DNA of 64,000 bases from Streptomyces sp. PTY087I2 (GTDB lineage: Bacteria > Actinomycetota > Actinomycetes > Streptomycetales > Streptomycetaceae), in the NCBI RefSeq assembly GCF_001687325.1, contig NZ_LZRD01000002.1, positions 1-64,000 on the forward strand. Reading direction: 5' to 3'. This document shows, one piece after another, positions 1 through 64,000 of this stretch (the stretch's first letter is position 1; the number at the start of each line of letters is the position of its first letter). A model generated the notes under the pieces. The model searched no databases and was not told where the DNA came from. It saw only the letters and a list, made by a program, of their open reading frames with translations. The position numbers and the translations under genes were made by a program.

Positions 1-606
1 AACCGGCTTCTTCTTCGCCGCCATGATCCCCTTGAAGGAGGGGTAGCGCGCCTCACCGGACTGGTCGGTCACCGAGACCACCGCCGGCAGCGACGCCTCC
101 AACTGCTCGGTCGCGGTGTCACCGTCACGCCGCCCGGTCACCACACCGTCGTTCACCGACACCTCGGACAGCAGCGTCACCTGCGGCACACCCAGCCGCT
201 CCGCCAGCAACGCCGGCAGCACACCCATCACACCGTCCGTCGAGGCCATACCGCAGATCACCAGGTCATAGCCGGTCTTCTCGACCGCCTTCGCCAGCAC
301 CAGCGACGTACCCATCACATCCGTACCGTGCAGATCGTCGTCCTCGACGTGAACCGCCTTGTCCGCACCCATCGACAACGCCTTGCGCAACGCGTCCTTG
401 GCATCCTCCGGACCCACCGTCACCACGGTGATCTCCGCATCATCAGCCTCGTCCGCGATCTGCAACGCCTGCTCGACCGCGTACTCGTCCAGCTCCGACA
501 ACAGACCGTCGACATCCTCACGGTCCAGCGTCAGGTCATCGGCGAAACGCCGGTCACCGGTCGCGTCGGGCACGTACTTCACACAGACAACGATCCTCAA
601 GCTCAC
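1..606 (-). CDS. etfB: Electron transfer flavoprotein beta subunit (3' end cut by window edge)
   Basis: The reading frame encodes the N-terminal 202 residues of a typical ETF beta subunit (VVCVKYVPD at the start, then the conserved VEDDDLHGTD and ASTDG segments). ETF accepts electrons from acyl-CoA dehydrogenases and passes them to the quinone pool through ETF-quinone oxidoreductase. The start is GTG at 604-606, with AGGAG about 8 bases upstream. The family is about 260 residues long, so roughly 60 residues lie beyond base 1, where etfA would normally follow. Its promoter carries the same paired palindromes as the ccr promoter at 38.25 kb, which fits a role as electron acceptor for the methylsuccinyl-CoA dehydrogenase of that operon. 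The identity is clear; the regulation is inferred. Confidence 0.95.
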   Translation of the reverse strand, partial: MSLRIVVCVKYVPDATGDRRFADDLTLDREDVDGLLSELDEYAVEQALQIADEADDAEITVVTVGPEDAKDALRKALSMGADKAVHVEDDDLHGTDVMGTSLVLAKAVEKTGYDLVICGMASTDGVMGVLPALLAERLGVPQVTLLSEVSVNDGVVTGRRDGDTATEQLEASLPAVVSVTDQSGEARYPSFKGIMAAKKKPV

Positions 607-665
607 GCCGGCTCTCCTGCCTACCTGGGTGTGGTCCCACCTGGGTGTCATTCGTACTGATGAAG

Positions 666-708
666 AGACTATGGCACTCAGTACCCTCTGTAAAGGTACC
701 CAGTGCCA
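666..708 (-). promoter_or_regulatory. etfB promoter with paired TetR-type operators
   Basis: Read leftward, a -35 TTTACA (689-694) and a -10 TAGTCT (666-671) are 17 bases apart. Palindrome 1, GGCACTCAGTACC (673-685), fills the spacer and abuts the -10. Palindrome 2, GGTACCCAGTGCC (695-707), abuts the -35 from upstream. The two sites are 22 bp apart. The same geometry occurs at 1511-1553 and 38253-38294. Operator function is inferred from the repetition and position. Confidence 0.75.
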
Positions 709-739
709 AAATGCCTCTTCCGGTGCTACGTTTCGCCGC
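703..739 (+). promoter_or_regulatory. Probable leaderless promoter of the TetR gene at 740
   Basis: A -10-like TACGTT (727-732) ends seven bases before the ATG at 740, so transcription could begin at the start codon itself. This would explain the lack of a ribosome-binding site there. The -35 would overlap the palindrome at 695-707, implying autoregulation. The -35 match is poor. Confidence 0.4.
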
Positions 740-1501
740 ATGAGCGAGGCGCGAGGACCCGAGAAGAAGGCACCCATGCGGGAGGTGCTGGCGCAGGCGG
801 CCTTCCAGCTCTTCCTGGAGCGGGGCTTCGAGCGGACGACCGTGGACGACATCGTGGCGCGGGCCGGTGTGGGCAGGCGTTCGTTCTTCCGCTACTTCCC
901 GTCGAAGGAGGACGCGGTCTTCCCGGACCATGAGCGCTGCCTCGCCGAGATGACCGAGTTTCTGGCAGCCGCCGACGACAGCGATCCGGTGGGTGCGGTG
1001 TCCGACGCCGCGCGCATCGTGCTGCGGATGTACGCGGCCAACCCCGAGTTCTCCGTACAGCGCTACCGGCTCACCCGGGAGGTGCCCGGACTGCGGACAT
1101 ACGAGCTGTCCGTGGTGCGCCGCTACGAGCAGACGCTCGCCGGTCATCTGCGGAGCCGGTTCGGTGAGGGCGGCGACGGGGCGTTGCGGGCCGAGATGAT
1201 CGCCGCGTCCGTGGTCGCCGCGCACAACAACGGGCTGCGGCTGTGGCTGCGTTCGGGCGGGGAGGGCGACCCCGAGGTGGCCGTCGACCAGGCGCTCGCC
1301 CTGGTGCGCGAGGTGTGGGGGCGGCCTGCCGCCTCCACCGCCCCGGCCGCCTCCGAAGCCTCTGCCGTCCCCGCTGCCCCTGCCGCCCCCTTCACGGTCT
1401 CCGGTGACGGTGACGGTGAGGTGGTCGTGATGGTCGCGCGGAAAGGGACCCCGATGTGGCGCGTCGTGCAGCAGATCGAGGCGGCCGTCGGCGAGAACTG
1501 A
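740..1501 (+). CDS. TetR-family transcriptional regulator
   Basis: 253 residues. The N-terminal TetR helix-turn-helix occupies about residues 15-60, with the recognition helix around GVGRRSFFRYF, followed by a mainly helical ligand domain. A low-complexity Ala/Pro linker (about residues 195-220) leads to a 30-residue C-terminal tail ending in VVQQIEAAVGEN. The regulator at 39238-40053 has the same layout, a near-identical recognition helix and a similar tail, so the two are paralogues. The gene sits between two promoters carrying GGCACTCAGTGCC-like palindromes and is the best candidate for the protein that binds them. The ligand is unknown; an acyl-CoA would fit the target genes. ATG 740 is preferred as a leaderless start; ATG 776, with GAAGG upstream, is the alternative. 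Confidence 0.85.
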   Translation: MSEARGPEKKAPMREVLAQAAFQLFLERGFERTTVDDIVARAGVGRRSFFRYFPSKEDAVFPDHERCLAEMTEFLAAADDSDPVGAVSDAARIVLRMYAANPEFSVQRYRLTREVPGLRTYELSVVRRYEQTLAGHLRSRFGEGGDGALRAEMIAASVVAAHNNGLRLWLRSGGEGDPEVAVDQALALVREVWGRPAASTAPAASEASAVPAAPAAPFTVSGDGDGEVVVMVARKGTPMWRVVQQIEAAVGEN

Positions 1502-1510
1502 GTATCAATG

Positions 1511-1553
1511 GGCACTCAGTGCCTTTACTGTCCGGCACTCAGTGCCATATGGT
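1511..1553 (+). promoter_or_regulatory. DUF35-gene promoter with two perfect operator palindromes
   Basis: Two perfect copies of GGCACTCAGTGCC lie at 1511-1523 and 1534-1546, 23 bp apart. A -35-like TTTACT (1524-1529) starts immediately after the first copy. The second copy fills the 18-base spacer up to a -10-like TATGGT (1548-1553). The arrangement is the same as at the etfB and ccr promoters. Confidence 0.75.
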
Positions 1554-1611
1554 GCGGACGCGCCGGCAGTGCAGGTGCGGCGCGTCCGAGTCGAGCGCAG
1601 GGGGTCGAGCC

Positions 1612-1998
1612 GTGTCCCAGACAGGTATGGGTACCGTCCAGAAGGCGCACGAGGAGTGCGGCCTTGCCTACCACCGCTGCCGCTGGTGCGGCACCGCCTC
1701 CTTCCGGCGGCTGCTGTGCCCGGTGTGCGCGTCCAGTGAACTGGAGCCCGAACGCACCACCGGCCACGGCGTGGTCGTCCGGACCGCCGTGATCCACCGC
1801 TACACCGAGGCGGCTCGCAACGAGTCCCTGGTCCGGTTCCCCGAGGGTTTCGTCTTCCGCTGCCAGGTCGTCGGGGCCGCGCCGCAGATGGTGACGGTCG
1901 GCGCCCGGGTGAAGCCCCTGGCCGGTGAGGAGCCGGAGTCGTCGGGGGCGGTCGTCCTGGAACTCTGCGAGCCGCCCGCCCAGCGGGACTGGGTCTGA
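1612..1998 (+). CDS. DUF35 zinc-ribbon/OB-fold protein
   Basis: 128 residues from GTG 1612, chosen for the AGGGGG seven bases upstream. An N-terminal rubredoxin-like zinc ribbon has Cys22-x2-Cys25 and Cys35-x2-Cys38. The rest resembles the OB-fold domain of the DUF35 (ChsH2-like) family. Members partner with thiolases, hydratases or amidohydrolase-like proteins acting on acyl-CoAs. Downstream on the other strand lies a decayed amidohydrolase, a family often found beside DUF35 genes, so this locus may have lost a partner. The promoter has two perfect copies of the palindrome shared with etfB and ccr, suggesting a role in the same acyl-CoA metabolism. The substrate is unknown. Confidence 0.75.
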   Translation: MSQTGMGTVQKAHEECGLAYHRCRWCGTASFRRLLCPVCASSELEPERTTGHGVVVRTAVIHRYTEAARNESLVRFPEGFVFRCQVVGAAPQMVTVGARVKPLAGEEPESSGAVVLELCEPPAQRDWV

Positions 1999-2064
1999 CG
2001 CGACACGGGAGCGCGGGTGGAGGCCGGGGCCCCTCAGCCCCGGTGCGGCGGCCTCGCCGCGCGG

Positions 2065-2360
2065 GCCGTCAGGCCCTCCCGCGTGGTTGACCCAGGTCGA
2101 GGTGCCGAACAGGACCCGGTCGCGGGCCAGGCCCCGGGCGTGGTGGAGCAGCGGTTCCCACCCCGAGCCGGGCTTCGGCATGTGCTGGGGCCGGTGCGAG
2201 GAGAACTCGAGGTAGACGCCCGGGTGGAGGCCGGCCGGAAGTCCGCCGCGCAGGCAATCTCGGCGCCCGCGCCCGCCGCTGCCCCGGTCAGCCCCGCGAT
2301 CACCAGCTTCGGCAGATGCAGGATCGCCTCGCGGACCCGCAGACAGTGGGTGTCCGAGTG
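2065..2360 (-). pseudogene. Decayed amidohydrolase (metal-dependent hydrolase) fragment
   Basis: Leftward reading shows two family-like stretches in different frames. One is REAILHLPKLVIAG, resembling the segment before the GGH motif. The other is VYLEFSSHRPQHM followed by GSGWEPLLHHARGL and RVLFGTS, resembling the C-terminal part of Amidohydrolase_2 proteins. A frameshift separates them, and the N-terminal half, including the metal-binding HxH motif, is absent. No open frame joins the pieces, so it should not make a functional enzyme. It fills the gap between the DUF35 gene and the phosphatase-like gene. Confidence 0.55.
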
Positions 2361-2413
2361 ACCGGATCGAGGGGCCAATCGAGGGGCCAGGGGGCTCGTG
2401 ATTGGGTGGAGCC

Positions 2414-3259
2414 ATGATCGATGACTTCCTGTACGGGACCGCCGGGGACACCGGACCGCTGGCCGAGGTCGACGCCGCCGTGCGTGCCGCCGCCGCGGCC
2501 GAGATCGTGCCCCGCCACCGGAAGCTCGCCGCCCACGAGATCATCGAGAAGAGCGGCCCGCACGACCTGGTCACCGCCGCCGACCGGCTGGCCGAGGAAC
2601 ACCTGACCGCCGCCCTCACCAAGCTGCTGCCCGGCTCGGTCGTCGTCGGTGAGGAGTCCGTCCACGCCGACCCGGCGGTCTACGACGCCCTCGGCGGTGA
2701 CGCCCCCGTCTGGATCGTCGACCCGGTCGACGGCACCCGCCAGTTCGTCCGCGGCGAGGCCGGCTTCTGCACGCTGGTCGCCCTCGCCCAGCACGGCGAG
2801 ATCCACGCCTCCTGGACGTACGCACCGGTCCTCGGCGAGATGGCCGTCGCCGTCCGCGGCCGGGGCGCCACGCTCAACGGCGCCCCGATACGCGCCGGGG
2901 CACCCGCCCCCGGTGCCGTGCTGAACGTGGCGATGTCGCACCCCGACTACACCACCGACGCCCAGAAGCGGGCCCTGCTCGGCCTGCGCACCGACGGCAT
3001 CGCCGCCCGGCCCTGCGGCTCGGCTGGCCTGGAATACCTCGCGGTGGCGCGCGGGGAGCTGGACGCCACCGCGTTCAACTGGGAGTACGCCTGGGACCAC
3101 GCGGCCGGACTGCTCCTGGTCACCGAGGCGGGCGGCGCGCAGTCGACCCTGTCCGGCGTCCCGTTCCGCATCGCGGGCGGCAACGACCTGCCGTTCACGG
3201 CGGCCCGCGACGCGGCCACCGCCGAACGGATCCTGACGGCGCTGCGGGCGGGCGGCTGA
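2414..3259 (+). CDS. Inositol monophosphatase-family phosphatase
   Basis: 281 residues from ATG 2414. It has the family metal-binding motifs GEES (residues 79-82) and DPVDGT (103-108), and a later WDHAAG motif, the hallmark of Mg-dependent sugar-phosphate phosphatases (inositol-1-phosphatase, histidinol-phosphatase, 3'-phosphoadenosine 5'-phosphate phosphatase). Length is normal for the family. The sequence does not decide between substrates, and the neighbours do not help. It is followed by an 18-bp perfect palindrome that may end transcription. Confidence 0.88.
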   Translation: MIDDFLYGTAGDTGPLAEVDAAVRAAAAAEIVPRHRKLAAHEIIEKSGPHDLVTAADRLAEEHLTAALTKLLPGSVVVGEESVHADPAVYDALGGDAPVWIVDPVDGTRQFVRGEAGFCTLVALAQHGEIHASWTYAPVLGEMAVAVRGRGATLNGAPIRAGAPAPGAVLNVAMSHPDYTTDAQKRALLGLRTDGIAARPCGSAGLEYLAVARGELDATAFNWEYAWDHAAGLLLVTEAGGAQSTLSGVPFRIAGGNDLPFTAARDAATAERILTALRAGG

Positions 3260-3286
3260 CGGAGAGCGGGTGCCCCGGCCCGACCA

Positions 3287-3304
3287 CCCCGCGGATCCGC
3301 GGGG
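3287..3304. terminator. 18-bp perfect palindrome, possible terminator
   Basis: CCCCGCGGATCCGCGGGG is perfectly self-complementary and lies 27 bases after the phosphatase stop codon. No T-run follows. A terminator role is inferred from position. Confidence 0.4.
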
Positions 3305-3376
3305 GTCCGCGTCCGCGCTGTCGGTGGGGCCGCATACCCTGGGAGTCCGACTGCCGGCCGACGAAGGAGTCCCAAG

Positions 3377-4795
3377 GTGCCGTCGATGCTCGATGCGGTC
3401 GTGGTGGGCGCGGGACCCAACGGGCTGACCGCCGCGGCCGAACTGGCCCGCCGGGGCTTCTCCGTGGAGGTCCACGAGGCGCACGACACCATCGGCGGAG
3501 GCGCGCGCACCGAGGAGCTGACCCTTCCCGGATTCCGGCACGACCCGTGTTCCGCCGTGCACCCCCTGGGGATCGGCTCGCCAGCGTTCCGGGCGATGCC
3601 CCTGGACCGGCACGGCCTGGAGTGGCTGCACCCCGAGGTCGACCTCGCCCACCCCTTCCCCGACGGCACGGCCGCCGCCCTCACCCGCTCCGTCGGCGAG
3701 AGCGCCATGACGCTGGGGGCCGCCGACGCCGGCGCCTACCGCCGCCTCATGGCCCCCTTCCTCGGCCGCTGGGACACCCTGGCCGCCGACTTCCTGCGCA
3801 CCCCCTGGGAGAGCCTGCCCCGCGACCCGTACCGGCTGGCCCGCTTCGGTCTGCTCGGCCTCCAGCCCGCCACCTGGGTCTCCCGGCGCTTCCAGGGCGA
3901 GAGGGCGCGCGGCCTCTTCGCCGGGCTCGCCGCCCACGCCATAGCGCCCACCAGCGGCTTCGCCACCTCGGGGATCGCCCTCGTCTTCGCGCTCGCCGCC
4001 CACGAGAACGGCTGGCCGGTGCCGCGCGGCGGCTCCCAGGCCATCTCCGACGCCCTCGTCTCCCTGCTCCGGGAACACGGCGGCACGATCCGCACCGGCA
4101 GCGAGGTCAAGCGGCTGGACGAACTGCCGCCCGCCCGCGCCTACATCTTCGACACCTCGCCCGCCGCCCTCGCCCGTATCGCCGGACTCGGCAGCGCCTA
4201 CCACCGCTACCGCTACGGCGCCTCCGCCTTCAAGATCGACTACGCGCTGTCCGGTCCCGTCCCCTGGGCCGCGCCCGAGGCCCGCCGCGCGGGCACCGTC
4301 CACATCGGCCCCACCGCCACCGCCATCGACGCGGCGCTCAAGGCCGCCGTCGACGGCCGGGACCCCAGCGTCCCCTTCCTCATCACCGCCCAGCCCACCC
4401 TGACCGACCCCTCCCGGGCCCCCGAAGGACGCCATGTCTTCTGGGTGTACGGACATGTCCCGGCGGGCTGGGAGGGCGACGCCACCGACGTCATCGAACG
4501 CCAACTGGAGCGCTTCGCCCCCGGGTTCCGCGATCTGGTCCTCGCCCGCGCGGTCGCCGGACCGCCCGAACTCGCCGCGCGCAACGCCAATTACATCGGC
4601 GGCGACATCGCGTGCGGAGCCTTCGCCGGCCTCCAGACCCTGATCCGCCCCAAGCTCGCCCGCGTCCCGTACGCCACCGCGCACCCCGCGGTGTTCCTCT
4701 GCTCATCGGCCACCCCGCCCGGACCCGGGGTGCACGGCATGTCCGGTCACCACGCCGCCAAGGCCGTATGGCGGCGGCTGCGGGCGGCTTCCTGA
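3377..4795 (+). CDS. FAD-dependent phytoene-dehydrogenase-like oxidoreductase
   Basis: 472 residues. The N-terminal FAD-binding Rossmann motif GAGPNG is at residues 11-16, followed by the GG-doublet region typical of the amine oxidase/phytoene desaturase superfamily. A C-terminal motif near [11 protein letters not shown] matches the flavin-binding end of this group. GTG 3377 is chosen because AAGGAG is seven bases upstream; ATG 3386 is too far from it. The superfamily desaturates carotenoids or oxidises other lipids, but no carotenoid genes are nearby, so the substrate is unknown. Confidence 0.85.
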
Positions 4796-4883
4796 GCCAG
4801 CCCCCCGGCTTTCGCCGCGGGTCCGCCCGACGGGTCGCCCCGACCGGGCGGCGAAGGCCCCCGGCGCGCGGCATGATGTCCGC

Positions 4884-5420
4884 ATGAGCACCTCTGTCTC
4901 TCCCGCCGTACGTCTGGTCCGCGGCGACATCACCGACCAGTCCGTCGACGTCATCGTCAACGCGGCGAACTCCTCGCTGCTCGGCGGCGGCGGAGTCGAC
5001 GGCGCCATCCACCGGCGCGGCGGACCCGACATCCTCGCCGCCTGCCGTGAACTGCGCGCCTCGCGGTACGGAAAGGGCCTGCCCACCGGGCAGGCCGTCG
5101 CCACCACCGCCGGACGCCTCGACGCGCAGTGGATCGTGCACACCGTCGGCCCGGTCTTCTCCAGCGCCCAGGACCGCTCCGCCCTGCTCGCCTCCTGCTA
5201 CCGCGAATCCCTGCGCCTGGCCGCCGAGTTGGGGGCCAAGTCCATCGCGTTCCCGGCGATCTCCACCGGCATCTACGGCTGGCCGATGGACGACGGGGCC
5301 CGGATCGCGGTGCGCACCGTCCTGGCGGAGACCGTGGAGCCGGTCGAGGAGGTGCGCTTCGTGCTCTTCGACGCGCACGCGTACGTGGAGTTCGAGGAAG
5401 TCCTCGCGATGCGCGGCTGA
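4884..5420 (+). CDS. Macrodomain protein, probable ADP-ribosyl or O-acetyl-ADP-ribose hydrolase
   Basis: 178 residues, essentially one macrodomain. GDIT (14-17), NAANSSLLGGGGVDGAIH (26-43) and a later STGIYGWP loop form the ADP-ribose pocket of the YmdB/MacroD type. Such enzymes remove O-acetyl-ADP-ribose or mono-ADP-ribose from proteins or nucleic acid. It lies just upstream of the ada-alkA/ogt repair genes on the same strand, but 116 bases separate it from the next gene, so co-transcription is uncertain. Confidence 0.92.
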   Translation: MSTSVSPAVRLVRGDITDQSVDVIVNAANSSLLGGGGVDGAIHRRGGPDILAACRELRASRYGKGLPTGQAVATTAGRLDAQWIVHTVGPVFSSAQDRSALLASCYRESLRLAAELGAKSIAFPAISTGIYGWPMDDGARIAVRTVLAETVEPVEEVRFVLFDAHAYVEFEEVLAMRG

Positions 5421-5462
5421 GCGCGCGCACTCCACGGGGGGCGGTCCCGGCGCTCGTACGGC

Positions 5463-5500
5463 TGTCGGATTTCCGCGTGACGTCCGTGTCGGATTTCCGC
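5463..5500 (+). repeat. 14-bp direct repeat upstream of ada-alkA
   Basis: TGTCGGATTTCCGC occurs at 5463-5476 and again at 5487-5500, 24 bp apart and ending 36 bases before the ada-alkA start. Direct repeats a little over two helical turns apart in front of an activator gene could be binding sites for the protein itself. No known consensus was matched. Confidence 0.55.
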
Positions 5501-5536
5501 CAGCCAAGCCCCTGACCGGTGAACCATCCTGGAACT

Positions 5537-7009
5537 ATGCACACCGACACCGAGCGCTGCGTGCGGGCCGTCCAGTCCAAGGACGCCCGCTTCGACGGCT
5601 GGTTCTTCACCGCGGTCCTCACCACCCGGATCTACTGCCGCCCCAGCTGCCCCGTCGTGCCGCCCAAGACCCGCAACATGACCTTCTACCCGAGCGCCGC
5701 CGCCTGCCAGCAGGCCGGATTCCGGGCCTGCAAGCGGTGCCGCCCCGACACCAGCCCCGGCTCCCCGGAGTGGAACGCCCGCGCCGACGCGGTCGCCCGC
5801 GCCATGCGCCTCATCCAGGACGGGGTCGTCGACCGCGAAGGGGTGCCCGGGCTCGCCGCCCGGCTCGGCTACTCCGCCCGCCAGATCGAACGCCAGCTGC
5901 TGGCCGAGCTGGGCGCCGGACCGCTGGCCCTGGCCCGCGCCCAGCGGGCCCAGACCGCCCGGCTCCTCATCGAGACGACCGGACTGCCCATGGCCCAGGT
6001 GGCGTTCGCCGCCGGCTTCTCCTCGATCCGCAGCTTCAACGAGACGGTCCGCGAGGTCTTCGCCCTGGCCCCCGGCGACCTGCGCACCCGCGCCGCCCGG
6101 GGCCCGCGGACCACCGCCGTACCCGGCGTCATCGCGCTCCGCCTGCCGTACCGGGCCCCGCTCAACCCCAGCAACCTCTTCGGCCACCTCGCCGCGACCG
6201 CGGTCCCCGGCGTCGAGGAGTGGCGCGACGGCGCGTACCGGCGCACGCTGACCCTCCCGTACGGACACGGCATCGTCGCCCTGACCCCGAAACCCGACCA
6301 CATCGCCTGCCGGCTCTCCCTCACCGACCCCCGCGACCTCACCCGGGCCATCAGCCGCTGCCGCTGGCTCCTCGACCTGGACGCGGACCCGGTCGCCGTC
6401 GACGCCCAACTGCGCACCGACCCGCTGCTGGCCCCGCTGGTCGACGCGGGCCCCGGCCGCCGGGTGCCGCGCACCGTGGACGGCGCGGAGTTCGCCGTAC
6501 GCGCGGTGCTCGGCCAGCAGGTCTCCACCGCCGCCGCCCGCACCCACGCGGCCCGGCTGGTCACCGCCCACGGCGTCCCGGTCGACGACCCCGAGGGCGG
6601 GCTCACCCACCTCTTCCCGACCCCTCAGGCGCTGGCGGAGCTCGACCCGGAGGCCCTCGCGCTGCCGCGGACCCGCCGCACCACCCTCACCACGCTCGTC
6701 GCCGCCCTCGCGGAGGACCGGCTGCGGCTCGACACCGACACCGACTGGGAACGGGCCCGCGCCGAACTGGCCGCGCTGCCCGGCTTCGGCCCCTGGACCG
6801 TCGAGTCCATCGCCATGCGGTCCCTCGGCGACCCCGACGCCTTCCTCCCCACCGACCTCGGCATCCGCCGCGCCGCCGAACGGCTCGGCCTGCGGGCCAC
6901 CCCCGCCGCCCTCACCGCACGGGCCGCCGACTGGCGCCCCTGGCGGGCGTACGCCGTGCAGTACCTCTGGACGGTGGACGACCACCCCATCAACCACCTC
7001 CCCGCCTGA
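5537..7009 (+). CDS. Bifunctional Ada regulator / AlkA DNA-3-methyladenine glycosylase
   Basis: 490 residues. The N-terminal Ada domain keeps all four zinc cysteines, Cys34, Cys38, Cys65 and Cys68, with the spacing of E. coli Ada 38/42/69/72; the first is the methyl acceptor. An AraC-type helix-turn-helix follows (about 85-185), then an AlkA N-terminal domain and a HhH-GPD glycosylase domain. The catalytic Asp is in FLPTDLGIRRA. It should sense methyl-phosphotriesters, activate its own promoter and excise alkylated bases. The methyltransferase gene begins 13 bases downstream behind AAGGAGG, so the two form an adaptive-response operon. ATG 5537 is preferred over the in-frame start at 5519 because it aligns with family N-termini. 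Confidence 0.93.
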   Translation: MHTDTERCVRAVQSKDARFDGWFFTAVLTTRIYCRPSCPVVPPKTRNMTFYPSAAACQQAGFRACKRCRPDTSPGSPEWNARADAVARAMRLIQDGVVDREGVPGLAARLGYSARQIERQLLAELGAGPLALARAQRAQTARLLIETTGLPMAQVAFAAGFSSIRSFNETVREVFALAPGDLRTRAARGPRTTAVPGVIALRLPYRAPLNPSNLFGHLAATAVPGVEEWRDGAYRRTLTLPYGHGIVALTPKPDHIACRLSLTDPRDLTRAISRCRWLLDLDADPVAVDAQLRTDPLLAPLVDAGPGRRVPRTVDGAEFAVRAVLGQQVSTAAARTHAARLVTAHGVPVDDPEGGLTHLFPTPQALAELDPEALALPRTRRTTLTTLVAALAEDRLRLDTDTDWERARAELAALPGFGPWTVESIAMRSLGDPDAFLPTDLGIRRAAERLGLRATPAALTARAADWRPWRAYAVQYLWTVDDHPINHLPA

Positions 7010-7022
7010 AGGAGGCCCCTCC

Positions 7023-7562
7023 ATGAGCCCCACGACCCCCAAAACCGCCACGACCCCGGTCGTCAAGCAGCACACGGTCGTCGACAGCCCCTACGGCCCG
7101 CTGACGCTCGTCGCCACCGACGGCGTCCTGTCGGCCCTCTACATGACCGACCAGCGCCACCGCCCGCCCGAGGAGACCTTCGGCGTACCGGATCCGGAGC
7201 CCTTCGGCGAGACGATCCGGCAGCTCGGCGAGTACTTCGCCGGGGACCGCACCGCCTTCGACCTGCCGCTGAACCTGGCGGGCACCCCGTTCCAGCGGAG
7301 CGTCTGGGCGGAGCTGCTGAAGATCCCGTACGGCGAGACCCGTACGTACGGCGAACTGGCCGAAGAACTCGGCAAACCGGGCGCCTCGCGGGCCGTCGGC
7401 CTCGCCAACGGCAAGAACCCGGTCGGGATCATCGTCCCGTGCCACCGCGTGATCGGCGCCTCCGGGAGCCTCACCGGATACGGCGGCGGCCTGGACCGCA
7501 AGCAGCGGCTGCTCGCCTTCGAGAGCGGCGGTACGGGGGAGGAGGCACCGGCCCTGTTCTGA
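7023..7562 (+). CDS. ogt: Methylated-DNA-protein cysteine S-methyltransferase
   Basis: 179 residues. The active-site motif PCHRV is at 139-143, with Cys140 the methyl acceptor, and GASRAVGLANGKNP forms the DNA-binding helix region. It repairs O6-methylguanine and O4-methylthymine by irreversible methyl transfer. Strong AAGGAGG lies before ATG 7023, and the gene is 13 bases after ada-alkA. Together they split the functions of E. coli Ada between two proteins. Confidence 0.95.
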   Translation: MSPTTPKTATTPVVKQHTVVDSPYGPLTLVATDGVLSALYMTDQRHRPPEETFGVPDPEPFGETIRQLGEYFAGDRTAFDLPLNLAGTPFQRSVWAELLKIPYGETRTYGELAEELGKPGASRAVGLANGKNPVGIIVPCHRVIGASGSLTGYGGGLDRKQRLLAFESGGTGEEAPALF

Positions 7563-7574
7563 GCGCGGGCGGGG

Positions 7575-7672
7575 ACGCACAGAACTACCGCGGGCGGGGG
7601 CGCACCGAAAACCGTGGGCAGGCGCGTACCGAAAACCGCGGGCAGGCTCGCACCGAAAACCGCGGGCGGGGG
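7575..7672. repeat. 24-bp tandem repeat, three clear units plus a degenerate one
   Basis: Units start at 7601, 7625 and 7649 and share CACCGAAAACCGCGGGC with one or two changes each. A degenerate 26-base copy precedes them from 7575. The array fills the gap between the ends of the convergent ogt and manganese-exporter genes. Confidence 0.8.
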
Positions 7673-7711
7673 CGCCCGGAACCGGAACGCCTCCGCCCCG
7701 CCGCGCCGGCC

Positions 7712-8296
7712 TCAGCCGGTGAAGATCTCCACGGCCGTCCAGATGGCGAGGCCCAGCATGCAGAGACCGCCGATGCGCTGCACGGTCTTCAGCGGTACGC
7801 GCTTCGCGATGAACTTCCCCGCCAGCAGCGCCAGCGCCGACACCGACATCAGGGCGGCGGCCGAACCGATCGCCGTGGACCAGGTGCCGTTGCTCGCCGC
7901 GAGGTTGGCGGTGGTGATCTGCGTCAGATCGCCCCACTCGCTGATGAAGACCGCCATGAACGCCGTCGAGTAGACCGGCCAGAAACCGGTCACCGTCTTC
8001 ACCTCGGTCTCGTCATCGTCGTCCCCGCCGCTGCCGCGCAGCAGGAGGAACGCGCCGAGCGAGAAGAGCGAGGCCGAGACGAGCTTGACGATCCAGTCGG
8101 GCAGCAGCCCGATGAGGCTCCCCGCACCGACGGCGATGGCGACATGCACGATGAACGCGGACGACGTGCCGAACCACACGTAGAGCGGGCGCATCCGCGT
8201 GCCCATGGCCAGCGAGGCGAACATCGTCTTGTCGGGGAGCTCCGCGAGGAAGATCAGCCCGAAGGCGGTGATGATCGCCAGGAGGTCGAGATGCAT
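7712..8296 (-). CDS. GDT1/TMEM165 (UPF0016) family manganese exporter
   Basis: 194 residues, strongly hydrophobic with about six membrane segments in two halves. Each half carries the family motif: ELPDKT at 19-24 and EWGDLT at 120-125, separated by an acidic GGDDDDE loop. Family members transport Mn2+ (or Ca2+) out of the cytoplasm. The 5' leader contains a yybP-ykoY manganese riboswitch (8421-8533), which supports Mn2+ export. Start ATG 8296 gives the usual family N-terminus. Confidence 0.9.
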   Translation of the reverse strand: MHLDLLAIITAFGLIFLAELPDKTMFASLAMGTRMRPLYVWFGTSSAFIVHVAIAVGAGSLIGLLPDWIVKLVSASLFSLGAFLLLRGSGGDDDDETEVKTVTGFWPVYSTAFMAVFISEWGDLTQITTANLAASNGTWSTAIGSAAALMSVSALALLAGKFIAKRVPLKTVQRIGGLCMLGLAIWTAVEIFTG

Positions 8297-8420
8297 TCCG
8301 GGTGGCTTTCTGTTGCGAGCCGGGCCCCGGATCTTCGCGAAGCGCCGCACGGGCTTTTCGGAGGACCACTCGGCCCGGCATGACGGCAGCGCCCACAGGG
8401 CGTGGACGTGTCATACAGGA

Positions 8421-8533
8421 CCGAAGGTCTCGCCCGCCCGCGGAAATCCTTCTCAGGATCCACGAGCCCGGCCACCGGGAACCCGAGGGCTCCAGTGTGT
8501 CGACGACCGGTTTGCGGGGCTACTCCCCTTCGC
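8421..8533 (-). ncRNA. yybP-ykoY manganese riboswitch
   Basis: Read leftward, the transcript contains CGAAGGGGAGTAGC at the 5' side and GCGAGACCTTCG at the 3' side. These are the two conserved metal-sensing loop segments of this riboswitch class, and CGAAGG/CCTTCG form the closing P1 stem of six pairs. Intervening hairpins occupy about 85 bases. The aptamer ends 124 bases before the ATG of a manganese exporter, the class's usual target. The switching mechanism (terminator or ribosome-site masking) was not resolved. Confidence 0.88.
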
Positions 8534-8682
8534 AGCCGTCAACGATACCCCACTCGGCTTGGTGAGGGTGCTGGTGTTCGAACCGCGGACGCCTCGGTAG
8601 AGTCGTGGTGATCACCCGGACCGGCCGTGGTCCTCACCTGACATCACCCCTCACCCCTCTCTCCGCGACGGGAAGTGCCCCG

Positions 8683-9087
8683 ATGAGCCGCCGCTCCCGC
8701 AAGGACGTGCCCGCCCAGGGCGCCGGCCGCCCCACCGTCAGCGTCTGCCGGGGCTGCTGCTGCGGCACCGAGAAGATCCCGGGCGTCGACCACGCGGCCC
8801 AGCTGGCCCGGCTGCGTTCCGGACTGGAGGGCGCCGCCACCGTACGGGCGGTCGAATGCCTGGACGCCTGCGAGCAGGGCAACGTGATCGTCGTGCAGCC
8901 CTCCGCCGAGGGGCGCAGGGCCGGGGGCCGGCCGGTCTGGCTGGGTCTGGTCAACGACGAGCACGCCGAGCAGGACATCGTGACCTGGGCGACGGAGGGC
9001 GGGCCGGGGCTCGCGGACGCCCCGGACATCCTCGACCTGTACGTCTTCAAGCCCTCGCGCCGGGTCTCGGCCGGCCTGGACGGCTGA
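8683..9087 (+). CDS. Thioredoxin-like (2Fe-2S) ferredoxin domain protein
   Basis: 134 residues. Cysteines lie in VCRGCCCG (Cys22, 25, 26, 27) and ECLDAC (Cys59, Cys63), the pattern of small thioredoxin-fold 2Fe-2S proteins. It probably transfers electrons in the cytoplasm; the partner is unknown. GGGAAG precedes ATG 8683, which is preferred over a longer in-frame start at 8605 that would add a non-conserved Thr/Pro-rich stretch. The gene meets the regulator at 9112 tail to tail. Confidence 0.8.
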   Translation: MSRRSRKDVPAQGAGRPTVSVCRGCCCGTEKIPGVDHAAQLARLRSGLEGAATVRAVECLDACEQGNVIVVQPSAEGRRAGGRPVWLGLVNDEHAEQDIVTWATEGGPGLADAPDILDLYVFKPSRRVSAGLDG

Positions 9088-9111
9088 GAACCCGCTGCCG
9101 CCGGGGCTCCC

Positions 9112-11013
9112 TCACCGGCCCTGTGTCAGCCGGTGCAGCCGCAGGGCCAGCTGGATCTCCAGCGTGCGTGCGGGCGAGTTCCAGTCCGGGCCGAGAAGTC
9201 GGCCGATGCGCTCCAGCCGCTGCACCACCGTGTTCACATGCACATGGAGCAGCGACTTGGTCCGGGTCAGGCTCGCGCCCTCGGCGAAATAGGCGTCCAG
9301 CGTGGTGACGAGGTCGGTGCCGCGCCGGCTGTCGTAGTCGAGCACGGGCCCCAGCGTCCGCCGGACATAGCCGCCCAGGTCCGCCTGGTCTCCCAGCAGT
9401 ACGCCGATGAACCCCAGGTCCGCGATGGCCCCGCCGCTCCCGGTGCGGCCGAGGGCGCGCAGCGCGGCGAGGCAGCGGTCGGCCTCGCGGTGCGCGTCGG
9501 GCAGCTCGGCCGGACCCGTGGCCGGACCCGCCGCGCCCACCGTGACGGGGAAGCCGACCGCCTGGCCCAGCTCGGCGGCGAGCGTCTGCGCGGACGGCCC
9601 CGGCGCGTCGGAGGGAGCGACCAGGACGACGTGGTCGTGGTGGAGCCCGGCCAGACCGTTGAGGGCCTGCGCGCTGCGGGCGGACGCGGCAAGCAGCCGG
9701 TGGCGGGGGGCCACCTCGCTGTGCGCGACGAACACGCTGTGCCGACGGTTGAGGTTGACGCCCAGCCGGCGGGCGCGGGCGGCGAGGGTGCCCGGGTCGC
9801 CGGTGCGCGCGAGCAGATCGCCCAGCAGCTCTCCCCGCACCCGGTCCTCCGTCTCCGCGACCGAGCGGCGCAGCAGCATGAGCAGCGCGGTGACGACGCT
9901 GGCCCGCTCGAACAGCAGCCGGTCGGCGTCCGCGAGCCCGGCCCGGCCGGTCAGGGCGATGGAGCCGAGGAGCTCGGGCCCGGCGAGTACGGCGCAGACC
10001 CAGGTGCCGTCCAGCGGCACCGCCCGGCCCCGGGCCCGGGAGGCCGACACCGCCGGGAGCGGCTGCGGCAGCGGCTCGGCGCGCGCCCGGGCCAGCTCCG
10101 CGCCGTCCGCGTCGTGGATGAGGATCCCGCCGTCCAGGATGTCGGCGAGCGCCGCCGCCACGTCGTCGGCCCCGCCGCCCTGGAGCACCAGGTCGGTGAG
10201 CTGGTCGTGCGCCTCCTCGGCGCGGCGCATCGCCTCGCTGTGCGTCCGGATGGTCTCCGACGCGGCGTTCAGGTCGACCAGCGCGGCCCGGGTCTCCTCC
10301 AGCAGCCGCGCCCCGTCGATGGCGATCGCGGCGTGGTCGGCCAGGGAGGACAGCAGCGCCACCTCGGTCGCGGTGAACTCGCGGGGCGACCGGTCGGCCG
10401 CGTACAGGACGCCGATGATGCGGGCCCCGAGACGCAGCGGCACGCCGAGGATCGCCCGCAGGCCCTCGTCCAGGACCGCGCTGTCGATGGTGGTGGTGTG
10501 GTGGAACCGGGTGTCGGCCTGGTAGTCCCCGGTCGCGTACGGGCGGGCCGTCTGGGCCACCAGCCCGCCCAGGCCCTCGCCCATGCCGAGCCGCACCCGC
10601 TGGAACGCCTCGGCCACCGAACCATCGGTGACCCGCATGTACGTGTCGCCCGCGGCGTCGTCGTTGAGCGAGAGATAGGTGATGTCGGTGCCGAGCAGCA
10701 GCTTCGCCCGGTGGACGATGGCCCGCAGCACGGCGTCCAGGTCCCGCAGGGCCGCCAGGTCGCTCGCCGTGTCGAACAGGGCGGTGAGCTGCGCCTCGCG
10801 CACCCGGTGCTGGCCGAGCGTGCGCCGGATGCGCAGCGCCACGGCGGCGGCCTCGGCGATCTCGGCCACCTCGGCGGCGGAGGCGCCCGCCTCCCGGGCG
10901 TCGGCGGCCGGCCGGTCGAACTCCTCGGCCGCCGCACCCTGCGCCAGCAGATCGAGGAGCCGTCGCAGGGCGGGCGCGGAGTGCTGGGCGGGGCGTGTCA
11001 CGCCGGTGAGCAT
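9112..11013 (-). CDS. GAF-domain transcriptional regulator with PucR/CdaR-type C-terminal HTH
   Basis: 633 residues from ATG 11013, with GGGAGG ten bases upstream. After a helical N-terminus, a GAF domain spans about residues 75-240 (ends near DHAAIAIDGARLLEE). A middle region resembling the GGDEF-like part of PucR/CdaR activators follows, and the C-terminus has the HTH_30 helix-turn-helix (TKSLLHVHVNTVVQRLERI). Such proteins activate catabolic genes in response to a small molecule. It is the last gene of the leftward 3-hydroxybutyrate block and the natural candidate regulator of it. A hairpin at 11094-11134 separates it from the transporter. Confidence 0.85.
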   Translation of the reverse strand: MLTGVTRPAQHSAPALRRLLDLLAQGAAAEEFDRPAADAREAGASAAEVAEIAEAAAVALRIRRTLGQHRVREAQLTALFDTASDLAALRDLDAVLRAIVHRAKLLLGTDITYLSLNDDAAGDTYMRVTDGSVAEAFQRVRLGMGEGLGGLVAQTARPYATGDYQADTRFHHTTTIDSAVLDEGLRAILGVPLRLGARIIGVLYAADRSPREFTATEVALLSSLADHAAIAIDGARLLEETRAALVDLNAASETIRTHSEAMRRAEEAHDQLTDLVLQGGGADDVAAALADILDGGILIHDADGAELARARAEPLPQPLPAVSASRARGRAVPLDGTWVCAVLAGPELLGSIALTGRAGLADADRLLFERASVVTALLMLLRRSVAETEDRVRGELLGDLLARTGDPGTLAARARRLGVNLNRRHSVFVAHSEVAPRHRLLAASARSAQALNGLAGLHHDHVVLVAPSDAPGPSAQTLAAELGQAVGFPVTVGAAGPATGPAELPDAHREADRCLAALRALGRTGSGGAIADLGFIGVLLGDQADLGGYVRRTLGPVLDYDSRRGTDLVTTLDAYFAEGASLTRTKSLLHVHVNTVVQRLERIGRLLGPDWNSPARTLEIQLALRLHRLTQGR

Positions 11014-11093
11014 ACGGTGATCGCCTCCCGGGAGGGGCCGAGGGCGGGTCCGGCGGATCAGGACCGGACAGGCCCCGGCGGGCAACGGAACAG

Positions 11094-11134
11094 CCCTCCC
11101 GCGCACCGTACGAGCGGTGCGGCGCGCGGGAGGG
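11094..11134 (-). terminator. Hairpin between transporter and regulator
   Basis: CCCTCCCGCGC (11094-11104) pairs with GCGCGGGAGGG (11124-11134), just past the stop codon of the transporter gene in the direction of transcription. No T-run is present, which is usual for GC-rich actinobacterial terminators. Confidence 0.6.
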
Positions 11135-11141
11135 CGGGGGA

Positions 11142-12530
11142 TCAGCGGCCGAGGGGGACCGAGTCCTTCACGGTCGCGGCGGGCGCGGCCGGAACGGAAT
11201 GCTCCAGGCCGTCCTTCGTCAGGTCGCGGCCCCGGGTCTCCTTGGCCACCCAGACCGTCACCGCGGTGACCAGGGAGGCGAAGCAGAGGTAGAGGGAGAT
11301 CGGGACGGACGACTCGTAGTCCTTGAGCAGTTCGACCGCGATCAGCGGGGCGAGGGCGCCGCCGATGATCGAGGCCAGCTGGGAGCCCATCGAGGCGCCG
11401 GAGTAGCGGACCTTCGTGTCGAACAGCTCCGAGATGAACGCCGCCTGCGGACCGTACATCGCGCCGTGCAGCAGCAGGCCGAGCGTGACCGCGAGGACGA
11501 TGACGGGGAACGACTTGGTGTCCAGGAGCGCGAAGAACCCGAACGCCCAGGCCGCCATGCCCACCGCGCCGATCAGGGTGACCGGGCGGCGGCCCAGCCG
11601 GTCCGAGAGCGCACCCCACAGCGGAATGGTCACGAAGTGCACCGCCGAGCCGATCAGGACGGCGTTCAGGGCGTCGCTCTTGGACATCTCCAGGTGCACG
11701 GTCACGTAGACGAGCAGGAACGCGGTGAGGATGTAGTACGAGATGTTCTCGCCGAAGCGCGTGCCGATCGCGAGAAGCACCTCGCGCCAGCTCTTGCGGA
11801 ACACCTCGACGACCGGGGGCTGCTCCTTCTCCCCCTGGGCGGCCGCCTCGGCCGACTTGCGCTGCGCCTCCAGGAAGACCGGGGACTCCTCCACCGAGAT
11901 CCGGATCCACAGGCCGATCATGACGAGGATGCCGGACAGCAGGAACGGGATGCGCCAGCCCCAGGCGAGGAACGCCTCGTCGGACTGGACGGCCGCGAGC
12001 AGCGCCAGGACACCGGTCGCCAGCAGATTGCCGCCGGGCGCACCGGACTGCGGCCAGGAGGCCCAGAAGCCGCGCCGTTCGTCGCCGCCGTGCTCGGAGA
12101 CGAGCAGCACCGCGCCGCCCCACTCGCCGCCCAGCGCGAAGCCCTGCACCAGGCGCAGGACGGTCAGCAGGATCGGCGCCCACACCCCGATGCTGGCGTG
12201 GGTGGGCAGCAGACCCATGGCGAAGGTGGCGCCGCCCATCATGAGCAGGCTGAGCACGAGCAGCTTCTTGCGGCCGATCTTGTCGCCGTAGTGGCCGAAG
12301 ACGATGCCGCCGAGCGGACGGGCGGCGAAGCCGACCGCGTACGTCAGGAAGGCGAGCAGCGTGCCGACCAGCGGATCGCTGCTGGGGAAGAACAGCGAGT
12401 TGAACACGAGCGCGGCAGCCGAGCCGTAGAGGAAGAAGTCGTACCACTCGATGGTGGTGCCGACGAGGCTGGCCGCGACGATGCGGCCGATGCGGCTGTT
12501 GCCGGGCGGAGCGGAGTTCGGGGAACCCAT
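11142..12530 (-). CDS. MFS transporter, metabolite:H+ symporter (MHS) type
   Basis: 462 residues with twelve predicted membrane segments. The N-terminus TTIEWYDFFLYG and the loops GHYGDKIGRKK and SDRLGRRP are signatures of the MHS group (ShiA, ProP, KgtP). These import small carboxylic acids or zwitterions with protons. The gene lies 101 bases after the 3-hydroxybutyrate dehydrogenase gene in the same direction, so 3-hydroxybutyrate or acetoacetate uptake is the likely job. Substrate is inferred from context only. Confidence 0.85.
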   Translation of the reverse strand: MGSPNSAPPGNSRIGRIVAASLVGTTIEWYDFFLYGSAAALVFNSLFFPSSDPLVGTLLAFLTYAVGFAARPLGGIVFGHYGDKIGRKKLLVLSLLMMGGATFAMGLLPTHASIGVWAPILLTVLRLVQGFALGGEWGGAVLLVSEHGGDERRGFWASWPQSGAPGGNLLATGVLALLAAVQSDEAFLAWGWRIPFLLSGILVMIGLWIRISVEESPVFLEAQRKSAEAAAQGEKEQPPVVEVFRKSWREVLLAIGTRFGENISYYILTAFLLVYVTVHLEMSKSDALNAVLIGSAVHFVTIPLWGALSDRLGRRPVTLIGAVGMAAWAFGFFALLDTKSFPVIVLAVTLGLLLHGAMYGPQAAFISELFDTKVRYSGASMGSQLASIIGGALAPLIAVELLKDYESSVPISLYLCFASLVTAVTVWVAKETRGRDLTKDGLEHSVPAAPAATVKDSVPLGR

Positions 12531-12631
12531 GGTGAGTCACCGCGTTTCAGTGGCAGGGCTGTCAGGGACGGGGGTGCGGGTGATGCGGATGGTGCGCCCG
12601 GTTCCGGTGGGGGCCGGAGCCGGGGTGGGGT

Positions 12632-13429
12632 TCAGTGGGCGCCCCAGCCTCCGTCCACGGGGAGCGAGGCGCCGGTGATGTATCCGGTGTGGGGGCCGCA
12701 GAGCCAGAGGCAGACCGCGGCGACCTCGTCGGGCTCGATCAGCCGCTTGATCGCGGAGCGCTCCAGGAGGATGTCGGTGACGACCTCCTCCGGCGGGATC
12801 CCGTGCGCGGCGGCCTGACCCGCGATCTGGCCCTCCACCAGGGGGGTACGGACATAGCCGGGGTTGACGCAGTTGCTGGTCACCCCGTGCGGGGCGCCCT
12901 CCAGAGCGGCCACCTTGCTCAGCCCCTCCAGGCCGTGCTTGGCGGCGACGTACGCGGACTTGAAGGCGCTGGCCCGCAGCCCGTGCATGCTGGAGACGTT
13001 GACGATCCGGCCCCACCCGCCGGCGTACATGTGCGGAAGGCACTGCCGCATCAGCAGGAACGGGGCGGTCACCATCACCTGCTGGATCAGCGCGAAGCGG
13101 CCCGGCGGGAACTCCTCGATGGGGGACACGTGCTGGAGTCCGGCGTTGTTGACCAGGATGTCCACCCCGGCCGGCAGCGTCCCGACCGCCTCCGCGTCGG
13201 CCAGGTCCACGACGTGGGCCACCCCGCCGATCGCGGCGGCGACGGACTTGGCGCTCTCCGCCTCCCGGTCGACCACGTGCACCAGGGCCCCGGCGGCGGC
13301 GAGCACCTCGGCGGTGGCCCGCCCGATGCCGCTGCCGCCGCCGGTGACGAGGGCGGCGCGCCCCCTGAGGTCCACGGCCCCGGCGCCCGGCGCCGGGGAG
13401 GCGGAGGCTGCGTGAAATTGGCTCGTCAT
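12632..13429 (-). CDS. bdhA: 3-hydroxybutyrate dehydrogenase (SDR family)
   Basis: 265 residues. A short-chain dehydrogenase fold with TGGGSGIG cofactor motif, NNAGLQHVSPIEEF, SSMHG and catalytic Tyr-x3-Lys in YVAAKHGLEG. The segments NCVNPGYVRTPLV and a C-terminus ending PVDGGWGAH are characteristic of 3-hydroxybutyrate dehydrogenase, which oxidises (R)-3-hydroxybutyrate to acetoacetate with NAD. The adjacent depolymerase, transporter and CoA-transferase supply and use these metabolites. Start ATG 13429 is chosen on alignment; no strong ribosome site is visible. Confidence 0.9.
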   Translation of the reverse strand: MTSQFHAASASPAPGAGAVDLRGRAALVTGGGSGIGRATAEVLAAAGALVHVVDREAESAKSVAAAIGGVAHVVDLADAEAVGTLPAGVDILVNNAGLQHVSPIEEFPPGRFALIQQVMVTAPFLLMRQCLPHMYAGGWGRIVNVSSMHGLRASAFKSAYVAAKHGLEGLSKVAALEGAPHGVTSNCVNPGYVRTPLVEGQIAGQAAAHGIPPEEVVTDILLERSAIKRLIEPDEVAAVCLWLCGPHTGYITGASLPVDGGWGAH

Positions 13430-13511
13430 GGCCGGAAACGGTAGAGACACCCGGCCGGACATCCCATGGAGTGAATCTCCACAGTGAGCTCGCGGGAAGT
13501 GGCGGACTCCG

Positions 13512-15029
13512 CTACCTGTTCGGCTTTCCGGGCTCCCCGTTCGGCTTTCCGGCCAGCGGGCAGCGGGTGAGCCGCTCGGCGGGAGTGGCATCCGCGGGCA
13601 GCTCCAGGGTGCGGCTCGACGGGGGACGCCGACCGTCGTCCAGCCAGCGTTCCAGCGCCGCGGCCGCCGAACGGTGGCACGGCACGAGCGGACGCAGCCG
13701 GTCCGGGAAGGTGTCGAAGAGCGAGTCCACATGCGTGCCGCCCTCGACCCGGTAGTAGCGGTGGAGCGCGCCACGCCCCTGCTGCCGCACCATCCGCGCG
13801 TACGTGTCCGAGGTCCGGGAGATCGGGAGCAGCACGTCCAGGGTGCCGTGGAAGCTGATCAGCGGTTTCCCGATACGGCCCGTCAGAGCGATCTTCGCGA
13901 CCGCGTCGCGGACCTCGTCCGGCCGCTCCGCGTACACGTAGTCGGCGTCGCAGGCGGGGGTCCCGGGCGCGCAGAAGGGCGTGCCCGCCTCGGTCGCGCC
14001 GTCGAAGTCCGGGTCCAGCTCCTCCCGGTAGATCCGCTGGGTCAGGTCCCAGTAGTACTGGTGGTGGTACGGCCACAGGAACTCCGAACCGGCCGGGTAT
14101 CCGGCGGCCGTCATGGTCCGGTGGGCGTCCTCGGCGTCCGCGCCCCCGGCGGCGTAGCGCGGGTAGGCACGCAGGGCGGGCGGCAGGAAGGTGAGCAGGT
14201 TCGGCCCCTCCGCGCGCCAGAGCGCCCCCTCCCAGTCCACCCCGCCGTCGTACAGCCCGGGATGGTTCTCCAGCTGCCAGCGCACCAGATAGCCGCCGTT
14301 GGACATGCCCATCGCCAATGTGCGCGAGGGAGGCCGCAGATAGCGCTGGGCGACCACCAGCCGGGCCGCGCGGGTGAGCTGGGTGAACCGGGTGTTCCAC
14401 TCGGCGATCGCGTCACCGGGCGCCCGGCCGTCCCGGTGGAACGCGGCCGAGGTGTTGCCCTTGTCGGTGGCGGCGAACGCGTAGCCCCGGTCGAGCGCCC
14501 AGTCCCCGAAGGCCCGGTCGTTGGCGTACTGCTCGCGCACCCCGGGCGAACCGGCCACGACGAGGCCGCCGTTCCAGCGGTCCGGGAGCCGGATGACGAA
14601 CTGGGAGTCGTGGTTCCAGCCGTGGTTGGTGTTGCCGGTCGACGTGTCGGGGAAGTACCCGTCGATCTGGATGCCCGGTACGCCGCTGGGGGTGGCCAGG
14701 CCCTCCGGGGTGAGCCCCGCCCAGTCGGCCGGGTCGGTGTGCCCGGAGGCCACCGTCCCCGCCGTGGTCAACTCCGCAAGGCAGTCGACTTGTTGGCGGG
14801 CCGCTCCGGGGACGCGGATGGCGTCCTGGCGTGCACAGTGCCCGTGCCCGTGCCCGCCGGAGTCCGGGGCCAGGGGAGCCGCGGCGGACGGGGCCGCCGT
14901 CCAGGCCGTCAGCACGGCCGCCGCGACGGCCGCCCCGCGCAGCCACCGGCCCCGGGACGGGCGGTGGGCGGCGTCGTGTGGTGGCCCGGCGCGCCGGGGC
15001 GCCGGTGGTACCGGGGGTGGGGTCAGCAT
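13512..15029 (-). CDS. Secreted alpha/beta hydrolase, possible 3-hydroxybutyrate oligomer hydrolase or tannase-like esterase
   Basis: 505 residues. A long signal peptide with an Arg-rich start, hydrophobic core near AAVAAAVLTAW and Ala-x-Ala cleavage region implies export. The nucleophile elbow is GMSNGG, and a C-terminal GGTHVDS could hold the catalytic His. The layout (paired Cys, long inserts) resembles tannase/feruloyl-esterase and 3-hydroxybutyrate-oligomer hydrolase proteins. It starts 41 bases after the PHB depolymerase gene with GGAGG before ATG 15029, so both are probably one transcript. Cutting of soluble 3-hydroxybutyrate oligomers is the favoured guess from context. Confidence 0.7.
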   Translation of the reverse strand: MLTPPPVPPAPRRAGPPHDAAHRPSRGRWLRGAAVAAAVLTAWTAAPSAAAPLAPDSGGHGHGHCARQDAIRVPGAARQQVDCLAELTTAGTVASGHTDPADWAGLTPEGLATPSGVPGIQIDGYFPDTSTGNTNHGWNHDSQFVIRLPDRWNGGLVVAGSPGVREQYANDRAFGDWALDRGYAFAATDKGNTSAAFHRDGRAPGDAIAEWNTRFTQLTRAARLVVAQRYLRPPSRTLAMGMSNGGYLVRWQLENHPGLYDGGVDWEGALWRAEGPNLLTFLPPALRAYPRYAAGGADAEDAHRTMTAAGYPAGSEFLWPYHHQYYWDLTQRIYREELDPDFDGATEAGTPFCAPGTPACDADYVYAERPDEVRDAVAKIALTGRIGKPLISFHGTLDVLLPISRTSDTYARMVRQQGRGALHRYYRVEGGTHVDSLFDTFPDRLRPLVPCHRSAAAALERWLDDGRRPPSSRTLELPADATPAERLTRCPLAGKPNGEPGKPNR

Positions 15030-15070
15030 GAGGTGTGCCTCCGTCGGGTGGGCGATGTGCGTGGGGTCTG

Positions 15071-16360
15071 TCAGGCGCAGGAGCCGTCGGCGAGGACGTA
15101 GTGGCCCGCCGGGGACTCCTTGAGGGTGTGGGTCACGAAGGTGTTGTAGAGCCCCAGATGCTGGCCGGAGCCCTTGGCGTACACCTGGCCGCCGGTGGTG
15201 GTGGCCCGGCCGGCGCGTACGTGCTCGTAGTTGTTCGCCGTCCAGCAGGCGGCGGGCTCGGTGGGCGGGTCCACGGGCGGCTCGGGGACGGTGGTGCCGT
15301 CGAGACCGAAGAACCGGGTGATCCAGTAGCCGGAGCAGATCGAGTCGATGAAGTGCTGGGTGCCGGTCGCACCGCACTGCTCGGCGCCGCTGCCCGGATC
15401 GACCGGGGTGCCGTGCCCGATGCCGGGCACCCTGTCGACCTCGACGACGCTCCGGCCGTCCGCCGCCAGATACTCGCTCCTGCGGGTGCTGTTGGGGCCG
15501 ATCGTGGAGGTACGGTCCGGGGTCTGGCCGAGCCCGTGCACCGCGGTCCACTGGTCCCGCAGCTCGTCGGCGTTCCTCGGGGCGACGGTCGCGTCGTTGT
15601 CCCCGTGCCAGATCGCCACCCGGGGCCAGGGGCCCGCGAAACCGGGGTGCGCGTCCCGGACGGCCTGCGCCCAGGCGGCCGGGGTGCGGTCCACGCCGGG
15701 GCTCATGCAGCCGAACGCCGAGACGACGTCGACCCCGCAGCCGTACGGGATCCCGGCGACGACCGCGCCCGCGGCGAACACGTCCGGGTAGGCGGCCAGC
15801 ATCACGGAGGTCATCGCCCCGCCCGCCGAGAGACCCGTGACCTGGACCCGGCCGGGGTCCGTGCCGTAGGCGGCCGCGGCGTGCGCGACCATCTGCCGGA
15901 TCGACGCGGCCTCGCCCTGGCCCCGCCGGGTGTCGCTCGGCTGGAACCAGTTGAAGCACTTGTTGGCGTTGTTGGCGGTGGTCGTCTCGGCGTACACGAC
16001 GAGGAAACCGTGCCGGTCGGCGAAGGTGTTGAGACCGGCGTTGTCGGAGTAGATCTGCGCGCTCTGGGTGCAGCCGTGCAGGGCGACGACCACGGGCGCG
16101 TTCGCGGGCAGCGCCGCGGGCCGGTACACGTACATGTTCAGGGCGCCGGGGTTGGCCCCGAACGAGGTGACCCGCTCCAGGGCGGCGGCCGCCCGCGCCT
16201 CGGCGGGTGCCGCGGCGCTCGCGGAGGCCGTCCCCGGTCCTGCCAGGGCCGCCCCGGTGGCCAGGGCGACGACGGCGGCGAACCGGCGGACGGCACGGCT
16301 CCACCGCCCGCCGCGCCGGGCCCCGGGCGGAGCGGGGTGTGGGGGAATGATGTGCGACAT
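15071..16360 (-). CDS. Secreted PHB depolymerase-family esterase
   Basis: 429 residues from ATG 16360, with GGGAGG upstream. Signal peptide, then an alpha/beta-hydrolase of the esterase-PHB family: oxyanion segment ALHGCTQSAQIY, lipase box GLSAGG, and a His in GIGHGTPVD. A Pro-rich linker (PEPPVDPPTEP) joins a C-terminal domain of about 60 residues that may bind substrate. Such enzymes hydrolyse poly-3-hydroxybutyrate, though some members are acetylxylan or feruloyl esterases. Neighbouring 3-hydroxybutyrate dehydrogenase, transporter and CoA-transferase genes favour PHB. Confidence 0.85.
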   Translation of the reverse strand: MSHIIPPHPAPPGARRGGRWSRAVRRFAAVVALATGAALAGPGTASASAAAPAEARAAAALERVTSFGANPGALNMYVYRPAALPANAPVVVALHGCTQSAQIYSDNAGLNTFADRHGFLVVYAETTTANNANKCFNWFQPSDTRRGQGEAASIRQMVAHAAAAYGTDPGRVQVTGLSAGGAMTSVMLAAYPDVFAAGAVVAGIPYGCGVDVVSAFGCMSPGVDRTPAAWAQAVRDAHPGFAGPWPRVAIWHGDNDATVAPRNADELRDQWTAVHGLGQTPDRTSTIGPNSTRRSEYLAADGRSVVEVDRVPGIGHGTPVDPGSGAEQCGATGTQHFIDSICSGYWITRFFGLDGTTVPEPPVDPPTEPAACWTANNYEHVRAGRATTTGGQVYAKGSGQHLGLYNTFVTHTLKESPAGHYVLADGSCA

Positions 16361-16382
16361 GGTGACCTCCCGTGGGACGGTG

Positions 16383-16406
16383 CACGGGATCGCCCGTGAT
16401 CCCGTG
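16383..16406. promoter_or_regulatory. Inverted repeat upstream of PHB depolymerase gene
   Basis: CACGGGATC (16383-16391) and GATCCCGTG (16398-16406) are perfect complements with a six-base loop, 22 bases before the depolymerase start. It could be an operator or a hairpin in the leader. The rest of the 196-base gap up to 16556 shows nothing else clear. Confidence 0.45.
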
Positions 16407-16556
16407 ACCCCGGCCGGGGCGCGCCATGCGGGAGCGCGGTACGGCCGGGGTGCGGTCACCGTAGGAAGGGGGCGGGAGGCCGGGTAATGGCGATGTTCTC
16501 CACAACGGGCCCGGGAGCCCGGGGCCACCACCTGTTGCCGGGAGCGCGCCGGGCTG

Positions 16557-17213
16557 CTACGTGCGTACCGATACCGGCTCGTGCGCCACGGTCAGCTCCG
16601 CCCCGGTCGCGGTCCGCACCTGATCGACCGTCACCCCGGGGGCCGTCTCCCGCAGCAGGAAGCCGTCGGGGGTGACGTCCAACACCGCGAGATCGGTGAT
16701 GATCCGGTGCACGACGCCCCGGCCGGTCAGCGGCAGGGCGCATTCCTGGAGGAGCTTGGGGGAGCCGTCGCGCGCCGTGTGCTCGGTCAACACGATGACG
16801 TGCCGGGCCCCGTGGACGAGATCCATGGCGCCGCCCATCCCCTTGACCATCTTGCCGGGGATCACCCAGTTCGCCAGATCGCCGGAGGCGGACACCTGCA
16901 TCGCGCCCAGGACCGCGACGTCGATGTGCCCGCCCCGGATCATCGCGAAGGAGAGCGCGGAGTCGCCACAGGACGCCCCGGGCAGCAGGGTCACCGTCTC
17001 CTTGCCCGCGTTGATCAGGTCGGCCCTGACCTCGGACGCGACGGGGTAGGGGCCGACGCCGAGGATGCCGTTCTCCGACTGGAACACCACCTCGACGCCG
17101 TCCGGCAGATGGTCGGGGATGAGCGTCGGCAGACCGATGCCGAGGTTGACGTAGGAGCCGTCGGGCAGCTCGCGTGCGGCGCGGGCCGCCATCTGCGTAC
17201 GTGTCAGCGGCAT
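16557..17213 (-). CDS. scoB: 3-oxoacid CoA-transferase subunit B
   Basis: 218 residues. The catalytic Glu47 lies in QSENGILG, the signature of family I CoA-transferases, preceded by VNLGIGLPT. It forms the catalytic half of succinyl-CoA:3-ketoacid CoA-transferase, activating acetoacetate to acetoacetyl-CoA. Its ATG lies one base after the stop codon of subunit A, implying translational coupling. The pair leads the leftward 3-hydroxybutyrate block. Acetate or 3-oxoadipate CoA-transferase is the alternative; context favours acetoacetate. Confidence 0.92.
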
Positions 17214-17214
17214 G

Positions 17215-18042
17215 TCAGCGGTTCCCTTCGCGAACGGCGGGGACGGCGTGAACGGCGGGGCCGGAGTGGGCAGGGCCGGCAGGCCGGACGGTCAGGCGCT
17301 CGACGCGCTTCTCGGCACGTGGATCGTCCGCGCCGATGGGGACGACCCGCTGGACGAAGATCCCGGGCAGATGGACGTCGTCGGGGGCGAGTTCGCCCGG
17401 CTCGACGAGTTCCTCGACCTCCGCCACGGTGATGCGCCCGGCCATGGCGGCGAGCGGGTTGAAGTTACGGGCGGAGGAGTCGAAGCGGAGGTTGCCGTGC
17501 CGGTCGCCCACGGCGGCGCGCACCAGCGCGAAGTCGGTGGTGATGCCCTCCTCCAGCAGGTGCTCGCGCCCGCCGAAGACCCGGGTCTCCTTGGCCGGCG
17601 ACGCGACCGCGACGGAGCCGTCCGCGCCGTGCCGCCAGGCCAGACCGCCCTCGGCGATCATGGTGCCCGCACCGGCCGGTGTGTAGAACGCCGGGATGCC
17701 GGAGCCGCCCGCCCGCAGCCGTTCCGCCAGGGTGCCCTGGGGGACGAGCTCCACCTCCAGCTCCCCTTGGAGGTACTGGCGCGCGAACTCCTTGTTCTCC
17801 CCGACGTACGAGCTGGTCATCCGAGCGATCAGCCCCGCACGCAACAGGAGCCCCAGGCCCCAGTCGTCCACCCCGCAGTTGTTGGACACCACCCTGAGCT
17901 CACCGGCTCCGCGCTCCAGCAGAGCGTGGATCAGCACATTCGGTATCCCGCACAGCCCGAACCCGCCCACGGCCAGCGACGCCCCGCGCCCCACGTCCGC
18001 GACCGCGTCCGCCGGGTCAGCGACCACCTTGTCCCTGCTCAT
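17215..18042 (-). CDS. scoA: 3-oxoacid CoA-transferase subunit A
   Basis: 275 residues from ATG 18042, with GAGAGG upstream. The CoA-binding glycine loop [10 protein letters not shown] and [12 protein letters not shown] are conserved in the alpha subunit. The C-terminus is extended by about 25 residues rich in Ala, Pro and Val (ending [11 protein letters not shown]) with no family counterpart. It works with subunit B, whose gene starts one base downstream. Confidence 0.92.
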
Positions 18043-18132
18043 CCGTACACCTCTCACCGCATCGACTGCGCACGAGACTAGGAATCGCGGACGCCCCCGG
18101 GCGATGGTGGACGGCCACACATCGGGGCCGGC

Positions 18133-18157
18133 CCGGATAGTGGTGCCACCGATCCGG
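18133..18157. promoter_or_regulatory. Imperfect inverted repeat upstream of scoA
   Basis: CCGGATAGTGG (18133-18143) faces CCACCGATCCGG (18146-18157), a near-palindrome centred about 100 bases before scoA and 80 before the divergent small gene. Position and symmetry suggest an operator. It does not match the other palindromes in the window. Confidence 0.35.
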
Positions 18158-18227
18158 CACCTGCCCCCGACCGTGCTCTTCGGGGATCCCGGCCCCTGGG
18201 CGGAACGCGCCGGGGTAGGGTCCGCGC

Positions 18228-18428
18228 ATGGCCAAGGTGACCGTCAGTCTGGATGCCGAACTCGTCGTCGAAGTGATGGTCCTCGCGGGGGTGGGGAACC
18301 CGCAGGACGCCGTCGAACTCGTGGTGCGCGACTACATCGCGCGCGGTCACCGCACGGAGGCTGTCGTCGCCGAGCGGGAGGGAGCGGCGCGCGAGGTGGA
18401 GATCAAACCGGAGGCACAGCAGGGCTGA
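18228..18428 (+). CDS. Small VapB-like (ribbon-helix-helix type) protein
   Basis: 66 residues. The first 45 residues (VTVSLDAELVVEVM, then AVELVVRDYIAR) resemble the RHH DNA-binding domain of VapB-like antitoxins, with a charged tail. No toxin gene (PIN or similar) follows; the next gene is a NUDIX hydrolase on the other strand. It is therefore an orphan antitoxin-like protein or a small regulator. The divergent neighbour is scoA. Confidence 0.6.
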   Translation: MAKVTVSLDAELVVEVMVLAGVGNPQDAVELVVRDYIARGHRTEAVVAEREGAAREVEIKPEAQQG

Positions 18429-18463
18429 CCGCCGTCGGGCCGGCTGTCGGAAAGCCCCGTCTA

Positions 18464-18602
18464 CGCGACCGGCTCGCCGACCGGGGCGGGAGGGGCCGGT
18501 CGGCGCGGCAGAGGGAGGCCCCTTCTACGTGACCGGTGCGGAGGGAGGCACCCTTTCCAACGTGACCGGCGCGGAGGAGGGCCCCTTTACGCGACCGGCT
18601 CG
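18464..18602. repeat. Degenerate copies of the NUDIX gene's 3' end
   Basis: CGCGACCGGCTCGCCG, which encodes the last residues of the NUDIX protein at 18590, recurs exactly at 18464. CGTGACCGG..GCGGAGG variants occur at 18528 and 18561. Spacings are 64, 33 and 29 bases. The stretch between the small gene and the NUDIX stop is built of this decayed repeat. Confidence 0.65.
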
Positions 18603-19084
18603 CCGTCCTCCAGCTCCACCGGGCCGCTGCCCGACGCCAGGGCTGCCAGCGCTGCCCGGACCCGGCCGGCGAGCGGGCCCAGCAGGTAGCCGTCCAGGTC
18701 GGCGGGGGCCACCAGGCGCCAGGACAGCAACTCCTCCTCCTGGAGCCGGATCGCCGCCAGCCGGTCGGCGGTCAGCACCCCGCCGTCGTACACGTACGCC
18801 ACGATCGGCGGCCGGGCCGGGCCCCGCACCCAGTCCACGGCGAGCAGCCGGCCCGGGGCCACGTCGAGTCCGATCTCCTCCGCCGTCTCGCGGCGGGCGC
18901 CCTGCCGGGGGCCTTCGCCTGTCTCCGACTCGACGGTCCCGCCGGGCAGCGCCCAGCCCTTGCGGTAGTTCGGCTCGACCAGCAGGACCCGTCCGTTCGC
19001 GTCGCGGAAGAGCGAGGCGGCACCGGCGAGGACCCGGGGGAGCCCGGCGATGTACGCGGCGTAGCCGGCGTCGGGAGTCGTCAC
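18587..19084 (-). CDS. NUDIX hydrolase
   Basis: 165 residues. The Nudix box is recognisable as GGTVESETGE followed by RRETAEEIGL, but has two extra residues between the first Gly and the conserved Glu compared with the usual Gx5Ex7REUxEExGU spacing. The metal-binding REUxEE core is intact. Such enzymes hydrolyse nucleoside diphosphates linked to another moiety; the substrate cannot be read from the sequence. The gene's 3' end is copied in the repeats downstream. Confidence 0.88.
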   Translation of the reverse strand: MTTPDAGYAAYIAGLPRVLAGAASLFRDANGRVLLVEPNYRKGWALPGGTVESETGEGPRQGARRETAEEIGLDVAPGRLLAVDWVRGPARPPIVAYVYDGGVLTADRLAAIRLQEEELLSWRLVAPADLDGYLLGPLAGRVRAALAALASGSGPVELEDGEPVA

Positions 19085-19206
19085 GGCCGACAGCGTAGTG
19101 GGCAGGGGTCCGGACCGTACGACCGTGGACGGCCATGGGCAGATCAGGGGTCGTGCGGATAGGGTCGGGGCGGCGCGACTGCCTGTTCGAAAGCAAGGGA
19201 TGCAAG

Positions 19207-20343
19207 GTGACGGACGGAGCAGATGTGGAGACCGCCCGCGTGCTGGTGGCGGCGGACAAGTTCAAGGGCTCGCTCACGGCCGTACAGGTCGCGGAGCGGG
19301 TGACGGCCGGGCTGCGGCGCGTGGTCCCCGGCCTGGCGGTGGAGACCCTGCCGGTCGCGGACGGCGGCGACGGTACGGTCGCGGCGGCGGTGGCCGCCGG
19401 GTTCGAGCGCCGCGAGGCGCGGGTGACCGGCCCTCTCGGCGACCCGGTGACGGCGGCGTACGCGCTGCGCGGGTCCACCGCCGTGGTGGAGATGGCCGAG
19501 GCCTCGGGCCTCCAGCACCTGCCCGACGGGGTGTTCGCCCCGCTCACGGCCACCACGTACGGCTCGGGTGAGCTGCTGAAGGCGGCCCTGGAGGCGGGGG
19601 CGACGACGATCGTGTTCGGGGTCGGCGGGAGCGCCACCACCGACGGCGGCGCGGGCATGCTCGCCGCGCTCGGCGCCCGCTTCCTGGACGCGGACGGCAA
19701 GCCGGTGGGCCCCGGCGGCGGGGGACTGGCCGCCCTGGCCGAGGCCGATCTCTCCGGGCTCGACCCGCGCCTGAAGGACGTCGACCTGATCCTGGCCAGC
19801 GACGTGGACAACCCGCTGACCGGGCCCAAGGGGGCGCCCGAGGTGTACGGGCGGCAGAAGGGCGCGAGCGAGGAGGACATCGCGGTCCTCGACGCGGCCC
19901 TCACGCACTACGCCTCGGTCCTCGGCCCCGACACGGCGGCGCTGCCCGGCGCGGGCGCGGCCGGCGGCATCGGCTACGGGGCCCTCGTCGCCCTCGGCGC
20001 CCGCTTCCGCCCCGGCATCGAGGTCATGCTCGACGTCCTCGGCTTCGCCCCCGCGCTGGCCCGCGCCACGCTGGTGATCACGGGCGAGGGCTCGCTCGAC
20101 GAGCAGACCCTCCACGGCAAGGCCCCGGCCGGGGTCGCCGCCGCCGCCCGCGCGGCCGGAATCGAGGTCGTCGCGGTCTGCGGCCGCCTGGCCCTGCCCG
20201 AGGAGGCCCTGACCGGGGCGGGCATCGCGCGCGCCTACGCCCTGGCGGATCTGGAACCGGACCCGGCGGTCTCGATGGCCGAGGCAGGCCCGCTGCTGGA
20301 ACGGGCGGCGGAGTCGATCGCCAGGGACTTCCTGCTGCGCTGA
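19207..20343 (+). CDS. Glycerate kinase
   Basis: 378 residues, family glycerate kinase type 1 (GarK/GlxK). Diagnostic segments are ADKFKGSLTA, VADGGDGTV, GVGGSATTDGGAGM and ITGEGSLDEQT. It phosphorylates glycerate, linking glyoxylate and glycerate to glycolysis. Start GTG 19207 has AAGGGA about nine bases upstream; ATG 19135 would add 24 non-conserved residues. It could help use glyoxylate made by the EMC pathway at 32-38 kb, but it is transcribed alone. Confidence 0.93.
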   Translation: MTDGADVETARVLVAADKFKGSLTAVQVAERVTAGLRRVVPGLAVETLPVADGGDGTVAAAVAAGFERREARVTGPLGDPVTAAYALRGSTAVVEMAEASGLQHLPDGVFAPLTATTYGSGELLKAALEAGATTIVFGVGGSATTDGGAGMLAALGARFLDADGKPVGPGGGGLAALAEADLSGLDPRLKDVDLILASDVDNPLTGPKGAPEVYGRQKGASEEDIAVLDAALTHYASVLGPDTAALPGAGAAGGIGYGALVALGARFRPGIEVMLDVLGFAPALARATLVITGEGSLDEQTLHGKAPAGVAAAARAAGIEVVAVCGRLALPEEALTGAGIARAYALADLEPDPAVSMAEAGPLLERAAESIARDFLLR

Positions 20344-20886
20344 CGTCGGTACGTTCCTGTACGGGGAGGGGGTCCGGGGCGACGACCGGGTAGCGGCTGG
20401 CTCCGGGCGACGACCGGGCCCCGCCCCGTGGCGGCTGCCCGCGACCGGGCCCCGGCCTTCGGCTGAGCCCCGGCCTTGGCGGACCCCGCCGAGGCCGGGC
20501 TGCGCCCGTCGGCTGGGGCAGGGCTGCGCTCCCCGGGTCGGCCTCGCCCCCGGCGCCCCAACCTTGGCGAGCCCGGCCTGTGTCAGGGCCCCGCCCGAGG
20601 GCGGGCTCCAGCTTTCGGCCGGGCCGTGGCCCTTGGCGGGCCCCGCCCGCGACCGGGCTGCACCTTTCAGCCGGGCTGCGCCTCTCGGCCAGGCTCGGGC
20701 CCCCGACCGGCCCCGCCCCAGGCCTTGGCGGGCCCGGCCTGTCAGGGCAACCGCCCGAGGCCTTCGGCCGGGCTCCAGCCTTCGGCCGGGCCATGGCCCT
20801 TGGCGGGCCCCGCCCGCGACCGGGCTGCACCTTTCAGCCGGGCCGCGCCCCTCGGCCAGGCTCGGCCCCCGACCGGCCCCACCCCC
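20344..20886. repeat. Repeat-rich gap with a ~167-bp direct duplication
   Basis: This 540-base gap holds no convincing gene. It consists of short GGGCTCCAGC, TTCGGCCGGG and CTTGGCGGGCC motifs. A block from about 20563 is repeated about 167 bases later, with matching segments such as GGCTCCAGC at 20604 and 20771, at roughly 90 percent identity by eye. The array ends at the stop codon of the PucR-like gene. Open frames through it are low-complexity shadows. Confidence 0.75.
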
Positions 20887-21687
20887 TCAGCCCCCGCCCC
20901 CGAGTCCCGGCGGGGCCGACGACAGCCGCAGCACGTCCAGCGCCAGCACCAGGTCCACCAGTTCGCGCGGCCGGGACAGCGAGCGGGCGGTCAGGCGTTC
21001 CAGGCGGCGCAGGCGGTTGAACACCGTGTTGCGGTGGCAGCCCAGCCGGGATGCCGTCCGCCCCACCGAACCCCCGCACTCCAGCCACGTCTCCAGCGTC
21101 TCCACCAGCAGTGACCGTTCCGCCGGTACGAGCGTCAGCAGCGGGCCGAACACCTCCGCCAGCAGCCGCGTGGACAGCTCCGGGCGGCTCACCAGCAGGG
21201 CCGCCGGCAGCCGCTCGTCCAGCCGGACGATCTCCCGGCTGCCCGGCTCGCACGTCAGCAGCGCCGTACCCGCCAGCCGGCGCGCGGCGCCCAGCTCCGC
21301 CAGGGAGCCCACCACCGGGCTCACACCCCCCGGCCCGGCGCCCAACTCCCTGAGCCGTGCCGCCGCCCCGGCCGGACCCGCCGGGCCCAGCAGCACCACC
21401 GCTACCTCCCGGCCCTCCCGACCTTGCCCCTGGCCCTCCCGGCTCTCCTCCCGGTCCTCCGGTCCGCCCGGGGAGTCCTCCGCTCCGCCCCACCACCAGC
21501 GCGCCCCGTCCCCGTCGGGGCCCTCGGTCGCCGCCGCGTCCGGCGCCGGTGTGCCCAGCACCACCACGACGTAACGTCCCCGCTCCGGCAGCCCGAGGCC
21601 GCGCGCCGCACGCGTCACCAGGTCCGGCGGGGCCCCGCCCGCCAGCAGCGGGCCGAGCAGCGCCCCGTACCGCGTTCCACGCCGCAT
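20887..21687 (-). CDS. PucR-type helix-turn-helix regulator
   Basis: 266 residues from ATG 21687. The C-terminal HTH_30 domain (GGSVGRTASRLGCHRNTVFNRLRRLE) is clear, preceded by a PucR-like central region. A charged Gly/Glu/Arg linker lies around residues 50-75. The usual longer N-terminal sensor domain is missing, and an in-frame extension to 21927 is Arg-rich and unlikely. It is divergent from the livFGHMK operon, with 238 bases between, so it probably controls that operon. The ligand is unknown. Confidence 0.72.
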   Translation of the reverse strand: MRRGTRYGALLGPLLAGGAPPDLVTRAARGLGLPERGRYVVVVLGTPAPDAAATEGPDGDGARWWWGGAEDSPGGPEDREESREGQGQGREGREVAVVLLGPAGPAGAAARLRELGAGPGGVSPVVGSLAELGAARRLAGTALLTCEPGSREIVRLDERLPAALLVSRPELSTRLLAEVFGPLLTLVPAERSLLVETLETWLECGGSVGRTASRLGCHRNTVFNRLRRLERLTARSLSRPRELVDLVLALDVLRLSSAPPGLGGGG

Positions 21688-21925
21688 CCGCCGCTCCGTC
21701 CCCGGGTCCGGGCGCTCCTGACGACCGATGAGGATGCCACCGGGCCCGGCCGCGGGCGCCCGCCCGTCACGGCGTCTGTGCGCGTGCACAACGAGGCCCT
21801 TCGTTCGCTGGTCGCCCGCATCGAGTCGGCCCCGCCCCGTGGACGCACGTCCCGCCCGGTGCTGGTCTGTGGCACCACCCCCACGGAACAGCACGACACA
21901 CGACATGGCGGAAGGAGGAGGACGC

Positions 21926-22723
21926 ATGGCAACGCTGGAGATCCGCGCGCTGTCCGTCGGCTACGGCCCGGTCCGGGCACTGCGCGACATCTCGGTCGAC
22001 GTACCGGACGGCGGGATCACCGCCGTGCTCGGCGGCAACGGCGCGGGCAAGACCACGCTGCTGCGGGCCGTGTCGCGGACCCTCGGCTTCCACCGCGGGA
22101 CGGGCACCGGGACCATCCGGTTCGACGGCCGCCCCCTGGAAGGGCTACGGCCCGCCCAGGTGGTGGCCGCCGGAGTGGTCCAGGTACCGGAGGGCCGGCA
22201 GGTCTTCGCCCGGATGACGGTGGCCGACAATCTGCGGGCGGGCGCCCTCGGGGCCCGCGGCGGGCGCAAGGAGACCGGCGCGGCCCTCGCCCGGGTGCAC
22301 GAACTCTTCCCGGTGCTCGCCGACCGCGCGCACCAGCGGGCCGGGCTGCTGTCCGGCGGCGAGCAGCAGATGCTGGCCATGGGCCGCGCCCTGATGGCCG
22401 GGCCCCGGCTGCTCCTGCTCGACGAACCCTCGCTCGGCCTCGCCCCGCTGATGGCGGCCAGGATCGCCGAGACCGTGCAGGAGATCAACGCGGGCGGCAC
22501 CTCCGTCATGCTCGTCGAGCAGAACGCGGCGATCGCCCTGCGCCTCGCCTCCACGGCGTACGTCCTCGACGTCGGCGAAGTCGCCCTGTCCGGGCCCGCC
22601 GGTGAACTCGCCGCCTCCGACGAGGTGCGCCGCCGCTATCTCGGCGTCGTCGACGAGGACGCGGCGGCGGACGCCGACCCGGCCGCCCGCACCCGCCGCA
22701 CCCTGAGCAGGTGGTCCGCGTGA
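21926..22723 (+). CDS. livF: Branched-chain amino-acid-type ABC transporter ATPase
   Basis: 265 residues from ATG 21926, directly behind AAGGAGGAGG. Walker A GGNGAGKT, signature LSGGEQQ and Walker B LLLLDEP are present, and EGRQVFARMTV is typical of LivF. It opens an operon of five genes joined by 4-8 base overlaps. The transporter class imports branched-chain or other amino acids, or amides such as urea; the substrate cannot be fixed from sequence. Confidence 0.93.
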   Translation: MATLEIRALSVGYGPVRALRDISVDVPDGGITAVLGGNGAGKTTLLRAVSRTLGFHRGTGTGTIRFDGRPLEGLRPAQVVAAGVVQVPEGRQVFARMTVADNLRAGALGARGGRKETGAALARVHELFPVLADRAHQRAGLLSGGEQQMLAMGRALMAGPRLLLLDEPSLGLAPLMAARIAETVQEINAGGTSVMLVEQNAAIALRLASTAYVLDVGEVALSGPAGELAASDEVRRRYLGVVDEDAAADADPAARTRRTLSRWSA

Positions 22724-23520
22724 CGACCACCGAGACGATCCCCGCGCACAGCACCACCGCCGCCCTCGCCGTCCAGGACGTCACCGTCCGGTTCGCCGGG
22801 CTCACCGCCCTGGACAGCGTCTCCTTCACCGTCGAACCCGGCAGCGTGCACGCCGTCATCGGACCCAACGGCGCGGGCAAGTCCACCTGCTTCAACGTCC
22901 TGTCCGGCGTCTACCGCGCCGCCTCCGGGCACGTCCGCCTCGGCGACACCGAGCTCACCGGACTCCCGCCGCACGCCATCGCGGACCTCGGGGTCGCCCG
23001 CACCTTCCAGAACCTGGCGCTGCCCCCGCACGCCACCGTCGCCGACAGCCTCCTCCTCGGCCGCCACCGGCTGACCCGCTCCGGGTTCCTCGCCACCGGC
23101 CTGCGGCTGCCCTCCGCCGTCCGCGAGGAACGACGCCACCGGGAGCGCGTCCGCGAGATCGCCGAATTCATCGGGCTGGAAGGGGAGTTGGAGCGGCCCG
23201 CGGGCTCGCTTCCGTACGGGCAGCAGAAACTCGTCGAGCTCGGCCGCGCCCTGTGCATGGAGCCGAAGGTCCTGCTGCTGGACGAGCCCATCGCCGGGAT
23301 GACCGCCGACGAACGCCGCCGCACCGCCGCCGTCGTGGCCGACGTACGCGACAGCCTCGGCATCTCCATCGTCATGGTCGAGCACGACATGGGGGTGGTG
23401 ATGCGGCTCGCCGACGCGGTGACCGTACTCGACTTCGGACGACGGATCGCCGGCGGCACCCCCGCCGAGGTCCAGAACGATCCGGCCGTCGTCCAGGCCT
23501 ACTTGGGAGCACCTCAATGA
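22720..23520 (+). CDS. livG: Branched-chain amino-acid-type ABC transporter ATPase
   Basis: 266 residues from GTG 22720, whose codon overlaps the livF stop (GTGA). Walker A GPNGAGKS, the LivG-type signature LPYGQQK and Walker B LLLDEP are present. RTFQNLALPPHATVADSLLLGRH matches the LivG group, which lacks the LSGG form. It pairs with LivF as the ATPase dimer. Confidence 0.93.
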   Translation: MTTTETIPAHSTTAALAVQDVTVRFAGLTALDSVSFTVEPGSVHAVIGPNGAGKSTCFNVLSGVYRAASGHVRLGDTELTGLPPHAIADLGVARTFQNLALPPHATVADSLLLGRHRLTRSGFLATGLRLPSAVREERRHRERVREIAEFIGLEGELERPAGSLPYGQQKLVELGRALCMEPKVLLLDEPIAGMTADERRRTAAVVADVRDSLGISIVMVEHDMGVVMRLADAVTVLDFGRRIAGGTPAEVQNDPAVVQAYLGAPQ

Positions 23521-24407
23521 CCACGTTCGTCGAACTCCTCCTCGGCGGCCTGTCGATCGGCTCGGTCTACGCCCTCATCGCACTCGGCTTCGTCGTCATC
23601 TTCAAAGCCACCGAGGTCGTCAACTTCGCCCACGCGTCCCTGCTGTTGGCGGGCGGATACGTCACCGCCGTGCTCCACGACGACATCGGGTTCTGGCCCG
23701 CGCTGCTCGTCGGGATCGCCGGGGCCGCGGCCGTCGGCGCGGCCATCGAGTTCTTCGTGATGCGCCGCTACCGGGGCAGCGACCACAGCGTCCTCGCCAT
23801 CGTCACCATCGGCGTCGACATCCTCCTCATCACCGAACTCACCCGCCGCATGGGCACGGACGTCCTCGCCCTCGGCGACCCCTGGGGCAACGAGGTCGTG
23901 AACATCGGCGGCATCACCCTCGCCCAGACCCGCATCGCCGCGTTCCTCGCCGCCGGGCTCCTCATCACCGTGTTCCTGCTCGCCTTCCGCTACACCTCAT
24001 GGGGCGTCTCCATGCGGGCCGCCGCCGAGAACCCGCAGACGGCAGCGCTCATGGGCATCAGGCTGGGGCGGGTCTCGCTCGCCGCCTGGGCGGTCGCCGG
24101 GGCGCTCGCCGCCGTCGCCGCGCTCTTCCTCACCGTGTTCCCGACCCCCGGCCTGGAACGCGCCACCTCGCTCGCCGCGCTCAAGGCGTTCCCCGCCGCG
24201 ATCCTCGGCGGGCTCGACTCCACCACCGGGGCGCTGGCCGGCGGACTCATCGTCGGCGTCACCGAATCGCTCGCCACCGGCTACCAGAGCGATCTCTCCT
24301 TCCTCGGCCGGGGCATCGGCGATCTGGCGCCCTATCTCGTGATGGTGGCCGTCCTGCTCATCCGCCCTGCGGGACTCTTCGGTACGAAGGAGCTGGCCCG
24401 TGTCTGA
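23517..24407 (+). CDS. livH: Branched-chain amino-acid-type ABC permease
   Basis: 296 residues, about eight membrane helices. GLSIGSVYALIALGF and the C-terminal AAILGGLDSTTGALAGG are typical of LivH. The ATG overlaps the livG stop codon (ATGA). It forms the membrane channel with LivM. Confidence 0.93.
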   Translation: MTTFVELLLGGLSIGSVYALIALGFVVIFKATEVVNFAHASLLLAGGYVTAVLHDDIGFWPALLVGIAGAAAVGAAIEFFVMRRYRGSDHSVLAIVTIGVDILLITELTRRMGTDVLALGDPWGNEVVNIGGITLAQTRIAAFLAAGLLITVFLLAFRYTSWGVSMRAAAENPQTAALMGIRLGRVSLAAWAVAGALAAVAALFLTVFPTPGLERATSLAALKAFPAAILGGLDSTTGALAGGLIVGVTESLATGYQSDLSFLGRGIGDLAPYLVMVAVLLIRPAGLFGTKELARV

Positions 24408-25560
24408 CACCACCGCCGAAGCCCCCGCCGCCCCCGCCGTGACCACCCCCGTACGCGGCGGACCCGAGGGCGTCGCCGACCGGCTGCGCAGCCCCCGTAC
24501 GTACGCCGTCCTCATCGGCTCCCTCCTGCTCCTCGTCCTCCCGTTCTACCTGGACCGCTTCTGGCTCCAGGCCGGACTGTTCGCGATGGCGGCCGCGATC
24601 GGCGCCATCGGGCTCAACATGCTCACCGGCGCCACCGGCCAGCTCTCCATGGGCCACGCCTTCTTCCTCGCCGTCGGCGCGTACGGCTACTGCGTCCTGG
24701 CGGGGGAGAGCAGCACCGAGAACGGGCACACGCTGACCGGTCTCGGGCTGCCGACCTGGCTGGCCGCGATCCTCGCGGTGCTGCTCGCCGGGGCGGCGGG
24801 CGGCATCTTCAGCCCCATCGCCGGACGGCTGCGCGGCGCGTACCTCGGTATCGCGACCCTCGCGCTGATCTTCATCGGGCAGCACGTCCTGTTCAACGCG
24901 GGCTCGCTGACCGGCGGTTACAACGGCCGGGCCGTACCGCCGCTGTCCGTCTTCGGGTTCACCTTCGACGACTCCGAACTCGTCGTCGCCGCCGTCCCGT
25001 TCGGCTCCTCGGAGAAACTCTGGTACGCGGGTCTGCTCGCGCTCCTGCTGAGCGCCCTGTTCGCCCGGGGCGTGCTGCGCGGCCGGCCCGGACGCGCCAT
25101 GAACGCCATCCGCGACCACCGGATCGCGGCCGGGGTGATGGGCGTGCCCGTGGCCCGCTACCGGGCCGGGGTCTTCGTCCTGTCCTCGATGTACGCGGGC
25201 CTCGCGGGCGTCCTGCTCGCCCTGGTCTTCCAGCGGACCGTGCCCGAGTACTTCGGCATGATCCTGTCCCTCGAATACCTCGCCATGATCGTCATCGGCG
25301 GGCTCGGCAGCGTCGCGGGAGCGGTGATCGGCGCCGCCTTCGTCTCCCTGCTCCCGCAGGTGTTCACGCACTACAGCGACTCCCTGCCGCTGGTCTCCGC
25401 CCCCGGCACGGGCGGTCTGGCACCTGGCGAGGCGTCCCGCTATCTGTACGGCGCCGCGGTCGTCGCGGTGGTCCTGTTCCTGCCCGGCGGCCTCGCCCGC
25501 CTCGGCCTCGCCCGTACGAAGAAGCCGAAGTCTCCGAAGAATCCAGGGGAGAAGTCATGA
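24400..25560 (+). CDS. livM: Branched-chain amino-acid-type ABC permease
   Basis: 386 residues, GTG start overlapping the end of livH by eight bases. IGLNMLTGATGQLSMGHAFF and VIGGLGSVAGAVIGAAF are LivM signatures. A Lys-rich cytoplasmic tail ends the protein. About ten membrane helices. Confidence 0.93.
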   Translation: MSDTTAEAPAAPAVTTPVRGGPEGVADRLRSPRTYAVLIGSLLLLVLPFYLDRFWLQAGLFAMAAAIGAIGLNMLTGATGQLSMGHAFFLAVGAYGYCVLAGESSTENGHTLTGLGLPTWLAAILAVLLAGAAGGIFSPIAGRLRGAYLGIATLALIFIGQHVLFNAGSLTGGYNGRAVPPLSVFGFTFDDSELVVAAVPFGSSEKLWYAGLLALLLSALFARGVLRGRPGRAMNAIRDHRIAAGVMGVPVARYRAGVFVLSSMYAGLAGVLLALVFQRTVPEYFGMILSLEYLAMIVIGGLGSVAGAVIGAAFVSLLPQVFTHYSDSLPLVSAPGTGGLAPGEASRYLYGAAVVAVVLFLPGGLARLGLARTKKPKSPKNPGEKS

Positions 25561-26810
25561 AACTGAGAGTGCTCACGGCCGTCGTCGCGGCCCTCGCCGT
25601 CACCCTCGTCGGATGCAGCGGCAAGGCAACCGACGGAAAGGCCGGCGAGGAGGGCGAGGGCGGGATCAAGACGGGTCCCGGGGTCTCCTCCTCGACGATC
25701 TCCCTCGGGGTGCTGACCGACATGACCGGCGTCTACGCCTCGCTGGGCAAGAGCGTCACCCAGGCCCAGCAGCTCTGGGTCAAGCAGACCAACGACGCGG
25801 GCGGCATCTGCGACCGGAAGATCGAACTCACGGTCCGCGACCACGGCTACGACCCGCAGAAGGCCATCGCCGCGTACACCGAACTGGCCCCGGACGTGGC
25901 GGGCTTCGCCCAGTTCATCGGCTCCCCGTTCGTCGCCGCCGTCGAACAGCGCATCGACGGCCAGGACAAGGGCCTCGTGCTGCCGCAGGCCTGGTCGGCG
26001 AACCTGCTGGGCTCCCCGTACATCCGGGTCATCGGCGCCACCTACGACATCGAGACGATCAACCTCATCGACTACCTCCTCGCCGAGAAGCGCATCGCGA
26101 AGGGCGACAAGATCGGTCACGTCTACTTCGAGGGCGACTACGGCGAGAACGCGCTCGTCGGCTCGAAGCACGCGGCGAAGGAGGCCGGGCTCACCGTCGT
26201 CGAGCAGAAGATCAAGCCGACCGACAACGACATGACGGCCCAGGTCGCCGCCCTCAAGCAGGCCGGGGTCAAGGCCGTCGTCGTCAGCGCAGGCCCCCGC
26301 CAGGCCGCCTCGCTCGTCGGCGTCGCAGCGGCCACCGGCTTCGACGTCCCGGTCGTCGGCAACAACTCGGCCTTCGCACCCCAGCTGTTGAAGACCCAGG
26401 CGGGCCCGGCCCTGCTCAAGGACTACTACGTCGCCTCCTCCACGCTGCCCATCGGCGACCCGGGCGACGGCCCCGCCAAGCTCGCCAAGGAGTACGCCGC
26501 CCAGTACCCGAAGGACGTCCTCGACAACGGCGTCGTCGCCGGGTACACGGCGGCCTCCCTCTTCGGCGAGGCCCTGACCAAGGCCTGCGACGACAAGGAC
26601 CTCACCCGCGAGGGCATCGACAAGGCGCTGCTCACGATCAAGGGGTACGGGACCGAGTTCGGGGTGACGCACGACTTCTCGGACCCGAAGGCGCCGTCCA
26701 CCCGGGAGAGCGTCATCATGAAGCCCGACGCCGGTGCCGCCGGCGGGCTGAAGGTGGTCCGGCCGGCCGCGGTCGCCCCGGCGGCCGAGTCCTTCACCAT
26801 CGGCGACTGA
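25557..26810 (+). CDS. livK: Substrate-binding lipoprotein of the liv ABC transporter
   Basis: 417 residues. The signal sequence ends in lipobox LVGC (Cys20), so it is anchored outside the membrane. The rest is a type I periplasmic-binding fold: SLGVLTDMTGVYASLGK, FIGSPFVAAVEQ and VYFEGDYGENAL align with LivK/Peripla_BP_6 proteins. The start overlaps the livM stop (ATGA). A strong hairpin follows (26844-26877). The convergent kinase gene downstream carries a related binding domain. Confidence 0.92.
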   Translation: MKLRVLTAVVAALAVTLVGCSGKATDGKAGEEGEGGIKTGPGVSSSTISLGVLTDMTGVYASLGKSVTQAQQLWVKQTNDAGGICDRKIELTVRDHGYDPQKAIAAYTELAPDVAGFAQFIGSPFVAAVEQRIDGQDKGLVLPQAWSANLLGSPYIRVIGATYDIETINLIDYLLAEKRIAKGDKIGHVYFEGDYGENALVGSKHAAKEAGLTVVEQKIKPTDNDMTAQVAALKQAGVKAVVVSAGPRQAASLVGVAAATGFDVPVVGNNSAFAPQLLKTQAGPALLKDYYVASSTLPIGDPGDGPAKLAKEYAAQYPKDVLDNGVVAGYTAASLFGEALTKACDDKDLTREGIDKALLTIKGYGTEFGVTHDFSDPKAPSTRESVIMKPDAGAAGGLKVVRPAAVAPAAESFTIGD

Positions 26811-26843
26811 GCCCCGCGTCGGGAGGGCTGACCGGAGGCTGAC

Positions 26844-26877
26844 GGAGGTCTGACCGGGGCAGCCCGGTCAGACCTCC
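26844..26877. terminator. Bidirectional terminator between livK and the kinase gene
   Basis: GGAGGTCTGACCGGG (26844-26858) and CCCGGTCAGACCTCC (26863-26877) are perfect 15-bp complements with loop GCAG. The hairpin lies 33 bases after livK and overlaps the last codons of the convergent kinase gene. Confidence 0.8.
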
Positions 26878-29087
26878 CGGCCGTCCATCCCGATGTACCG
26901 GAAGCGGCCCCGCTCCACGCGGTAGATGAAGACCCCGGTCCCGGTGTACATCCCGTTGGCGGACTCGAAGGCGTAGCTCTTGGACACGCCCTTGTACGAG
27001 GTCGTCCGCAGCGCGGGCAGCAGGTCCTGGCGCGTCAGCTTCTCGCGGCCGAGCTTCTCGGCGCAGGAGGCGATCAGCCCCACCGCGTCGTACGCCTCGG
27101 CCGCGAACAGCGGCGGCGCGTGGTCGAAGCGCTTGCGGTAGGCGGCGGCGAACGGGTGCACCGAGGGTACGGAAGCGGGGTCGGCGGCCGTCGAGACGAC
27201 CAGCCAGCCCGCCGCGTCCTCGCCCGCCTCCGCCAGGAACCGCGGATCGTGTACGGCCTGGGTGGCGATCTTCGGTCCCAGGAACCCGGCCTTCGTCAGC
27301 GACTTCGCGAACCGTCCGGCGTCCCGCCACCCGCCTCCGTACACCACCGCCCCCGGCCGTTTCGCGGCGATCCGCTCGGCCTCCGCGTCCAGGTCGCGCG
27401 TGCCCTCGCGCACGGTCTCGGCGAACACCGTGCGGCCGTTGCCGCGCAGCCCCGTGTCGAGGAAGCGGGTGGTCTGCCGGCCGTACTCGGTGCCGTCGTC
27501 GACCAGCGCCACCTGGTCGATCTCGTACGCCCCGAGGAACTGCGCCACCGGCAGCATCTGCATGTCGTTGCGCGGCCGGGCACACAGGAAGATCCGGTTC
27601 ATATGCCGGATGTCCCCGTCGACCACGCTGAGCAGCGGGAGCCCCGCCTCGTCGTACGCGACCAGCGCCTCCCGGGCCGCGTCCGTGCCGGTCGCGCCGA
27701 TCGCGGCCACCAGGAGCGGGTCCTCGGCGAACCGGCGTACCGCCGCCGTCGCCCGCTCCTCCTCGCCCTTGTCGTCGACCGTGGTCAGCCGCAGCGTGAA
27801 CGGCGCGTCGCCGCGCGCGTTGTGCTCGGCCACCGCGAGCCGGGCCGCCCGGTCCTGGCCCTTGCCGACGGCCGCCGACGGGCCGCTGAGGTCGGCCTGG
27901 AGCCCGATGTGCAGCTCAGGCCGGGCGGTCTTCCCGTCGTCGCCCTTCCCCTTGCCGCCCGGGTCCTTGTCGCCGCCCGAGACCAGCCAGGCGGTGGTGC
28001 CGCCCGTCGCCGCGAGGGCCGCGCCCCCGGCGACGTACGCGAGGAAGCGACGGCGGCCGGGGGAGGCGGAGACGGCGGTCGTGTCCCGGGCTCCGCCGCC
28101 GGTCCCGGCGCCCGTGTCGGGCCCGCCGAACGGGCCGCCGAACTGGCCACCGTCCGAGCCGCTGCCCGGACCGTCGGCCCCGCCCGCGTCCAGGCTCGTC
28201 GCGTCGATGTCGGGCAGGGCCAGCATCCGCGCCGAGCGCTCGGCGATCAGATGCGTGACCGGGCCGGGCAGCCAGCTGCCGCCCGACAGGTCCTCGGCGA
28301 ACGCCTGCCGGACGTCCGCCGTCGTCGGACGGTCCTCGGGGGCCTTGGACAGGCACGCCTCCACGACTGGGCGCAGCCCGGGCGGCAGCGCGCCCAGCTC
28401 CGCCGGATCGTGCACCGTACGGAACAGCATCGCCTCCACCGGGCCGGTGCCGAACGGCCGCCCGCCGGTCGCCGCGTACACCAGCACGCAGCCCAGCGAG
28501 AACACGTCGCTCGCCGGGCCGATCCGCCGCCCCTGCGCCTGCTCGGGCGAGAGGAAGCCGGGGGAGCCGACGATCACGTCCGTCGCCGTGAGGACGGTGT
28601 CGTCCAGAGCCCGCGCGATCCCGAAGTCGATCAGCCGGGGCCCGTCCAGGCCCAGCAGGACGTTGCCGGGCTTCACGTCCCGGTGCACCAGGCCCGCCGT
28701 GTGGACGGCCTCCAGCGCCTCCGCGAGCATCGAGCCCAGTGCCCGCACCCCGCGTTCCGGCAGTGGCCCCCCGCCGCCCACCGCCTCGCTCAGGGCGGGC
28801 CCCGGCACGAACTCGGTGGCCAGCCACGGGGCCGGCGCCTCGGTGTCCGCGTCGACCACCGGCACCGCCCACCGGTTGCGGACCTGCCGGGCGATCGCCA
28901 CCTCCCGCCGGAAGCGGGCGCGGAAGCCGGTGTCGTCGGCGTACTCCGCGCGGATCAGCTTGATCGCCACCAGCGCGCCGCCGGGCGACCGGCCCAGCAG
29001 CACCACACCCATGCCCCCGGCGCCGAGGCGGCCGAGGACGCGGTACCCGGCGATCCGTGCCGGGTCGGTGGAACGGAGCGGTTCCAT
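26868..29087 (-). CDS. Ser/Thr protein kinase fused to a LivK-like extracellular binding domain
   Basis: 739 residues. The N-terminal Hanks-type kinase has GRLGAGGMG (19-27), catalytic Lys43, HRDVKPGN, DFGIA and SPEQAQG. A Gly/Asp-rich linker and one membrane segment (FLAYVAGGAALAATG, near 350) follow. Roughly the last 345 residues are a type I periplasmic-binding domain (HIGLQADLSGPSAAVGKG). This is a receptor kinase: an outside amino-acid-binding-type domain and an inside kinase. It faces the liv operon tail to tail and may sense the same or a related ligand; that link is inference. Confidence 0.9.
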   Translation of the reverse strand: MEPLRSTDPARIAGYRVLGRLGAGGMGVVLLGRSPGGALVAIKLIRAEYADDTGFRARFRREVAIARQVRNRWAVPVVDADTEAPAPWLATEFVPGPALSEAVGGGGPLPERGVRALGSMLAEALEAVHTAGLVHRDVKPGNVLLGLDGPRLIDFGIARALDDTVLTATDVIVGSPGFLSPEQAQGRRIGPASDVFSLGCVLVYAATGGRPFGTGPVEAMLFRTVHDPAELGALPPGLRPVVEACLSKAPEDRPTTADVRQAFAEDLSGGSWLPGPVTHLIAERSARMLALPDIDATSLDAGGADGPGSGSDGGQFGGPFGGPDTGAGTGGGARDTTAVSASPGRRRFLAYVAGGAALAATGGTTAWLVSGGDKDPGGKGKGDDGKTARPELHIGLQADLSGPSAAVGKGQDRAARLAVAEHNARGDAPFTLRLTTVDDKGEEERATAAVRRFAEDPLLVAAIGATGTDAAREALVAYDEAGLPLLSVVDGDIRHMNRIFLCARPRNDMQMLPVAQFLGAYEIDQVALVDDGTEYGRQTTRFLDTGLRGNGRTVFAETVREGTRDLDAEAERIAAKRPGAVVYGGGWRDAGRFAKSLTKAGFLGPKIATQAVHDPRFLAEAGEDAAGWLVVSTAADPASVPSVHPFAAAYRKRFDHAPPLFAAEAYDAVGLIASCAEKLGREKLTRQDLLPALRTTSYKGVSKSYAFESANGMYTGTGVFIYRVERGRFRYIGMDGREV

Positions 29088-29142
29088 CAGGGGTCAGTGC
29101 CTTTCGTCCGGGCCCGCGGTCACTTCGGTTCCAGGCCCGCGG

Positions 29143-29991
29143 TCACTTCAGCTCCAGCTCGACGCGGTAGAGCACCTTGGCGCCGCCCTCGGCGGCGATC
29201 CGCAGCAGGTCGGTGTTGGTGTAGCCTTTCGCGCCCTTGACCGACACGGCCGTCGTGACCGGGCCGATCCGGGACTTGGACCATACGTAGTCCTGGACCC
29301 CGCCCGACTCCGGACCCGTGTACTTCCCGGCCTCGAACAGCGAGGCGTCCGCGTTGCGCACGTCCTTCTGGTCGAACTGGAGGGACATCAGACCGCTGAG
29401 GCGCTGGCCGCCGCCCAGTTCCTGCTGCGGGCAGCGGAAGCTCTCCTGGACGGTGTCCTTGATCTCCCGGTCGGCCCCCGCCTCGGTCCGGTGCACGGTC
29501 ACGGTCACCGCCCCCTGGACCCGGCCCTTGCCGTCCTGCGCCGGGATGTCGAGCCGCCGCGTGAAGCTGTCCAGGATGTCCGGCGGCAGTGCGGAGCGGG
29601 TCCAGACGCAGGAGTCCGGCAGCACGGTCCAGCTGCCGGCGCTCTCGTACGGGGTGTGCCGGACCATCCCCGCCGTCCAGTCGTTCTCCCCGAGCGCGGC
29701 GTTACGGGTCAGCTTCCGCGCCTGGGCCGCGTTCTTCGGGACCCGGTCCGGGTTCGGCGTGAAGTCGTAGGCGCTGGGCAGAGCGCCCGGCAGCGTGGAC
29801 TGCTCCGGATCGGGCTTCTTCGACGCGCCCGTCTTCTCCCCGTCGGTCGCCGGGCCGCCCTGCTTCGCCGAACCGCTCGGCTTCGGGTCGGGCCCGTCCT
29901 TGCCCTTCGTGTCCGACCCGCCGCATCCGGCCAGCAGCACTCCCGCCGCCGCGACCGCCGCCACGCGCGTCCCCACCTGCATCAGCTTCAT
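29143..29991 (-). CDS. Hypothetical secreted lipoprotein
   Basis: 282 residues. A lipobox LLAGC (Cys23) follows a hydrophobic signal, then a Lys/Gly/Asp/Ser-rich linker (about 25-65), then a globular domain with two Cys (in DSCVW and SFRCPQQ) that may pair. No family was recognised. It lies 55 bases upstream of the kinase gene on the same strand, so the two may be co-transcribed and act at the same membrane site. Confidence 0.75.
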   Translation of the reverse strand: MKLMQVGTRVAAVAAAGVLLAGCGGSDTKGKDGPDPKPSGSAKQGGPATDGEKTGASKKPDPEQSTLPGALPSAYDFTPNPDRVPKNAAQARKLTRNAALGENDWTAGMVRHTPYESAGSWTVLPDSCVWTRSALPPDILDSFTRRLDIPAQDGKGRVQGAVTVTVHRTEAGADREIKDTVQESFRCPQQELGGGQRLSGLMSLQFDQKDVRNADASLFEAGKYTGPESGGVQDYVWSKSRIGPVTTAVSVKGAKGYTNTDLLRIAAEGGAKVLYRVELELK

Positions 29992-30199
29992 CTCGGACCC
30001 CCCGGTCCCCCGGACCGCGCCCTGGCCGAAATGGCCCGGGTGTCGGTTGCGAGGAGATTCTAGAAGCCCGGGCCTGCGGCGGGACGGGAACCCCGTACTC
30101 ACCTCGTTGCCGAAAATTCTCAGCCACCGGGAGGGCATCGCCTCTGGCGCCGGGACGCGCGCGGTGGTAAAGCGACCCCGCCCCGCCCCGGAAACGCAC

Positions 30200-30233
30200 G
30201 AGGGCCCGGATGCCGGGGAGCATCCGGGCCCTC
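30200..30233. terminator. Terminator after pssA
   Basis: GAGGGCCCGGATG (30200-30212) and CATCCGGGCCCTC (30221-30233) form a perfect 13-bp stem with an eight-base loop, 22 bases past the pssA stop codon. It is symmetric and could work in both directions. Confidence 0.8.
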
Positions 30234-30255
30234 GCCCTGTGTCGCGTATCCGCCG

Positions 30256-31119
30256 CTACGGCAGCTGTGCCGCCCGCGCCTCGCGCCGGTTGTCACGGAA
30301 CGTGTTCACCCGTCGCGCCGTGGCGAACAGCGGGATCACCGCGCCGAGCACCACCTGGAGCGCGCAGCCCGTCTGGAGCAGCAGCTGACCGCCGGGGGCG
30401 TCGAACGCCCAGGCGGCGAGCAGCCCCATCGCGGCCACGATCCAGCTGAGCATCGCCACCGCGAGGATGCCCCGCGGCTTGGGGTACTCCACCCGGCTCA
30501 CCATCAGCCAGGCCACGCCGATGATCGCGAGCAGGGTCGGCACGAAGGGCAGCTCCAGGAGCACGATCGAGACGACCGTCAGCGCTCCGAAGGGGCTCGG
30601 CATGCCCTGGAACATGCCGTCCTTCATGGTCACGCAGGAGAATCTGGCCAGCCTGAGCACCACCGCCAGCAGCACGACGATCGCCGCCAGTGCCGACACC
30701 CGCTGATGGGCGTCGTCGGCGACCATCCCGTACACGAGTACGAAGTAGGCCGGCGCGAGCCCGAAGCTGATCAGGTCCGAGAGGTTGTCCAGCTCGGCGC
30801 CCATCGGCGAGGAACGCAGCTTGCGTGCCACGAGCCCGTCGAACAGGTCGAAGATCGCGGCCATCAGCATGAGGATCACGGCGGTGGCGGCCGAGTGCCG
30901 GGCCATGCCCGTCTCGTCGCTGCCCGTGAGGTGCGGGATCAGAATGCCCGTGGTGGTGAAGTACACCGCCATGAACCCGCACGTCGCGTTACCGAGCGTG
31001 AGCGTGTCCGCTATCGACAGACGCATCGACAGCGGCATGTCCTCCGTGCCGTCGACGTCGTTCCCGTCTTCGGCCTCCGGCACCCAGCCGGCCTTGGTAT
31101 CAGGATCAATCACGGTCAA
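30256..31119 (-). CDS. pssA: CDP-diacylglycerol-serine O-phosphatidyltransferase
   Basis: 287 residues with about eight membrane helices. The CDP-alcohol phosphatidyltransferase signature is clear: DLFDGLVARK, then MGAELDNLSDLISFG. It makes phosphatidylserine from CDP-diacylglycerol. The start is TTG 31119 with GGGGGTGA upstream, or GTG 31113; either way it overlaps the 3' end of psd, so the two are translationally coupled. Confidence 0.93.
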   Translation of the reverse strand: MTVIDPDTKAGWVPEAEDGNDVDGTEDMPLSMRLSIADTLTLGNATCGFMAVYFTTTGILIPHLTGSDETGMARHSAATAVILMLMAAIFDLFDGLVARKLRSSPMGAELDNLSDLISFGLAPAYFVLVYGMVADDAHQRVSALAAIVVLLAVVLRLARFSCVTMKDGMFQGMPSPFGALTVVSIVLLELPFVPTLLAIIGVAWLMVSRVEYPKPRGILAVAMLSWIVAAMGLLAAWAFDAPGGQLLLQTGCALQVVLGAVIPLFATARRVNTFRDNRREARAAQLP

Positions 31120-31753
31120 TTCGAGTCACCCCCGCGGTGGTGGCCTGACCGACCTCGACCGCGACATCGATCCCTTCCGGGAGGTAGATGTCCACGCGCG
31201 AGCCGAAGCGGATCAGGCCGATGCGCTCGCCCTGCTCCACCTTCGTGCCCTCGGGGAGGTACGGCACGATCCGACGGGCGACCGCTCCCGCGATCTGCAC
31301 CATCTCGATGTCGCCGAGCTCGGTGTCGAAGTGCCAGACAACGCGCTCGTTGTTCTCGCTCTCCTTGTTGAACGCCGGAACGAACCCGCCCGGGATGTGC
31401 TCGACCGACGTCACGGTGCCCGCCAGCGGCGCGCGGTTGACGTGGACGTTGAGCGGGCTCATGAAGATCGCGACGCGGGTGCGCCCGTCCTTCCACGGCA
31501 TGATGCTCTGCACCACGCCGTCGGCCGGGGAGATGACCCGGCCTTCGGTGATCTCGCGCTCGGGGTCACGGAAGAACCACAGCATGCCCGCCGCGAGCGC
31601 GGTGGTGGGCACGGCCGCTGCTGCCCAGCGCCCCGACTTGCGGGCGCGGGCCAGGCTGAGGGCTGCGGTGGCGACGGTCGGCAGGAGCCACGGGGAAGCG
31701 CCGCGGGCGATGCGGACCCCGCCGCGGGATGCGGTGGAAGTGCTGTCGGGCAT
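31106..31753 (-). CDS. psd: Phosphatidylserine decarboxylase proenzyme
   Basis: 215 residues, the short Psd form. The autocleavage site is in RFGSRVD, where the Ser becomes the pyruvoyl cofactor; SPADGVVQ and NVHVNRAP are conserved. An N-terminal hydrophobic hairpin anchors it. It converts phosphatidylserine to phosphatidylethanolamine, the step after PssA. ATG 31753 has GAAGGT upstream. The 180-base gap to the acyl-CoA dehydrogenase gene leaves open whether the EMC transcript continues into psd. Confidence 0.94.
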   Translation of the reverse strand: MPDSTSTASRGGVRIARGASPWLLPTVATAALSLARARKSGRWAAAAVPTTALAAGMLWFFRDPEREITEGRVISPADGVVQSIMPWKDGRTRVAIFMSPLNVHVNRAPLAGTVTSVEHIPGGFVPAFNKESENNERVVWHFDTELGDIEMVQIAGAVARRIVPYLPEGTKVEQGERIGLIRFGSRVDIYLPEGIDVAVEVGQATTAGVTRIDRD

Positions 31754-31933
31754 GAATGACCTTCGTAGCGGATGATGCCGCGCTGGCAACGGGGGACGGC
31801 GGCTTTCCGAAGATGCTATCGGTTGCCGGGCGCAACTGGGCAAGCCAGCAGCCGAGTCGGACTGACGAACGCCGCCCGTCGAGGGTGACCCGGTGTGACG
31901 TTCTTCGCCACCAAGTCACCCTAAAACGGACAA

Positions 31934-33139
31934 TCAGCCCTGGAATCGGTACTCCTCCAAGAGGCGCCGGCCAATGATCATTTTCTGGATCTCGGCGGTA
32001 CCTTCACCGATCAGCAGCATCGGCGCCTCGCGGTAGAGGCGCTCGATCTCGTACTCCTTGGAGAAGCCGTAGCCGCCGTGGATACGGAAGGCGTCCTCGA
32101 CGACTTCCTTGCAGTACTCGGAGGCGAGGTACTTCGCCATCCCTGCCTCCAGGTCGTTTCGTTCCCCGGAGTCCTTTTTGCGTGCCGCATTCACCATCAT
32201 CGCATGAGCGGCCTCGACCTTGGTGGCCATTTCGGCCAGTTTGAACTGGATCGCCTGGTGCTGGGCGATCGGCTTGCCGAAGGTGTGGCGCTGCTGGGCG
32301 TACGAAACGCCCAGTTCAAATGCACGCTGCGCGACACCGCAGCCACGCGCGGCGACATTCACCCGGCCGACTTCGACGCCGTCCATCATTTGGTAAAACC
32401 CTCGGCCCGTCGTGCCCCCGAGGACGCGATTGGCCGGAATGCGCAGGTCGTCCATGATGAGCTCGGTCGTGTCGACGCCCTTGTAGCCCATCTTGTCGAT
32501 CTTCCCGGGGATGGTCAGACCGGGCCGGACCTCTCCGAAACCGGGCTCCTTCTCCACCAGGAAGGTCGTCATCGACTTGTGCGGCGCGGTCCCCTCGGGG
32601 TGGCCTTCGTCACTTCGGCAGAGAACGGCCACCAAAGTGGACGTTCCGCCGTTCGTTAGCCACATCTTCTGGCCGTTGAGAACGTACTCGTCGCCCTCCT
32701 TCACACCCTTCGACGAGATCGCCGAGACGTCCGAGCCGAGCGCCGGCTCGGACATCGAGAAGGCCCCGCGCACCTCACCGAGCGCCATCCGCGGCAGGAA
32801 CGTGTCCTTCTGCTCCTGCGTGCCGTGCTGCTTGAGCATGTAGGCCACGATGAAATGCGTGTTGATGATGCCCGACACGCTCATCCAGCCACGCGCGATC
32901 TCCTCCACGCACAGCGCGTAGGTGAGCAGCGACTCACCCAGCCCCCCGTACTCCTCGGGGATCATCAGCCCGAACAGGCCGAGTTCCTTGAGCCCCTCGA
33001 CGATTTCCGTCGGGTACTCGTCGCGGTGCTCCAGCTGGGTCGCGACCGGAATGATCTCCTTGTCGACGAAATCCCGGACCGTGGAAAGGATTTCCCGCTG
33101 GATGTCGTTCAGACCGGCGGTCTGGGCGAGTCGCGTCAT
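31934..33139 (-). CDS. mcd: Acyl-CoA dehydrogenase, probable methylsuccinyl-CoA dehydrogenase
   Basis: 401 residues, a normal-length flavin acyl-CoA dehydrogenase: FSMSEPALGSD and WLTNGG line the FAD site, and the C-terminal region REAPMLLIGEGTAEIQ is typical. It is the last gene of the ccr-ecm-mcl-mch-mcd series, so it should oxidise methylsuccinyl-CoA to mesaconyl-CoA in the EMC pathway. Proteobacterial Mcd is, as I recall, considerably longer, so this is a shorter form. It needs ETF as acceptor; etfB at the left edge shares the operon's operator motif. Substrate is inferred from operon position. Confidence 0.85.
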   Translation of the reverse strand: MTRLAQTAGLNDIQREILSTVRDFVDKEIIPVATQLEHRDEYPTEIVEGLKELGLFGLMIPEEYGGLGESLLTYALCVEEIARGWMSVSGIINTHFIVAYMLKQHGTQEQKDTFLPRMALGEVRGAFSMSEPALGSDVSAISSKGVKEGDEYVLNGQKMWLTNGGTSTLVAVLCRSDEGHPEGTAPHKSMTTFLVEKEPGFGEVRPGLTIPGKIDKMGYKGVDTTELIMDDLRIPANRVLGGTTGRGFYQMMDGVEVGRVNVAARGCGVAQRAFELGVSYAQQRHTFGKPIAQHQAIQFKLAEMATKVEAAHAMMVNAARKKDSGERNDLEAGMAKYLASEYCKEVVEDAFRIHGGYGFSKEYEIERLYREAPMLLIGEGTAEIQKMIIGRRLLEEYRFQG

Positions 33140-33188
33140 GGCTGCTTCTCCTGTGGCTTCACGCGGATGGCCTTAAGGCTTCACACGG

Positions 33189-33692
33189 TTACTTGGCGGG
33201 CGTCGGGCGGCCGGGCTGCTCGCCGCCGCGCTCCTTGATGTACGTCTCGGTGGGGACCATCACCTTGCGCCGGAACACACAGACGACCGTGCCGTCCTGC
33301 TTGTAGCCCTTGGTCTCCACGTAGACGATGCCGCGGTCGTTCTTGGACTTCGACGGGGTCTTGTCCAGCACGGTCGTCTCGCCGTAGATCGTGTCGCCGT
33401 GGAAGGTCGGCGCGATGTGCTTGAGCGATTCGACCTCCAGATTGGCGATGGCCTTTCCGGAGACGTCCGGCACCGACATGCCGAGCAGCAGCGAGTAGAT
33501 GTAGTTGCCGACGACGACGTTCTTTCCGAAGTCGGTCGTCTTCTCCGCGTAGTTGCTGTCCATGTGCAGCGGGTGGTGATTCATGGTCAGCAGACAGAAG
33601 AGGTGGTCGTCGTATTCCGTGACCGTCTTTCCGGGCCAGTGCTTGTAGACGGCACCGACCTCGAACTCCTCATACGTGCGTCCGAACTGCAT
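33189..33692 (-). CDS. mch: MaoC-like dehydratase, probable mesaconyl-CoA hydratase
   Basis: 167 residues, one hot-dog-fold MaoC domain; NHHPLHMD carries the hydratase His/Asp motif. It starts two bases after the stop codon of the CitE-like gene. In the EMC pathway this step hydrates mesaconyl-CoA to methylmalyl-CoA, the substrate of the lyase encoded just upstream. Rhodobacter Mch is, as I recall, a double-domain protein, so this one probably works as a dimer. Confidence 0.85.
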   Translation of the reverse strand: MQFGRTYEEFEVGAVYKHWPGKTVTEYDDHLFCLLTMNHHPLHMDSNYAEKTTDFGKNVVVGNYIYSLLLGMSVPDVSGKAIANLEVESLKHIAPTFHGDTIYGETTVLDKTPSKSKNDRGIVYVETKGYKQDGTVVCVFRRKVMVPTETYIKERGGEQPGRPTPAK

Positions 33693-33694
33693 GA

Positions 33695-34669
33695 TCAGGC
33701 CTCCGGGGCTTCGAACTTGGACGTGCGCTGCATTCCGGCGGCCCGGCCCTTGCCCGCGATGACGAGCGCCATCTTGCGGCTGGCCTCGTCGATCATCTCG
33801 TCGCCGAGCATCGCGGAGCCCTTCTTGCCGCCCTCCTCGGAGGTGCACCAGTCATACGCGTCGAGGATCAGCTCGGCGTGGTCGTAGTCTTCCTGCGAGG
33901 GCGAGAACACCTCGTTCGCCGCGTCGACCTGGCCCGGGTGCAGCACCCACTTGCCGTCGAAGCCGAGGGCGGCGGCGCGGCCGGCCACCTCGCGGTAGGC
34001 GTCCACGTCACGGATCTGGAGGAACGGGCCGTCGATCGCCTGGAGGTCGTGGCTGCGGGCCGCCATCAGGATGCGCATCAGGATGTAGTGGTAGGCGTCC
34101 GCCGGGTAGCCGGGCGGCTGCTGGCCGACGACCAGGGTCTTCATATTGATCGACGCCATGAAGTCGGCCGGGCCGAAGATCAGCGTCTCCAGGCGCGGCG
34201 AGGCCTGGGCGATCTCGTCGATGTTCACCAGACCCTTGGCGTTCTCGATCTGCGCCTCGATGCCGATCTTCCCGACTTCAAAGCCCATCGTCTTCTCGAT
34301 CTGGGTCAGCAGCAGGTCCAGCGCCACGACCTGCTGGGCGTCCTGGACCTTCGGCAGCATGATGCAGTCGAGGTTCGGACCCGCGCCCTCGACGACCGTG
34401 ATGACGTCCCGGTACGTCCAGTGCGTCGTCCAGTCGTTGACCCGCACGACCCGGGTCTTGCCGCTCCAGTCACCGTTGTTCAGCGCGTCCACGATGTGGT
34501 GGCGGGCGCCCTCCTTGGCGAGCGGCGCGCAGGCGTCCTCCAGGTCCAGGAAGACCTGGTCGGCCGGGAGGCCCTGGGCCTTCTCCAGGAAGCGCGGGTT
34601 GGAGCCCGGCACGGCCAGACACGAACGGCGCGGGCGCAGACGGTTGACCGAGGGGGTGGGCGTGGTCAT
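33695..34669 (-). CDS. mcl1: CitE-like lyase, probable (methyl)malyl-CoA lyase
   Basis: 324 residues, HpcH/HpaI aldolase/citrate-lyase superfamily. RSCLAVPGSNPRFLEK, FLDLEDACAP (metal-binding) and IEAQIENAKGL are diagnostic, with GKWVLHPGQ near the C-terminus. It should split methylmalyl-CoA into propionyl-CoA and glyoxylate. The ATG overlaps the ecm stop codon by four bases. Confidence 0.87.
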   Translation of the reverse strand: MTTPTPSVNRLRPRRSCLAVPGSNPRFLEKAQGLPADQVFLDLEDACAPLAKEGARHHIVDALNNGDWSGKTRVVRVNDWTTHWTYRDVITVVEGAGPNLDCIMLPKVQDAQQVVALDLLLTQIEKTMGFEVGKIGIEAQIENAKGLVNIDEIAQASPRLETLIFGPADFMASINMKTLVVGQQPPGYPADAYHYILMRILMAARSHDLQAIDGPFLQIRDVDAYREVAGRAAALGFDGKWVLHPGQVDAANEVFSPSQEDYDHAELILDAYDWCTSEEGGKKGSAMLGDEMIDEASRKMALVIAGKGRAAGMQRTSKFEAPEA

Positions 34670-36678
34670 GCGGGGACCTCCAGAGGGTCGAGCTTGTTCG
34701 CTTTCCGGATCTCGTCGACGATACGGCCGATGATCTCCGTGATGCCGAAGTCCTTCGGGGTGAAGACGGCGGCCACTCCGGCTTCGATGAGTGCGGTGGC
34801 GTCGGCCGGCGGGATGATGCCGCCCGCGATCACCGGGATGTCCGGCGCCCCGGCCTCGCGCAGCCGGTGCAGCACGTCGGGGACCAGCTCCGCGTGCGAG
34901 CCGGACAGGATGGACAGGCCCACGCAGTGCACGTCCTCGGCCAGCGCCGCGTCGGTGATCTGCTCGGGGGTCAGCCGGATCCCCTGGTAGACCACCTCGA
35001 ACCCGGCGTCCCTGGCCCGTACGGCGATCTGCTCGGCCCCGTTGGAGTGCCCGTCCAGGCCCGGCTTGCCGACCAGCAGACGCAGTCGCCCGACACCCAG
35101 GTCGGCGGCGGTCCGGGTGACCTTCTCGCGGACCAGGGCGAGCGTGCTGCCCGGCTCCGCGGTGACCGCGACCGGGGCCGAGGAGACCCCGGTGGGCGCG
35201 CGGAACTCGCCGAAGACGTCCCGCAGCGCCCAGGACCACTCGCCGGTGGTGACACCCGCGCGGGCGCACTCGACGGTGGCTTCCATCATGTTCTCGGTGC
35301 CCGCGGCGGCCTTCTTCAGCGCGGCCAGCGCCTCCGACGCCCGCGCCTCGTCGCGGTTGTCCCGCCACTCGTGCAGGGCCGCCACGACCCGGGCCTCGTT
35401 CTCGGGGTCGACGGTCATGATCGCCCCGTCGAGGTCGGAGGTGAGCGGGTTGGGCTCGGTGGACTCGTAGATGTTGACGCCGACGATCTTCTCGTCGCCC
35501 GCCTCGATCCGGGCCCGCCGGGCCGCGTGCGAGGAGACCAGCTCGGACTTGAGATAGCCGGACTCGACGGCCGCCATCGCGCCGCCCATCTGCTGGATCC
35601 GGTCGATCTCCGCGAGCGACTCCTCGACCAGGGTGTCCACCTTGGCCTCGACGACATGCGAACCGGCGAAGATGTCCTCGTACTCCAGCAGATCGCTCTC
35701 GTGCGCCAGCACCTGCTGGATCCGCAGCGACCACTGCTGGTCCCAGGGCCGGGGCAGCCCCAGCGCCTCGTTCCAGGCCGGCAGCTGCACCGCGCGGGCC
35801 CGGGCGTCCTTGGAGAGGGTGACGGCCAGCATCTCCAGGACGATGCGCTGGACGTTGTTCTCCGGCTGCGCCTCGGTCAGGCCGAGGGAGTTGACCTGGA
35901 CGCCGTAGCGGAAGCGGCGCTGCTTGGCATTGGTGATGCCGTACCGCTCGCGGGTGACGCGGTCCCAGATACGGCCGAAGGCGCGCATCTTGCACATCTC
36001 CTCGATGAAGCGGACGCCCGCGTTCACGAAGAACGAGATGCGGGCGACCACGTCACCGAACTTCTCCTCGGGCACCTGGCCCGAGTCGCGGACCGCGTCG
36101 AGCACCGCGATGGCGGTCGACATGGCGTACGCGATCTCCTGGACCGGGGTGGCCCCCGCCTCCTGGAGGTGGTAGCTACAAATGTTGATCGGGTTCCACT
36201 TGGGGATGCGGTTGACCGTGTACGTGATCATGTCGGTGGTCAGCCGCAGCGAGGGCACCGGCGGGAAGACGTGCGTCCCGCGCGAGAGGTACTCCTTCAC
36301 GATGTCGTTCTGCGTCGTCCCCTGGAGCTTGGAGGTGTCGGCCCCCTGCTCCTCCGCGACCACCTGGTAGAGCGCCAGCAGCCACATGGCGGTCGCGTTG
36401 ATCGTCATCGAGGTGTTCATCTGCTCCAGGGGGATGTCCTGGAACAGCCGCCGCATGTCACCGAGGTGCGAGACGGGAACACCGACACGGCCCACCTCGC
36501 CGCGGGCGAGAATGTGGTCCGGGTCGTATCCGGTCTGCGTCGGCAGATCGAAGGCGACCGACAGACCCGTCTGGCCCTTGGCGAGGTTGCGGCGGTACAG
36601 CTCGTTGGACGCCTCGGCGGTCGAGTGACCGGCGTACGTCCGCATGAGCCAGGGCCGGTCCTTCTGACGTTCGTTCAT
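34666..36678 (-). CDS. ecm: Ethylmalonyl-CoA mutase (MeaA)
   Basis: 670 residues in one chain: an N-terminal mutase barrel (YAGHSTAEASNELYRRN, TGLSVAFDLPTQ) and a C-terminal B12-binding domain with DGHSNGAEQ and GLSILSGSH. The MeaA-type sequence without a small partner subunit distinguishes it from methylmalonyl-CoA mutase. It converts ethylmalonyl-CoA to methylsuccinyl-CoA using adenosylcobalamin. It starts nine bases after ccr; the epimerase of the pathway is not in this operon. Confidence 0.93.
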   Translation of the reverse strand: MNERQKDRPWLMRTYAGHSTAEASNELYRRNLAKGQTGLSVAFDLPTQTGYDPDHILARGEVGRVGVPVSHLGDMRRLFQDIPLEQMNTSMTINATAMWLLALYQVVAEEQGADTSKLQGTTQNDIVKEYLSRGTHVFPPVPSLRLTTDMITYTVNRIPKWNPINICSYHLQEAGATPVQEIAYAMSTAIAVLDAVRDSGQVPEEKFGDVVARISFFVNAGVRFIEEMCKMRAFGRIWDRVTRERYGITNAKQRRFRYGVQVNSLGLTEAQPENNVQRIVLEMLAVTLSKDARARAVQLPAWNEALGLPRPWDQQWSLRIQQVLAHESDLLEYEDIFAGSHVVEAKVDTLVEESLAEIDRIQQMGGAMAAVESGYLKSELVSSHAARRARIEAGDEKIVGVNIYESTEPNPLTSDLDGAIMTVDPENEARVVAALHEWRDNRDEARASEALAALKKAAAGTENMMEATVECARAGVTTGEWSWALRDVFGEFRAPTGVSSAPVAVTAEPGSTLALVREKVTRTAADLGVGRLRLLVGKPGLDGHSNGAEQIAVRARDAGFEVVYQGIRLTPEQITDAALAEDVHCVGLSILSGSHAELVPDVLHRLREAGAPDIPVIAGGIIPPADATALIEAGVAAVFTPKDFGITEIIGRIVDEIRKANKLDPLEVPA

Positions 36679-36687
36679 CGGGGAACC

Positions 36688-38025
36688 TCAGACGTTGCGG
36701 AAGCGGTTGATGGCGTCGATGTGCTGCTCGCGCATTTCCTGGTCGCGCACGCCCAGACCCTCGCGGGGGGCCAGGGCGAGGACGCCGACCTTGCCCTGGT
36801 GGAGGTTGCGGTGGACGTCGTACGCGGCCTGGCCGGTGTCCTCCAGGGAGTACGTCTTGGAGAGCGTCGGGTGGATCTTGCCCTTGGCGATGAGGCGGTT
36901 GGCCTCCCAGGCCTCGCGGTAGTTGGCGAAGTGGGAGCCGATGATGCGCTTGAGGGACATCCACAGGTAGCGGTTGTCGTACTCGTGCATGTAGCCCGAG
37001 GTGGAGGCGCAGGTGGTGATGGTGCCGCCCTTGCGGGTGACGTAGACCGAGGCGCCGAAGGTCTCACGGCCCGGGTGCTCGAAGACGATGTCGATGTCCT
37101 CGCCGCCGGTGAACTCGCGGATGCGCTTGCCGAAGCGCTTCCACTCCTTCGGATCCTGGGTGCGCTCGTCCTTCCAGAACTTGTAACCCTCGGCGTTGCG
37201 GTCGATGACCGCCTCCGCGCCCATCGAGCGGCAGATCTCGGCCTTCTCCGGGCTGGAGACGACACAGATCGGGTTGGCGCCGCCGGCCAGCGCGAACTGG
37301 GTGGCGTAGGAGCCGAGCCCGCCGCTGGCGCCCCAGATCAGCACGTTGTCGCCCTGCTTCATGCCCGCGCCGTTGCGCGAGACGAGCTGGCGGTACGCGG
37401 TCGAGTTGACCAGGCCCGGAGCCGCGGCCTCCTCCCAGCTGAGGTGCTTCGGCTTCGGCATCAGCTGGTTGGACTTGACGAGGGCGATCTCCGCCAGGCC
37501 GCCGAAGTTCGTCTCGAAGCCCCAGATGCGCTGCTCGGGGTCGAGCATGGTGTCGTTGTGGCCGTCGGAGGACTCCAGCTCGACGGAGAGGCAGTGCGCG
37601 ACGACCTCGTCGCCCGGGTTCCAGGCGTTCACGCCGGGGCCGGTGCGCAGGACGACGCCCGCCAGGTCGGAGCCGATGACGTGGTACGGCAGGTCGTGGC
37701 GCTTGGTGAGCTCGCTGAGCTTCCCGTACCGCTCCAGGAAGTTGAAGGTCGAGACCGGCTCGAAGATGGACGTCCAGACGGAGTTGTAATTCACCGAGCT
37801 GGCCATCACGGCGACGAGGGCCTCGCCGGGGCCGAGTTCGGGGACCGGGACGTCGTCGAGGTGGATCGACTTGCGGGGGTCCTTGTCGCGGGTCTCCAGA
37901 CCGGCGAACATCTCCGCCTCGTCCTTGTGCACGGTGATGGCGCGGTAGGACTCGGGGAGGGACAGGGCAGCGAAGTCCGCGGCCGTGCTGTCCTGCGACT
38001 GAATCGCGTCCAGGATTTCCTTCAC
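36688..38025 (-). CDS. ccr: Crotonyl-CoA carboxylase/reductase
   Basis: 445 residues from GTG 38025 (GGAGG upstream). A medium-chain dehydrogenase with NADPH loop WGASGGLGS. With this start, Asn81, Phe170, Glu171 and His365 fall at exactly the numbers I recall for the CO2-binding residues of the Kitasatospora setae enzyme, which supports both the start and true carboxylase activity. It makes ethylmalonyl-CoA from crotonyl-CoA, CO2 and NADPH, opening the EMC pathway, and also supplies extender units for polyketides. It is the first gene of the operon; its promoter is at 38253-38294 with a structured leader between. Confidence 0.96.
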   Translation of the reverse strand: MKEILDAIQSQDSTAADFAALSLPESYRAITVHKDEAEMFAGLETRDKDPRKSIHLDDVPVPELGPGEALVAVMASSVNYNSVWTSIFEPVSTFNFLERYGKLSELTKRHDLPYHVIGSDLAGVVLRTGPGVNAWNPGDEVVAHCLSVELESSDGHNDTMLDPEQRIWGFETNFGGLAEIALVKSNQLMPKPKHLSWEEAAAPGLVNSTAYRQLVSRNGAGMKQGDNVLIWGASGGLGSYATQFALAGGANPICVVSSPEKAEICRSMGAEAVIDRNAEGYKFWKDERTQDPKEWKRFGKRIREFTGGEDIDIVFEHPGRETFGASVYVTRKGGTITTCASTSGYMHEYDNRYLWMSLKRIIGSHFANYREAWEANRLIAKGKIHPTLSKTYSLEDTGQAAYDVHRNLHQGKVGVLALAPREGLGVRDQEMREQHIDAINRFRNV

Positions 38026-38171
38026 GGTGTTGCCTCCGGTGATGCGGCGTCGAGGGAACGCTTGAGGGGCCCTGCTGGCAGGGGAGTGGTGCGGTGTGGA
38101 GGTGTTGCCGTCGGTTCGGCAGGTGGAGCTGGCTTTGCTCGGTGGAGCAAGAAGGTGCCTGTGACGCAGGC

Positions 38172-38246
38172 GTCCGGGCGCGCAGCACGGTGGTTGCGGG
38201 GACAGCCGGCACACGTGTGAGTTCCCAGCACGCCGGCCGCCCGGAC
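38172..38246 (-). promoter_or_regulatory. Structured 5' leader of the ccr operon
   Basis: From the predicted start site near 38246, the RNA would begin GTCCGGGCG, which pairs perfectly with CGCCCGGAC at 38172-38180. Inside, two GCCGGC segments can pair around ACACGTGT. The leader to the start codon is about 220 bases. No known riboswitch consensus, including the cobalamin class, was matched. About 145 unremarkable bases remain between this structure and ccr. Confidence 0.4.
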
Positions 38247-38252
38247 ACCTTC

Positions 38253-38294
38253 AACGTATGGCACTCCGTGACACCTGACAAGGCACCCAGTGCC
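38253..38294 (-). promoter_or_regulatory. ccr operon promoter with paired TetR-type operators
   Basis: Leftward -35 TTGTCA (38276-38281) and -10 TACGTT (38253-38258) are 17 bases apart. GGCACTCCGTGAC (38260-38272) fills the spacer; GGCACCCAGTGCC (38282-38294) abuts the -35 from upstream. The two palindromes are 22 bp apart, exactly as at the etfB promoter. Confidence 0.78.
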
Positions 38295-38379
38295 AACAAT
38301 TTCTCTCACTTGTCATCTCGTGGGCACGCATGAGCAACACGATGGGCGTTACGAGACGTTCTGTCCTGCTGGCAGGCGG

Positions 38380-39174
38380 TTATCCGGCCGCGCGGTACAC
38401 ATACGGCGTCGTCGTGCCGAGTGCCGTGAAGCCGAGGCGGCGCAGGATCGGGGCCGACATGTCGGTGGCGTCGACCTGGAGGTAGCGGTAGCCGCGCTCG
38501 GCGGCGATCCGGGCCCGGTACGCCACCAGCGCCCGGTAGACGCCCCTGCCCCGCCACTCCGCGACCGTGCCGCCGCCCCAGAGCCCGGCGAAGTCCGTCC
38601 CCGGGTACAGCTCCATCCGCCCGGAGCAGACCGGCTCCCCGTCGCCGTCCACCGCCATGACCGCCACAAAGCCCTCGGGGGCCTCCGCCAGCCGCTTCAC
38701 CATCTGGTGGAGGAGGCGGTCCCCGTCGGTGCCGAAGGCCCGCTCATGGGCCCGGGCCATCAGCTCTGCCCCTGCCGCGTCCGTCACCGGGCGCAGCGTT
38801 ACACCGTCGGGCAGGGCGACCGGGCCGGTCAGCAGCTCCGTGGGCGCCACCAGCAGGGTTTCCGGCGGCTCCGGTACGAATCCGGCCGCGCGCAGCCGCT
38901 CGCCCAGGTCGGCCGGGCGGTCATGGGAGTAGAGCTTCCACTCGAACTCCTCGTGGCCGAGCGCGGCCCAGTGCTCGATCTGGGCCGTGATCGCCGCGTC
39001 GGCCCCGGCGGCGTCCAGCTCCGGGTCCGACCAGACGACCCCGTTCCAGTCGTCGGGCCCGCCCGCCTGGCGTACGACGGGCCCGGCGCGCTCGACCCGC
39101 ACGCCCGGCCCGTCCGGGCGGGCGTGCTCGCGCATCGTGCGGTCGTACAGGTCGCGTACTTCATCGGCTCTCAT
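38380..39174 (-). CDS. GNAT-family N-acetyltransferase
   Basis: 264 residues. The C-terminal half is a GNAT fold: SGRMELYPG, WGGGTVAEWRGRGVYRAL (acetyl-CoA loop) and LQVDATDMSAPILRRLGF. The N-terminal half (1-115) is a degenerate second domain, common in actinobacterial members. The substrate is unknown. It stands between the ccr promoter and the second TetR gene, transcribed leftward. Confidence 0.85.
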   Translation of the reverse strand: MRADEVRDLYDRTMREHARPDGPGVRVERAGPVVRQAGGPDDWNGVVWSDPELDAAGADAAITAQIEHWAALGHEEFEWKLYSHDRPADLGERLRAAGFVPEPPETLLVAPTELLTGPVALPDGVTLRPVTDAAGAELMARAHERAFGTDGDRLLHQMVKRLAEAPEGFVAVMAVDGDGEPVCSGRMELYPGTDFAGLWGGGTVAEWRGRGVYRALVAYRARIAAERGYRYLQVDATDMSAPILRRLGFTALGTTTPYVYRAAG

Positions 39175-39237
39175 GGGCGAACCGAACCACGGGCCCCGGG
39201 CCGCCGCGAACGGGTTTACGGCGCGGCCCGCAGGGCC

Positions 39238-40053
39238 TCAGCGCTCTTTGAGCGCCTGCTGGATCGTCCGCATGACCTCGTCCAGCGGGGCGTCCGTACG
39301 CGCCACCGCGACGAGCACCTCGCCGTCCGTGGTCACCGAGGCGGCCGGGGTGCGCTCGGGCTCGGTCTGCGCGGTCCGGCCGGCCCCGATGCCCGTGCCG
39401 AAGGTGTCGCGCACGATGGCGAAGGCCCGGTCGAGCTGGGCCTCCACATCGCCCTGGCCGCCCGCCCGCAGCCAGCGGCGCAGCACATGGTTGTGCGCGG
39501 TGACGACGGCGGACGCGGCGACCTCCGCGAGCAGCGGGTCGTCGTTGCCCACATGGTGGTCGCGCTCGTCGAAGTGGCCCAGGAGATAGCGGGTGAACAG
39601 CCGCTCGTAGCGGGCCACCGACGCGATCTCGGCCTCCCGGAGGGTCGGCACTTCGCGGGTGAGCTTGTAACGGGCCACGGAGACGGCGGGCTTCGCCGCG
39701 TACATCTTCATGACTTCCTTGATGCCGCGGCAGACGGTGTCGAGCGGGTGCTCGTGCGCGGGGGCCGCGTTCAGGACGGCCTCGGCCCTGACGAGGGTGT
39801 CGTCGTGGTCCGGGAAGATGGCCTCTTCCTTGGAGCGGAAGTGGCGGAAGAAGGTCCGGCGGGCCACGCCCGCGGCGCCCGCGATCTCGTCGACGGTCGT
39901 CGCCTCGTAGCCCTTCGTGGCGAAGAGTTCCATCGCGGCGGCGGCCAGTTCGCGGCGCATCTTGAGCCGTTGGGCGGCCGCGCGCGTTCCCGCGGTGGTC
40001 TCCGGGGCGTCGGTCGCGGCGGTGGCACGGGGTGACTTGGCGGGCTGGGACAT
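39238..40053 (-). CDS. TetR-family transcriptional regulator (paralogue of the one at 740)
   Basis: 271 residues from ATG 40053. HTH region TTVDEIAGAAGVARRTFF differs little from the regulator at 740, and both share KLTREVP with flanking residues, an Ala/Pro/Thr linker and a tail with GEV-VAR and a final amphipathic helix. It is encoded between the EMC operon and the 3-hydroxyacyl-CoA dehydrogenase. A -10-like TACGTT (40060-40065) ends six bases before the ATG, so the mRNA is probably leaderless. It is a second candidate for binding GGCACTCAGTGCC; none of that motif was seen at its own promoter. Confidence 0.88.
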   Translation of the reverse strand: MSQPAKSPRATAATDAPETTAGTRAAAQRLKMRRELAAAAMELFATKGYEATTVDEIAGAAGVARRTFFRHFRSKEEAIFPDHDDTLVRAEAVLNAAPAHEHPLDTVCRGIKEVMKMYAAKPAVSVARYKLTREVPTLREAEIASVARYERLFTRYLLGHFDERDHHVGNDDPLLAEVAASAVVTAHNHVLRRWLRAGGQGDVEAQLDRAFAIVRDTFGTGIGAGRTAQTEPERTPAASVTTDGEVLVAVARTDAPLDEVMRTIQQALKER

Positions 40054-40059
40054 GGCATG

Positions 40060-40065
40060 AACGTA
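40060..40065 (-). promoter_or_regulatory. -10 element for a leaderless TetR transcript
   Basis: TACGTT read leftward, ending six bases before ATG 40053; the same hexamer precedes the TetR gene at 740 and serves ccr. No good -35 is visible. Confidence 0.35.
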
Positions 40066-40144
40066 ACGCATCGGTGCAGGAGAGCGCGCCTGCGGGGGCG
40101 GGCCGCCGGAGGATCCCAGCAGCCCGCCCCACCCGGCTCCCGGG

Positions 40145-41926
40145 TCAGCGACGGGCATATTCGCGGAAGCCGCGCCCCGTCTTGCGGCCGAGGCAGCCCG
40201 CGGCGACCAGGTGCTCCAGCAGCGGAGCGGGCGCCAGGCCCGGGTCGCGGAACTCCTGGTGCAGCACCTTCTCGATGGCCAGCGAGACGTCCAGGCCGAC
40301 CACGTCGAGCAGTTCGAACGGGCCCATCGGGTAGCCGCCGCCCAGCTTCATCGCCGCGTCGATGTCGTCCAGCGAGGCGTAGTGCTCCTCGACCATCTTG
40401 ATCGCGTTGTTGAGGTACGGGAACAGCAGCGCGTTCACGATGAACCCGGCCCGGTCCCCGCAGTCCACCGGGTGCTTGCGGATCTTCGCGCAGACCGCGC
40501 GGACCGTGGCGTGCACATCGTCGGCGGTCAGGACCGTGCGGACGACCTCGACCAGCTTCATCGCGGGCGCCGGGTTGAAGAAGTGCATCCCGATGACGTC
40601 CTCGGGGCGCGCGGTCGCCCGGGCGATGGCGACGACCGGCAGCGAGGAGGTGGTGGTGGCGAGCACCGCGCCGGGCCGGCAGACCTTGTCCAGCGCGGCG
40701 AACAGCTGCCGCTTGACCTCCAGGTCCTCGGCGACCGCCTCCACGGCGAGGTCGACCTCGGCGAACGCGTCCAGCGAACCCGCCGCCGTGATCCGCGCCA
40801 GCGTCTCGTCCCGGGCCTCGGCGCTCAGCCGCCCCTTGGCCACCGAGCGCTCCAGCGACTTCGCGATCCGCCCCTTGGCGAGGTCCGCCTTCTCCTGCGT
40901 CCTGGCCGCCAGCACCACACCGTAACCGGCCTTCGCGAAGACCTCGGCGATCCCGGACGCCATGGTGCCGGAGCCAGCGACGCCCACCGACGCCACCTCG
41001 CGGCCCGCGCCCGCCTCGGCGCCGGCCGCCGGGGTCAGCGCGTCGGGCACCACGTCCTGGCCGCCCGGGGTGTCGTACGTGTAGAAGCCGCGCCCGGCCT
41101 TCCGGCCGGTCAGGCCGGCGCTGCTGAGCTGCCCGAGGATCGGGGCAGGTGCGTGCAGCCGGTCGTGGGACTCGGCGTACATGGCCTCCAGGACCGTACG
41201 CGCGGTGTCGATGCCGATCAGGTCCAGCAGGGCGAGCGGGCCCATCGGCAGCCCGCAGCCCAGCTTCATCGCGGCGTCGATGTCCTCGCGGGACGCGTAG
41301 TTCGCCTCGTACATCGCGGCGGCCTGGTTGAGGTAGCCGAAGAGCAGCCCGTCCGCGACGAACCCCGGCCGGTCGCCGACCGCGACGGGCTCCTTGCCCA
41401 GCTCCCGGGCCAGCGCGGTGACGGCCTCGACGGCGGGCGGCGCGGTCAGCACCGAGGAGACCACCTCGACCAGCTTCATCGCGGGCGCCGGGTTGAAGAA
41501 GTGCAGGCCGAGCACGCGCTCGGGGCGCTGCGACTCGGCGGCCAGCCGGGTCACCGACAGGGCGTTGGTGCCGGTGGCCAGGATCGTGGTGGGGGAGACG
41601 ATCGCGTCCAGCTCCCGGAACACCTGCTGCTTGATCTCGTACGACTCCGGAACCACCTCGATGACCAGCTCGGCATCGGCGGCGGCCCGGAGCGTGTCCG
41701 CGGTACGGAACCGGGCGAGCGCGGCGGCCCGCTCCTCCTCGGTGATCCGGCCGCGGCCCACGGCCCGTGCGGTGGACGCTTCGAGGGAGGCGACGGCCCC
41801 GAGGGCGGCCGCCTCGCTGATGTCGATGCCGATGACCTCGCGGCCCGCCAGGGCCAGGACCTCGGCGATGCCGGTGCCCATGGTGCCGAGGCCGACGACG
41901 GCGATGGTGGAGAGAGGGGTGTCCAT
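40145..41926 (-). CDS. Fused double 3-hydroxyacyl-CoA dehydrogenase
   Basis: 593 residues made of two complete 3-hydroxyacyl-CoA dehydrogenase units (about 1-285 and 305-593), joined by an Ala/Gly-rich linker. Each has an NAD-binding GxGTM motif (GLGTMG, GSGTMA), the catalytic-His segment HFFNPAPAMKLVEVV, and a C-terminal domain with DIDAAMKLG. Single-unit relatives are 3-hydroxybutyryl-CoA dehydrogenases. It should interconvert acetoacetyl-CoA and 3-hydroxybutyryl-CoA, feeding or draining the crotonyl-CoA used by Ccr. TGGAG lies before ATG 41926. Confidence 0.9.
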   Translation of the reverse strand: MDTPLSTIAVVGLGTMGTGIAEVLALAGREVIGIDISEAAALGAVASLEASTARAVGRGRITEEERAAALARFRTADTLRAAADAELVIEVVPESYEIKQQVFRELDAIVSPTTILATGTNALSVTRLAAESQRPERVLGLHFFNPAPAMKLVEVVSSVLTAPPAVEAVTALARELGKEPVAVGDRPGFVADGLLFGYLNQAAAMYEANYASREDIDAAMKLGCGLPMGPLALLDLIGIDTARTVLEAMYAESHDRLHAPAPILGQLSSAGLTGRKAGRGFYTYDTPGGQDVVPDALTPAAGAEAGAGREVASVGVAGSGTMASGIAEVFAKAGYGVVLAARTQEKADLAKGRIAKSLERSVAKGRLSAEARDETLARITAAGSLDAFAEVDLAVEAVAEDLEVKRQLFAALDKVCRPGAVLATTTSSLPVVAIARATARPEDVIGMHFFNPAPAMKLVEVVRTVLTADDVHATVRAVCAKIRKHPVDCGDRAGFIVNALLFPYLNNAIKMVEEHYASLDDIDAAMKLGGGYPMGPFELLDVVGLDVSLAIEKVLHQEFRDPGLAPAPLLEHLVAAGCLGRKTGRGFREYARR

Positions 41927-42286
41927 CACGGGACTCCAGGGTGAGTGACGACTGTGGGAGCACGGCGCGCGCGGCGATGAGGGAGCGGCGCGTGGCGTAC
42001 GGAAGCTGCGTGTCGTGGAGCGCGGGGCCGAGGCGCGAGGAGCACACGCCCGGCCGTGAGGGGTGACGGACTCTGTCCCGGAGTCGCGTCGCACGTGAAG
42101 CCGAACCGACAAGCACTCCGGGTGGCTGCGTCACCAGGCCACCGGAGCCTGCGGGGAGTGTGACCCGCTCAGATGAGATTAACCGGCGAGTAACGAGCGC
42201 GCCACCCCTGGGTTCGTGTGCCCTGGGCCACACGGGCTCGCTCATCCCGCCCCGTACGGAGTGTGTCCGTCGATACGCTGAGCGTC
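41927..42286. other. 360-base divergent intergenic region
   Basis: It lies between the fused dehydrogenase (leftward) and the HEAT protein (rightward). No ORF with family features is visible. It must hold both promoters. GATTAACCGGCGAGTAAC at 42177-42194 is an AT-richer, weakly symmetric stretch and the likeliest promoter core; no palindrome like those at ccr was found. Confidence 0.4.
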
Positions 42287-42871
42287 ATGGATGACGTCAC
42301 GGACGAGGAGTTCCGTTCGCTCATGGACCGGCTGGAGCCCGAGGCAGCCGGGTCTCCCCACTACGCCCGGCTCGTCGCCGCCGAGGACCCCGAGGAGCTG
42401 GCCCGGGTCCTGGTGGAGCCGCACCAGCCGCTGTGGGCCCGCGAGCTGGCCGCCTTCCGGCTCGGCTGCGCGGGCGACCGGCGGGCCTTCGAGGCGCTGG
42501 TGCTCCTGCTCAACCACCGCGACCCCGAACGCTGCGTCTCCGCCGCCCACGCCCTGGCCCGCCTGAACGACCCCCGCACGCCCCGGGCCGCCGCCGCGCT
42601 CGCCACCAACGCCCTGCGCACCGCCTACGCCCTGCACCCGGTGCGCCTGCTGTCCGACCTGCGGGCCCCCGAGTCGGTGCCCGCGCTCGTCGCCACCCTG
42701 CAACGCCTGCTGGCCCCCGGCGAACCCCACTGGCGCGTCGCCCTGGCCTGCGTCGAGGGCCTCGGCCGGCTCGCCGACGAACAGGCCCGCCCGGTCCTCA
42801 CGGCGGCCCTCCCGCACCCGCGACTGGCCGCGGCCGCCGCGGCGGCGCTCAGCCGGCTGCCGGGGGAGTGA
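42287..42871 (+). CDS. HEAT-repeat protein
   Basis: 194 residues from ATG 42287. From about residue 50 it is a chain of paired helices with HEAT/PBS-lyase-like repeats (AFEALVLLLNHRDPERCVSAAHALARL and similar). Such proteins are scaffolds for protein binding. Its last 23 bases overlap the end of the convergent acetyltransferase gene. Function unknown. Confidence 0.8.
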   Translation: MDDVTDEEFRSLMDRLEPEAAGSPHYARLVAAEDPEELARVLVEPHQPLWARELAAFRLGCAGDRRAFEALVLLLNHRDPERCVSAAHALARLNDPRTPRAAAALATNALRTAYALHPVRLLSDLRAPESVPALVATLQRLLAPGEPHWRVALACVEGLGRLADEQARPVLTAALPHPRLAAAAAAALSRLPGE

Positions 42872-43412
42872 GCGGGCGGACGTAACGCACCTCGGTCACC
42901 AGGGCCCCGCCCGCCAGGAACGTGTCCTCGCCGCCGTCCGGCCGGAACCCGGCCCGCTCGTAGAACCGGCGCGCCGGTGCGTTCTCCCGGAGCACCCACA
43001 GCGCCATGTCCGCGTGGCCCGCGGCGGCGGCCCGGTCCGTCAGCTCGGTCAGCAGGGCCCGCCCGGTCCCGGTCCCGATGTGCTCGGGCAGGACGTAGAT
43101 CGCGTACAGCTCGCAGCCGGGGCGCCCGTGGTCCTCGGCGCGATGCGGGCCGACGCAGGCCCAGCCGGTGACGGTCCCGTCGGGCCGTTCGGCGACCACG
43201 TTCACGGCCTCGCCGCGTTCCTCGAAATACCTGCGCCGCTGCCCGGTCTCCTCGGCGATGTCCATCCGGTCCAGATACGGCTGTGGCAGCAGGCCCCGGT
43301 AGGCGTGCTGCCAGCCGCGCACGCGGATCGTGGCGACGGCCTCGCAGTCGTCGATCCGCATGTCACGGACGGTGGTGCCGGGCGGGTGCGGGGGAGTGGT
43401 GGTGAGCCTCAT
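42849..43412 (-). CDS. GNAT-family N-acetyltransferase
   Basis: 187 residues from ATG 43412. A single GNAT domain: IRVRGWQHAYRGLLPQ, ELYAIYVLPEHIGTGTG (acetyl-CoA loop) and ENAPARRFYERAGF. The type is common in actinobacteria, sometimes acting on amines or protein N-termini; the substrate is unknown. Confidence 0.88.
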   Translation of the reverse strand: MRLTTTPPHPPGTTVRDMRIDDCEAVATIRVRGWQHAYRGLLPQPYLDRMDIAEETGQRRRYFEERGEAVNVVAERPDGTVTGWACVGPHRAEDHGRPGCELYAIYVLPEHIGTGTGRALLTELTDRAAAAGHADMALWVLRENAPARRFYERAGFRPDGGEDTFLAGGALVTEVRYVRPLTPPAAG

Positions 43413-43472
43413 GCCGGGCCATCCTCGCCGACTCCCGCGCATCCCGCCCGGGGTTTTGCGGTGGTTCCCGGC

Positions 43473-45059
43473 TCAGGGGCGGAAGCCCAGCAGGCCGTGC
43501 AGGCGGCTGCCCTTGCTGTTGTCCACCGACTGGGCCGCCGCCTTCTGGGCGGGCAGCGGCTTCGGGTCCGGCAGGGCGGCGCAGACCGCGTCCGCCTCGC
43601 CCCGGCCGCGCGGGACCGTGCCGTCGGTCAGATAGGCCGTCAGATGCTGGTCCAGGCAGTCGTTGCCGCTCAGCGTGATGCCGTGGTTGCCGCCGCCCTC
43701 CTCCACGACGAGGCTGGAGCCCTTGAGCTTGCGGTGCATGCTGACCGCACCGCCGTACGGGGTCGCCGCGTCGTCGGTGGCCTGGAGGATGAGCGCCGGG
43801 GGCAGCTGCCCGTTGTTCACCGGGAGGGGCCGCAGCGGCTCCACCGGCCAGTTCGCGCACGGCGCGTTGTACCAGGTGTTGTTCCAGGTCATGAACGGCG
43901 CCTTCTTGTGGATCCGGCGGCTGTCGTTGCGCCAGGTGCTCCAGTGCTGGGGCCAGCGGGCGTCGCGGCACTGGACGGCGGTGTAGACCGAGTAGCCGTT
44001 GTCGCCGCTCGCGTCGACCGCGCCGAAGTTCTCGTACACCTCGACCAGCGCCTCCGCGTCGCGGTTCTTCACGTACGCGGCGAACGCCTCGGCGAGGTAG
44101 GGCCAGTAGCCGTTGTAATACCCGCCGGGCAGGAACGTGTCCTCCAGCTCGCTCGCGCCGACCGTGCCGCCCGCGGGCTTCCGCGCCACGTCCGCCCGCA
44201 TCCGGTACCAGGCAGCCTCGACCCGCGCGGGGTCGGTGCCCAGGCCGTACGCGGCGTCGTTCTTCGCGACCCACGCGGCGAAGGCCTTGTGCCGGTCGTC
44301 GAACGCGTAGTCCTGGCCGAGGTTGCCCTCGTACCAGACGTCGTCCGGGTCGACGACCGAGTCCAGCACCAGCCGGCGCACGCGCTCCGGGTACAGCTTG
44401 GCGTAGACCGCGCCGAGGTAGGTGCCGTAGGAGTAGCCGAAGTAGTTGAGCTGCCGGGAGCCCAGCGCCCGGCGGATCACGTCGAGGTCCTTGGCCGCGC
44501 TGACCGTGTCCATGTACGGCAGCACGTCGCCGTGCTTCTCGCCGCAGGCCCGGGCGAAGGACTCGGCCCGGTCGCGGTTGATCCGCTCCGCGCGGTAGGA
44601 CGTCGGCACCGAGTCCGGGCGCACCGGATCGAAGTGCCCAGGCAGGCAGTTCAGGGCGGGCGTGCTCTTGCCGACGCCGCGCGGGTCGAAGCCGATCACG
44701 TCGTACTGCGCGGCGACCTTCTTCGGCAGCGAGGACGCCACGAACCCGGCCATCGACAGGCCGCTGCCGCCCGGGCCGCCCGGGTTGACCAGCAGCGGGC
44801 CCTGGAAGGTCTTCGCGGTGTGCGGGACGCGGGACAGGGCGAGCGTGACCTGACGGCCCGCCGGACGGCGGTGGTCCAGCGGGGCGCGGACCTTCGCGCA
44901 CTGGAGCGTCGGGTAGTTCTCGGTCGGACAGTCGGTCCACTTCAGCTTCGGGGCGGGCGGCGTGCTCGCCGCGGTGGCGGCGGCCGGGCCGGGCGCCGCG
45001 GTCAGCAGACCGGCGACGGTCGCGCCGACGGCGACCAGAATTCCTGCACGTTTCGTCAT
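43473..45059 (-). CDS. Secreted alpha/beta-hydrolase peptidase (tripeptidyl aminopeptidase type)
   Basis: 528 residues with an N-terminal signal peptide (GILVAVGATVAGLL, cleavage near AAATA). The core matches Streptomyces tripeptidyl aminopeptidases (Slp family): NPGGPGGSG oxyanion loop, GFDPRGVG, nucleophile elbow GYSYGT, and a C-terminal domain with EGGGNHG supplying the His. It would remove tripeptides from protein N-termini outside the cell. Cys pairs (CPTENYPTLQC, others) suggest disulfides. Confidence 0.87.
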   Translation of the reverse strand: MTKRAGILVAVGATVAGLLTAAPGPAAATAASTPPAPKLKWTDCPTENYPTLQCAKVRAPLDHRRPAGRQVTLALSRVPHTAKTFQGPLLVNPGGPGGSGLSMAGFVASSLPKKVAAQYDVIGFDPRGVGKSTPALNCLPGHFDPVRPDSVPTSYRAERINRDRAESFARACGEKHGDVLPYMDTVSAAKDLDVIRRALGSRQLNYFGYSYGTYLGAVYAKLYPERVRRLVLDSVVDPDDVWYEGNLGQDYAFDDRHKAFAAWVAKNDAAYGLGTDPARVEAAWYRMRADVARKPAGGTVGASELEDTFLPGGYYNGYWPYLAEAFAAYVKNRDAEALVEVYENFGAVDASGDNGYSVYTAVQCRDARWPQHWSTWRNDSRRIHKKAPFMTWNNTWYNAPCANWPVEPLRPLPVNNGQLPPALILQATDDAATPYGGAVSMHRKLKGSSLVVEEGGGNHGITLSGNDCLDQHLTAYLTDGTVPRGRGEADAVCAALPDPKPLPAQKAAAQSVDNSKGSRLHGLLGFRP

Positions 45060-45186
45060 GGGGCCTCCCGGAGTGGCGGGACGCGGCGCCGGATCACCGG
45101 TCCCCGCCGCATGCTCCCCGAATTCCCTCGCGGAAGGGCCCGTTCCGCGCGGAGTCGCCCCGTACGGTCACGCCATCGGCCCCACA

Positions 45187-45278
45187 GGCCCCACCGGTGG
45201 CCTCAGACCCCGCAGGACTACTCGTGACCTTCAAGGCCCCACCGGTGACCTGAGGCCCCTTCAGCCCCACCGGTGGCC
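45187..45278. repeat. Three copies of a 16-bp palindromic motif
   Basis: GGCCCCACCGGTGGCC at 45187-45202, GGCCCCACCGGTGACC at 45235-45250 and AGCCCCACCGGTGGCC at 45263-45278, each with a CCACCGGTGG-type core. They fill the gap between the peptidase start and the end of the radical SAM gene. Confidence 0.65.
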
Positions 45279-45290
45279 TTCGGACGGCTC

Positions 45291-46331
45291 TCAGAGCAGG
45301 GTCAGCTGGGTCGGGCCGGGCTCCGGCGCGGCGGCCGGGGCAGTTGGGGCCGGGGCGATCCGGCGGGCCTCGCCCCGGTGCGCCGGGCCGATCCCGAACT
45401 CGTCCGCCAGCTCGTGCACCTGACGCGTGATCCGGCGCTGGTACCAGGTGGGGGCGTACGCCCCGCCCGCGTACATCCGCTCGTAGCGCTCCACCAGATG
45501 CGGATGGCGGAGCCCCAGCCAGTTCAGGTACCACTCGCGCGCGCCCGGGCGCAGATGCAGGACCAGCGGGGTCACCGAGGCCGCTCCCGCGTCCGCGATC
45601 GCCGCGACCGTGGCGCGCAACTGCTCCGGGCGGTCGCCGAGGAACGGGATGACCGGGGCCATCAGGACCGAGCAGCCGATCCCGGCGTCGGTGAGGGCGC
45701 GCACCACGTCCAGCCGGCGTTCGGGCGAGGGCGTGCCCGGCTCGACCGTCCGCCACAGCTCCCGGTCGGTGAAGCCCACGGAGACCGAGACACCGATCTC
45801 GGTGACCTCGGCGGCCTGCCGCAGCAGCTCCAGGTCCCGCAGGATCAGCGTGCCCTTGGTCAGGATGGAGAACGGGTTCGCCCGGTCGCGCAGGGCGCTG
45901 ATGATGCCCGGCATCAGCCCGTACCGGCCCTCCGCCCGCTGGTAGCAGTCGACGTTCGTGCCCATGGCGATGTGCTCGCCCCGCCAGTGCCGGGAGGCCA
46001 GCTCCCGCTGGAGCAGTTCGGCGGCGTTGACCTTGACGACGATCTGCGAGTCGAAGCCGATCCCGGTGTCCAGGTCCAGATAGCTGTGGGTCTTGCGGGC
46101 GAAGCAGTACACACAGGCGTGCGTGCAGCCCCGGTACGGGTTCACCGTCCATTCGAACGGCATCCGCGAGGCCCCGGGCACCCGGTTCAGGATCGAACGG
46201 GCCCGGATCTCGTGGAAGGTGATGCCCCGGAACTCCGGGGTGTCGAACGTGCGCGTGGTCACCGCGTCCGCGGCGAAGAGCGCGCTGTTCCCGGTCGTCG
46301 AGTTCTTCTCGACCAGATTGTCCCAGCGCAT
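45291..46331 (-). CDS. Rv2578c-family radical SAM protein
   Basis: 346 residues from ATG 46331 (GAGGAGG upstream). The radical SAM cluster motif is CTHACVYC, Cys-x3-Cys-x2-Cys, following NPYRGC. The group resembles SplB-like radical SAM proteins and the mycobacterial Rv2578c. A LexA-type box overlaps the promoter and the last five residues, QLTLL, resemble the QLSLF-type peptide that binds the DNA polymerase sliding clamp. Both point to DNA repair during the SOS response; the reaction is unknown. Confidence 0.88.
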   Translation of the reverse strand: MRWDNLVEKNSTTGNSALFAADAVTTRTFDTPEFRGITFHEIRARSILNRVPGASRMPFEWTVNPYRGCTHACVYCFARKTHSYLDLDTGIGFDSQIVVKVNAAELLQRELASRHWRGEHIAMGTNVDCYQRAEGRYGLMPGIISALRDRANPFSILTKGTLILRDLELLRQAAEVTEIGVSVSVGFTDRELWRTVEPGTPSPERRLDVVRALTDAGIGCSVLMAPVIPFLGDRPEQLRATVAAIADAGAASVTPLVLHLRPGAREWYLNWLGLRHPHLVERYERMYAGGAYAPTWYQRRITRQVHELADEFGIGPAHRGEARRIAPAPTAPAAAPEPGPTQLTLL

Positions 46332-46358
46332 GGACGCCTCCTCGGTAGCACTCCTCGC

Positions 46359-46376
46359 AGAATAGAACACTTGTTC
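46359..46376 (-). promoter_or_regulatory. LexA (SOS) box at the radical SAM promoter
   Basis: GAACACTTGTTC (46365-46376) is a perfect GAAC-N4-GTTC, the core of actinobacterial LexA boxes. It abuts a -10-like TATTCT (46359-46364, leftward) 33 bases before the start codon, where LexA would block RNA polymerase. Confidence 0.75.
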
Positions 46377-46455
46377 CCTTGATCGTGCGGGACAGGCCGG
46401 GGGACTAGCGTGGAGGCCCTGGACGAGCCGCTACCGGACCGGGAGGTCCCGACCC

Positions 46456-46848
46456 ATGGCCAGCAAGTTCACCGAGCTCGCGATCGACTGCGCCGACCCC
46501 GTGGCCCTGGCCCGCTTCTGGTGCGCGGTCCTCGGCTACGAGGTGCAGGACGCGGACGAGGACGAAGGCGTCGTCATGATCGGCTCGCCCGAGGTGCCCG
46601 AGGGCAAGAGCCGCCCCGGGCCCGTGCCCCCGACGCTGACCTTCGCGCGCGTCCCCGAGGGCAAGACCGTCAAGAACCGGCTCCACATCGACGTCAACCC
46701 CACCGACCGGGAGCAGGACGAGGAGGTCGAACGGCTGCTCGCGCTCGGTGCCCGCCGTGCCGACGTCGGCCAGGGCGAGGCGGGCTGGGTCGTCCTCACC
46801 GACCCGGAGGGCAACGAGTTCTGTGTTCTCGGCACCCGCTGCCCCTGA
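46456..46848 (+). CDS. VOC-family (glyoxalase-like) protein
   Basis: 130 residues, one VOC/glyoxalase-like unit: ELAIDCADPVALARFWCAVLGYEV and a C-terminal DPEGNEFCVLG with the usual Glu. The centre LHIDVNP carries another likely metal ligand. In Streptomyces these are numerous and mostly uncharacterised; some give resistance to small toxins. No partner gene is evident. Confidence 0.85.
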   Translation: MASKFTELAIDCADPVALARFWCAVLGYEVQDADEDEGVVMIGSPEVPEGKSRPGPVPPTLTFARVPEGKTVKNRLHIDVNPTDREQDEEVERLLALGARRADVGQGEAGWVVLTDPEGNEFCVLGTRCP

Positions 46849-46935
46849 CCCCGTACGGCCCCGATTTTGAGCGGCCGTACCCGAGGTGGTTGGCTCAGCT
46901 CACCCCCCGAACCACGGATTGCTGGAGGAACAGCC

Positions 46936-47379
46936 ATGGCGCAGGTCGAGGCCACCACGGAGCGGATCATCGCGGCGGACGCAGAGGCGGTGTTCGACGC
47001 GCTGGCCGACTACAAGGACGTCCGCGGCAAGGTGCTGACCGGGCACTTCAGCGAGTACGAGGTCCGGGAGGGCGGCGACGGCGAGGGCACCCTCGTGCAC
47101 TGGAAGCTCCAGGCCACCAGCAAGCGCGTCCGCGACTGCCTGCTGGAGGTCAGCGAGCCGACCGACGGGCAGCTCGTCGAGAAGGACCGCAACTCCTCCA
47201 TGGTCACCACCTGGACCGTCACCCCGGCCGGTGAGGGACGGTCCAAGGTCGTCGTGGTCACGGTCTGGGACGGCGCGGGCGGCATCGGCGGGTTCTTCGA
47301 GCGGACCTTCGCCCCCAAGGGCCTCGGACGCATCTACGACGAGCTGCTCCAGAACCTCGCCACCGAGGTCGAGAAGTAG
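46936..47379 (+). CDS. SRPBCC (polyketide cyclase/START-like) protein
   Basis: 147 residues from ATG 46936, behind GGAGG. Begins with TTERIIAADAEAVFDALADY, typical of the SRPBCC fold, a helix-grip cavity that binds hydrophobic ligands. Function unknown. A strong hairpin follows its stop codon. Confidence 0.85.
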   Translation: MAQVEATTERIIAADAEAVFDALADYKDVRGKVLTGHFSEYEVREGGDGEGTLVHWKLQATSKRVRDCLLEVSEPTDGQLVEKDRNSSMVTTWTVTPAGEGRSKVVVVTVWDGAGGIGGFFERTFAPKGLGRIYDELLQNLATEVEK

Positions 47380-47386
47380 GAGCGCG

Positions 47387-47437
47387 GCACAACCGGCCTC
47401 ACCGGAACGGGTGGTTTTCCGGGGCGGCCGGTTGTGC
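47387..47437 (+). terminator. Terminator after the SRPBCC gene
   Basis: GCACAACCGGCC (47387-47398) pairs perfectly with GGCCGGTTGTGC (47426-47437); an inner CCGGAA/TTCCGG stem adds stability. It starts seven bases after the stop codon. Confidence 0.75.
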
Positions 47438-47563
47438 GCCGTAGCGCCTCCCACCGGCGCATAAGCCCTCCGTGCGCGCCTCGTACGCCCCTCGTCACGT
47501 TTGCCCCGCCTTGCCGCGCGATGCGAGAAATGGGCGGCGCAGATGCGACGAGGGGAGCGTTAC

Positions 47564-50044
47564 GTGGTGGGCGGTATCACGCTGGTGAAGGACGGGCCGG
47601 ACGGCCCGGGACCCGGCGGCACGGATCCGGACGGCACGACGGCGGCCGCCGAAGCCGCCGCACCGCCCCCGCCACCCCCTCCGGCCGGACCCGGCCACGG
47701 ACCCGGATCCGGCGGGGCCCCGGTGGAGATCAGCCCCCGCAAGGTCCGCATGGTCTTCCTCGGGCTGATGCTCACCCTGCTGCTCGCGGCGCTCGACCAG
47801 ATGATCGTCGCCACCGCCCTGCCCCGGATCGTCGGTGAGCTGCACGGCCTGGAGAAGATGTCCTGGGCGGTCACCGCCTATCTCCTCGCCTCCACCATCG
47901 TCCTGCCGCTCTACGGCAAGCTCGGCGACCTCTTCGGCCGCAAGGGCGTCTTCCAGTTCGCCATCGTCGTCTTCATCATCGGCTCCGCGCTGGCGGGCTG
48001 GTCGCGCACCATGGACGAACTGATCGCCTTCCGCGCCCTCCAGGGCATCGGCGGCGGCGGTCTCATGATCGGCGTCCAGGCGATCATCGCGGACATCGTC
48101 CCGGCCCGGGAGCGCGGCCGCTACATGGGCCTCATCGGCGCGGTCTTCGGCCTCGCCTCGGTCGCCGGACCCCTGCTCGGCGGGTTCTTCACCGACCACG
48201 CCTCCTGGCGCTGGTGCTTCTACATCAACGTCCCCTTCGGCCTGGTCACCCTGGCCGTCATCGCGGTCGTCCTCAAGCTGCCCCGGCCCGCCGTACGCCC
48301 CCGGCTCGACGTCCTGGGCGCGGCGCTCCTCGCCGCCGCCTCCACCTGCCTGGTGCTGGTGACCAGTTGGGGCGGCACCGAGTACGCCTGGGGCTCGCGC
48401 ACCATCCTGGGCCTGGCGGCAGGCGCGGTCGTCACGACGGCGCTCTTCGTCGCCGTGGAACACCGGGCCGCAGAACCGATCATTCCGCTGCGGCTGTTCC
48501 GGGACTCCGTCTTCAACGTCACCGGTCTGGTCGGCGCGGTCGTCGGCATCGCGCTCTTCGGGGCCGCCAGCTACCTCCCGACCTATCTCCAGATGGTCGA
48601 CGGGGTCAGCGCCACCGAATCCGGGCTGCTGATGCTCCCGATGATGATGGGCATCGTCGGCGGCTCCGTCGTCTCGGGCCAGCTCGTCACCCGCACCGGC
48701 CGCTACCGGATCTACCCGATCGTCGGCAGCGCCGTCTCGGTGGTCGGCATGGGGCTGCTGTCCCTGCTGGAGCGGGACACCTCCCCGCTGGCGTACAGCT
48801 TCTACCAGGCCGTCCTCGGCCTCGGCATCGGACTGGTCATGTCCGTCCTCGTGCTCGCCGTGCAGAACTCCGTACGCCCCTCCGACCTCGGCACCGCCAC
48901 CAGCGCCAACAACTACTTCCGGCAGATCGGCGGCAGCGTCGGCGCGGCGATCTTCGGCACGCTGTTCGCCGGGCGGCTCTCCGACGCGCTCGGCGTCCGG
49001 CTGCCCACCGGCGCCGAGCTGCCCGACCCCGAGTCGATCACCCCGCAGATCGTCCACGCGATGGAACCCGCGCTGCGCGACGCCTACATCCAGGCGTACG
49101 TCGACGCGATGCCGCGCATCTTCCTCTACCTCGTGCCGGTGCTCGTGCTCGGCCTGTTCCTCGCCTTCTTCCTCAAGGAGAAACCGCTGGTGTCCCACCA
49201 CAGCCCCGAAGCCGCCGCCGAGACCCCGACCACGCAGATCCCCGCCGCCCGCGCCGACTCCGGCCGCCCGGCCGCCGGTCACCTTCCCGGCGTCCCGGTC
49301 CACGGCAGCGTCCAGCACCCCGACGGCACCACCGTCCCCCGGGCCGCCCTCACCCTCATCGACGTCCAGGGGCAGCAGATCGGGCGCGGGGCCAGCGGCG
49401 AGGACGGGCGGTACGCGCTCAGCGTCCCCGGCGCCGGCTCCTACGTCCTGATCGCCGCCGCCGGGGGCCACCAGCCGCAGGCCGTCAGCGTCACCGTGGG
49501 CGAACGTCCCGTCGAACTGGACGTGGTGCTCGGCGGCGCCGGACGTCTCGCCGGATCCGTGCTCACCCCCGACGGCGCCCCCGTACGCGACGCGGCCGTC
49601 ACCCTCACCGACGTACGCGGCGAGGTCGTCGCCTCGACCCGTACGGGCCGCGAGGGCGGCTATGTCATCGGCGAGCTGATCGCGGGCGAGTACACCCTCG
49701 CCGCCAGCGCCCCCGCCTTCCGCCCCGCCGCCCTCCCGGTCAGCGTGCAGGCCGCCCGCGAGACCCGGCAGGACATCGAGCTGGCGGGCGGGGCGGTGCT
49801 GCGCGGGGTGGTCCGGGCGACCGGCGGGCGGCCCGTCGAGGACGCCCGGGTCACGCTGCTCGACGCGGCGGGCAATGTGGTGGACACCCTCACGACCGGG
49901 TCCGACGGGTCGTTCCGGTTCGTCGACCTGTCGTCCGGCGAGTACACCGTGATCGCCGCCGGCTACCCGCCGGTCGCCACCGTCCTCCAGGTCGCGGGCG
50001 GCGGCCGCACCGAGCGCGACCTCCAGCTGGGCCACGAGGACTGA
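47564..50044 (+). CDS. 14-helix MFS (DHA2) exporter with three C-terminal carboxypeptidase-regulatory-like repeats
   Basis: 826 residues. After a Pro-rich leader comes a DHA2-type drug:H+ antiporter domain (MFLGLMLTLLLAALDQMIVATALPRI, then KLGDLFGRKG and RALQGIGGGG). The last 250 residues are three beta-sandwich repeats of the carboxypeptidase-D regulatory type, each with a V-x-G-(S/V)-V-x2-x-DG and A-x-VTL-x-D pattern. The repeats follow the last membrane helix, which places them in the cytoplasm by the standard topology. GTG 47564 has AGGGGAG upstream; ATG 47543 is the alternative start. Confidence 0.88.
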   Translation: MVGGITLVKDGPDGPGPGGTDPDGTTAAAEAAAPPPPPPPAGPGHGPGSGGAPVEISPRKVRMVFLGLMLTLLLAALDQMIVATALPRIVGELHGLEKMSWAVTAYLLASTIVLPLYGKLGDLFGRKGVFQFAIVVFIIGSALAGWSRTMDELIAFRALQGIGGGGLMIGVQAIIADIVPARERGRYMGLIGAVFGLASVAGPLLGGFFTDHASWRWCFYINVPFGLVTLAVIAVVLKLPRPAVRPRLDVLGAALLAAASTCLVLVTSWGGTEYAWGSRTILGLAAGAVVTTALFVAVEHRAAEPIIPLRLFRDSVFNVTGLVGAVVGIALFGAASYLPTYLQMVDGVSATESGLLMLPMMMGIVGGSVVSGQLVTRTGRYRIYPIVGSAVSVVGMGLLSLLERDTSPLAYSFYQAVLGLGIGLVMSVLVLAVQNSVRPSDLGTATSANNYFRQIGGSVGAAIFGTLFAGRLSDALGVRLPTGAELPDPESITPQIVHAMEPALRDAYIQAYVDAMPRIFLYLVPVLVLGLFLAFFLKEKPLVSHHSPEAAAETPTTQIPAARADSGRPAAGHLPGVPVHGSVQHPDGTTVPRAALTLIDVQGQQIGRGASGEDGRYALSVPGAGSYVLIAAAGGHQPQAVSVTVGERPVELDVVLGGAGRLAGSVLTPDGAPVRDAAVTLTDVRGEVVASTRTGREGGYVIGELIAGEYTLAASAPAFRPAALPVSVQAARETRQDIELAGGAVLRGVVRATGGRPVEDARVTLLDAAGNVVDTLTTGSDGSFRFVDLSSGEYTVIAAGYPPVATVLQVAGGGRTERDLQLGHED

Positions 50045-50070
50045 GCCGTACGGGACGGGGGCCGGGCCCC

Positions 50071-50160
50071 GGGGCCGCCGAGGGGCCAGGGGCCGCCGAG
50101 GCTCCAGGGGTCGGTGGGACTCCAGGAGCCAGTAGGGCTCCGGGGGCCGGTGGGGCTTCA
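50071..50160. repeat. 18-bp tandem repeat, five copies
   Basis: Five 18-base units (50071, 50089, 50107, 50125, 50143) share GGGGCCGGTGGGGCTCCA with a few changes each. The array starts 26 bases after the exporter's stop codon and ends on the stop codon of the LysR gene. Being a multiple of three, it could lengthen that protein if the stop were lost. Confidence 0.85.
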
Positions 50161-51093
50161 GGACTGAGCCCGCACCGGCTCCCCCACCGGGTCCAGTACC
50201 GGCTCCCGTACCGGATCCTCCCGCACCAGCCGCATCAGCGACCGCGCCCCCGGGCTCAGGCTCCGCGCCCCCGGCAGCACCACCACGCTCTCGTACACCG
50301 GCCGGTGCGGACCCGCCAGCTCCACCGCGACCAGCCGCGCCGCCTCCGGCTTGCGCGAGAAGTGGTGCGGCACCACCGCGATCCCCAGCCCCTCCTGCAC
50401 CAGCTCCAGCAGGCTGTGCACATCGTTGACCTCAAGGCCCACCGTCCGCCGCACCCCCGCCGCCGCGAACGCCTCGTCGGCGGCCCGGCGCGGCCCCCAG
50501 TCCGGGTGGAAGTCGATGAACGACGCCCCCGGCAGCTCCTCCCACCCCACCTCGGCCCGCCCGGCGAACGGGTGCCCCGCCGCACACAGCAGCACCATCG
50601 GCTCCCGGGCCAGCGGCACCAGCTCCCCGCGCCACTCCGCCGGGCCGACCGTCGCCGCGAACGCCAGGTCGAGCCGGCCGCCCGCCACCCCGTCCAGCAG
50701 ACTGCTGGTGCCCTCCTGCCGCAGCCGCAGCTCCATCTGCGGATGCTCCCGGTGGAACGCCGCCAGCAGCCGCGCCGGGCTCACCCCCGCCACGCACTGC
50801 TCGACCCCCACCGTCAACGTCCCGCGCAGCAGCCCCCGTACGGCATCGACCGCGTCCCGCGCCGCCCGCGCGCCCGCCAGCGTGCGCTCCGCCTCCACCA
50901 GCAGCGCCCGCCCCGCCTCGGTGAGCCGGACCGTCCGCGTGGTGCGGCTGAACAAGGGGGTCCGCAGCTCCTGCTCCAGCGCCCGTACGGAGGCGGAGAG
51001 CCCGGACTGCGAGACGGCGAGGCGCTCGGCGGCGCGGGTGAAGTGCTGCTCCTCCGCCACGGCGACGAAGTGCTCCAGCTGACGCAATTCCAT
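50158..51093 (-). CDS. LysR-family transcriptional regulator
   Basis: 311 residues. The N-terminal winged HTH (LEHFVAVAEEQHFTRAAERLAVSQSGLSASVRALE) is typical, followed by a two-lobed ligand-binding domain. The C-terminal 20 residues (REDPVREPVLDPVGEPV) are themselves a short repeat. It is divergent from the aldo-keto reductase gene, with 130 bases between, the usual layout for a LysR protein and its target. Confidence 0.92.
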   Translation of the reverse strand: MELRQLEHFVAVAEEQHFTRAAERLAVSQSGLSASVRALEQELRTPLFSRTTRTVRLTEAGRALLVEAERTLAGARAARDAVDAVRGLLRGTLTVGVEQCVAGVSPARLLAAFHREHPQMELRLRQEGTSSLLDGVAGGRLDLAFAATVGPAEWRGELVPLAREPMVLLCAAGHPFAGRAEVGWEELPGASFIDFHPDWGPRRAADEAFAAAGVRRTVGLEVNDVHSLLELVQEGLGIAVVPHHFSRKPEAARLVAVELAGPHRPVYESVVVLPGARSLSPGARSLMRLVREDPVREPVLDPVGEPVRAQS

Positions 51094-51223
51094 GATTGAG
51101 CAATGTAGGCGATGAATCCGAGCGGAATCTCCTGTTGGACTGCTGGATCGATCTACGGAAGCCTGGGGCCGTCCCCCCAGGGGGTGCCTCGTACGCCCCG
51201 GATCTCTTCAGCGGAGCCTGCCC

Positions 51224-52213
51224 ATGTACCTGCCGTCCGCCGACCGCTACTCCGCCATGCCCTACCGGCGCACCGGCCGCAGCGGTCTGCTGCTGCCCGC
51301 GCTCTCCCTCGGCCTCTGGCACAACTTCGGGGGCGACAGGACGCCCGAGACACAGGGCGCCATCCTGCGCCGCGCCTTCGACCTCGGCATCACCCACTTC
51401 GACCTGGCCAACAACTACGGCCCGCCGCCCGGCTCCGCCGAAGAGACCCTGGGCCGCGCCCTGGCCACCGACTTCGCCCGGCTGCGCGACGAGATCGTCA
51501 TCTCCACCAAGGCCGGCTACCACATGTGGGAGGGGCCGTACGGGGAGTGGGGCTCGCGGAAGTACCTGCGCTCCTCGCTCGACCAGAGCCTGAAGCGCCT
51601 CGGCGTCGAGTACGTCGACATCTTCTACTCCCACCGCCCCGACCCGGACACCCCGCTCGAAGAGACGATGGGCGCGCTCGACTCCGCCGTACGGCAGGGC
51701 AAGGCCCTCTACGTCGGCCTCTCCAACTACTCCGCCGCGCAGACCCGGGAGGCCGCCGCGATCCTGAAGGACCTCGGCACCCCGCTCCTCATCCACCAGC
51801 CCCGCTACTCGATGCTCGACCGCCGCATCGAGGCCGACGGGCTGCCGGACGTCCTGGACGAGCTGGGAGTCGGGTCCATCGCCTACTCGCCCCTGGAGCA
51901 GGGCATCCTCACCGACCGCTATCTCAACGGCATTCCGGCCGGGTCCCGGGCGGCGGGCGCGAGCCCCTTCCTCTCCGCCGACGCCGTCACCCCGCAGCTG
52001 GTGGAGCGGCTGCGCGCGCTGGACGCACTGGCGAAGGAGCGCGGCCAGTCGCTCGCGCAGCTGGCCCTGGCATGGGTGCTGCGCGGCGGCCGGCTCACCT
52101 CCGCCGTCGTCGGCGCGAGCAGCGTGGCCCAGCTGGAGAACAGCGTCGAGGCCGTCCGGAACCTGGAGTTCACGGCGGACGAACTGGACCGGATCGAGAA
52201 GCTGCTCCCCTGA
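51224..52213 (+). CDS. Aldo-keto reductase, L-glyceraldehyde-3-phosphate reductase (YghZ) type
   Basis: 329 residues. TIM-barrel AKR with catalytic Asp-Tyr-Lys-His (DLANNYG, STKAGYH, YSHRP). YRRTGRSGLLLPALSLGLW and GPYGEWGSRKYL mark the YghZ/AKR14 group, which reduces L-glyceraldehyde 3-phosphate or methylglyoxal with NADPH. The divergent LysR gene probably regulates it. Confidence 0.9.
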   Translation: MYLPSADRYSAMPYRRTGRSGLLLPALSLGLWHNFGGDRTPETQGAILRRAFDLGITHFDLANNYGPPPGSAEETLGRALATDFARLRDEIVISTKAGYHMWEGPYGEWGSRKYLRSSLDQSLKRLGVEYVDIFYSHRPDPDTPLEETMGALDSAVRQGKALYVGLSNYSAAQTREAAAILKDLGTPLLIHQPRYSMLDRRIEADGLPDVLDELGVGSIAYSPLEQGILTDRYLNGIPAGSRAAGASPFLSADAVTPQLVERLRALDALAKERGQSLAQLALAWVLRGGRLTSAVVGASSVAQLENSVEAVRNLEFTADELDRIEKLLP

Positions 52214-52231
52214 ACGGGCTCAGGGGAGGCC

Positions 52232-53731
52232 TCACGGGGCGATGCCCACCCCGTCGATCCGGCTCCAGGCCCGTTCCTGACCGGCCGTCATGGCCGGCCA
52301 GCCGAGGCCGCCCGGCCGGGGCAGCACCCGGGAGGCGTACGGGGAGGGCCGGAACGCCGGGTCGTAGAAGCACCCCGTGCCGTACGTCCGGTCGAAGGAG
52401 GCGCACGATTCGGCCAGCGAACGCGCGGTGGGCTTGCGGCCGGTCTGCGCCCAACGATCCAGTGCCGCAAGGGAGTTGGCGTACTCCGTGTTGCTCAGCC
52501 CGCTGTGCTCGCTCTCCCGGGTGAAGGACTGCACGAGCCGGTGCTCCCGGCCCGCGCCGCGCAACGTGGCCCGGTAGGCGGCCTCGTGCTCCACGAACGC
52601 CGTGGGGTCGTCGATCGCGTGCAGGGTCAGGACGGGCAGGGACACCCGCCCGGTCAGGTCGCTGTCCCACGAGAGGTCCCGGCGCGCGGCCGGATCCGCC
52701 GAGAACCGCTCCACGCCCGCGTTCAGCGCCCGGTCGTCGTGCGAACCGGTATACCGCACACCCCGGTTGGAGAAGGGGTTACGTCCCCCGAGCCGGGTCG
52801 AGACGATGTCGCGGAAGGTGAACGTCGCGAACCGCAGATGCGATTCGAGGGACCGCTCCGGGATCCCGGTGACGGCCAGGATGTCGTCCAGGTTGCGCTG
52901 CTGGAGCGCGGTCCGGGCGGCCGGTTCGGCGTCGAACCCCGTGCACTCGCGCAGCCGGGCGCGCAGCCCGGTGGACGTCATCGTGGAGTCCGGGCGCAGC
53001 CCCTGCCACAGCGGGTACTGCGGCTCGGTGGGACGCGGGTGGTTGCCGCAGTAGTACTGGTAGACCACGCGCAGGTCGACCCGGTAGTCGTAGCCGCGCG
53101 AACCGCCGCCCAGGACGCCGTTGGTCAGCAGCACCCCGTCGTACGCCCCGGGCTCCCGGCCGTACGTCTCGGCGGCCTTGGCGGCGACGTTCCCGCCCCA
53201 GGACTGGCCGTGCAGATAGGTCCGCTCCGGCTTCCCGAACCGGTCGACGAAGACCCGGCGCACGCTCTCGGTGTCGGCCGCCGCCATCCGCGTACCGTAG
53301 CCGCCGCGCCGGTAGGAGGAGCCCGCCCAGGCGTACCCCTCCTCGACCATGACGGCCCAGCGCCCCAGGTCCTCGGTCGAGCGGGCCGGGTCCGACGCGT
53401 CGCCCAGGTCGGGGCCGCCGTGCGCGTGCACCACCAGGGAGCCGTTCCAGCGGGTGGGGACGGCGAGCGCGTAGTGCGCCCCGTTCCCGTCCCGGCCCGT
53501 GTAACACCGTGCCTTTCCGGCCAGCGTCTCCGGGCAGTCGGCGGCGACCGGGGCGGCGGCCGGGCTTCCGGCAGGGCCTCCGGTAGGGCTTCCGGCCGGG
53601 GCGGGCGCCGCCGGGGCCCGGCCCGCCGACCCGAGGAGCAGGGCCGCGACCGTGGCCGCCAGCGCGGCGGAGCGCAGCCGGTGGCGGCGGTACAGCGGTA
53701 GGGCGCGGACGGGCCTGTGAGGGGAGTTCAC
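52232..53731 (-). CDS. Secreted alpha/beta-hydrolase
   Basis: 499 residues from GTG 53731 (AGGAG upstream). Twin-Arg-rich signal region, hydrophobic core near SAALAATVAALLL, then an Ala/Pro-rich linker. The nucleophile elbow is GQSWGG, the Asp may be in AIDDPTAFV and the His in SEHSGLS. It resembles secreted hydrolases of the tannase/DUF-type but no precise family was recognised. It ends 18 bases from the convergent aldo-keto reductase. Confidence 0.75.
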   Translation of the reverse strand: MNSPHRPVRALPLYRRHRLRSAALAATVAALLLGSAGRAPAAPAPAGSPTGGPAGSPAAAPVAADCPETLAGKARCYTGRDGNGAHYALAVPTRWNGSLVVHAHGGPDLGDASDPARSTEDLGRWAVMVEEGYAWAGSSYRRGGYGTRMAAADTESVRRVFVDRFGKPERTYLHGQSWGGNVAAKAAETYGREPGAYDGVLLTNGVLGGGSRGYDYRVDLRVVYQYYCGNHPRPTEPQYPLWQGLRPDSTMTSTGLRARLRECTGFDAEPAARTALQQRNLDDILAVTGIPERSLESHLRFATFTFRDIVSTRLGGRNPFSNRGVRYTGSHDDRALNAGVERFSADPAARRDLSWDSDLTGRVSLPVLTLHAIDDPTAFVEHEAAYRATLRGAGREHRLVQSFTRESEHSGLSNTEYANSLAALDRWAQTGRKPTARSLAESCASFDRTYGTGCFYDPAFRPSPYASRVLPRPGGLGWPAMTAGQERAWSRIDGVGIAP

Positions 53732-53755
53732 GAGGGCGGCTCCTGGCGTTCTGCA

Positions 53756-53787
53756 CCGGTGGCAGCGCCCGCGAGCGCTGCCACCGG
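53756..53787 (-). terminator. Hairpin between two leftward secreted-protein genes
   Basis: CCGGTGGCAGCGC (53756-53768) pairs with GCGCTGCCACCGG (53775-53787), loop of six. It lies 178 bases past the pyroglutamyl-peptidase-like gene and 24 before the next start, so it may end the upstream transcript or sit in the next leader. Confidence 0.5.
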
Positions 53788-53964
53788 CACCATCTGTGCG
53801 GCTGCCCCGGCACGGGGGTGCGCCGGGATGCCGGGATGCTAGGAAGCGCCGCACCCGGGGGAGAAGCCCCGCGCGCATTGCGTTCATAGTGTTCGCCCCG
53901 GCGGGCATGGTGTTTGCCCCGGCGGGCCGCCACGCCCGCCCGTCGCCCCCGACCGCCGCGCCGC

Positions 53965-55233
53965 TCAGTCGGCCGCCGTCACCGCCGTCCTCACCAGTTC
54001 CCTCACCTGGCCCACGATGTCGGCGCGGTTGCGCTCGAAGTCCGGGTCGGTGACCGTGCCCGTCTGCGGGTCCGTGTTCGCCGCGCCGAACTGGAGGACA
54101 GGCGTGTGCAGATGGCCGCCCGGCAGGCCCGGCAGGCGGAGCCGGTCGCGCAGCAGGGTGACCCGGTAGGCGATCTCGTTGGAGAGGTAGTCGCCGCCGC
54201 CCCCGGCCCGCGCCGCCGAGCCCGGGGTGGGGCCGTCGGGCCTGGTCACGGGCTGGGTGCCGCCCGCCGGTATCTCGGTGACCTCGGTGTTGTCGTACAC
54301 CGGGAAGCGGCCCGTGTCGGCTTCGGTGAGCTGCCGGTACGGGAGGGTCGTGGACGTCCACTGCGGCTGCGTGGCCGGGTCGGCGACGGGGACGAGCCCG
54401 GTGCTGGAGGCGTTCTCGTTGTCGGCGAAGCCGCCGCGCCAGGCCCCGTTGGTACGTTCCACGTCGAAGCGGCCCTGGCGGCCCTGGCTGACCGTCGTGA
54501 ACAGGTCCAGATGCGGCAGCTGCCGGGCGAGGGTCCGCTCGACGACGCCCTCCGCGAAGTCCGCCCAGCGCACCGGGAAGACGACGGTCTCGATCCGGGC
54601 CGGCCCGTCGGGCGTCTGTACCAGAGTGCCGTCCAGGGCGAGCGCGCTCGCGCCCGAGGGGTTCCCGATCCGGACGTCCCGGTCCAGCGTGAACGGGTCG
54701 AACCCGGTGACCAGGACCCGCTTCGTCCGATGGCCCGGGTAGTGGATGTCGCTCTGGCCGCGCGACGCGGTCTCCAGGGCGGAGTGCAGGGCCTCGCGCC
54801 GCCGGTCGTCGAGGTCGAACCGGGGCGTCCAGGCGCGCAGTTCGCGGCTGAGCGCGAGCCGGGCCCAGTACAGCGGGCGGTCGTCGCCCCGGCTCAGGTC
54901 GCCCGTGGCGGGGCCACGCTCCTGGGCGCGGTCCACGGCGCGCCGCCACAGCTCCGAGGCGTGTCGGGTCACGGTGCGCTCGGCCTGCGCATAGCTCTTC
55001 GAGCGCTCCAGGGCCCGTTCGAAGCGCGGGGCGAAGGCGTCGAATCCGCTGCGCCGCAGGATCTCCTGCGGGGCGGCCCGGTCGAGGCGCTGTTCCTCGA
55101 CGGTCGCCTCCACGGGGGTGCGGGAGGTGTCCGCGGGGGAGGCGGCGGCCGGCAGGGCGGAGCCCGCCAGGACGAGCAGCAGCGCCATGCCGCCGATACC
55201 GATCCGGGCCGTTGCGGGGAGTTGGTGGGTCAC
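53965..55233 (-). CDS. Secreted pyroglutamyl-peptidase-like protein with nucleophile Cys replaced by Ser
   Basis: 422 residues from GTG 55233 (AAAGGGA upstream). Signal peptide (GIGGMALLLVLAGSALPAAA), a helical N-terminal region to about 170, then a C15-like domain: RVLVTGFDPFTLD matches the family start, and the position normally occupied by the catalytic Cys in YxCN reads GGDYLSNEIAYR. A His in GGHLHTP fits the third catalytic residue. Pyroglutamyl peptidases are usually cytoplasmic and about 215 residues, so export, the extra domain and the Cys-to-Ser change are all unusual. Activity is doubtful. Confidence 0.8.
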   Translation of the reverse strand: MTHQLPATARIGIGGMALLLVLAGSALPAAASPADTSRTPVEATVEEQRLDRAAPQEILRRSGFDAFAPRFERALERSKSYAQAERTVTRHASELWRRAVDRAQERGPATGDLSRGDDRPLYWARLALSRELRAWTPRFDLDDRRREALHSALETASRGQSDIHYPGHRTKRVLVTGFDPFTLDRDVRIGNPSGASALALDGTLVQTPDGPARIETVVFPVRWADFAEGVVERTLARQLPHLDLFTTVSQGRQGRFDVERTNGAWRGGFADNENASSTGLVPVADPATQPQWTSTTLPYRQLTEADTGRFPVYDNTEVTEIPAGGTQPVTRPDGPTPGSAARAGGGGDYLSNEIAYRVTLLRDRLRLPGLPGGHLHTPVLQFGAANTDPQTGTVTDPDFERNRADIVGQVRELVRTAVTAAD

Positions 55234-55404
55234 ACGGGTCCCTTTCGTTTCACCGGGTGGGGCCCCGCAGTATCGCGGCACGGCCCGAGGCGATGCCATA
55301 GGGCACTTGCCGCGCCGGGACTCGTAAGGCGTCACCGGACTGGACCTCTGACGCGCCCGCCCCTCCCTGGCCCGCGCCGCTCACGGGGCGTACGGTGTGG
55401 CGGC

Positions 55405-56238
55405 ATGAAGATCCTCATCAGCGCCGACATGGAAGGCGCCACCGGAGTCACCTGGCCGGCCGACGTGCTGCCGGGGACCCCGCAGTGGGAGCGCTGCCGG
55501 TCGATGTTCACCTCCGACGTGAACGCCGCCGCGCTCGGCTTCTACGACGGCGGCGCCGACGAGGTGCTGGTGAACGAGGCCCACTGGTCGATGCGCAATC
55601 TGCTGCTGGAGCACATGGACGAACGCGTCCAGATGCTGACCGGCAAGCACAAGTCGCTGTCCATGGTGGAGGGCATCCAGCACGGTGACGTGGACGCGGT
55701 GGCCTTCGTCGGCTATCACACCGGGGCCGGTACGGAGGGCGTCCTCGCCCATACCTACCTCGCCAACTCCATCACCGGCGTCTGGCTGAACGGCGTCCGG
55801 GCCAGCGAGGGCCTGCTCAACGCGCACGTCGCCGCCGAGTACGGGGTGCCCGTCGTGCTCGTCACCGGCGACGACCTGACCTGCGTGGACGCCGAGGGGT
55901 ACGCCCCCGGTGCCCGGAAGGTCGCAGTGAAGGACTACGTCTCCCGGTACGCGGCGGTCTGCCGCACCCCGGCCCGTACCGCCGCCGACATCCGGGCGGC
56001 GGCGAAGGCGGCCACCGCGCTCGCGGGACGTCGTGACCCTGTCGCCGGGAAGACGTTCACCATCGAGCTGGAGTTCGACGCCGAGCATCTGGCGGCGGCC
56101 GCGACCGTCGTCCCCGGCGTGGCGCCCAGCGGCGAGAGGCGCGTCGCGTACACCAGCGCGACGATGTACGAAGGAATTCGCACGTTCAAGGCGGTGACGA
56201 CGATCGTGTCGGCCGCCGTGGAGGAACAGTATGGCTGA
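55405..56238 (+). CDS. M55-family D-aminopeptidase (DppA-like)
   Basis: 277 residues. The metal ligands begin SADMEGATG (Asp8, Glu10); later His residues in NEAHWSMRN and GYHTGAG and a Glu in VRASEG complete the two-zinc site. DppA releases D-amino acids from D-Ala-containing peptides such as peptidoglycan fragments. It opens a four-gene peptidase operon; its end overlaps the next start by eight bases. Confidence 0.92.
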   Translation: MKILISADMEGATGVTWPADVLPGTPQWERCRSMFTSDVNAAALGFYDGGADEVLVNEAHWSMRNLLLEHMDERVQMLTGKHKSLSMVEGIQHGDVDAVAFVGYHTGAGTEGVLAHTYLANSITGVWLNGVRASEGLLNAHVAAEYGVPVVLVTGDDLTCVDAEGYAPGARKVAVKDYVSRYAAVCRTPARTAADIRAAAKAATALAGRRDPVAGKTFTIELEFDAEHLAAAATVVPGVAPSGERRVAYTSATMYEGIRTFKAVTTIVSAAVEEQYG

Positions 56239-57574
56239 GGCCCCCGACCTGCTCGGACCCGTGGACCAGCAGGCCCTCGACGAAGTGGTGGCGTTCACCT
56301 CCGGGCTGATCCGGATCGACACCACCAACCGGGGCGGCGGCGACTGCCGGGAGCGGCCGGCCGCCGAGTACGTCGCCGAGCGGCTCGCGGACGCCGGGAT
56401 CGAGCCGACACTGCTGGAGCGCACCCCCGGTCGGACCAACGTGGTCGCCCGGATCCCCGGCACCGACCCCTCCGCCGACGCGCTGCTCGTCCACGGCCAC
56501 CTCGACGTGGTGCCCGCCGAGCCCGCCGACTGGACCGTGCACCCCTTCTCCGGCGAGGTGCGCGACGGCGTCGTGTGGGGGAGGGGCGCCGTCGACATGA
56601 AGAACATGGACGCGATGGTCCTCTCCGTCGTACGGGGCTGGGCCCGCGAGGGGTTCCGCCCGGCGCGCGACATCGTCATCGCCTACACCGCCGACGAGGA
56701 GGACAGCGCAGCCGACGGCTCCGCCTTCCTCGCCGAGCAACACGCCGACCTGTTCGAGGGCTGTACGGAGGGGATCAGCGAGTCCGGGGCGTTCACCTTC
56801 CACGCGGGCGACGGCCTTGCGCTGTACCCGATCGCGGCGGGCGAGCGTGGCACCGGCTGGCTGAAGCTGACCGCCGAGGGCCGGGCCGGGCACGGCTCCA
56901 AGGTCAACCGGGAGAACGCGGTGACCGCGGTGGCCGCCGCCGTCGCCCGGATCGGCGAGCACGAGTGGCCCATCCGCCTCACCCCGACCGTCCGCGCCGC
57001 GATCACCGAGATCGCCGCCCTGCACGGCATCACCGCCGACCTCGACGAACCCGGCTTCGACGTCGCCCAGCTCCTCGGCAAGCTCGGCCCGGCCGCCTCC
57101 CTCGTCGAGAACACCGTCCGCAACAGCAGCAACCCGACGATGCTGGACGCCGGTTACAAGGTCAACGTCATCCCCGGCCACGCCACCGCCTTCGTCGACG
57201 GACGCATGGTCCCCGGCGGCGACGAGGAGTTCCACGCCACCCTGGACCGGCTCACCGGGCCGCTCGTCGACTGGGAGTTCCACCACCGCGAGAAGGCCCT
57301 GACGGCCCCGGTCGACTCACCGACGTACGCGAAGCTGCGCGCCGCCGTCGAGCGGTTCGACCCGGACGCGCACACCGTCCCGTACTGCATGTCGGGCGGC
57401 ACCGACGCCAAGCAGTTCTCCCGCCTCGGCATCACCGGCTACGGCTTCACCCCGCTGAAGCTGCCCGTCGGCTTCGACTACCAGCGGCTCTTCCACGGCG
57501 TCGACGAGCGCGTCCCCGTCGACGCCCTCCACTTCGGCGTCCGCGTGCTGGACCACTACCTGCGCACCGCCTGA
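56231..57574 (+). CDS. M20-family peptidase
   Basis: 447 residues. Zinc-binding HGHLDVVPAE, GRGAVDMKN, catalytic ADEEDSA and C-terminal FHGVDER are the M20/ArgE/DapE pattern, with a dimerisation domain in the middle. It likely cuts dipeptides or N-acyl amino acids. Its start overlaps the end of the D-aminopeptidase gene. Confidence 0.92.
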   Translation: MAEAPDLLGPVDQQALDEVVAFTSGLIRIDTTNRGGGDCRERPAAEYVAERLADAGIEPTLLERTPGRTNVVARIPGTDPSADALLVHGHLDVVPAEPADWTVHPFSGEVRDGVVWGRGAVDMKNMDAMVLSVVRGWAREGFRPARDIVIAYTADEEDSAADGSAFLAEQHADLFEGCTEGISESGAFTFHAGDGLALYPIAAGERGTGWLKLTAEGRAGHGSKVNRENAVTAVAAAVARIGEHEWPIRLTPTVRAAITEIAALHGITADLDEPGFDVAQLLGKLGPAASLVENTVRNSSNPTMLDAGYKVNVIPGHATAFVDGRMVPGGDEEFHATLDRLTGPLVDWEFHHREKALTAPVDSPTYAKLRAAVERFDPDAHTVPYCMSGGTDAKQFSRLGITGYGFTPLKLPVGFDYQRLFHGVDERVPVDALHFGVRVLDHYLRTA

Positions 57575-57603
57575 CCGACTCGTCCCCGGGGGGAACGACC
57601 TAC

Positions 57604-59625
57604 GTGAACACCGCGCCCGCAGCAGCAGCGCCGTACGGCACCTGGCCGTCGCCGATCGACGCGGCGCTCGCCGCCTCGCACGACGGCCGGCCCGACCACC
57701 TCGGCACCGTCGGGGACGAGGTCTGGTGGACCGAGCCGCGCCCCGCCGAGGGCGGCCGCCGCGCGCTGATCCGCCGCCGCGCGGACGGCACCACCGCACC
57801 CGCGCTGCCCGCCCCCTGGAACACCCGCAGCCGGGTGATCGAGTACGGCGGACAGCCCTGGGCCGGCACGGTGCGCGAGGACGGTGAACTCCTCGTGGTG
57901 TTCGTCCACTTCACCGACCAGCGGCTGTACGCCTACGCCCCCGACGGGCCGGACGAACCCTGGCCGCTCACCCCGGTCTCCGAAGTCGGCGGCGGGCTGC
58001 GCTGGGTGGACCCGCAGGTGCGTCCGGAGCAGGGTTCGGCGGGCGAAGTCTGGTGCGTTCTGGAGGAGTTCACCGGACCCGCCCCCACCGACGTACGACG
58101 GGTCCTCGCCGCCGTACCGCTCGACGGATCGGCGGCCGGGAACCGGTCGGCTGTCCGTGAACTCTCCGACGGGCGGCACCGGTTCGTCACCGGACCCAAG
58201 GTCTCCCACGACGGGCGACGGGCCGCCTGGATCGCCTGGGACCACCCGGCGATGCCCTGGGACGGCACGGTCGTCATGCTGGCCGACATCACCGAGGCGG
58301 GAGAGTTCACCGGCGTCCGGCCGCTCGTCGGGGACCTCGACGAATCGGTCTGCCAGGTGGAGTGGGACCGCGACGGCAGCCTCTTGTTCGTCTCCGACCT
58401 CTCCGGCTGGTGGGAGCTCCAGCGCATCCGCCCCGACGCCGTCGCCGGCGGCGTGGTCCCCAGCAGCCGCCTCCTGCCGCCCCGGGGCGAGGAGTTCGGC
58501 GGGCCGCTCTGGAAGATCGGGCTGCGCTGGTTCCACCCGCTGGACAACGGGCTGATCGCCGTCCTGCACGGCAAGGGCGACCACCGCCTCGGCATCCTCG
58601 ACCCGGAGACCGGCGAACTCGCCGACGCCCCGGGCCCCTGGACCGCCTGGTCCGACACGCTCGCCGTGCACGGCAGCCGGGTCGTCGGCGTCGCGGCGAG
58701 CCCCCGCAGCGCCCACGAGGTCGTCGAGCTGGACACCACGACCGGGCGCACCCGCACCATCGGCGCACCCCACCGGGACGCCGTCGACCCCGCGTACTAC
58801 CCGGTCCCCGAGCAGCGGACCTTCACCGGCCCCGACGGCCGCGAGATCCACGCCCACATCCACCCGCCGCACCACCCCGAACACACGGGCCCCGAGGGTG
58901 AGAAGCCCCCGTACGTCGTCTGGGCGCACGGCGGCCCCACCGGCCACGCCCCGCTCGTCCTCGACCTGGAGATCGCCTACTTCACCTCGCGCGGCATCGG
59001 CGTGGCCGAGGTGAACTACGGCGGCTCCACCGGCTACGGACGCGCCTACCGCGAACGGCTGCGCGGCGCATGGGGCCTGGTCGACGTGGCGGACTGCGCG
59101 GCCGTCGCCTCGGCCCTGGTCGCGGAGGGCGCGGCCGCCCCGGACCGGCTCGCGATCCGGGGCGGCAGCGCGGGCGGCTGGACCACCGCAGCCTCGCTGA
59201 CCAGCACCGACGTATACGCCTGCGGAACGATCCTCTACCCGATCCTGGACCTCGAAGGGTGGGCCACGGACGAGACCCACGACTTTGAATCGCGGTATCT
59301 GGAGTCCCTCGTCGGCCCGTTCGCCGAGGTGCCCGAGCGCTACCGGGAACGCTCCCCGATGAACCGCACCGACCGGCTGAACACCCCGTTCCTGCTGCTC
59401 CAGGGCCTGGACGACGTGATCTGCCCGCCCGCCCAGAGCGAGCGGTTCCTCGCCGCCGTGGCCGGCCGGGGCATCGCCCACGCCTACATCGCCTTCGCGG
59501 GGGAGAGCCACGGATTCCGGCGCGCGGAGACCCTGGTCCGCGCCCTGGAGGCCGAACTCTCCCTCTACGCCCAGACGTTCGGCATCGACCGGCCCGACGT
59601 ACCGCCCCTGGAGCTGACCACGTGA
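57604..59625 (+). CDS. S9-family prolyl-oligopeptidase-like peptidase
   Basis: 673 residues from GTG 57604. An N-terminal beta-propeller (to about 420) and a C-terminal alpha/beta-hydrolase with GGSAGG (Ser), LLQGLDDVICPP (Asp) and GESHGFR (His). No signal peptide, so cytoplasmic. It cuts short peptides or acylated amino acids. Its stop codon overlaps the start of the LD-carboxypeptidase gene. Confidence 0.92.
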   Translation: MNTAPAAAAPYGTWPSPIDAALAASHDGRPDHLGTVGDEVWWTEPRPAEGGRRALIRRRADGTTAPALPAPWNTRSRVIEYGGQPWAGTVREDGELLVVFVHFTDQRLYAYAPDGPDEPWPLTPVSEVGGGLRWVDPQVRPEQGSAGEVWCVLEEFTGPAPTDVRRVLAAVPLDGSAAGNRSAVRELSDGRHRFVTGPKVSHDGRRAAWIAWDHPAMPWDGTVVMLADITEAGEFTGVRPLVGDLDESVCQVEWDRDGSLLFVSDLSGWWELQRIRPDAVAGGVVPSSRLLPPRGEEFGGPLWKIGLRWFHPLDNGLIAVLHGKGDHRLGILDPETGELADAPGPWTAWSDTLAVHGSRVVGVAASPRSAHEVVELDTTTGRTRTIGAPHRDAVDPAYYPVPEQRTFTGPDGREIHAHIHPPHHPEHTGPEGEKPPYVVWAHGGPTGHAPLVLDLEIAYFTSRGIGVAEVNYGGSTGYGRAYRERLRGAWGLVDVADCAAVASALVAEGAAAPDRLAIRGGSAGGWTTAASLTSTDVYACGTILYPILDLEGWATDETHDFESRYLESLVGPFAEVPERYRERSPMNRTDRLNTPFLLLQGLDDVICPPAQSERFLAAVAGRGIAHAYIAFAGESHGFRRAETLVRALEAELSLYAQTFGIDRPDVPPLELTT

Positions 59626-60584
59626 CCCGCCAGGACCCCGGCCCGGCCACCCCGCTCGCCCGGCCCGCCCGGCTGCGCCCCGGCTCCCGGGTCGCCGTCG
59701 TCGCGCCCAGCGGACCGGTCCCCGCCGACCGGCTGGAAGAAGGCCTCGCCGTCCTGCGCGACTGGGGCCTCGAACCCGTCGTCGGACCCCATGCCCACTC
59801 CACGCACCCGGAGTTGGACTACCTCGCGGGGGCGGACGCGGACCGTGCGGCGGACCTCCAGGCGGCGTGGTGCGACCCGTCCGTGGAGGCCGTGCTCTGC
59901 GCCCGGGGCGGATTCGGCGCACACCGGATGGTCGACCTGGTCGACTGGGCGGCGATCCGGGCCGCCGGGCCCAAGGCGTTCGTCGGCTACAGCGACATCA
60001 CCGTGCTGCACGAGGCGTTCGCCCTGCGCGCCGGGTTCGCCACCCTGCACGGACCGATGGTCGCCACCGAGACGTTCCTCAAGGACGCGCCGACCCGCGA
60101 GCACCTGCGCGCCACCCTCTTCGAACCGGAGACCGTGCGCACCCTCGGTCTCGCATCGGCCGGGGCCCTGGTCCCCGGCCGGGCCGAAGGCGTCCTGTAC
60201 GGCGGCTGCGTCAGCCTGCTCGCCGCCGACACCGGTACCCCGGGCGGCCGGTCCCACGCCCGGGGCAACCTGCTGGTGATCGAGGACACCGGGGAGGAGC
60301 CCTACCGGCTCGACGGCATCCTCACCCGGCTTCTGCGCTCCGGTGCCCTGGCCGGGATCGCCGGGGTGGCCTGCGGCTCCTGGCAGGAGTGCGGGCCGTA
60401 CGAGAAGATCCGCGCCGTGCTCGCCGACCGGCTCGGCCCGCTGGGCATACCCGTGGTCGAGGAGTTGGGGTTCGGCCACGGCACGACCGCGCTGACGATT
60501 CCCCTGGGGCTGCCCGCGGTGCTCGACGCACCGGCGGACGGCGGGCGTTGCACGCTCACCGTCGAGGCGCCCGCCCTGCTCTGA
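59622..60584 (+). CDS. LD-carboxypeptidase (S66)
   Basis: 320 residues. The Ser nucleophile is in VGYSDITVLHEAF, with Glu in LLVIEDTGEEPYRLD and His in GFGHGTTALTIPLG: the S66 triad of LdcA. It removes the terminal D-Ala from muropeptide tetrapeptides during cell-wall recycling, which suits the D-aminopeptidase at the head of the operon. GTG start overlaps the S9 gene by four bases. Confidence 0.93.
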   Translation: MTRQDPGPATPLARPARLRPGSRVAVVAPSGPVPADRLEEGLAVLRDWGLEPVVGPHAHSTHPELDYLAGADADRAADLQAAWCDPSVEAVLCARGGFGAHRMVDLVDWAAIRAAGPKAFVGYSDITVLHEAFALRAGFATLHGPMVATETFLKDAPTREHLRATLFEPETVRTLGLASAGALVPGRAEGVLYGGCVSLLAADTGTPGGRSHARGNLLVIEDTGEEPYRLDGILTRLLRSGALAGIAGVACGSWQECGPYEKIRAVLADRLGPLGIPVVEELGFGHGTTALTIPLGLPAVLDAPADGGRCTLTVEAPALL

Positions 60585-60605
60585 GCCTCCTCGGCCACTT
60601 CCGCG

Positions 60606-60641
60606 ACCCGCGCCCGCACCGCCTTCGGTGCCCGGGCGCGG
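60606..60641 (+). terminator. Terminator of the peptidase operon
   Basis: CCCGCGCCCG-CACCG faces CGGTG-CCCGGGCGCGGG around a CCTT loop (60606-60641), followed by GTGTGTTTTC. It starts 21 bases after the last stop codon. Confidence 0.75.
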
Positions 60642-60699
60642 GCGTGTGTGTTTTCGCGCGGAGAACGTGAACATCCGTCAAGAACCGCTGTCCGATGCG

Positions 60700-60759
60700 T
60701 TGACACGGCTATGACCTGTGTCACAGCATGAGCGCGACCCAATAATTACCGGTCGGTAA
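60700..60759 (+). promoter_or_regulatory. Two palindromes at the X-Pro-peptidase-like gene promoter
   Basis: TGACAC-N11-GTGTCA (60701-60723) overlaps a -35-like TTGACA (60700-60705). TTACCGGTCGGTAA (60746-60759), a perfect 14-bp palindrome of the kind bound by many TetR repressors, lies 24 bases before the start codon. No regulator gene is adjacent. Confidence 0.6.
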
Positions 60760-60783
60760 GGTGTCCTCGGTGTGGAGGTCTTC

Positions 60784-62562
60784 GTGTCAGGTGCTGTTTC
60801 CAGAGTGCGCGGCCCGCTCGTCGCGGCCGCCGGGGCGGCCCTCGTCGCCCCCCTCGTCCTCGCCGGCCCGGCCCGGGCCGACACCGCCCCGTACACCGTC
60901 ACCCCGCTGACGTTCACCGTCGAGGCGGGCGACCGCACCTGTACGGTGGACGCCGATCTCTACCGGCCCGCCGGGGCCGATGCCGACAACCCGGCCCCCG
61001 CCGTCCTCGCCACCAACGGATTCGGCGGCAGCAAGTCCGACGGCTCCACCGACGCCATCGGCAGGGCCTTCGCCGAGCGCGGCTACGTCGGGCTCGTCTA
61101 CTCCGGGCTCGGCTTCGGCAAGTCCGGCTGCCTGATCACCCTCGACGACCCCGCCGTCGACGGACAGGCCGCGAGCGAACTCCTCGACTTCCTCGGGGGA
61201 GTTCGCGCCGCCGACGACGGGACGCGGGCCGACTTCGTCACCCGGGACGCCGACGGCGACCCGCGCGTCGGGATGATCGGCGGCTCCTACGGCGGCGCGA
61301 TCCAGCTGGCGACCGCCGCCGTCGACCCCCGCGTCGACGCCCTCGTCCCGCTGATCACCTGGAACGACCTCGGCTACGCACTCGCCCCCAACAACACCGG
61401 GGCGCACACCGGCGTCACCTCCGACACCCCCGGCGTCTTCAAGTGGCAGTGGGCCAACGGCTTCTATCTGATCGGCGAGGGGCAGCCGCTCCTCAACCCG
61501 AGCCTGGACCCCTCCCGGATCAACCGGCTGGACTGCCTGCACTTCGCCACCCGCGCCTGCGAGACCGTCCGGCTGCTCAACTCCGGCCGCTACCCGGCCG
61601 ACAAGGCGAAGGAGATGCTCGCGTACGCGCGCAGCGTCTCGCCCGTCTCCTACCTCGACCGGGTCAAGGCCCCCACCCTCATCGTCCAGGGCCAGGCCGA
61701 CAGCCTCTTCAACCTCAACGAGGCCACCGCCACCTACCGCACCCTCAAGGCGCAGGGCACCGAGACCAAGATGATCTGGCAGTCCTGGGGACACAGCGGC
61801 GGCCAGGCCCCCGGCGAACTCGACCTGAGCCAGGGCAATCTGGAGACCAGCCACGTCGGACAGCGGGTGCTGGCCTGGTTCGACCGCTACCTCCACAAGA
61901 ACACCGGCGCCGACACCGGGCCCGCCCTCTCCTACTACCGCGACTGGCAGAGCGGCTACGGCACGGCGGCCGACGTCCCCGCCCTCTCGCAGTCCCTCTA
62001 CCTCTCCGGCGACGGCAAGCTCGTCGACAACCGGGCCAAGGTCGCGCGGGGCAGCCGCCAGTACACCAACTGGCTCGTGCCCACCAGCCACTCCGAAAGC
62101 TCCATCGCCCCGCTGATCGGACTGCCCGACCCGAAGCCGTACGACACGAAGGGCACCTACCTCGGCTGGCGCAGCGAACCCCTCACCGCGCCCCTCGACG
62201 TCGTCGGCGCGCCGAAGGCCACCCTGAAGGTCGTCTCGCCGAAGGCGGAGCGGGTCCAGAACAGCGGCGACGCCTCCGACAAGCTCGTCCTGTTCGCCAA
62301 GGTCTACGACGTCGCGCCCGACGGCAGCCGGACGCTGGTGAACCGGCTCGTCTCCCCGGTCCGGGTCCCCGACGTCACCCGGCCCTTCACCGTCGAGCTG
62401 CCCGGCATCGTCCACCGGTACGAGAAGGGACACCGGCTGGAGTTCGTGATCGCCGCCAGCGACACCGCGTACTTCGGCAACCGGGGCATCAAGCCCGTCA
62501 CCGTCCTCCACGCCCCCGAGGACACCGGCGTACTGGAGCTCCCAGTGGTCCCGGCCGGCTGA
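60784..62562 (+). CDS. Secreted X-Pro dipeptidyl-peptidase-like (CocE/NonD) hydrolase
   Basis: 592 residues from GTG 60784 (GGAGG upstream). Signal peptide, then an alpha/beta-hydrolase with nucleophile elbow GGSYGG, a C-terminal jelly-roll domain (PGIVHRYEKGHRLEFVI) and the arrangement of S15/CocE peptidases and esterases. Whether it cuts X-Pro dipeptides or ester/peptide bonds of a small molecule is unclear. Two palindromes precede it. Confidence 0.85.
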   Translation: MSGAVSRVRGPLVAAAGAALVAPLVLAGPARADTAPYTVTPLTFTVEAGDRTCTVDADLYRPAGADADNPAPAVLATNGFGGSKSDGSTDAIGRAFAERGYVGLVYSGLGFGKSGCLITLDDPAVDGQAASELLDFLGGVRAADDGTRADFVTRDADGDPRVGMIGGSYGGAIQLATAAVDPRVDALVPLITWNDLGYALAPNNTGAHTGVTSDTPGVFKWQWANGFYLIGEGQPLLNPSLDPSRINRLDCLHFATRACETVRLLNSGRYPADKAKEMLAYARSVSPVSYLDRVKAPTLIVQGQADSLFNLNEATATYRTLKAQGTETKMIWQSWGHSGGQAPGELDLSQGNLETSHVGQRVLAWFDRYLHKNTGADTGPALSYYRDWQSGYGTAADVPALSQSLYLSGDGKLVDNRAKVARGSRQYTNWLVPTSHSESSIAPLIGLPDPKPYDTKGTYLGWRSEPLTAPLDVVGAPKATLKVVSPKAERVQNSGDASDKLVLFAKVYDVAPDGSRTLVNRLVSPVRVPDVTRPFTVELPGIVHRYEKGHRLEFVIAASDTAYFGNRGIKPVTVLHAPEDTGVLELPVVPAG

Positions 62563-62704
62563 TGCCCCCACCCGCCCATTCACCCGAACGGCCCAACAGC
62601 ACCGCCCCCCGGACCCGGCATCCGCTCATGCTGGGATCCCGGGGGGCGGCCGCGTGCACGACGGCGGGCCGGACCGGGCGAGGAGCGAGCGAAAGGGCCG
62701 GACC

Positions 62705-62944
62705 ATGAGCCCCAAGGACGTATCGAGCGACAGCGGGCGCGCCCAGGGGTGGCTCACTCCGGGGCGCATCGCGGTCGGCGTGCTGGTCGCGCTCGTCATC
62801 GTGTTCATCTGCGTGAACACGAGGGACGTCACCATCCGGGTGCTGATCCCCGAGGTGACGATGCCGCTGTGGTCCGCGCTGGCCGCCATGTTCCTCATCG
62901 GGCTCGGCTGCGGCGGCTACCTCTTCCGCCGCCGGGGGAAGTGA
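62705..62944 (+). CDS. Small two-helix membrane protein (LapA/DUF1049-like)
   Basis: 79 residues from ATG 62705 (AAAGGG upstream). Two hydrophobic helices (GVLVALVIVFICVN and LWSALAAMFLIGLGCGGYLF) flank a short NTRDVTIRVLIPEV stretch of the LapA/DUF1049 type, ending in RRRGK. Probable inner-membrane protein of unknown role. Confidence 0.75.
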   Translation: MSPKDVSSDSGRAQGWLTPGRIAVGVLVALVIVFICVNTRDVTIRVLIPEVTMPLWSALAAMFLIGLGCGGYLFRRRGK

Positions 62945-62954
62945 CGGCGGCCGG

Positions 62955-63308
62955 TCAGACGGTGACGTTGCGGTCCACGTACTCGAAGACCGAACCGTCC
63001 GGGTGCAGCGCGATGAGGTTGCGGCCCGCCGGGGTCGGCACCGGACCCGCGATGACCCGAGCGCCCGCCCTGGTCAGCGCCTCGTTCGCCTCGTCGACGT
63101 CCTTGACGGCGATCGTCGCCCCCACCTTCCGCAGCACCTCCAGCTCCGACTCCGGCCCGCTCATCAGCAGGAAGCAGCCGATCGCGGCCACCGACACCCC
63201 ACCGCGCTCGAAGCGCAGGGCCGACGTGCCGGTCAGCCCCTCGTAGAAGGCCACCGCGGCCTCCAGGTCGTCGACGCAGATACGCAGCGTGGTTCCCAGG
63301 ATCTCCAT
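62955..63308 (-). CDS. VOC-family (glyoxalase-like) protein
   Basis: 117 residues from ATG 63308. Typical VOC start ILGTTLRICVDDLEAAVAFYEGLTG and a C-terminal HPDGSVFEYVDRN with the metal-ligand Glu. Substrate unknown. It ends ten bases from the convergent small membrane protein gene. Confidence 0.85.
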   Translation of the reverse strand: MEILGTTLRICVDDLEAAVAFYEGLTGTSALRFERGGVSVAAIGCFLLMSGPESELEVLRKVGATIAVKDVDEANEALTRAGARVIAGPVPTPAGRNLIALHPDGSVFEYVDRNVTV

Positions 63309-63378
63309 GCGTACGAGGGTAGTTGGCGGCCGCGACCGGTGTGATCGATTCCGGGCGGGCCGGAACCCCCGCTTCGCC

Positions 63379-64000
63379 TCACACCCGGCAGAGCACCTCA
63401 CCGTGCGGGACCATGAACCAGCCGTCGCCCTCCTCGCCCCAGGCCCGCCACGCCCCGGAGATCGCCGTCAGCTGTTCGGCGCTCGCGTGGCCGCCCGCCA
63501 CCGCCAGCTCGGCGTAGACCGAGTCCGTCGTACGGTCCGCCCACAGGCCGCTCCACCAGGCGCGGCTCTCCGGGGTGGCGAAACACCAGGCGGCCGCGGT
63601 CGGGGTGATGTCGGTGAACCCGGCCCGCCGCGCCCAGGAGAGGAGGCGGCGACCGGCGTCGGGCTCGCCGCCGTTGCCGCTGGCCACCCGGCCGTACACG
63701 TCCTGCCACACGTCGAGGCCGGGGGTCTCCGGATACCAGGTCATCGCCGCGTAGTCGCTGTCCCGGGCCGCGACCACGCCGCCGGGCCGGCAGACCCGCC
63801 GCATCTCGCGCAGCGCCTGGACCGGGTCGCCCACATGCTGGAGCACCTGGTGGGCGTGGACCACGTCGAAGGAGTCGTCGGGGAACTCCAGGGCGTGCAC
63901 ATCGGCCACCGCGAACTCGACGTTCTCCAGGCCCCGTTCGGCCGCCACCGCGGCGGCCTGGTCGAGCACGCCCGCGGTGGCGTCCACCGCGGTGACCCGG
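63379..64000 (-). CDS. Class I SAM-dependent methyltransferase (N-terminus beyond the window)
   Basis: The last 207 residues are present and the frame stays open to the window edge. VTAVDATAGVLDQA (SAM-binding motif II), ADVHALEFPDDSFDVVHAHQVLQHV and REMRRVCRPGGVVAARD are typical of UbiE/Methyltransf_11 enzymes. The first SAM motif (ExGxGxG) lies beyond base 64000. The substrate is unknown. Confidence 0.88.
   Translation of the reverse strand, partial: RVTAVDATAGVLDQAAAVAAERGLENVEFAVADVHALEFPDDSFDVVHAHQVLQHVGDPVQALREMRRVCRPGGVVAARDSDYAAMTWYPETPGLDVWQDVYGRVASGNGGEPDAGRRLLSWARRAGFTDITPTAAAWCFATPESRAWWSGLWADRTTDSVYAELAVAGGHASAEQLTAISGAWRAWGEEGDGWFMVPHGEVLCRV

What the first reader, a model, noticed from the sequence alone, without database searches (positions are those of the whole stretch)
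666..1553. Three promoters share paired GGCACTCAGTGCC palindromes in a fixed geometry
The sequence shows two 13-bp palindromes at etfB (673-685, 695-707), two perfect ones at the DUF35 gene (1511-1523, 1534-1546) and two at ccr 37 kb away (38260-38272, 38282-38294). Within each pair the spacing is 22-23 bp. One palindrome abuts the -35 from upstream and the other fills the spacer up to the -10. Three independent promoters with the same layout is hard to explain by chance. It suggests one TetR-type repressor controlling an acyl-CoA regulon I do not recognise as described.
Basis: partly seen in the sequence, partly recalled or inferred. Interest (0 to 1): 0.88.

Follow-up and report, generated by a model that had tools for sequence, protein, structure and literature searches.

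The report
Paired-operator acetyl-CoA gene switch in Streptomyces
In this Streptomyces-type genome and most relatives examined, the same pair of short palindromic DNA sites lies before genes for acetyl-CoA and acyl-CoA metabolism, and two sister TetR proteins likely bind these pairs and would keep some of the genes switched off.

Summary
Pairs of 13-bp palindromes 22-23 bp apart lie at 673/695, 1511/1534 and 38260/38282, sandwich a -35 hexamer and reach the -10. A profile of relatives' etfB/DUF35 pairs, without ccr sites, finds only these three places in the own 8.16-Mb genome at E 0.1. A core model adds a fourth, upstream of aceE (pyruvate dehydrogenase E1), on another contig. All 57 top ccr-model hits in 61 genomes of the genus lie 188-306 bp upstream of ccr; 49 of 50 aceE upstream regions carry the pair.
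The one-repressor reading is partly supported. Two sister TetRs (46% identical) share the code. The ccr and aceE pairs occur with or without TetR1, so TetR2, beside ccr, is their likely regulator. Etf/DUF35-type pairs track TetR1 (28 of 34 genomes with it, 2 of 27 without); 0 of 27 etfB loci lacking TetR1 have a pair. The exceptions leave cross-recognition open.
Closest described regulator: mycobacterial MftR (GGCA-N5-TGCC, acyl-CoA), whose tested effector residues are not conserved here. No binding was tested; my capped paper listings show no such regulon.

The parts
1..606 (-). etfB, 5' 202 codons (contig edge cuts the rest); second, near-identical copy of a housekeeping etfB on contig C58
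   Evidence: Pfam ETF 8.8e-40; 99.7% nt identity to C58 over 618 bp
666..671 (-). -10 hexamer TAGTCT of etfB (predicted)
   Evidence: 17-bp spacer to the -35
673..685 (.). proximal palindrome of the etfB pair (GGCACTCAGTACC)
   Evidence: profile hit 664-712, E 1e-13 (model contains near-identical relatives)
689..694 (-). -35 hexamer TTTACA of etfB (predicted)
   Evidence: TTTAC nearly invariant in the 71-row alignment A1
695..707 (.). distal palindrome of the etfB pair (GGTACCCAGTGCC)
740..1501 (+). TetR1, divergent to etfB; MftR-like TetR with a conserved C-terminal extension
   Evidence: TetR_N 9.8e-16, TetR_C_14 3.7e-08; matches of 60% identity or more in 34 of 61 genomes, own included
1511..1523 (.). 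distal palindrome of the DUF35 pair (perfect)
   Evidence: profile hit 1507-1557, E 3.1e-14 (model contains near-identical relatives)
1524..1529 (+). -35 hexamer TTTACT (predicted)
1534..1546 (.). proximal palindrome of the DUF35 pair (perfect)
1548..1553 (+). -10 hexamer TATGGT (predicted)
1612..1998 (+). DUF35 / ChsH2-like zinc-ribbon OB-fold protein
   Evidence: zf-ChsH2 1.6e-4, OB_ChsH2_C 6.6e-4, both below the curated cut-off
36688..38025 (-). ccr, crotonyl-CoA carboxylase/reductase, first gene of the ethylmalonyl-CoA pathway region
   Evidence: TIGR01751, 641.9 bits against cut-off 378.6
38253..38258 (-). -10 hexamer TACGTT of ccr (predicted)
   Evidence: ATACGTTGA invariant in the 24-row alignment A2
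38260..38272 (.). proximal palindrome of the ccr pair (GGCACTCCGTGAC)
   Evidence: R1 hit 38251-38300, E 1.5e-6, model built without ccr sites
38276..38281 (-). -35 hexamer TTGTCA of ccr (predicted)
   Evidence: TTG invariant in A2
38282..38294 (.). distal palindrome of the ccr pair (GGCACCCAGTGCC)
39238..40053 (-). TetR2, paralogue of TetR1 (46% identity); likely regulator of ccr and aceE
   Evidence: TetR_N 1.2e-16; 46% match; alignments
31934..36678 (-). rest of the ethylmalonyl-CoA region: mutase (34669-36678), mesaconyl-CoA hydratase-like (33192-33848) and acyl-CoA dehydrogenase (31937-33139); a gene between 33848 and 34669 was not examined
   Evidence: Pfam

Best explanation
The three pairs are conserved paired palindromes that two sister TetR proteins, TetR1 (740-1501) and TetR2 (39238-40053), likely bind as two dimers per pair, so that they would cover the -35 and reach the -10 and repress etfB, the DUF35 gene and the ccr operon. 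Shown here: the pairs, their spacing and overlap with -35/-10-like hexamers, their conservation, and their near-absence elsewhere in the genome. Inferred: TetR1 controls the divergent second etfBA copy (and itself) and the DUF35 gene, while TetR2 controls the ccr (ethylmalonyl-CoA) operon and also acts at aceE, the pyruvate dehydrogenase E1 gene, where the pair begins about 170-260 bp upstream of the start and the sign of control is open. Inferred: an acyl-CoA releases the proteins. The 22-23 bp spacing, about two helical turns, would put the two dimers on the same face of the DNA.
For: (1) R1, built from relatives' etf/DUF35 pairs without ccr sites, finds three places in the own genome at E 0.1 or better, the third being the ccr pair (strict filters; for the first two the model holds near-identical relatives, so only the ccr hit is an independent test). 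(2) Pairs in 82 of 82 TetR1-type loci, 69 of them with two (loci fetched by TetR1 similarity, so related and partly redundant). (3) R2, built from 24 ccr pairs including the own one: its 57 best hits (E 1.5e-8 or better, one per genome, 61 genomes) all lie 188-306 bp upstream of a ccr on the same strand; of the 14 ccr copies without one, 12 are second copies and 2 lie at contig edges. (4) Strong etf/DUF35-type hit (E below 4e-9) in 28 of 34 genomes with TetR1 and 2 of 27 without; 0 of 27 etfB loci without TetR1, although 25 of those 27 genomes have a TetR2-type gene. (5) aceE pair in 49 of 50 upstream regions, own genome included. (6) Recognition helices nearly identical, with four class-fixed differences (G45/A64, S48/T67, Y52/H71, P54/R73; 99-100% in 85 and 37 sequences), and sites of two slightly different classes. 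(7) Both TetRs match MftR best among named families, and MftR's published palindrome is GGCA-N5-TGCC (PMC8728441 section 5). (8) In S. tsukubaensis ccr1 was below the quantification limit in glucose/dextrin medium (PMC4606968 passages), as expected of a repressed operon.
Against: No binding or expression data. G027 and G043 keep a DUF35 pair without TetR1, so TetR2 or another TetR may read that class too. Six of 34 TetR1 genomes lack a strong R1 hit other than ccr: G004, G015, G025 and G041 have only weak, partial ones (E about 0.01), G055 an intermediate one (8.7e-5), G045 none. The aceE pair does not overlap a recognisable -35/-10, so plain repression need not hold there, and one of 50 regions (G051) lacks it. 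A TetR2-type gene occurs in 59 of 61 genomes, so the TetR2-ccr link rests on adjacency and elimination, not on co-loss; G037 keeps a TetR2-like gene without ccr or pair. Related genomes are not independent counts.
Confidence: 0.68

Rival explanations
1. One master TetR (TetR2) binds all pairs, and TetR1 only autoregulates or fine-tunes the etfB/DUF35 sites.
For: DUF35 pairs without TetR1 in G027 and G043; the core AC-N3-G(T) is shared by all classes; the DNA-reading helices are almost the same.
Against: No etfB pair where TetR1 is absent, 0 of 27 loci, although 25 of these 27 genomes have a TetR2-type gene; site classes and helices show parallel differences.
Confidence: 0.2
2. Another regulator, not TetR1 or TetR2, binds the pairs, and their proximity to tetR genes is incidental.
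For: Nothing was tested biochemically; the own genome has at least 22 TetR-like matches at E 0.001 (44 of 116 candidates scored).
Against: Every one of 82 TetR1-type loci holds a pair, the etf-type pairs follow TetR1 presence, and the sites match the operator of the closest described family member, MftR.
Confidence: 0.08
3. The proteins act as activators from the pairs, as CcrR is reported to do in the ethylmalonyl-CoA pathway of Methylobacterium.
For: The title of the CcrR paper, seen only in a reference list, says that it activates transcription; the aceE pair lies upstream of any recognisable promoter.
Against: In etfB, DUF35 and ccr the proximal palindrome fills the -35/-10 spacer, where a bound dimer should block polymerase.
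Confidence: 0.12
4. Chance palindromes in GC-rich DNA.
For: Single 13-mers are not enriched.
Against: Pairs are absent from shuffles at the stringency of the window's pairs and paired-site matches occur across the family: 91 of 101 genomes, 13 of 17 genera.
Confidence: 0.01

Closest known systems
MftR of mycobacteria (TetR family, mycofactocin operon; PMC8728441: abstract, passages and section 5 seen)
   Same: Best named family match of both TetRs; operator palindrome GGCA-N5-TGCC; TetR1 model close to 2rae and 8x0a.
   Different: Below the MftR equivalog cut-off (94.8 and 91.3 of 224.9 bits); one 27-bp operator instead of two spaced palindromes; different targets; extra C-terminal segment beyond the 190-residue MftR profile; effector residue His68 corresponds to Cys67 (TetR1) and Thr86 (TetR2), and Asp16 to Glu15 and Arg34.
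CcrR of Methylobacterium extorquens (TetR, ethylmalonyl-CoA pathway; only its reference entry seen)
   Same: A TetR acting on the ethylmalonyl-CoA pathway.
   Different: Reported as an activator, in a proteobacterium; its sequence and site were not compared here.
AccR of Streptomyces avermitilis (TetR repressor of short-chain acyl-CoA genes; seen in passages of review PMC10933834)
   Same: A Streptomyces TetR controlling acyl-CoA genes through a palindrome.
   Different: Site GTTAA-N6-TTAAC and targets accD1A1-hmgL-fadE4, echA8, echA9, fadE2: different sequence and genes.
SCO6474 of S. coelicolor (TetR gene close to sco6475, FadB-like; PMC7324645 passages)
   Same: Same neighbourhood as TetR2, which lies beside a 3-hydroxyacyl-CoA dehydrogenase gene; the equation is by synteny and recall, not by sequence.
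   Different: The passages seen give it no site or function; its expression was unchanged on SCO3201 over-expression.

Membership tests
TetR family of repressors | N-terminal TetR_N helix-turn-helix domain | tested here: met
   PF00440 57.7 and 60.7 bits, cut-off 24
TetR family of repressors | all-helical TetR fold | tested here: met
   TetR1 only: AlphaFold2 pLDDT 85; Foldseek best hits 2dg7, 2rae, SCO3201, MftR. TetR2 was not modelled
TetR family of repressors | repression by binding its operator | not testable with these tools
   no binding or expression data
MftR | score above the NCBIfam equivalog cut-off | tested here: not met
   94.8 and 91.3 of 224.9 bits
MftR | operator GGCA-N5-TGCC | tested here: met
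   exact in the window's two DUF35 sites and the distal ccr site; the other three window sites and many relatives' sites deviate in one or two of these eight bases
MftR | acyl-CoA-contacting residues His68 and Asp16 | tested here: not met
   Cys67/Thr86 and Glu15/Arg34 in ungapped alignment to 2RAE; D16R abolished detectable oleoyl-CoA binding in MftR. Mapping to M. smegmatis numbering is by motif and spacing
MftR | gene beside a mycofactocin cluster | not tested
   neighbours in the window are etfB/DUF35 and a GNAT-type gene, ccr and hbd; mft genes were not searched for
AccR-type regulator | site GTTAA-N6-TTAAC | tested here: not met
   the sites are GGCAC-N3-GTGCC-like
CcrR (Methylobacterium) | sequence and site similarity to CcrR | not tested
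   no CcrR sequence or site was fetched

The most novel reading that the evidence does not exclude
A Streptomycetaceae-wide acetyl-CoA switch: TetR2, reading paired GGCAC-N3-GTGCC operators, sets both the making of acetyl-CoA (aceE) and its anaplerotic use (ccr, ethylmalonyl-CoA pathway). Its duplicate TetR1 inherited the operator code and captured a second etfBA copy, whose coding sequence is kept nearly identical to the housekeeping copy by gene conversion while only its promoter differs.
Probability: 0.45. Interest if true: 0.75.

Novelty: new member of a known kind. Interest (0 to 1): 0.63.

Why it matters
The ethylmalonyl-CoA pathway and pyruvate dehydrogenase help to set the supply of acetyl-CoA and of ethylmalonyl-CoA and methylmalonyl-CoA, polyketide building blocks of Streptomyces (general knowledge). 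The passages I saw of the S. tsukubaensis emc paper describe the operon as medium-dependent without naming a Streptomyces regulator (PMC4606968). A defined paired operator with a candidate repressor beside it makes that question testable with one deletion and one gel shift, and would offer a handle on precursor supply. The two paralogues, with parallel differences in recognition helix and site, are a candidate natural case of operator-code divergence after duplication.

Tried and rejected
Single 13-mers as evidence: rejected, not above chance. Three lone exact 13-mers on contigs C12, C15 and C31 have no partner and are not counted as targets. A single repressor for all sites: not excluded, but disfavoured by the etfB result. 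MftR membership: rejected on score and effector residues, although the DNA code agrees. Weak R2 hits at G036:C2:238905 and G048:C5:18270 (orthologous; HTH-cupin and aldolase-type neighbours in L282), G040, G041, G059, G018 and G030, and weak R1 hits at G006, G016, G020, G031, G038 and G053: read, mostly half-sites, lone or degraded pairs, not counted as targets. Weak R3 hits such as G027:C1:2633805, G010:C2:4382229, G115:C1:4454295 and G131:C2:73109, and further matches that cut from their lists, were not looked at, so more targets in some species are possible. Of the own genome's 10 R3 matches at E 0.5 the list shows seven rows, all at the four named places; the others were cut from view. Three further aceE-like copies at 73-75% identity (G020, G027, G034) and the second aceE type were not examined. 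Outside the genus, in the class sample, 8 genomes matched at E 0.02, one (G118) below 0.001 with 20-bp spacing; not counted. Structure: the AlphaFold model of TetR1 gives a TetR fold; the C-terminal extension (two short strands and a helix) has lower confidence than the core and no assigned role. Literature: all ten searches used; the exact 13-mer gave no paper; several listings show only the top 8-20 of up to 154 papers, in an open-access library, so absence from print is not established. PMC13118837 and PMC9107242 were looked into by passages: neither gives this site or regulator.

Full report
What is there. Six palindromes of 13 bp form three pairs: 673-685/695-707 between divergent etfB and tetR1, 1511-1523/1534-1546 before a DUF35 (ChsH2-like) gene, and 38260-38272/38282-38294 before ccr. 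Reading in the direction of etfB, DUF35 and ccr, each pair has the order palindrome, -35 (TTTACA, TTTACT, TTGTCA), 3-4 bp, palindrome, -10 (TAGTCT, TATGGT, TACGTT) with spacers of 17, 18 and 17 bp. So the stated layout is confirmed. The hexamers are predictions from sequence; no start site was mapped.

Chance. The single motif with mismatches is no more frequent than expected (29 against 39.9 in shuffles of the window; 105 against 101 for the reversed control genome-wide, forward strand). Pairs are: with 3 or fewer total mismatches and 22-23 bp spacing the window has 3 and 150 shuffles have 0; with 5 or fewer, 3 against 3 in all 150 shuffles together. In 82 loci fetched by TetR1 similarity (412 kb; relatives, partly the same species twice) the spacings 22 and 23 hold 80 and 71 pairs and no other spacing from 14 to 40 exceeds 16; every locus has at least one pair and 69 have two.

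Genome-wide. Model R1 was built from 71 etf/DUF35-type pairs of relatives, none of them a ccr site and none from the window, though near-identical relatives are in it. In the own genome it finds, at E 0.1 or better and with strict filters, only 1507-1557, 664-712 and, at E 1.5e-6, the ccr pair. The ccr hit is the independent one: one promoter class predicts the other. R1 does not see the aceE pair described below. Model R2 (24 ccr pairs, the own one included) was run on 61 genomes of the genus; its 57 best hits, one per genome and E 1.5e-8 or better, each lie 188-306 bp upstream of a ccr match on the same strand. Fourteen of 71 ccr copies lack one: 12 are second copies (their context was not examined; one lies at a contig edge) and two (G008, G050) begin 99-173 bp from a contig edge. 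G010 and G037 have no ccr at the threshold.

A fourth target. R2's weaker hits recurred at one orthologous place, the region upstream of aceE, pyruvate dehydrogenase E1 (the 436-residue N-terminal part in L272 scores 630 bits to TIGR00759), with a GntR/FCD-type regulator gene and an E2-like gene nearby in L272. In one search aceE of this type (74% identity or more, best copy) was found in 55 of 61 genomes; the other six have only a second type (60-64%). I examined 50 upstream regions: 49 have the pair, 48 of them at 22 bp and one at 21 bp; the miss is G051. Four more (G036, G039, G054, G058) show it; G050 was not examined. In the 30 loci measured the pair begins 169-257 bp before the aceE match. 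The own genome has it on contig C68 (GTCACTCCGTGCC-9-GGCACCCCATGCC), and core model R3 scores it at E 1.1e-5. R3 was built from aceE, ccr and etf-type pairs together and contains the own aceE and ccr pairs. The criterion used for aceE gives no pair in the window other than the three and, in 194.6 kb of etfB loci, only the two at the TetR1 locus of G023. At aceE the pair is not wrapped round a recognisable promoter and is followed by a GATCGATCATCGATC-type palindrome, so the mode of action may differ there.

Which protein. TetR1 and TetR2 are 46% identical. TetR1 matches of 60% identity or more occur in 34 of 61 genomes, own included; TetR2-type matches (45-51% to TetR1) occur in 59 of 61, two of them partial or with an in-frame stop; G008 and G050, both fragmented, show none. 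Strong etf/DUF35-type R1 hits (E below 4e-9) occur in 28 of 34 genomes with TetR1 and 2 of 27 without (Fisher 2.5e-9, but genomes are related, so this is a description and not a test). Of the six TetR1 genomes without one, G004, G015, G025 and G041 have only weak partial hits, G055 an intermediate one, and G045 only the ccr hit. In TetR1-lacking genomes none of 27 etfB loci (26 genomes; G010 twice, G050 without a match) has a pair. The ccr and aceE pairs are there with or without TetR1. The simplest reading is TetR1 for etfB/tetR1 and DUF35, and TetR2, next to ccr, for ccr and aceE. Against a strict split, G027 and G043 keep a DUF35 pair with no TetR1 orthologue in the search.

Code and helix. 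In 111 etf/DUF35-type pairs the proximal site has T at position 6 and A at position 8 (98% and 95%) and tolerates C, T or A at position 3; in 24 ccr pairs both sites have invariant C3 and G11, and the proximal site has G at position 6 (96%) and mostly A at position 2. In 85 TetR1 and 37 TetR2 sequences the recognition helices differ at four positions fixed in each group (G45/A64, S48/T67, Y52/H71, P54/R73; 99-100%) within an otherwise identical stretch, residues 42-57 of TetR1. That these differences cause the site difference is inference.

Relation to known regulators. The best named family is MftR, below its cut-off; the nearest solved folds of the TetR1 model include 2rae (called R. jostii MftR in PMC8728441) and M. 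tuberculosis MftR 8x0a. MftR's published conserved palindrome, T-N2-GGCA-N5-TGCC-N2-A, contains the core seen here, and long-chain acyl-CoAs are its effectors (PMC8728441, abstract, passages and section 5). Its His68 and Asp16 correspond to Cys67 and Glu15 in TetR1 and to Thr86 and Arg34 in TetR2; in MftR, D16R left oleoyl-CoA binding undetectable. So I keep an acyl-CoA effector as a prediction and do not claim MftR's ligand or membership.

The second etfBA. etfB beside TetR1 is a second copy. In five further genomes with both copies in view (G005, G019, G023, G052, G057) 1.8-1.95 kb is 97-100% identical between the copies, and identity ends 12-22 bp upstream of the start codon; the housekeeping copy has a different conserved upstream region. 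Third codon positions of the 606 nt compared are 97.5-100% identical within a genome and 72-84% in the best comparison between genomes, in six genomes including the own one. That is the pattern of gene conversion or repeated duplication. In G015 and G025 a weaker pair (R1 E about 0.01) lies at the called 5' end of an acyl-CoA dehydrogenase gene followed by a second etfB, which again ties the operator to electron-transfer flavoprotein supply.

Range. R3 at E 0.001 matches 91 of 101 genomes of the family, in 13 of 17 genera. In the class sample of 118 genomes, 16 matched at E 0.02: 8 of the genus and 8 others, only one of the latter (G118) below 0.001 and with 20-bp spacing. Within these samples and with strict filters the system looks confined to this family; named relatives are Streptomyces and one Actinacidiphila.

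Function. The window shows ccr followed by mutase, hydratase-like and acyl-CoA dehydrogenase genes, like the emc operon that S. tsukubaensis needs for growth on acetate and that was below the quantification limit in glucose/dextrin medium (PMC4606968 passages). Repression lifted when acyl-CoA intermediates rise would fit; it was not tested.

Noticed in passing
window 1-618; G000:C58:1023-1640 (L209): The window's etfB is a near-identical second copy of a housekeeping etfB; copies within a genome are 99.2-100% identical over the 606 nt compared and 88-91% at best between the six genomes, suggesting gene conversion.
   Followed up: yes
L209 773-1021 and 1023-1640: Contig C58 repeats a 249-bp piece of etfB next to the full 5' part; probably an assembly artefact of the duplicated etfBA, which may also explain the contig edge at window position 1.
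   Followed up: partly
L338 845-879 (own genome, contig C68): Paired site upstream of aceE followed by a conserved TTTGATCGATCATCGATC palindrome, possibly the site of the neighbouring GntR/FCD-type regulator.
   Followed up: partly
window 1421-1498 and 39241-39318: Both TetRs carry a conserved C-terminal segment after a variable linker (two short strands and a helix in the TetR1 model), beyond the end of the 190-residue MftR profile; it might help two dimers on a pair to cooperate.
   Followed up: partly
L135-L156, upstream of etfB: Most housekeeping etfB genes have their own strongly conserved, different upstream region (TCACAG...TGTACTGRCGAGTAAYAT... and GGCGCCTATGCTGC).
   Followed up: no
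L207 5733-7018 and L208: G010 has two identical etfB copies, one beside yet another TetR of this group (46-49% identity), but no paired site there by the criterion.
   Followed up: no
L301 1739-1774 (G010): G010 has no ccr at the search threshold but keeps a proximal half of the ccr-type promoter downstream of its TetR2 gene.
   Followed up: partly
window 38026-38252: About 220 bases lie between the predicted ccr -10 and the ccr start; the site-to-gene distance is 188-306 bp in the 57 genomes measured.
   Followed up: no
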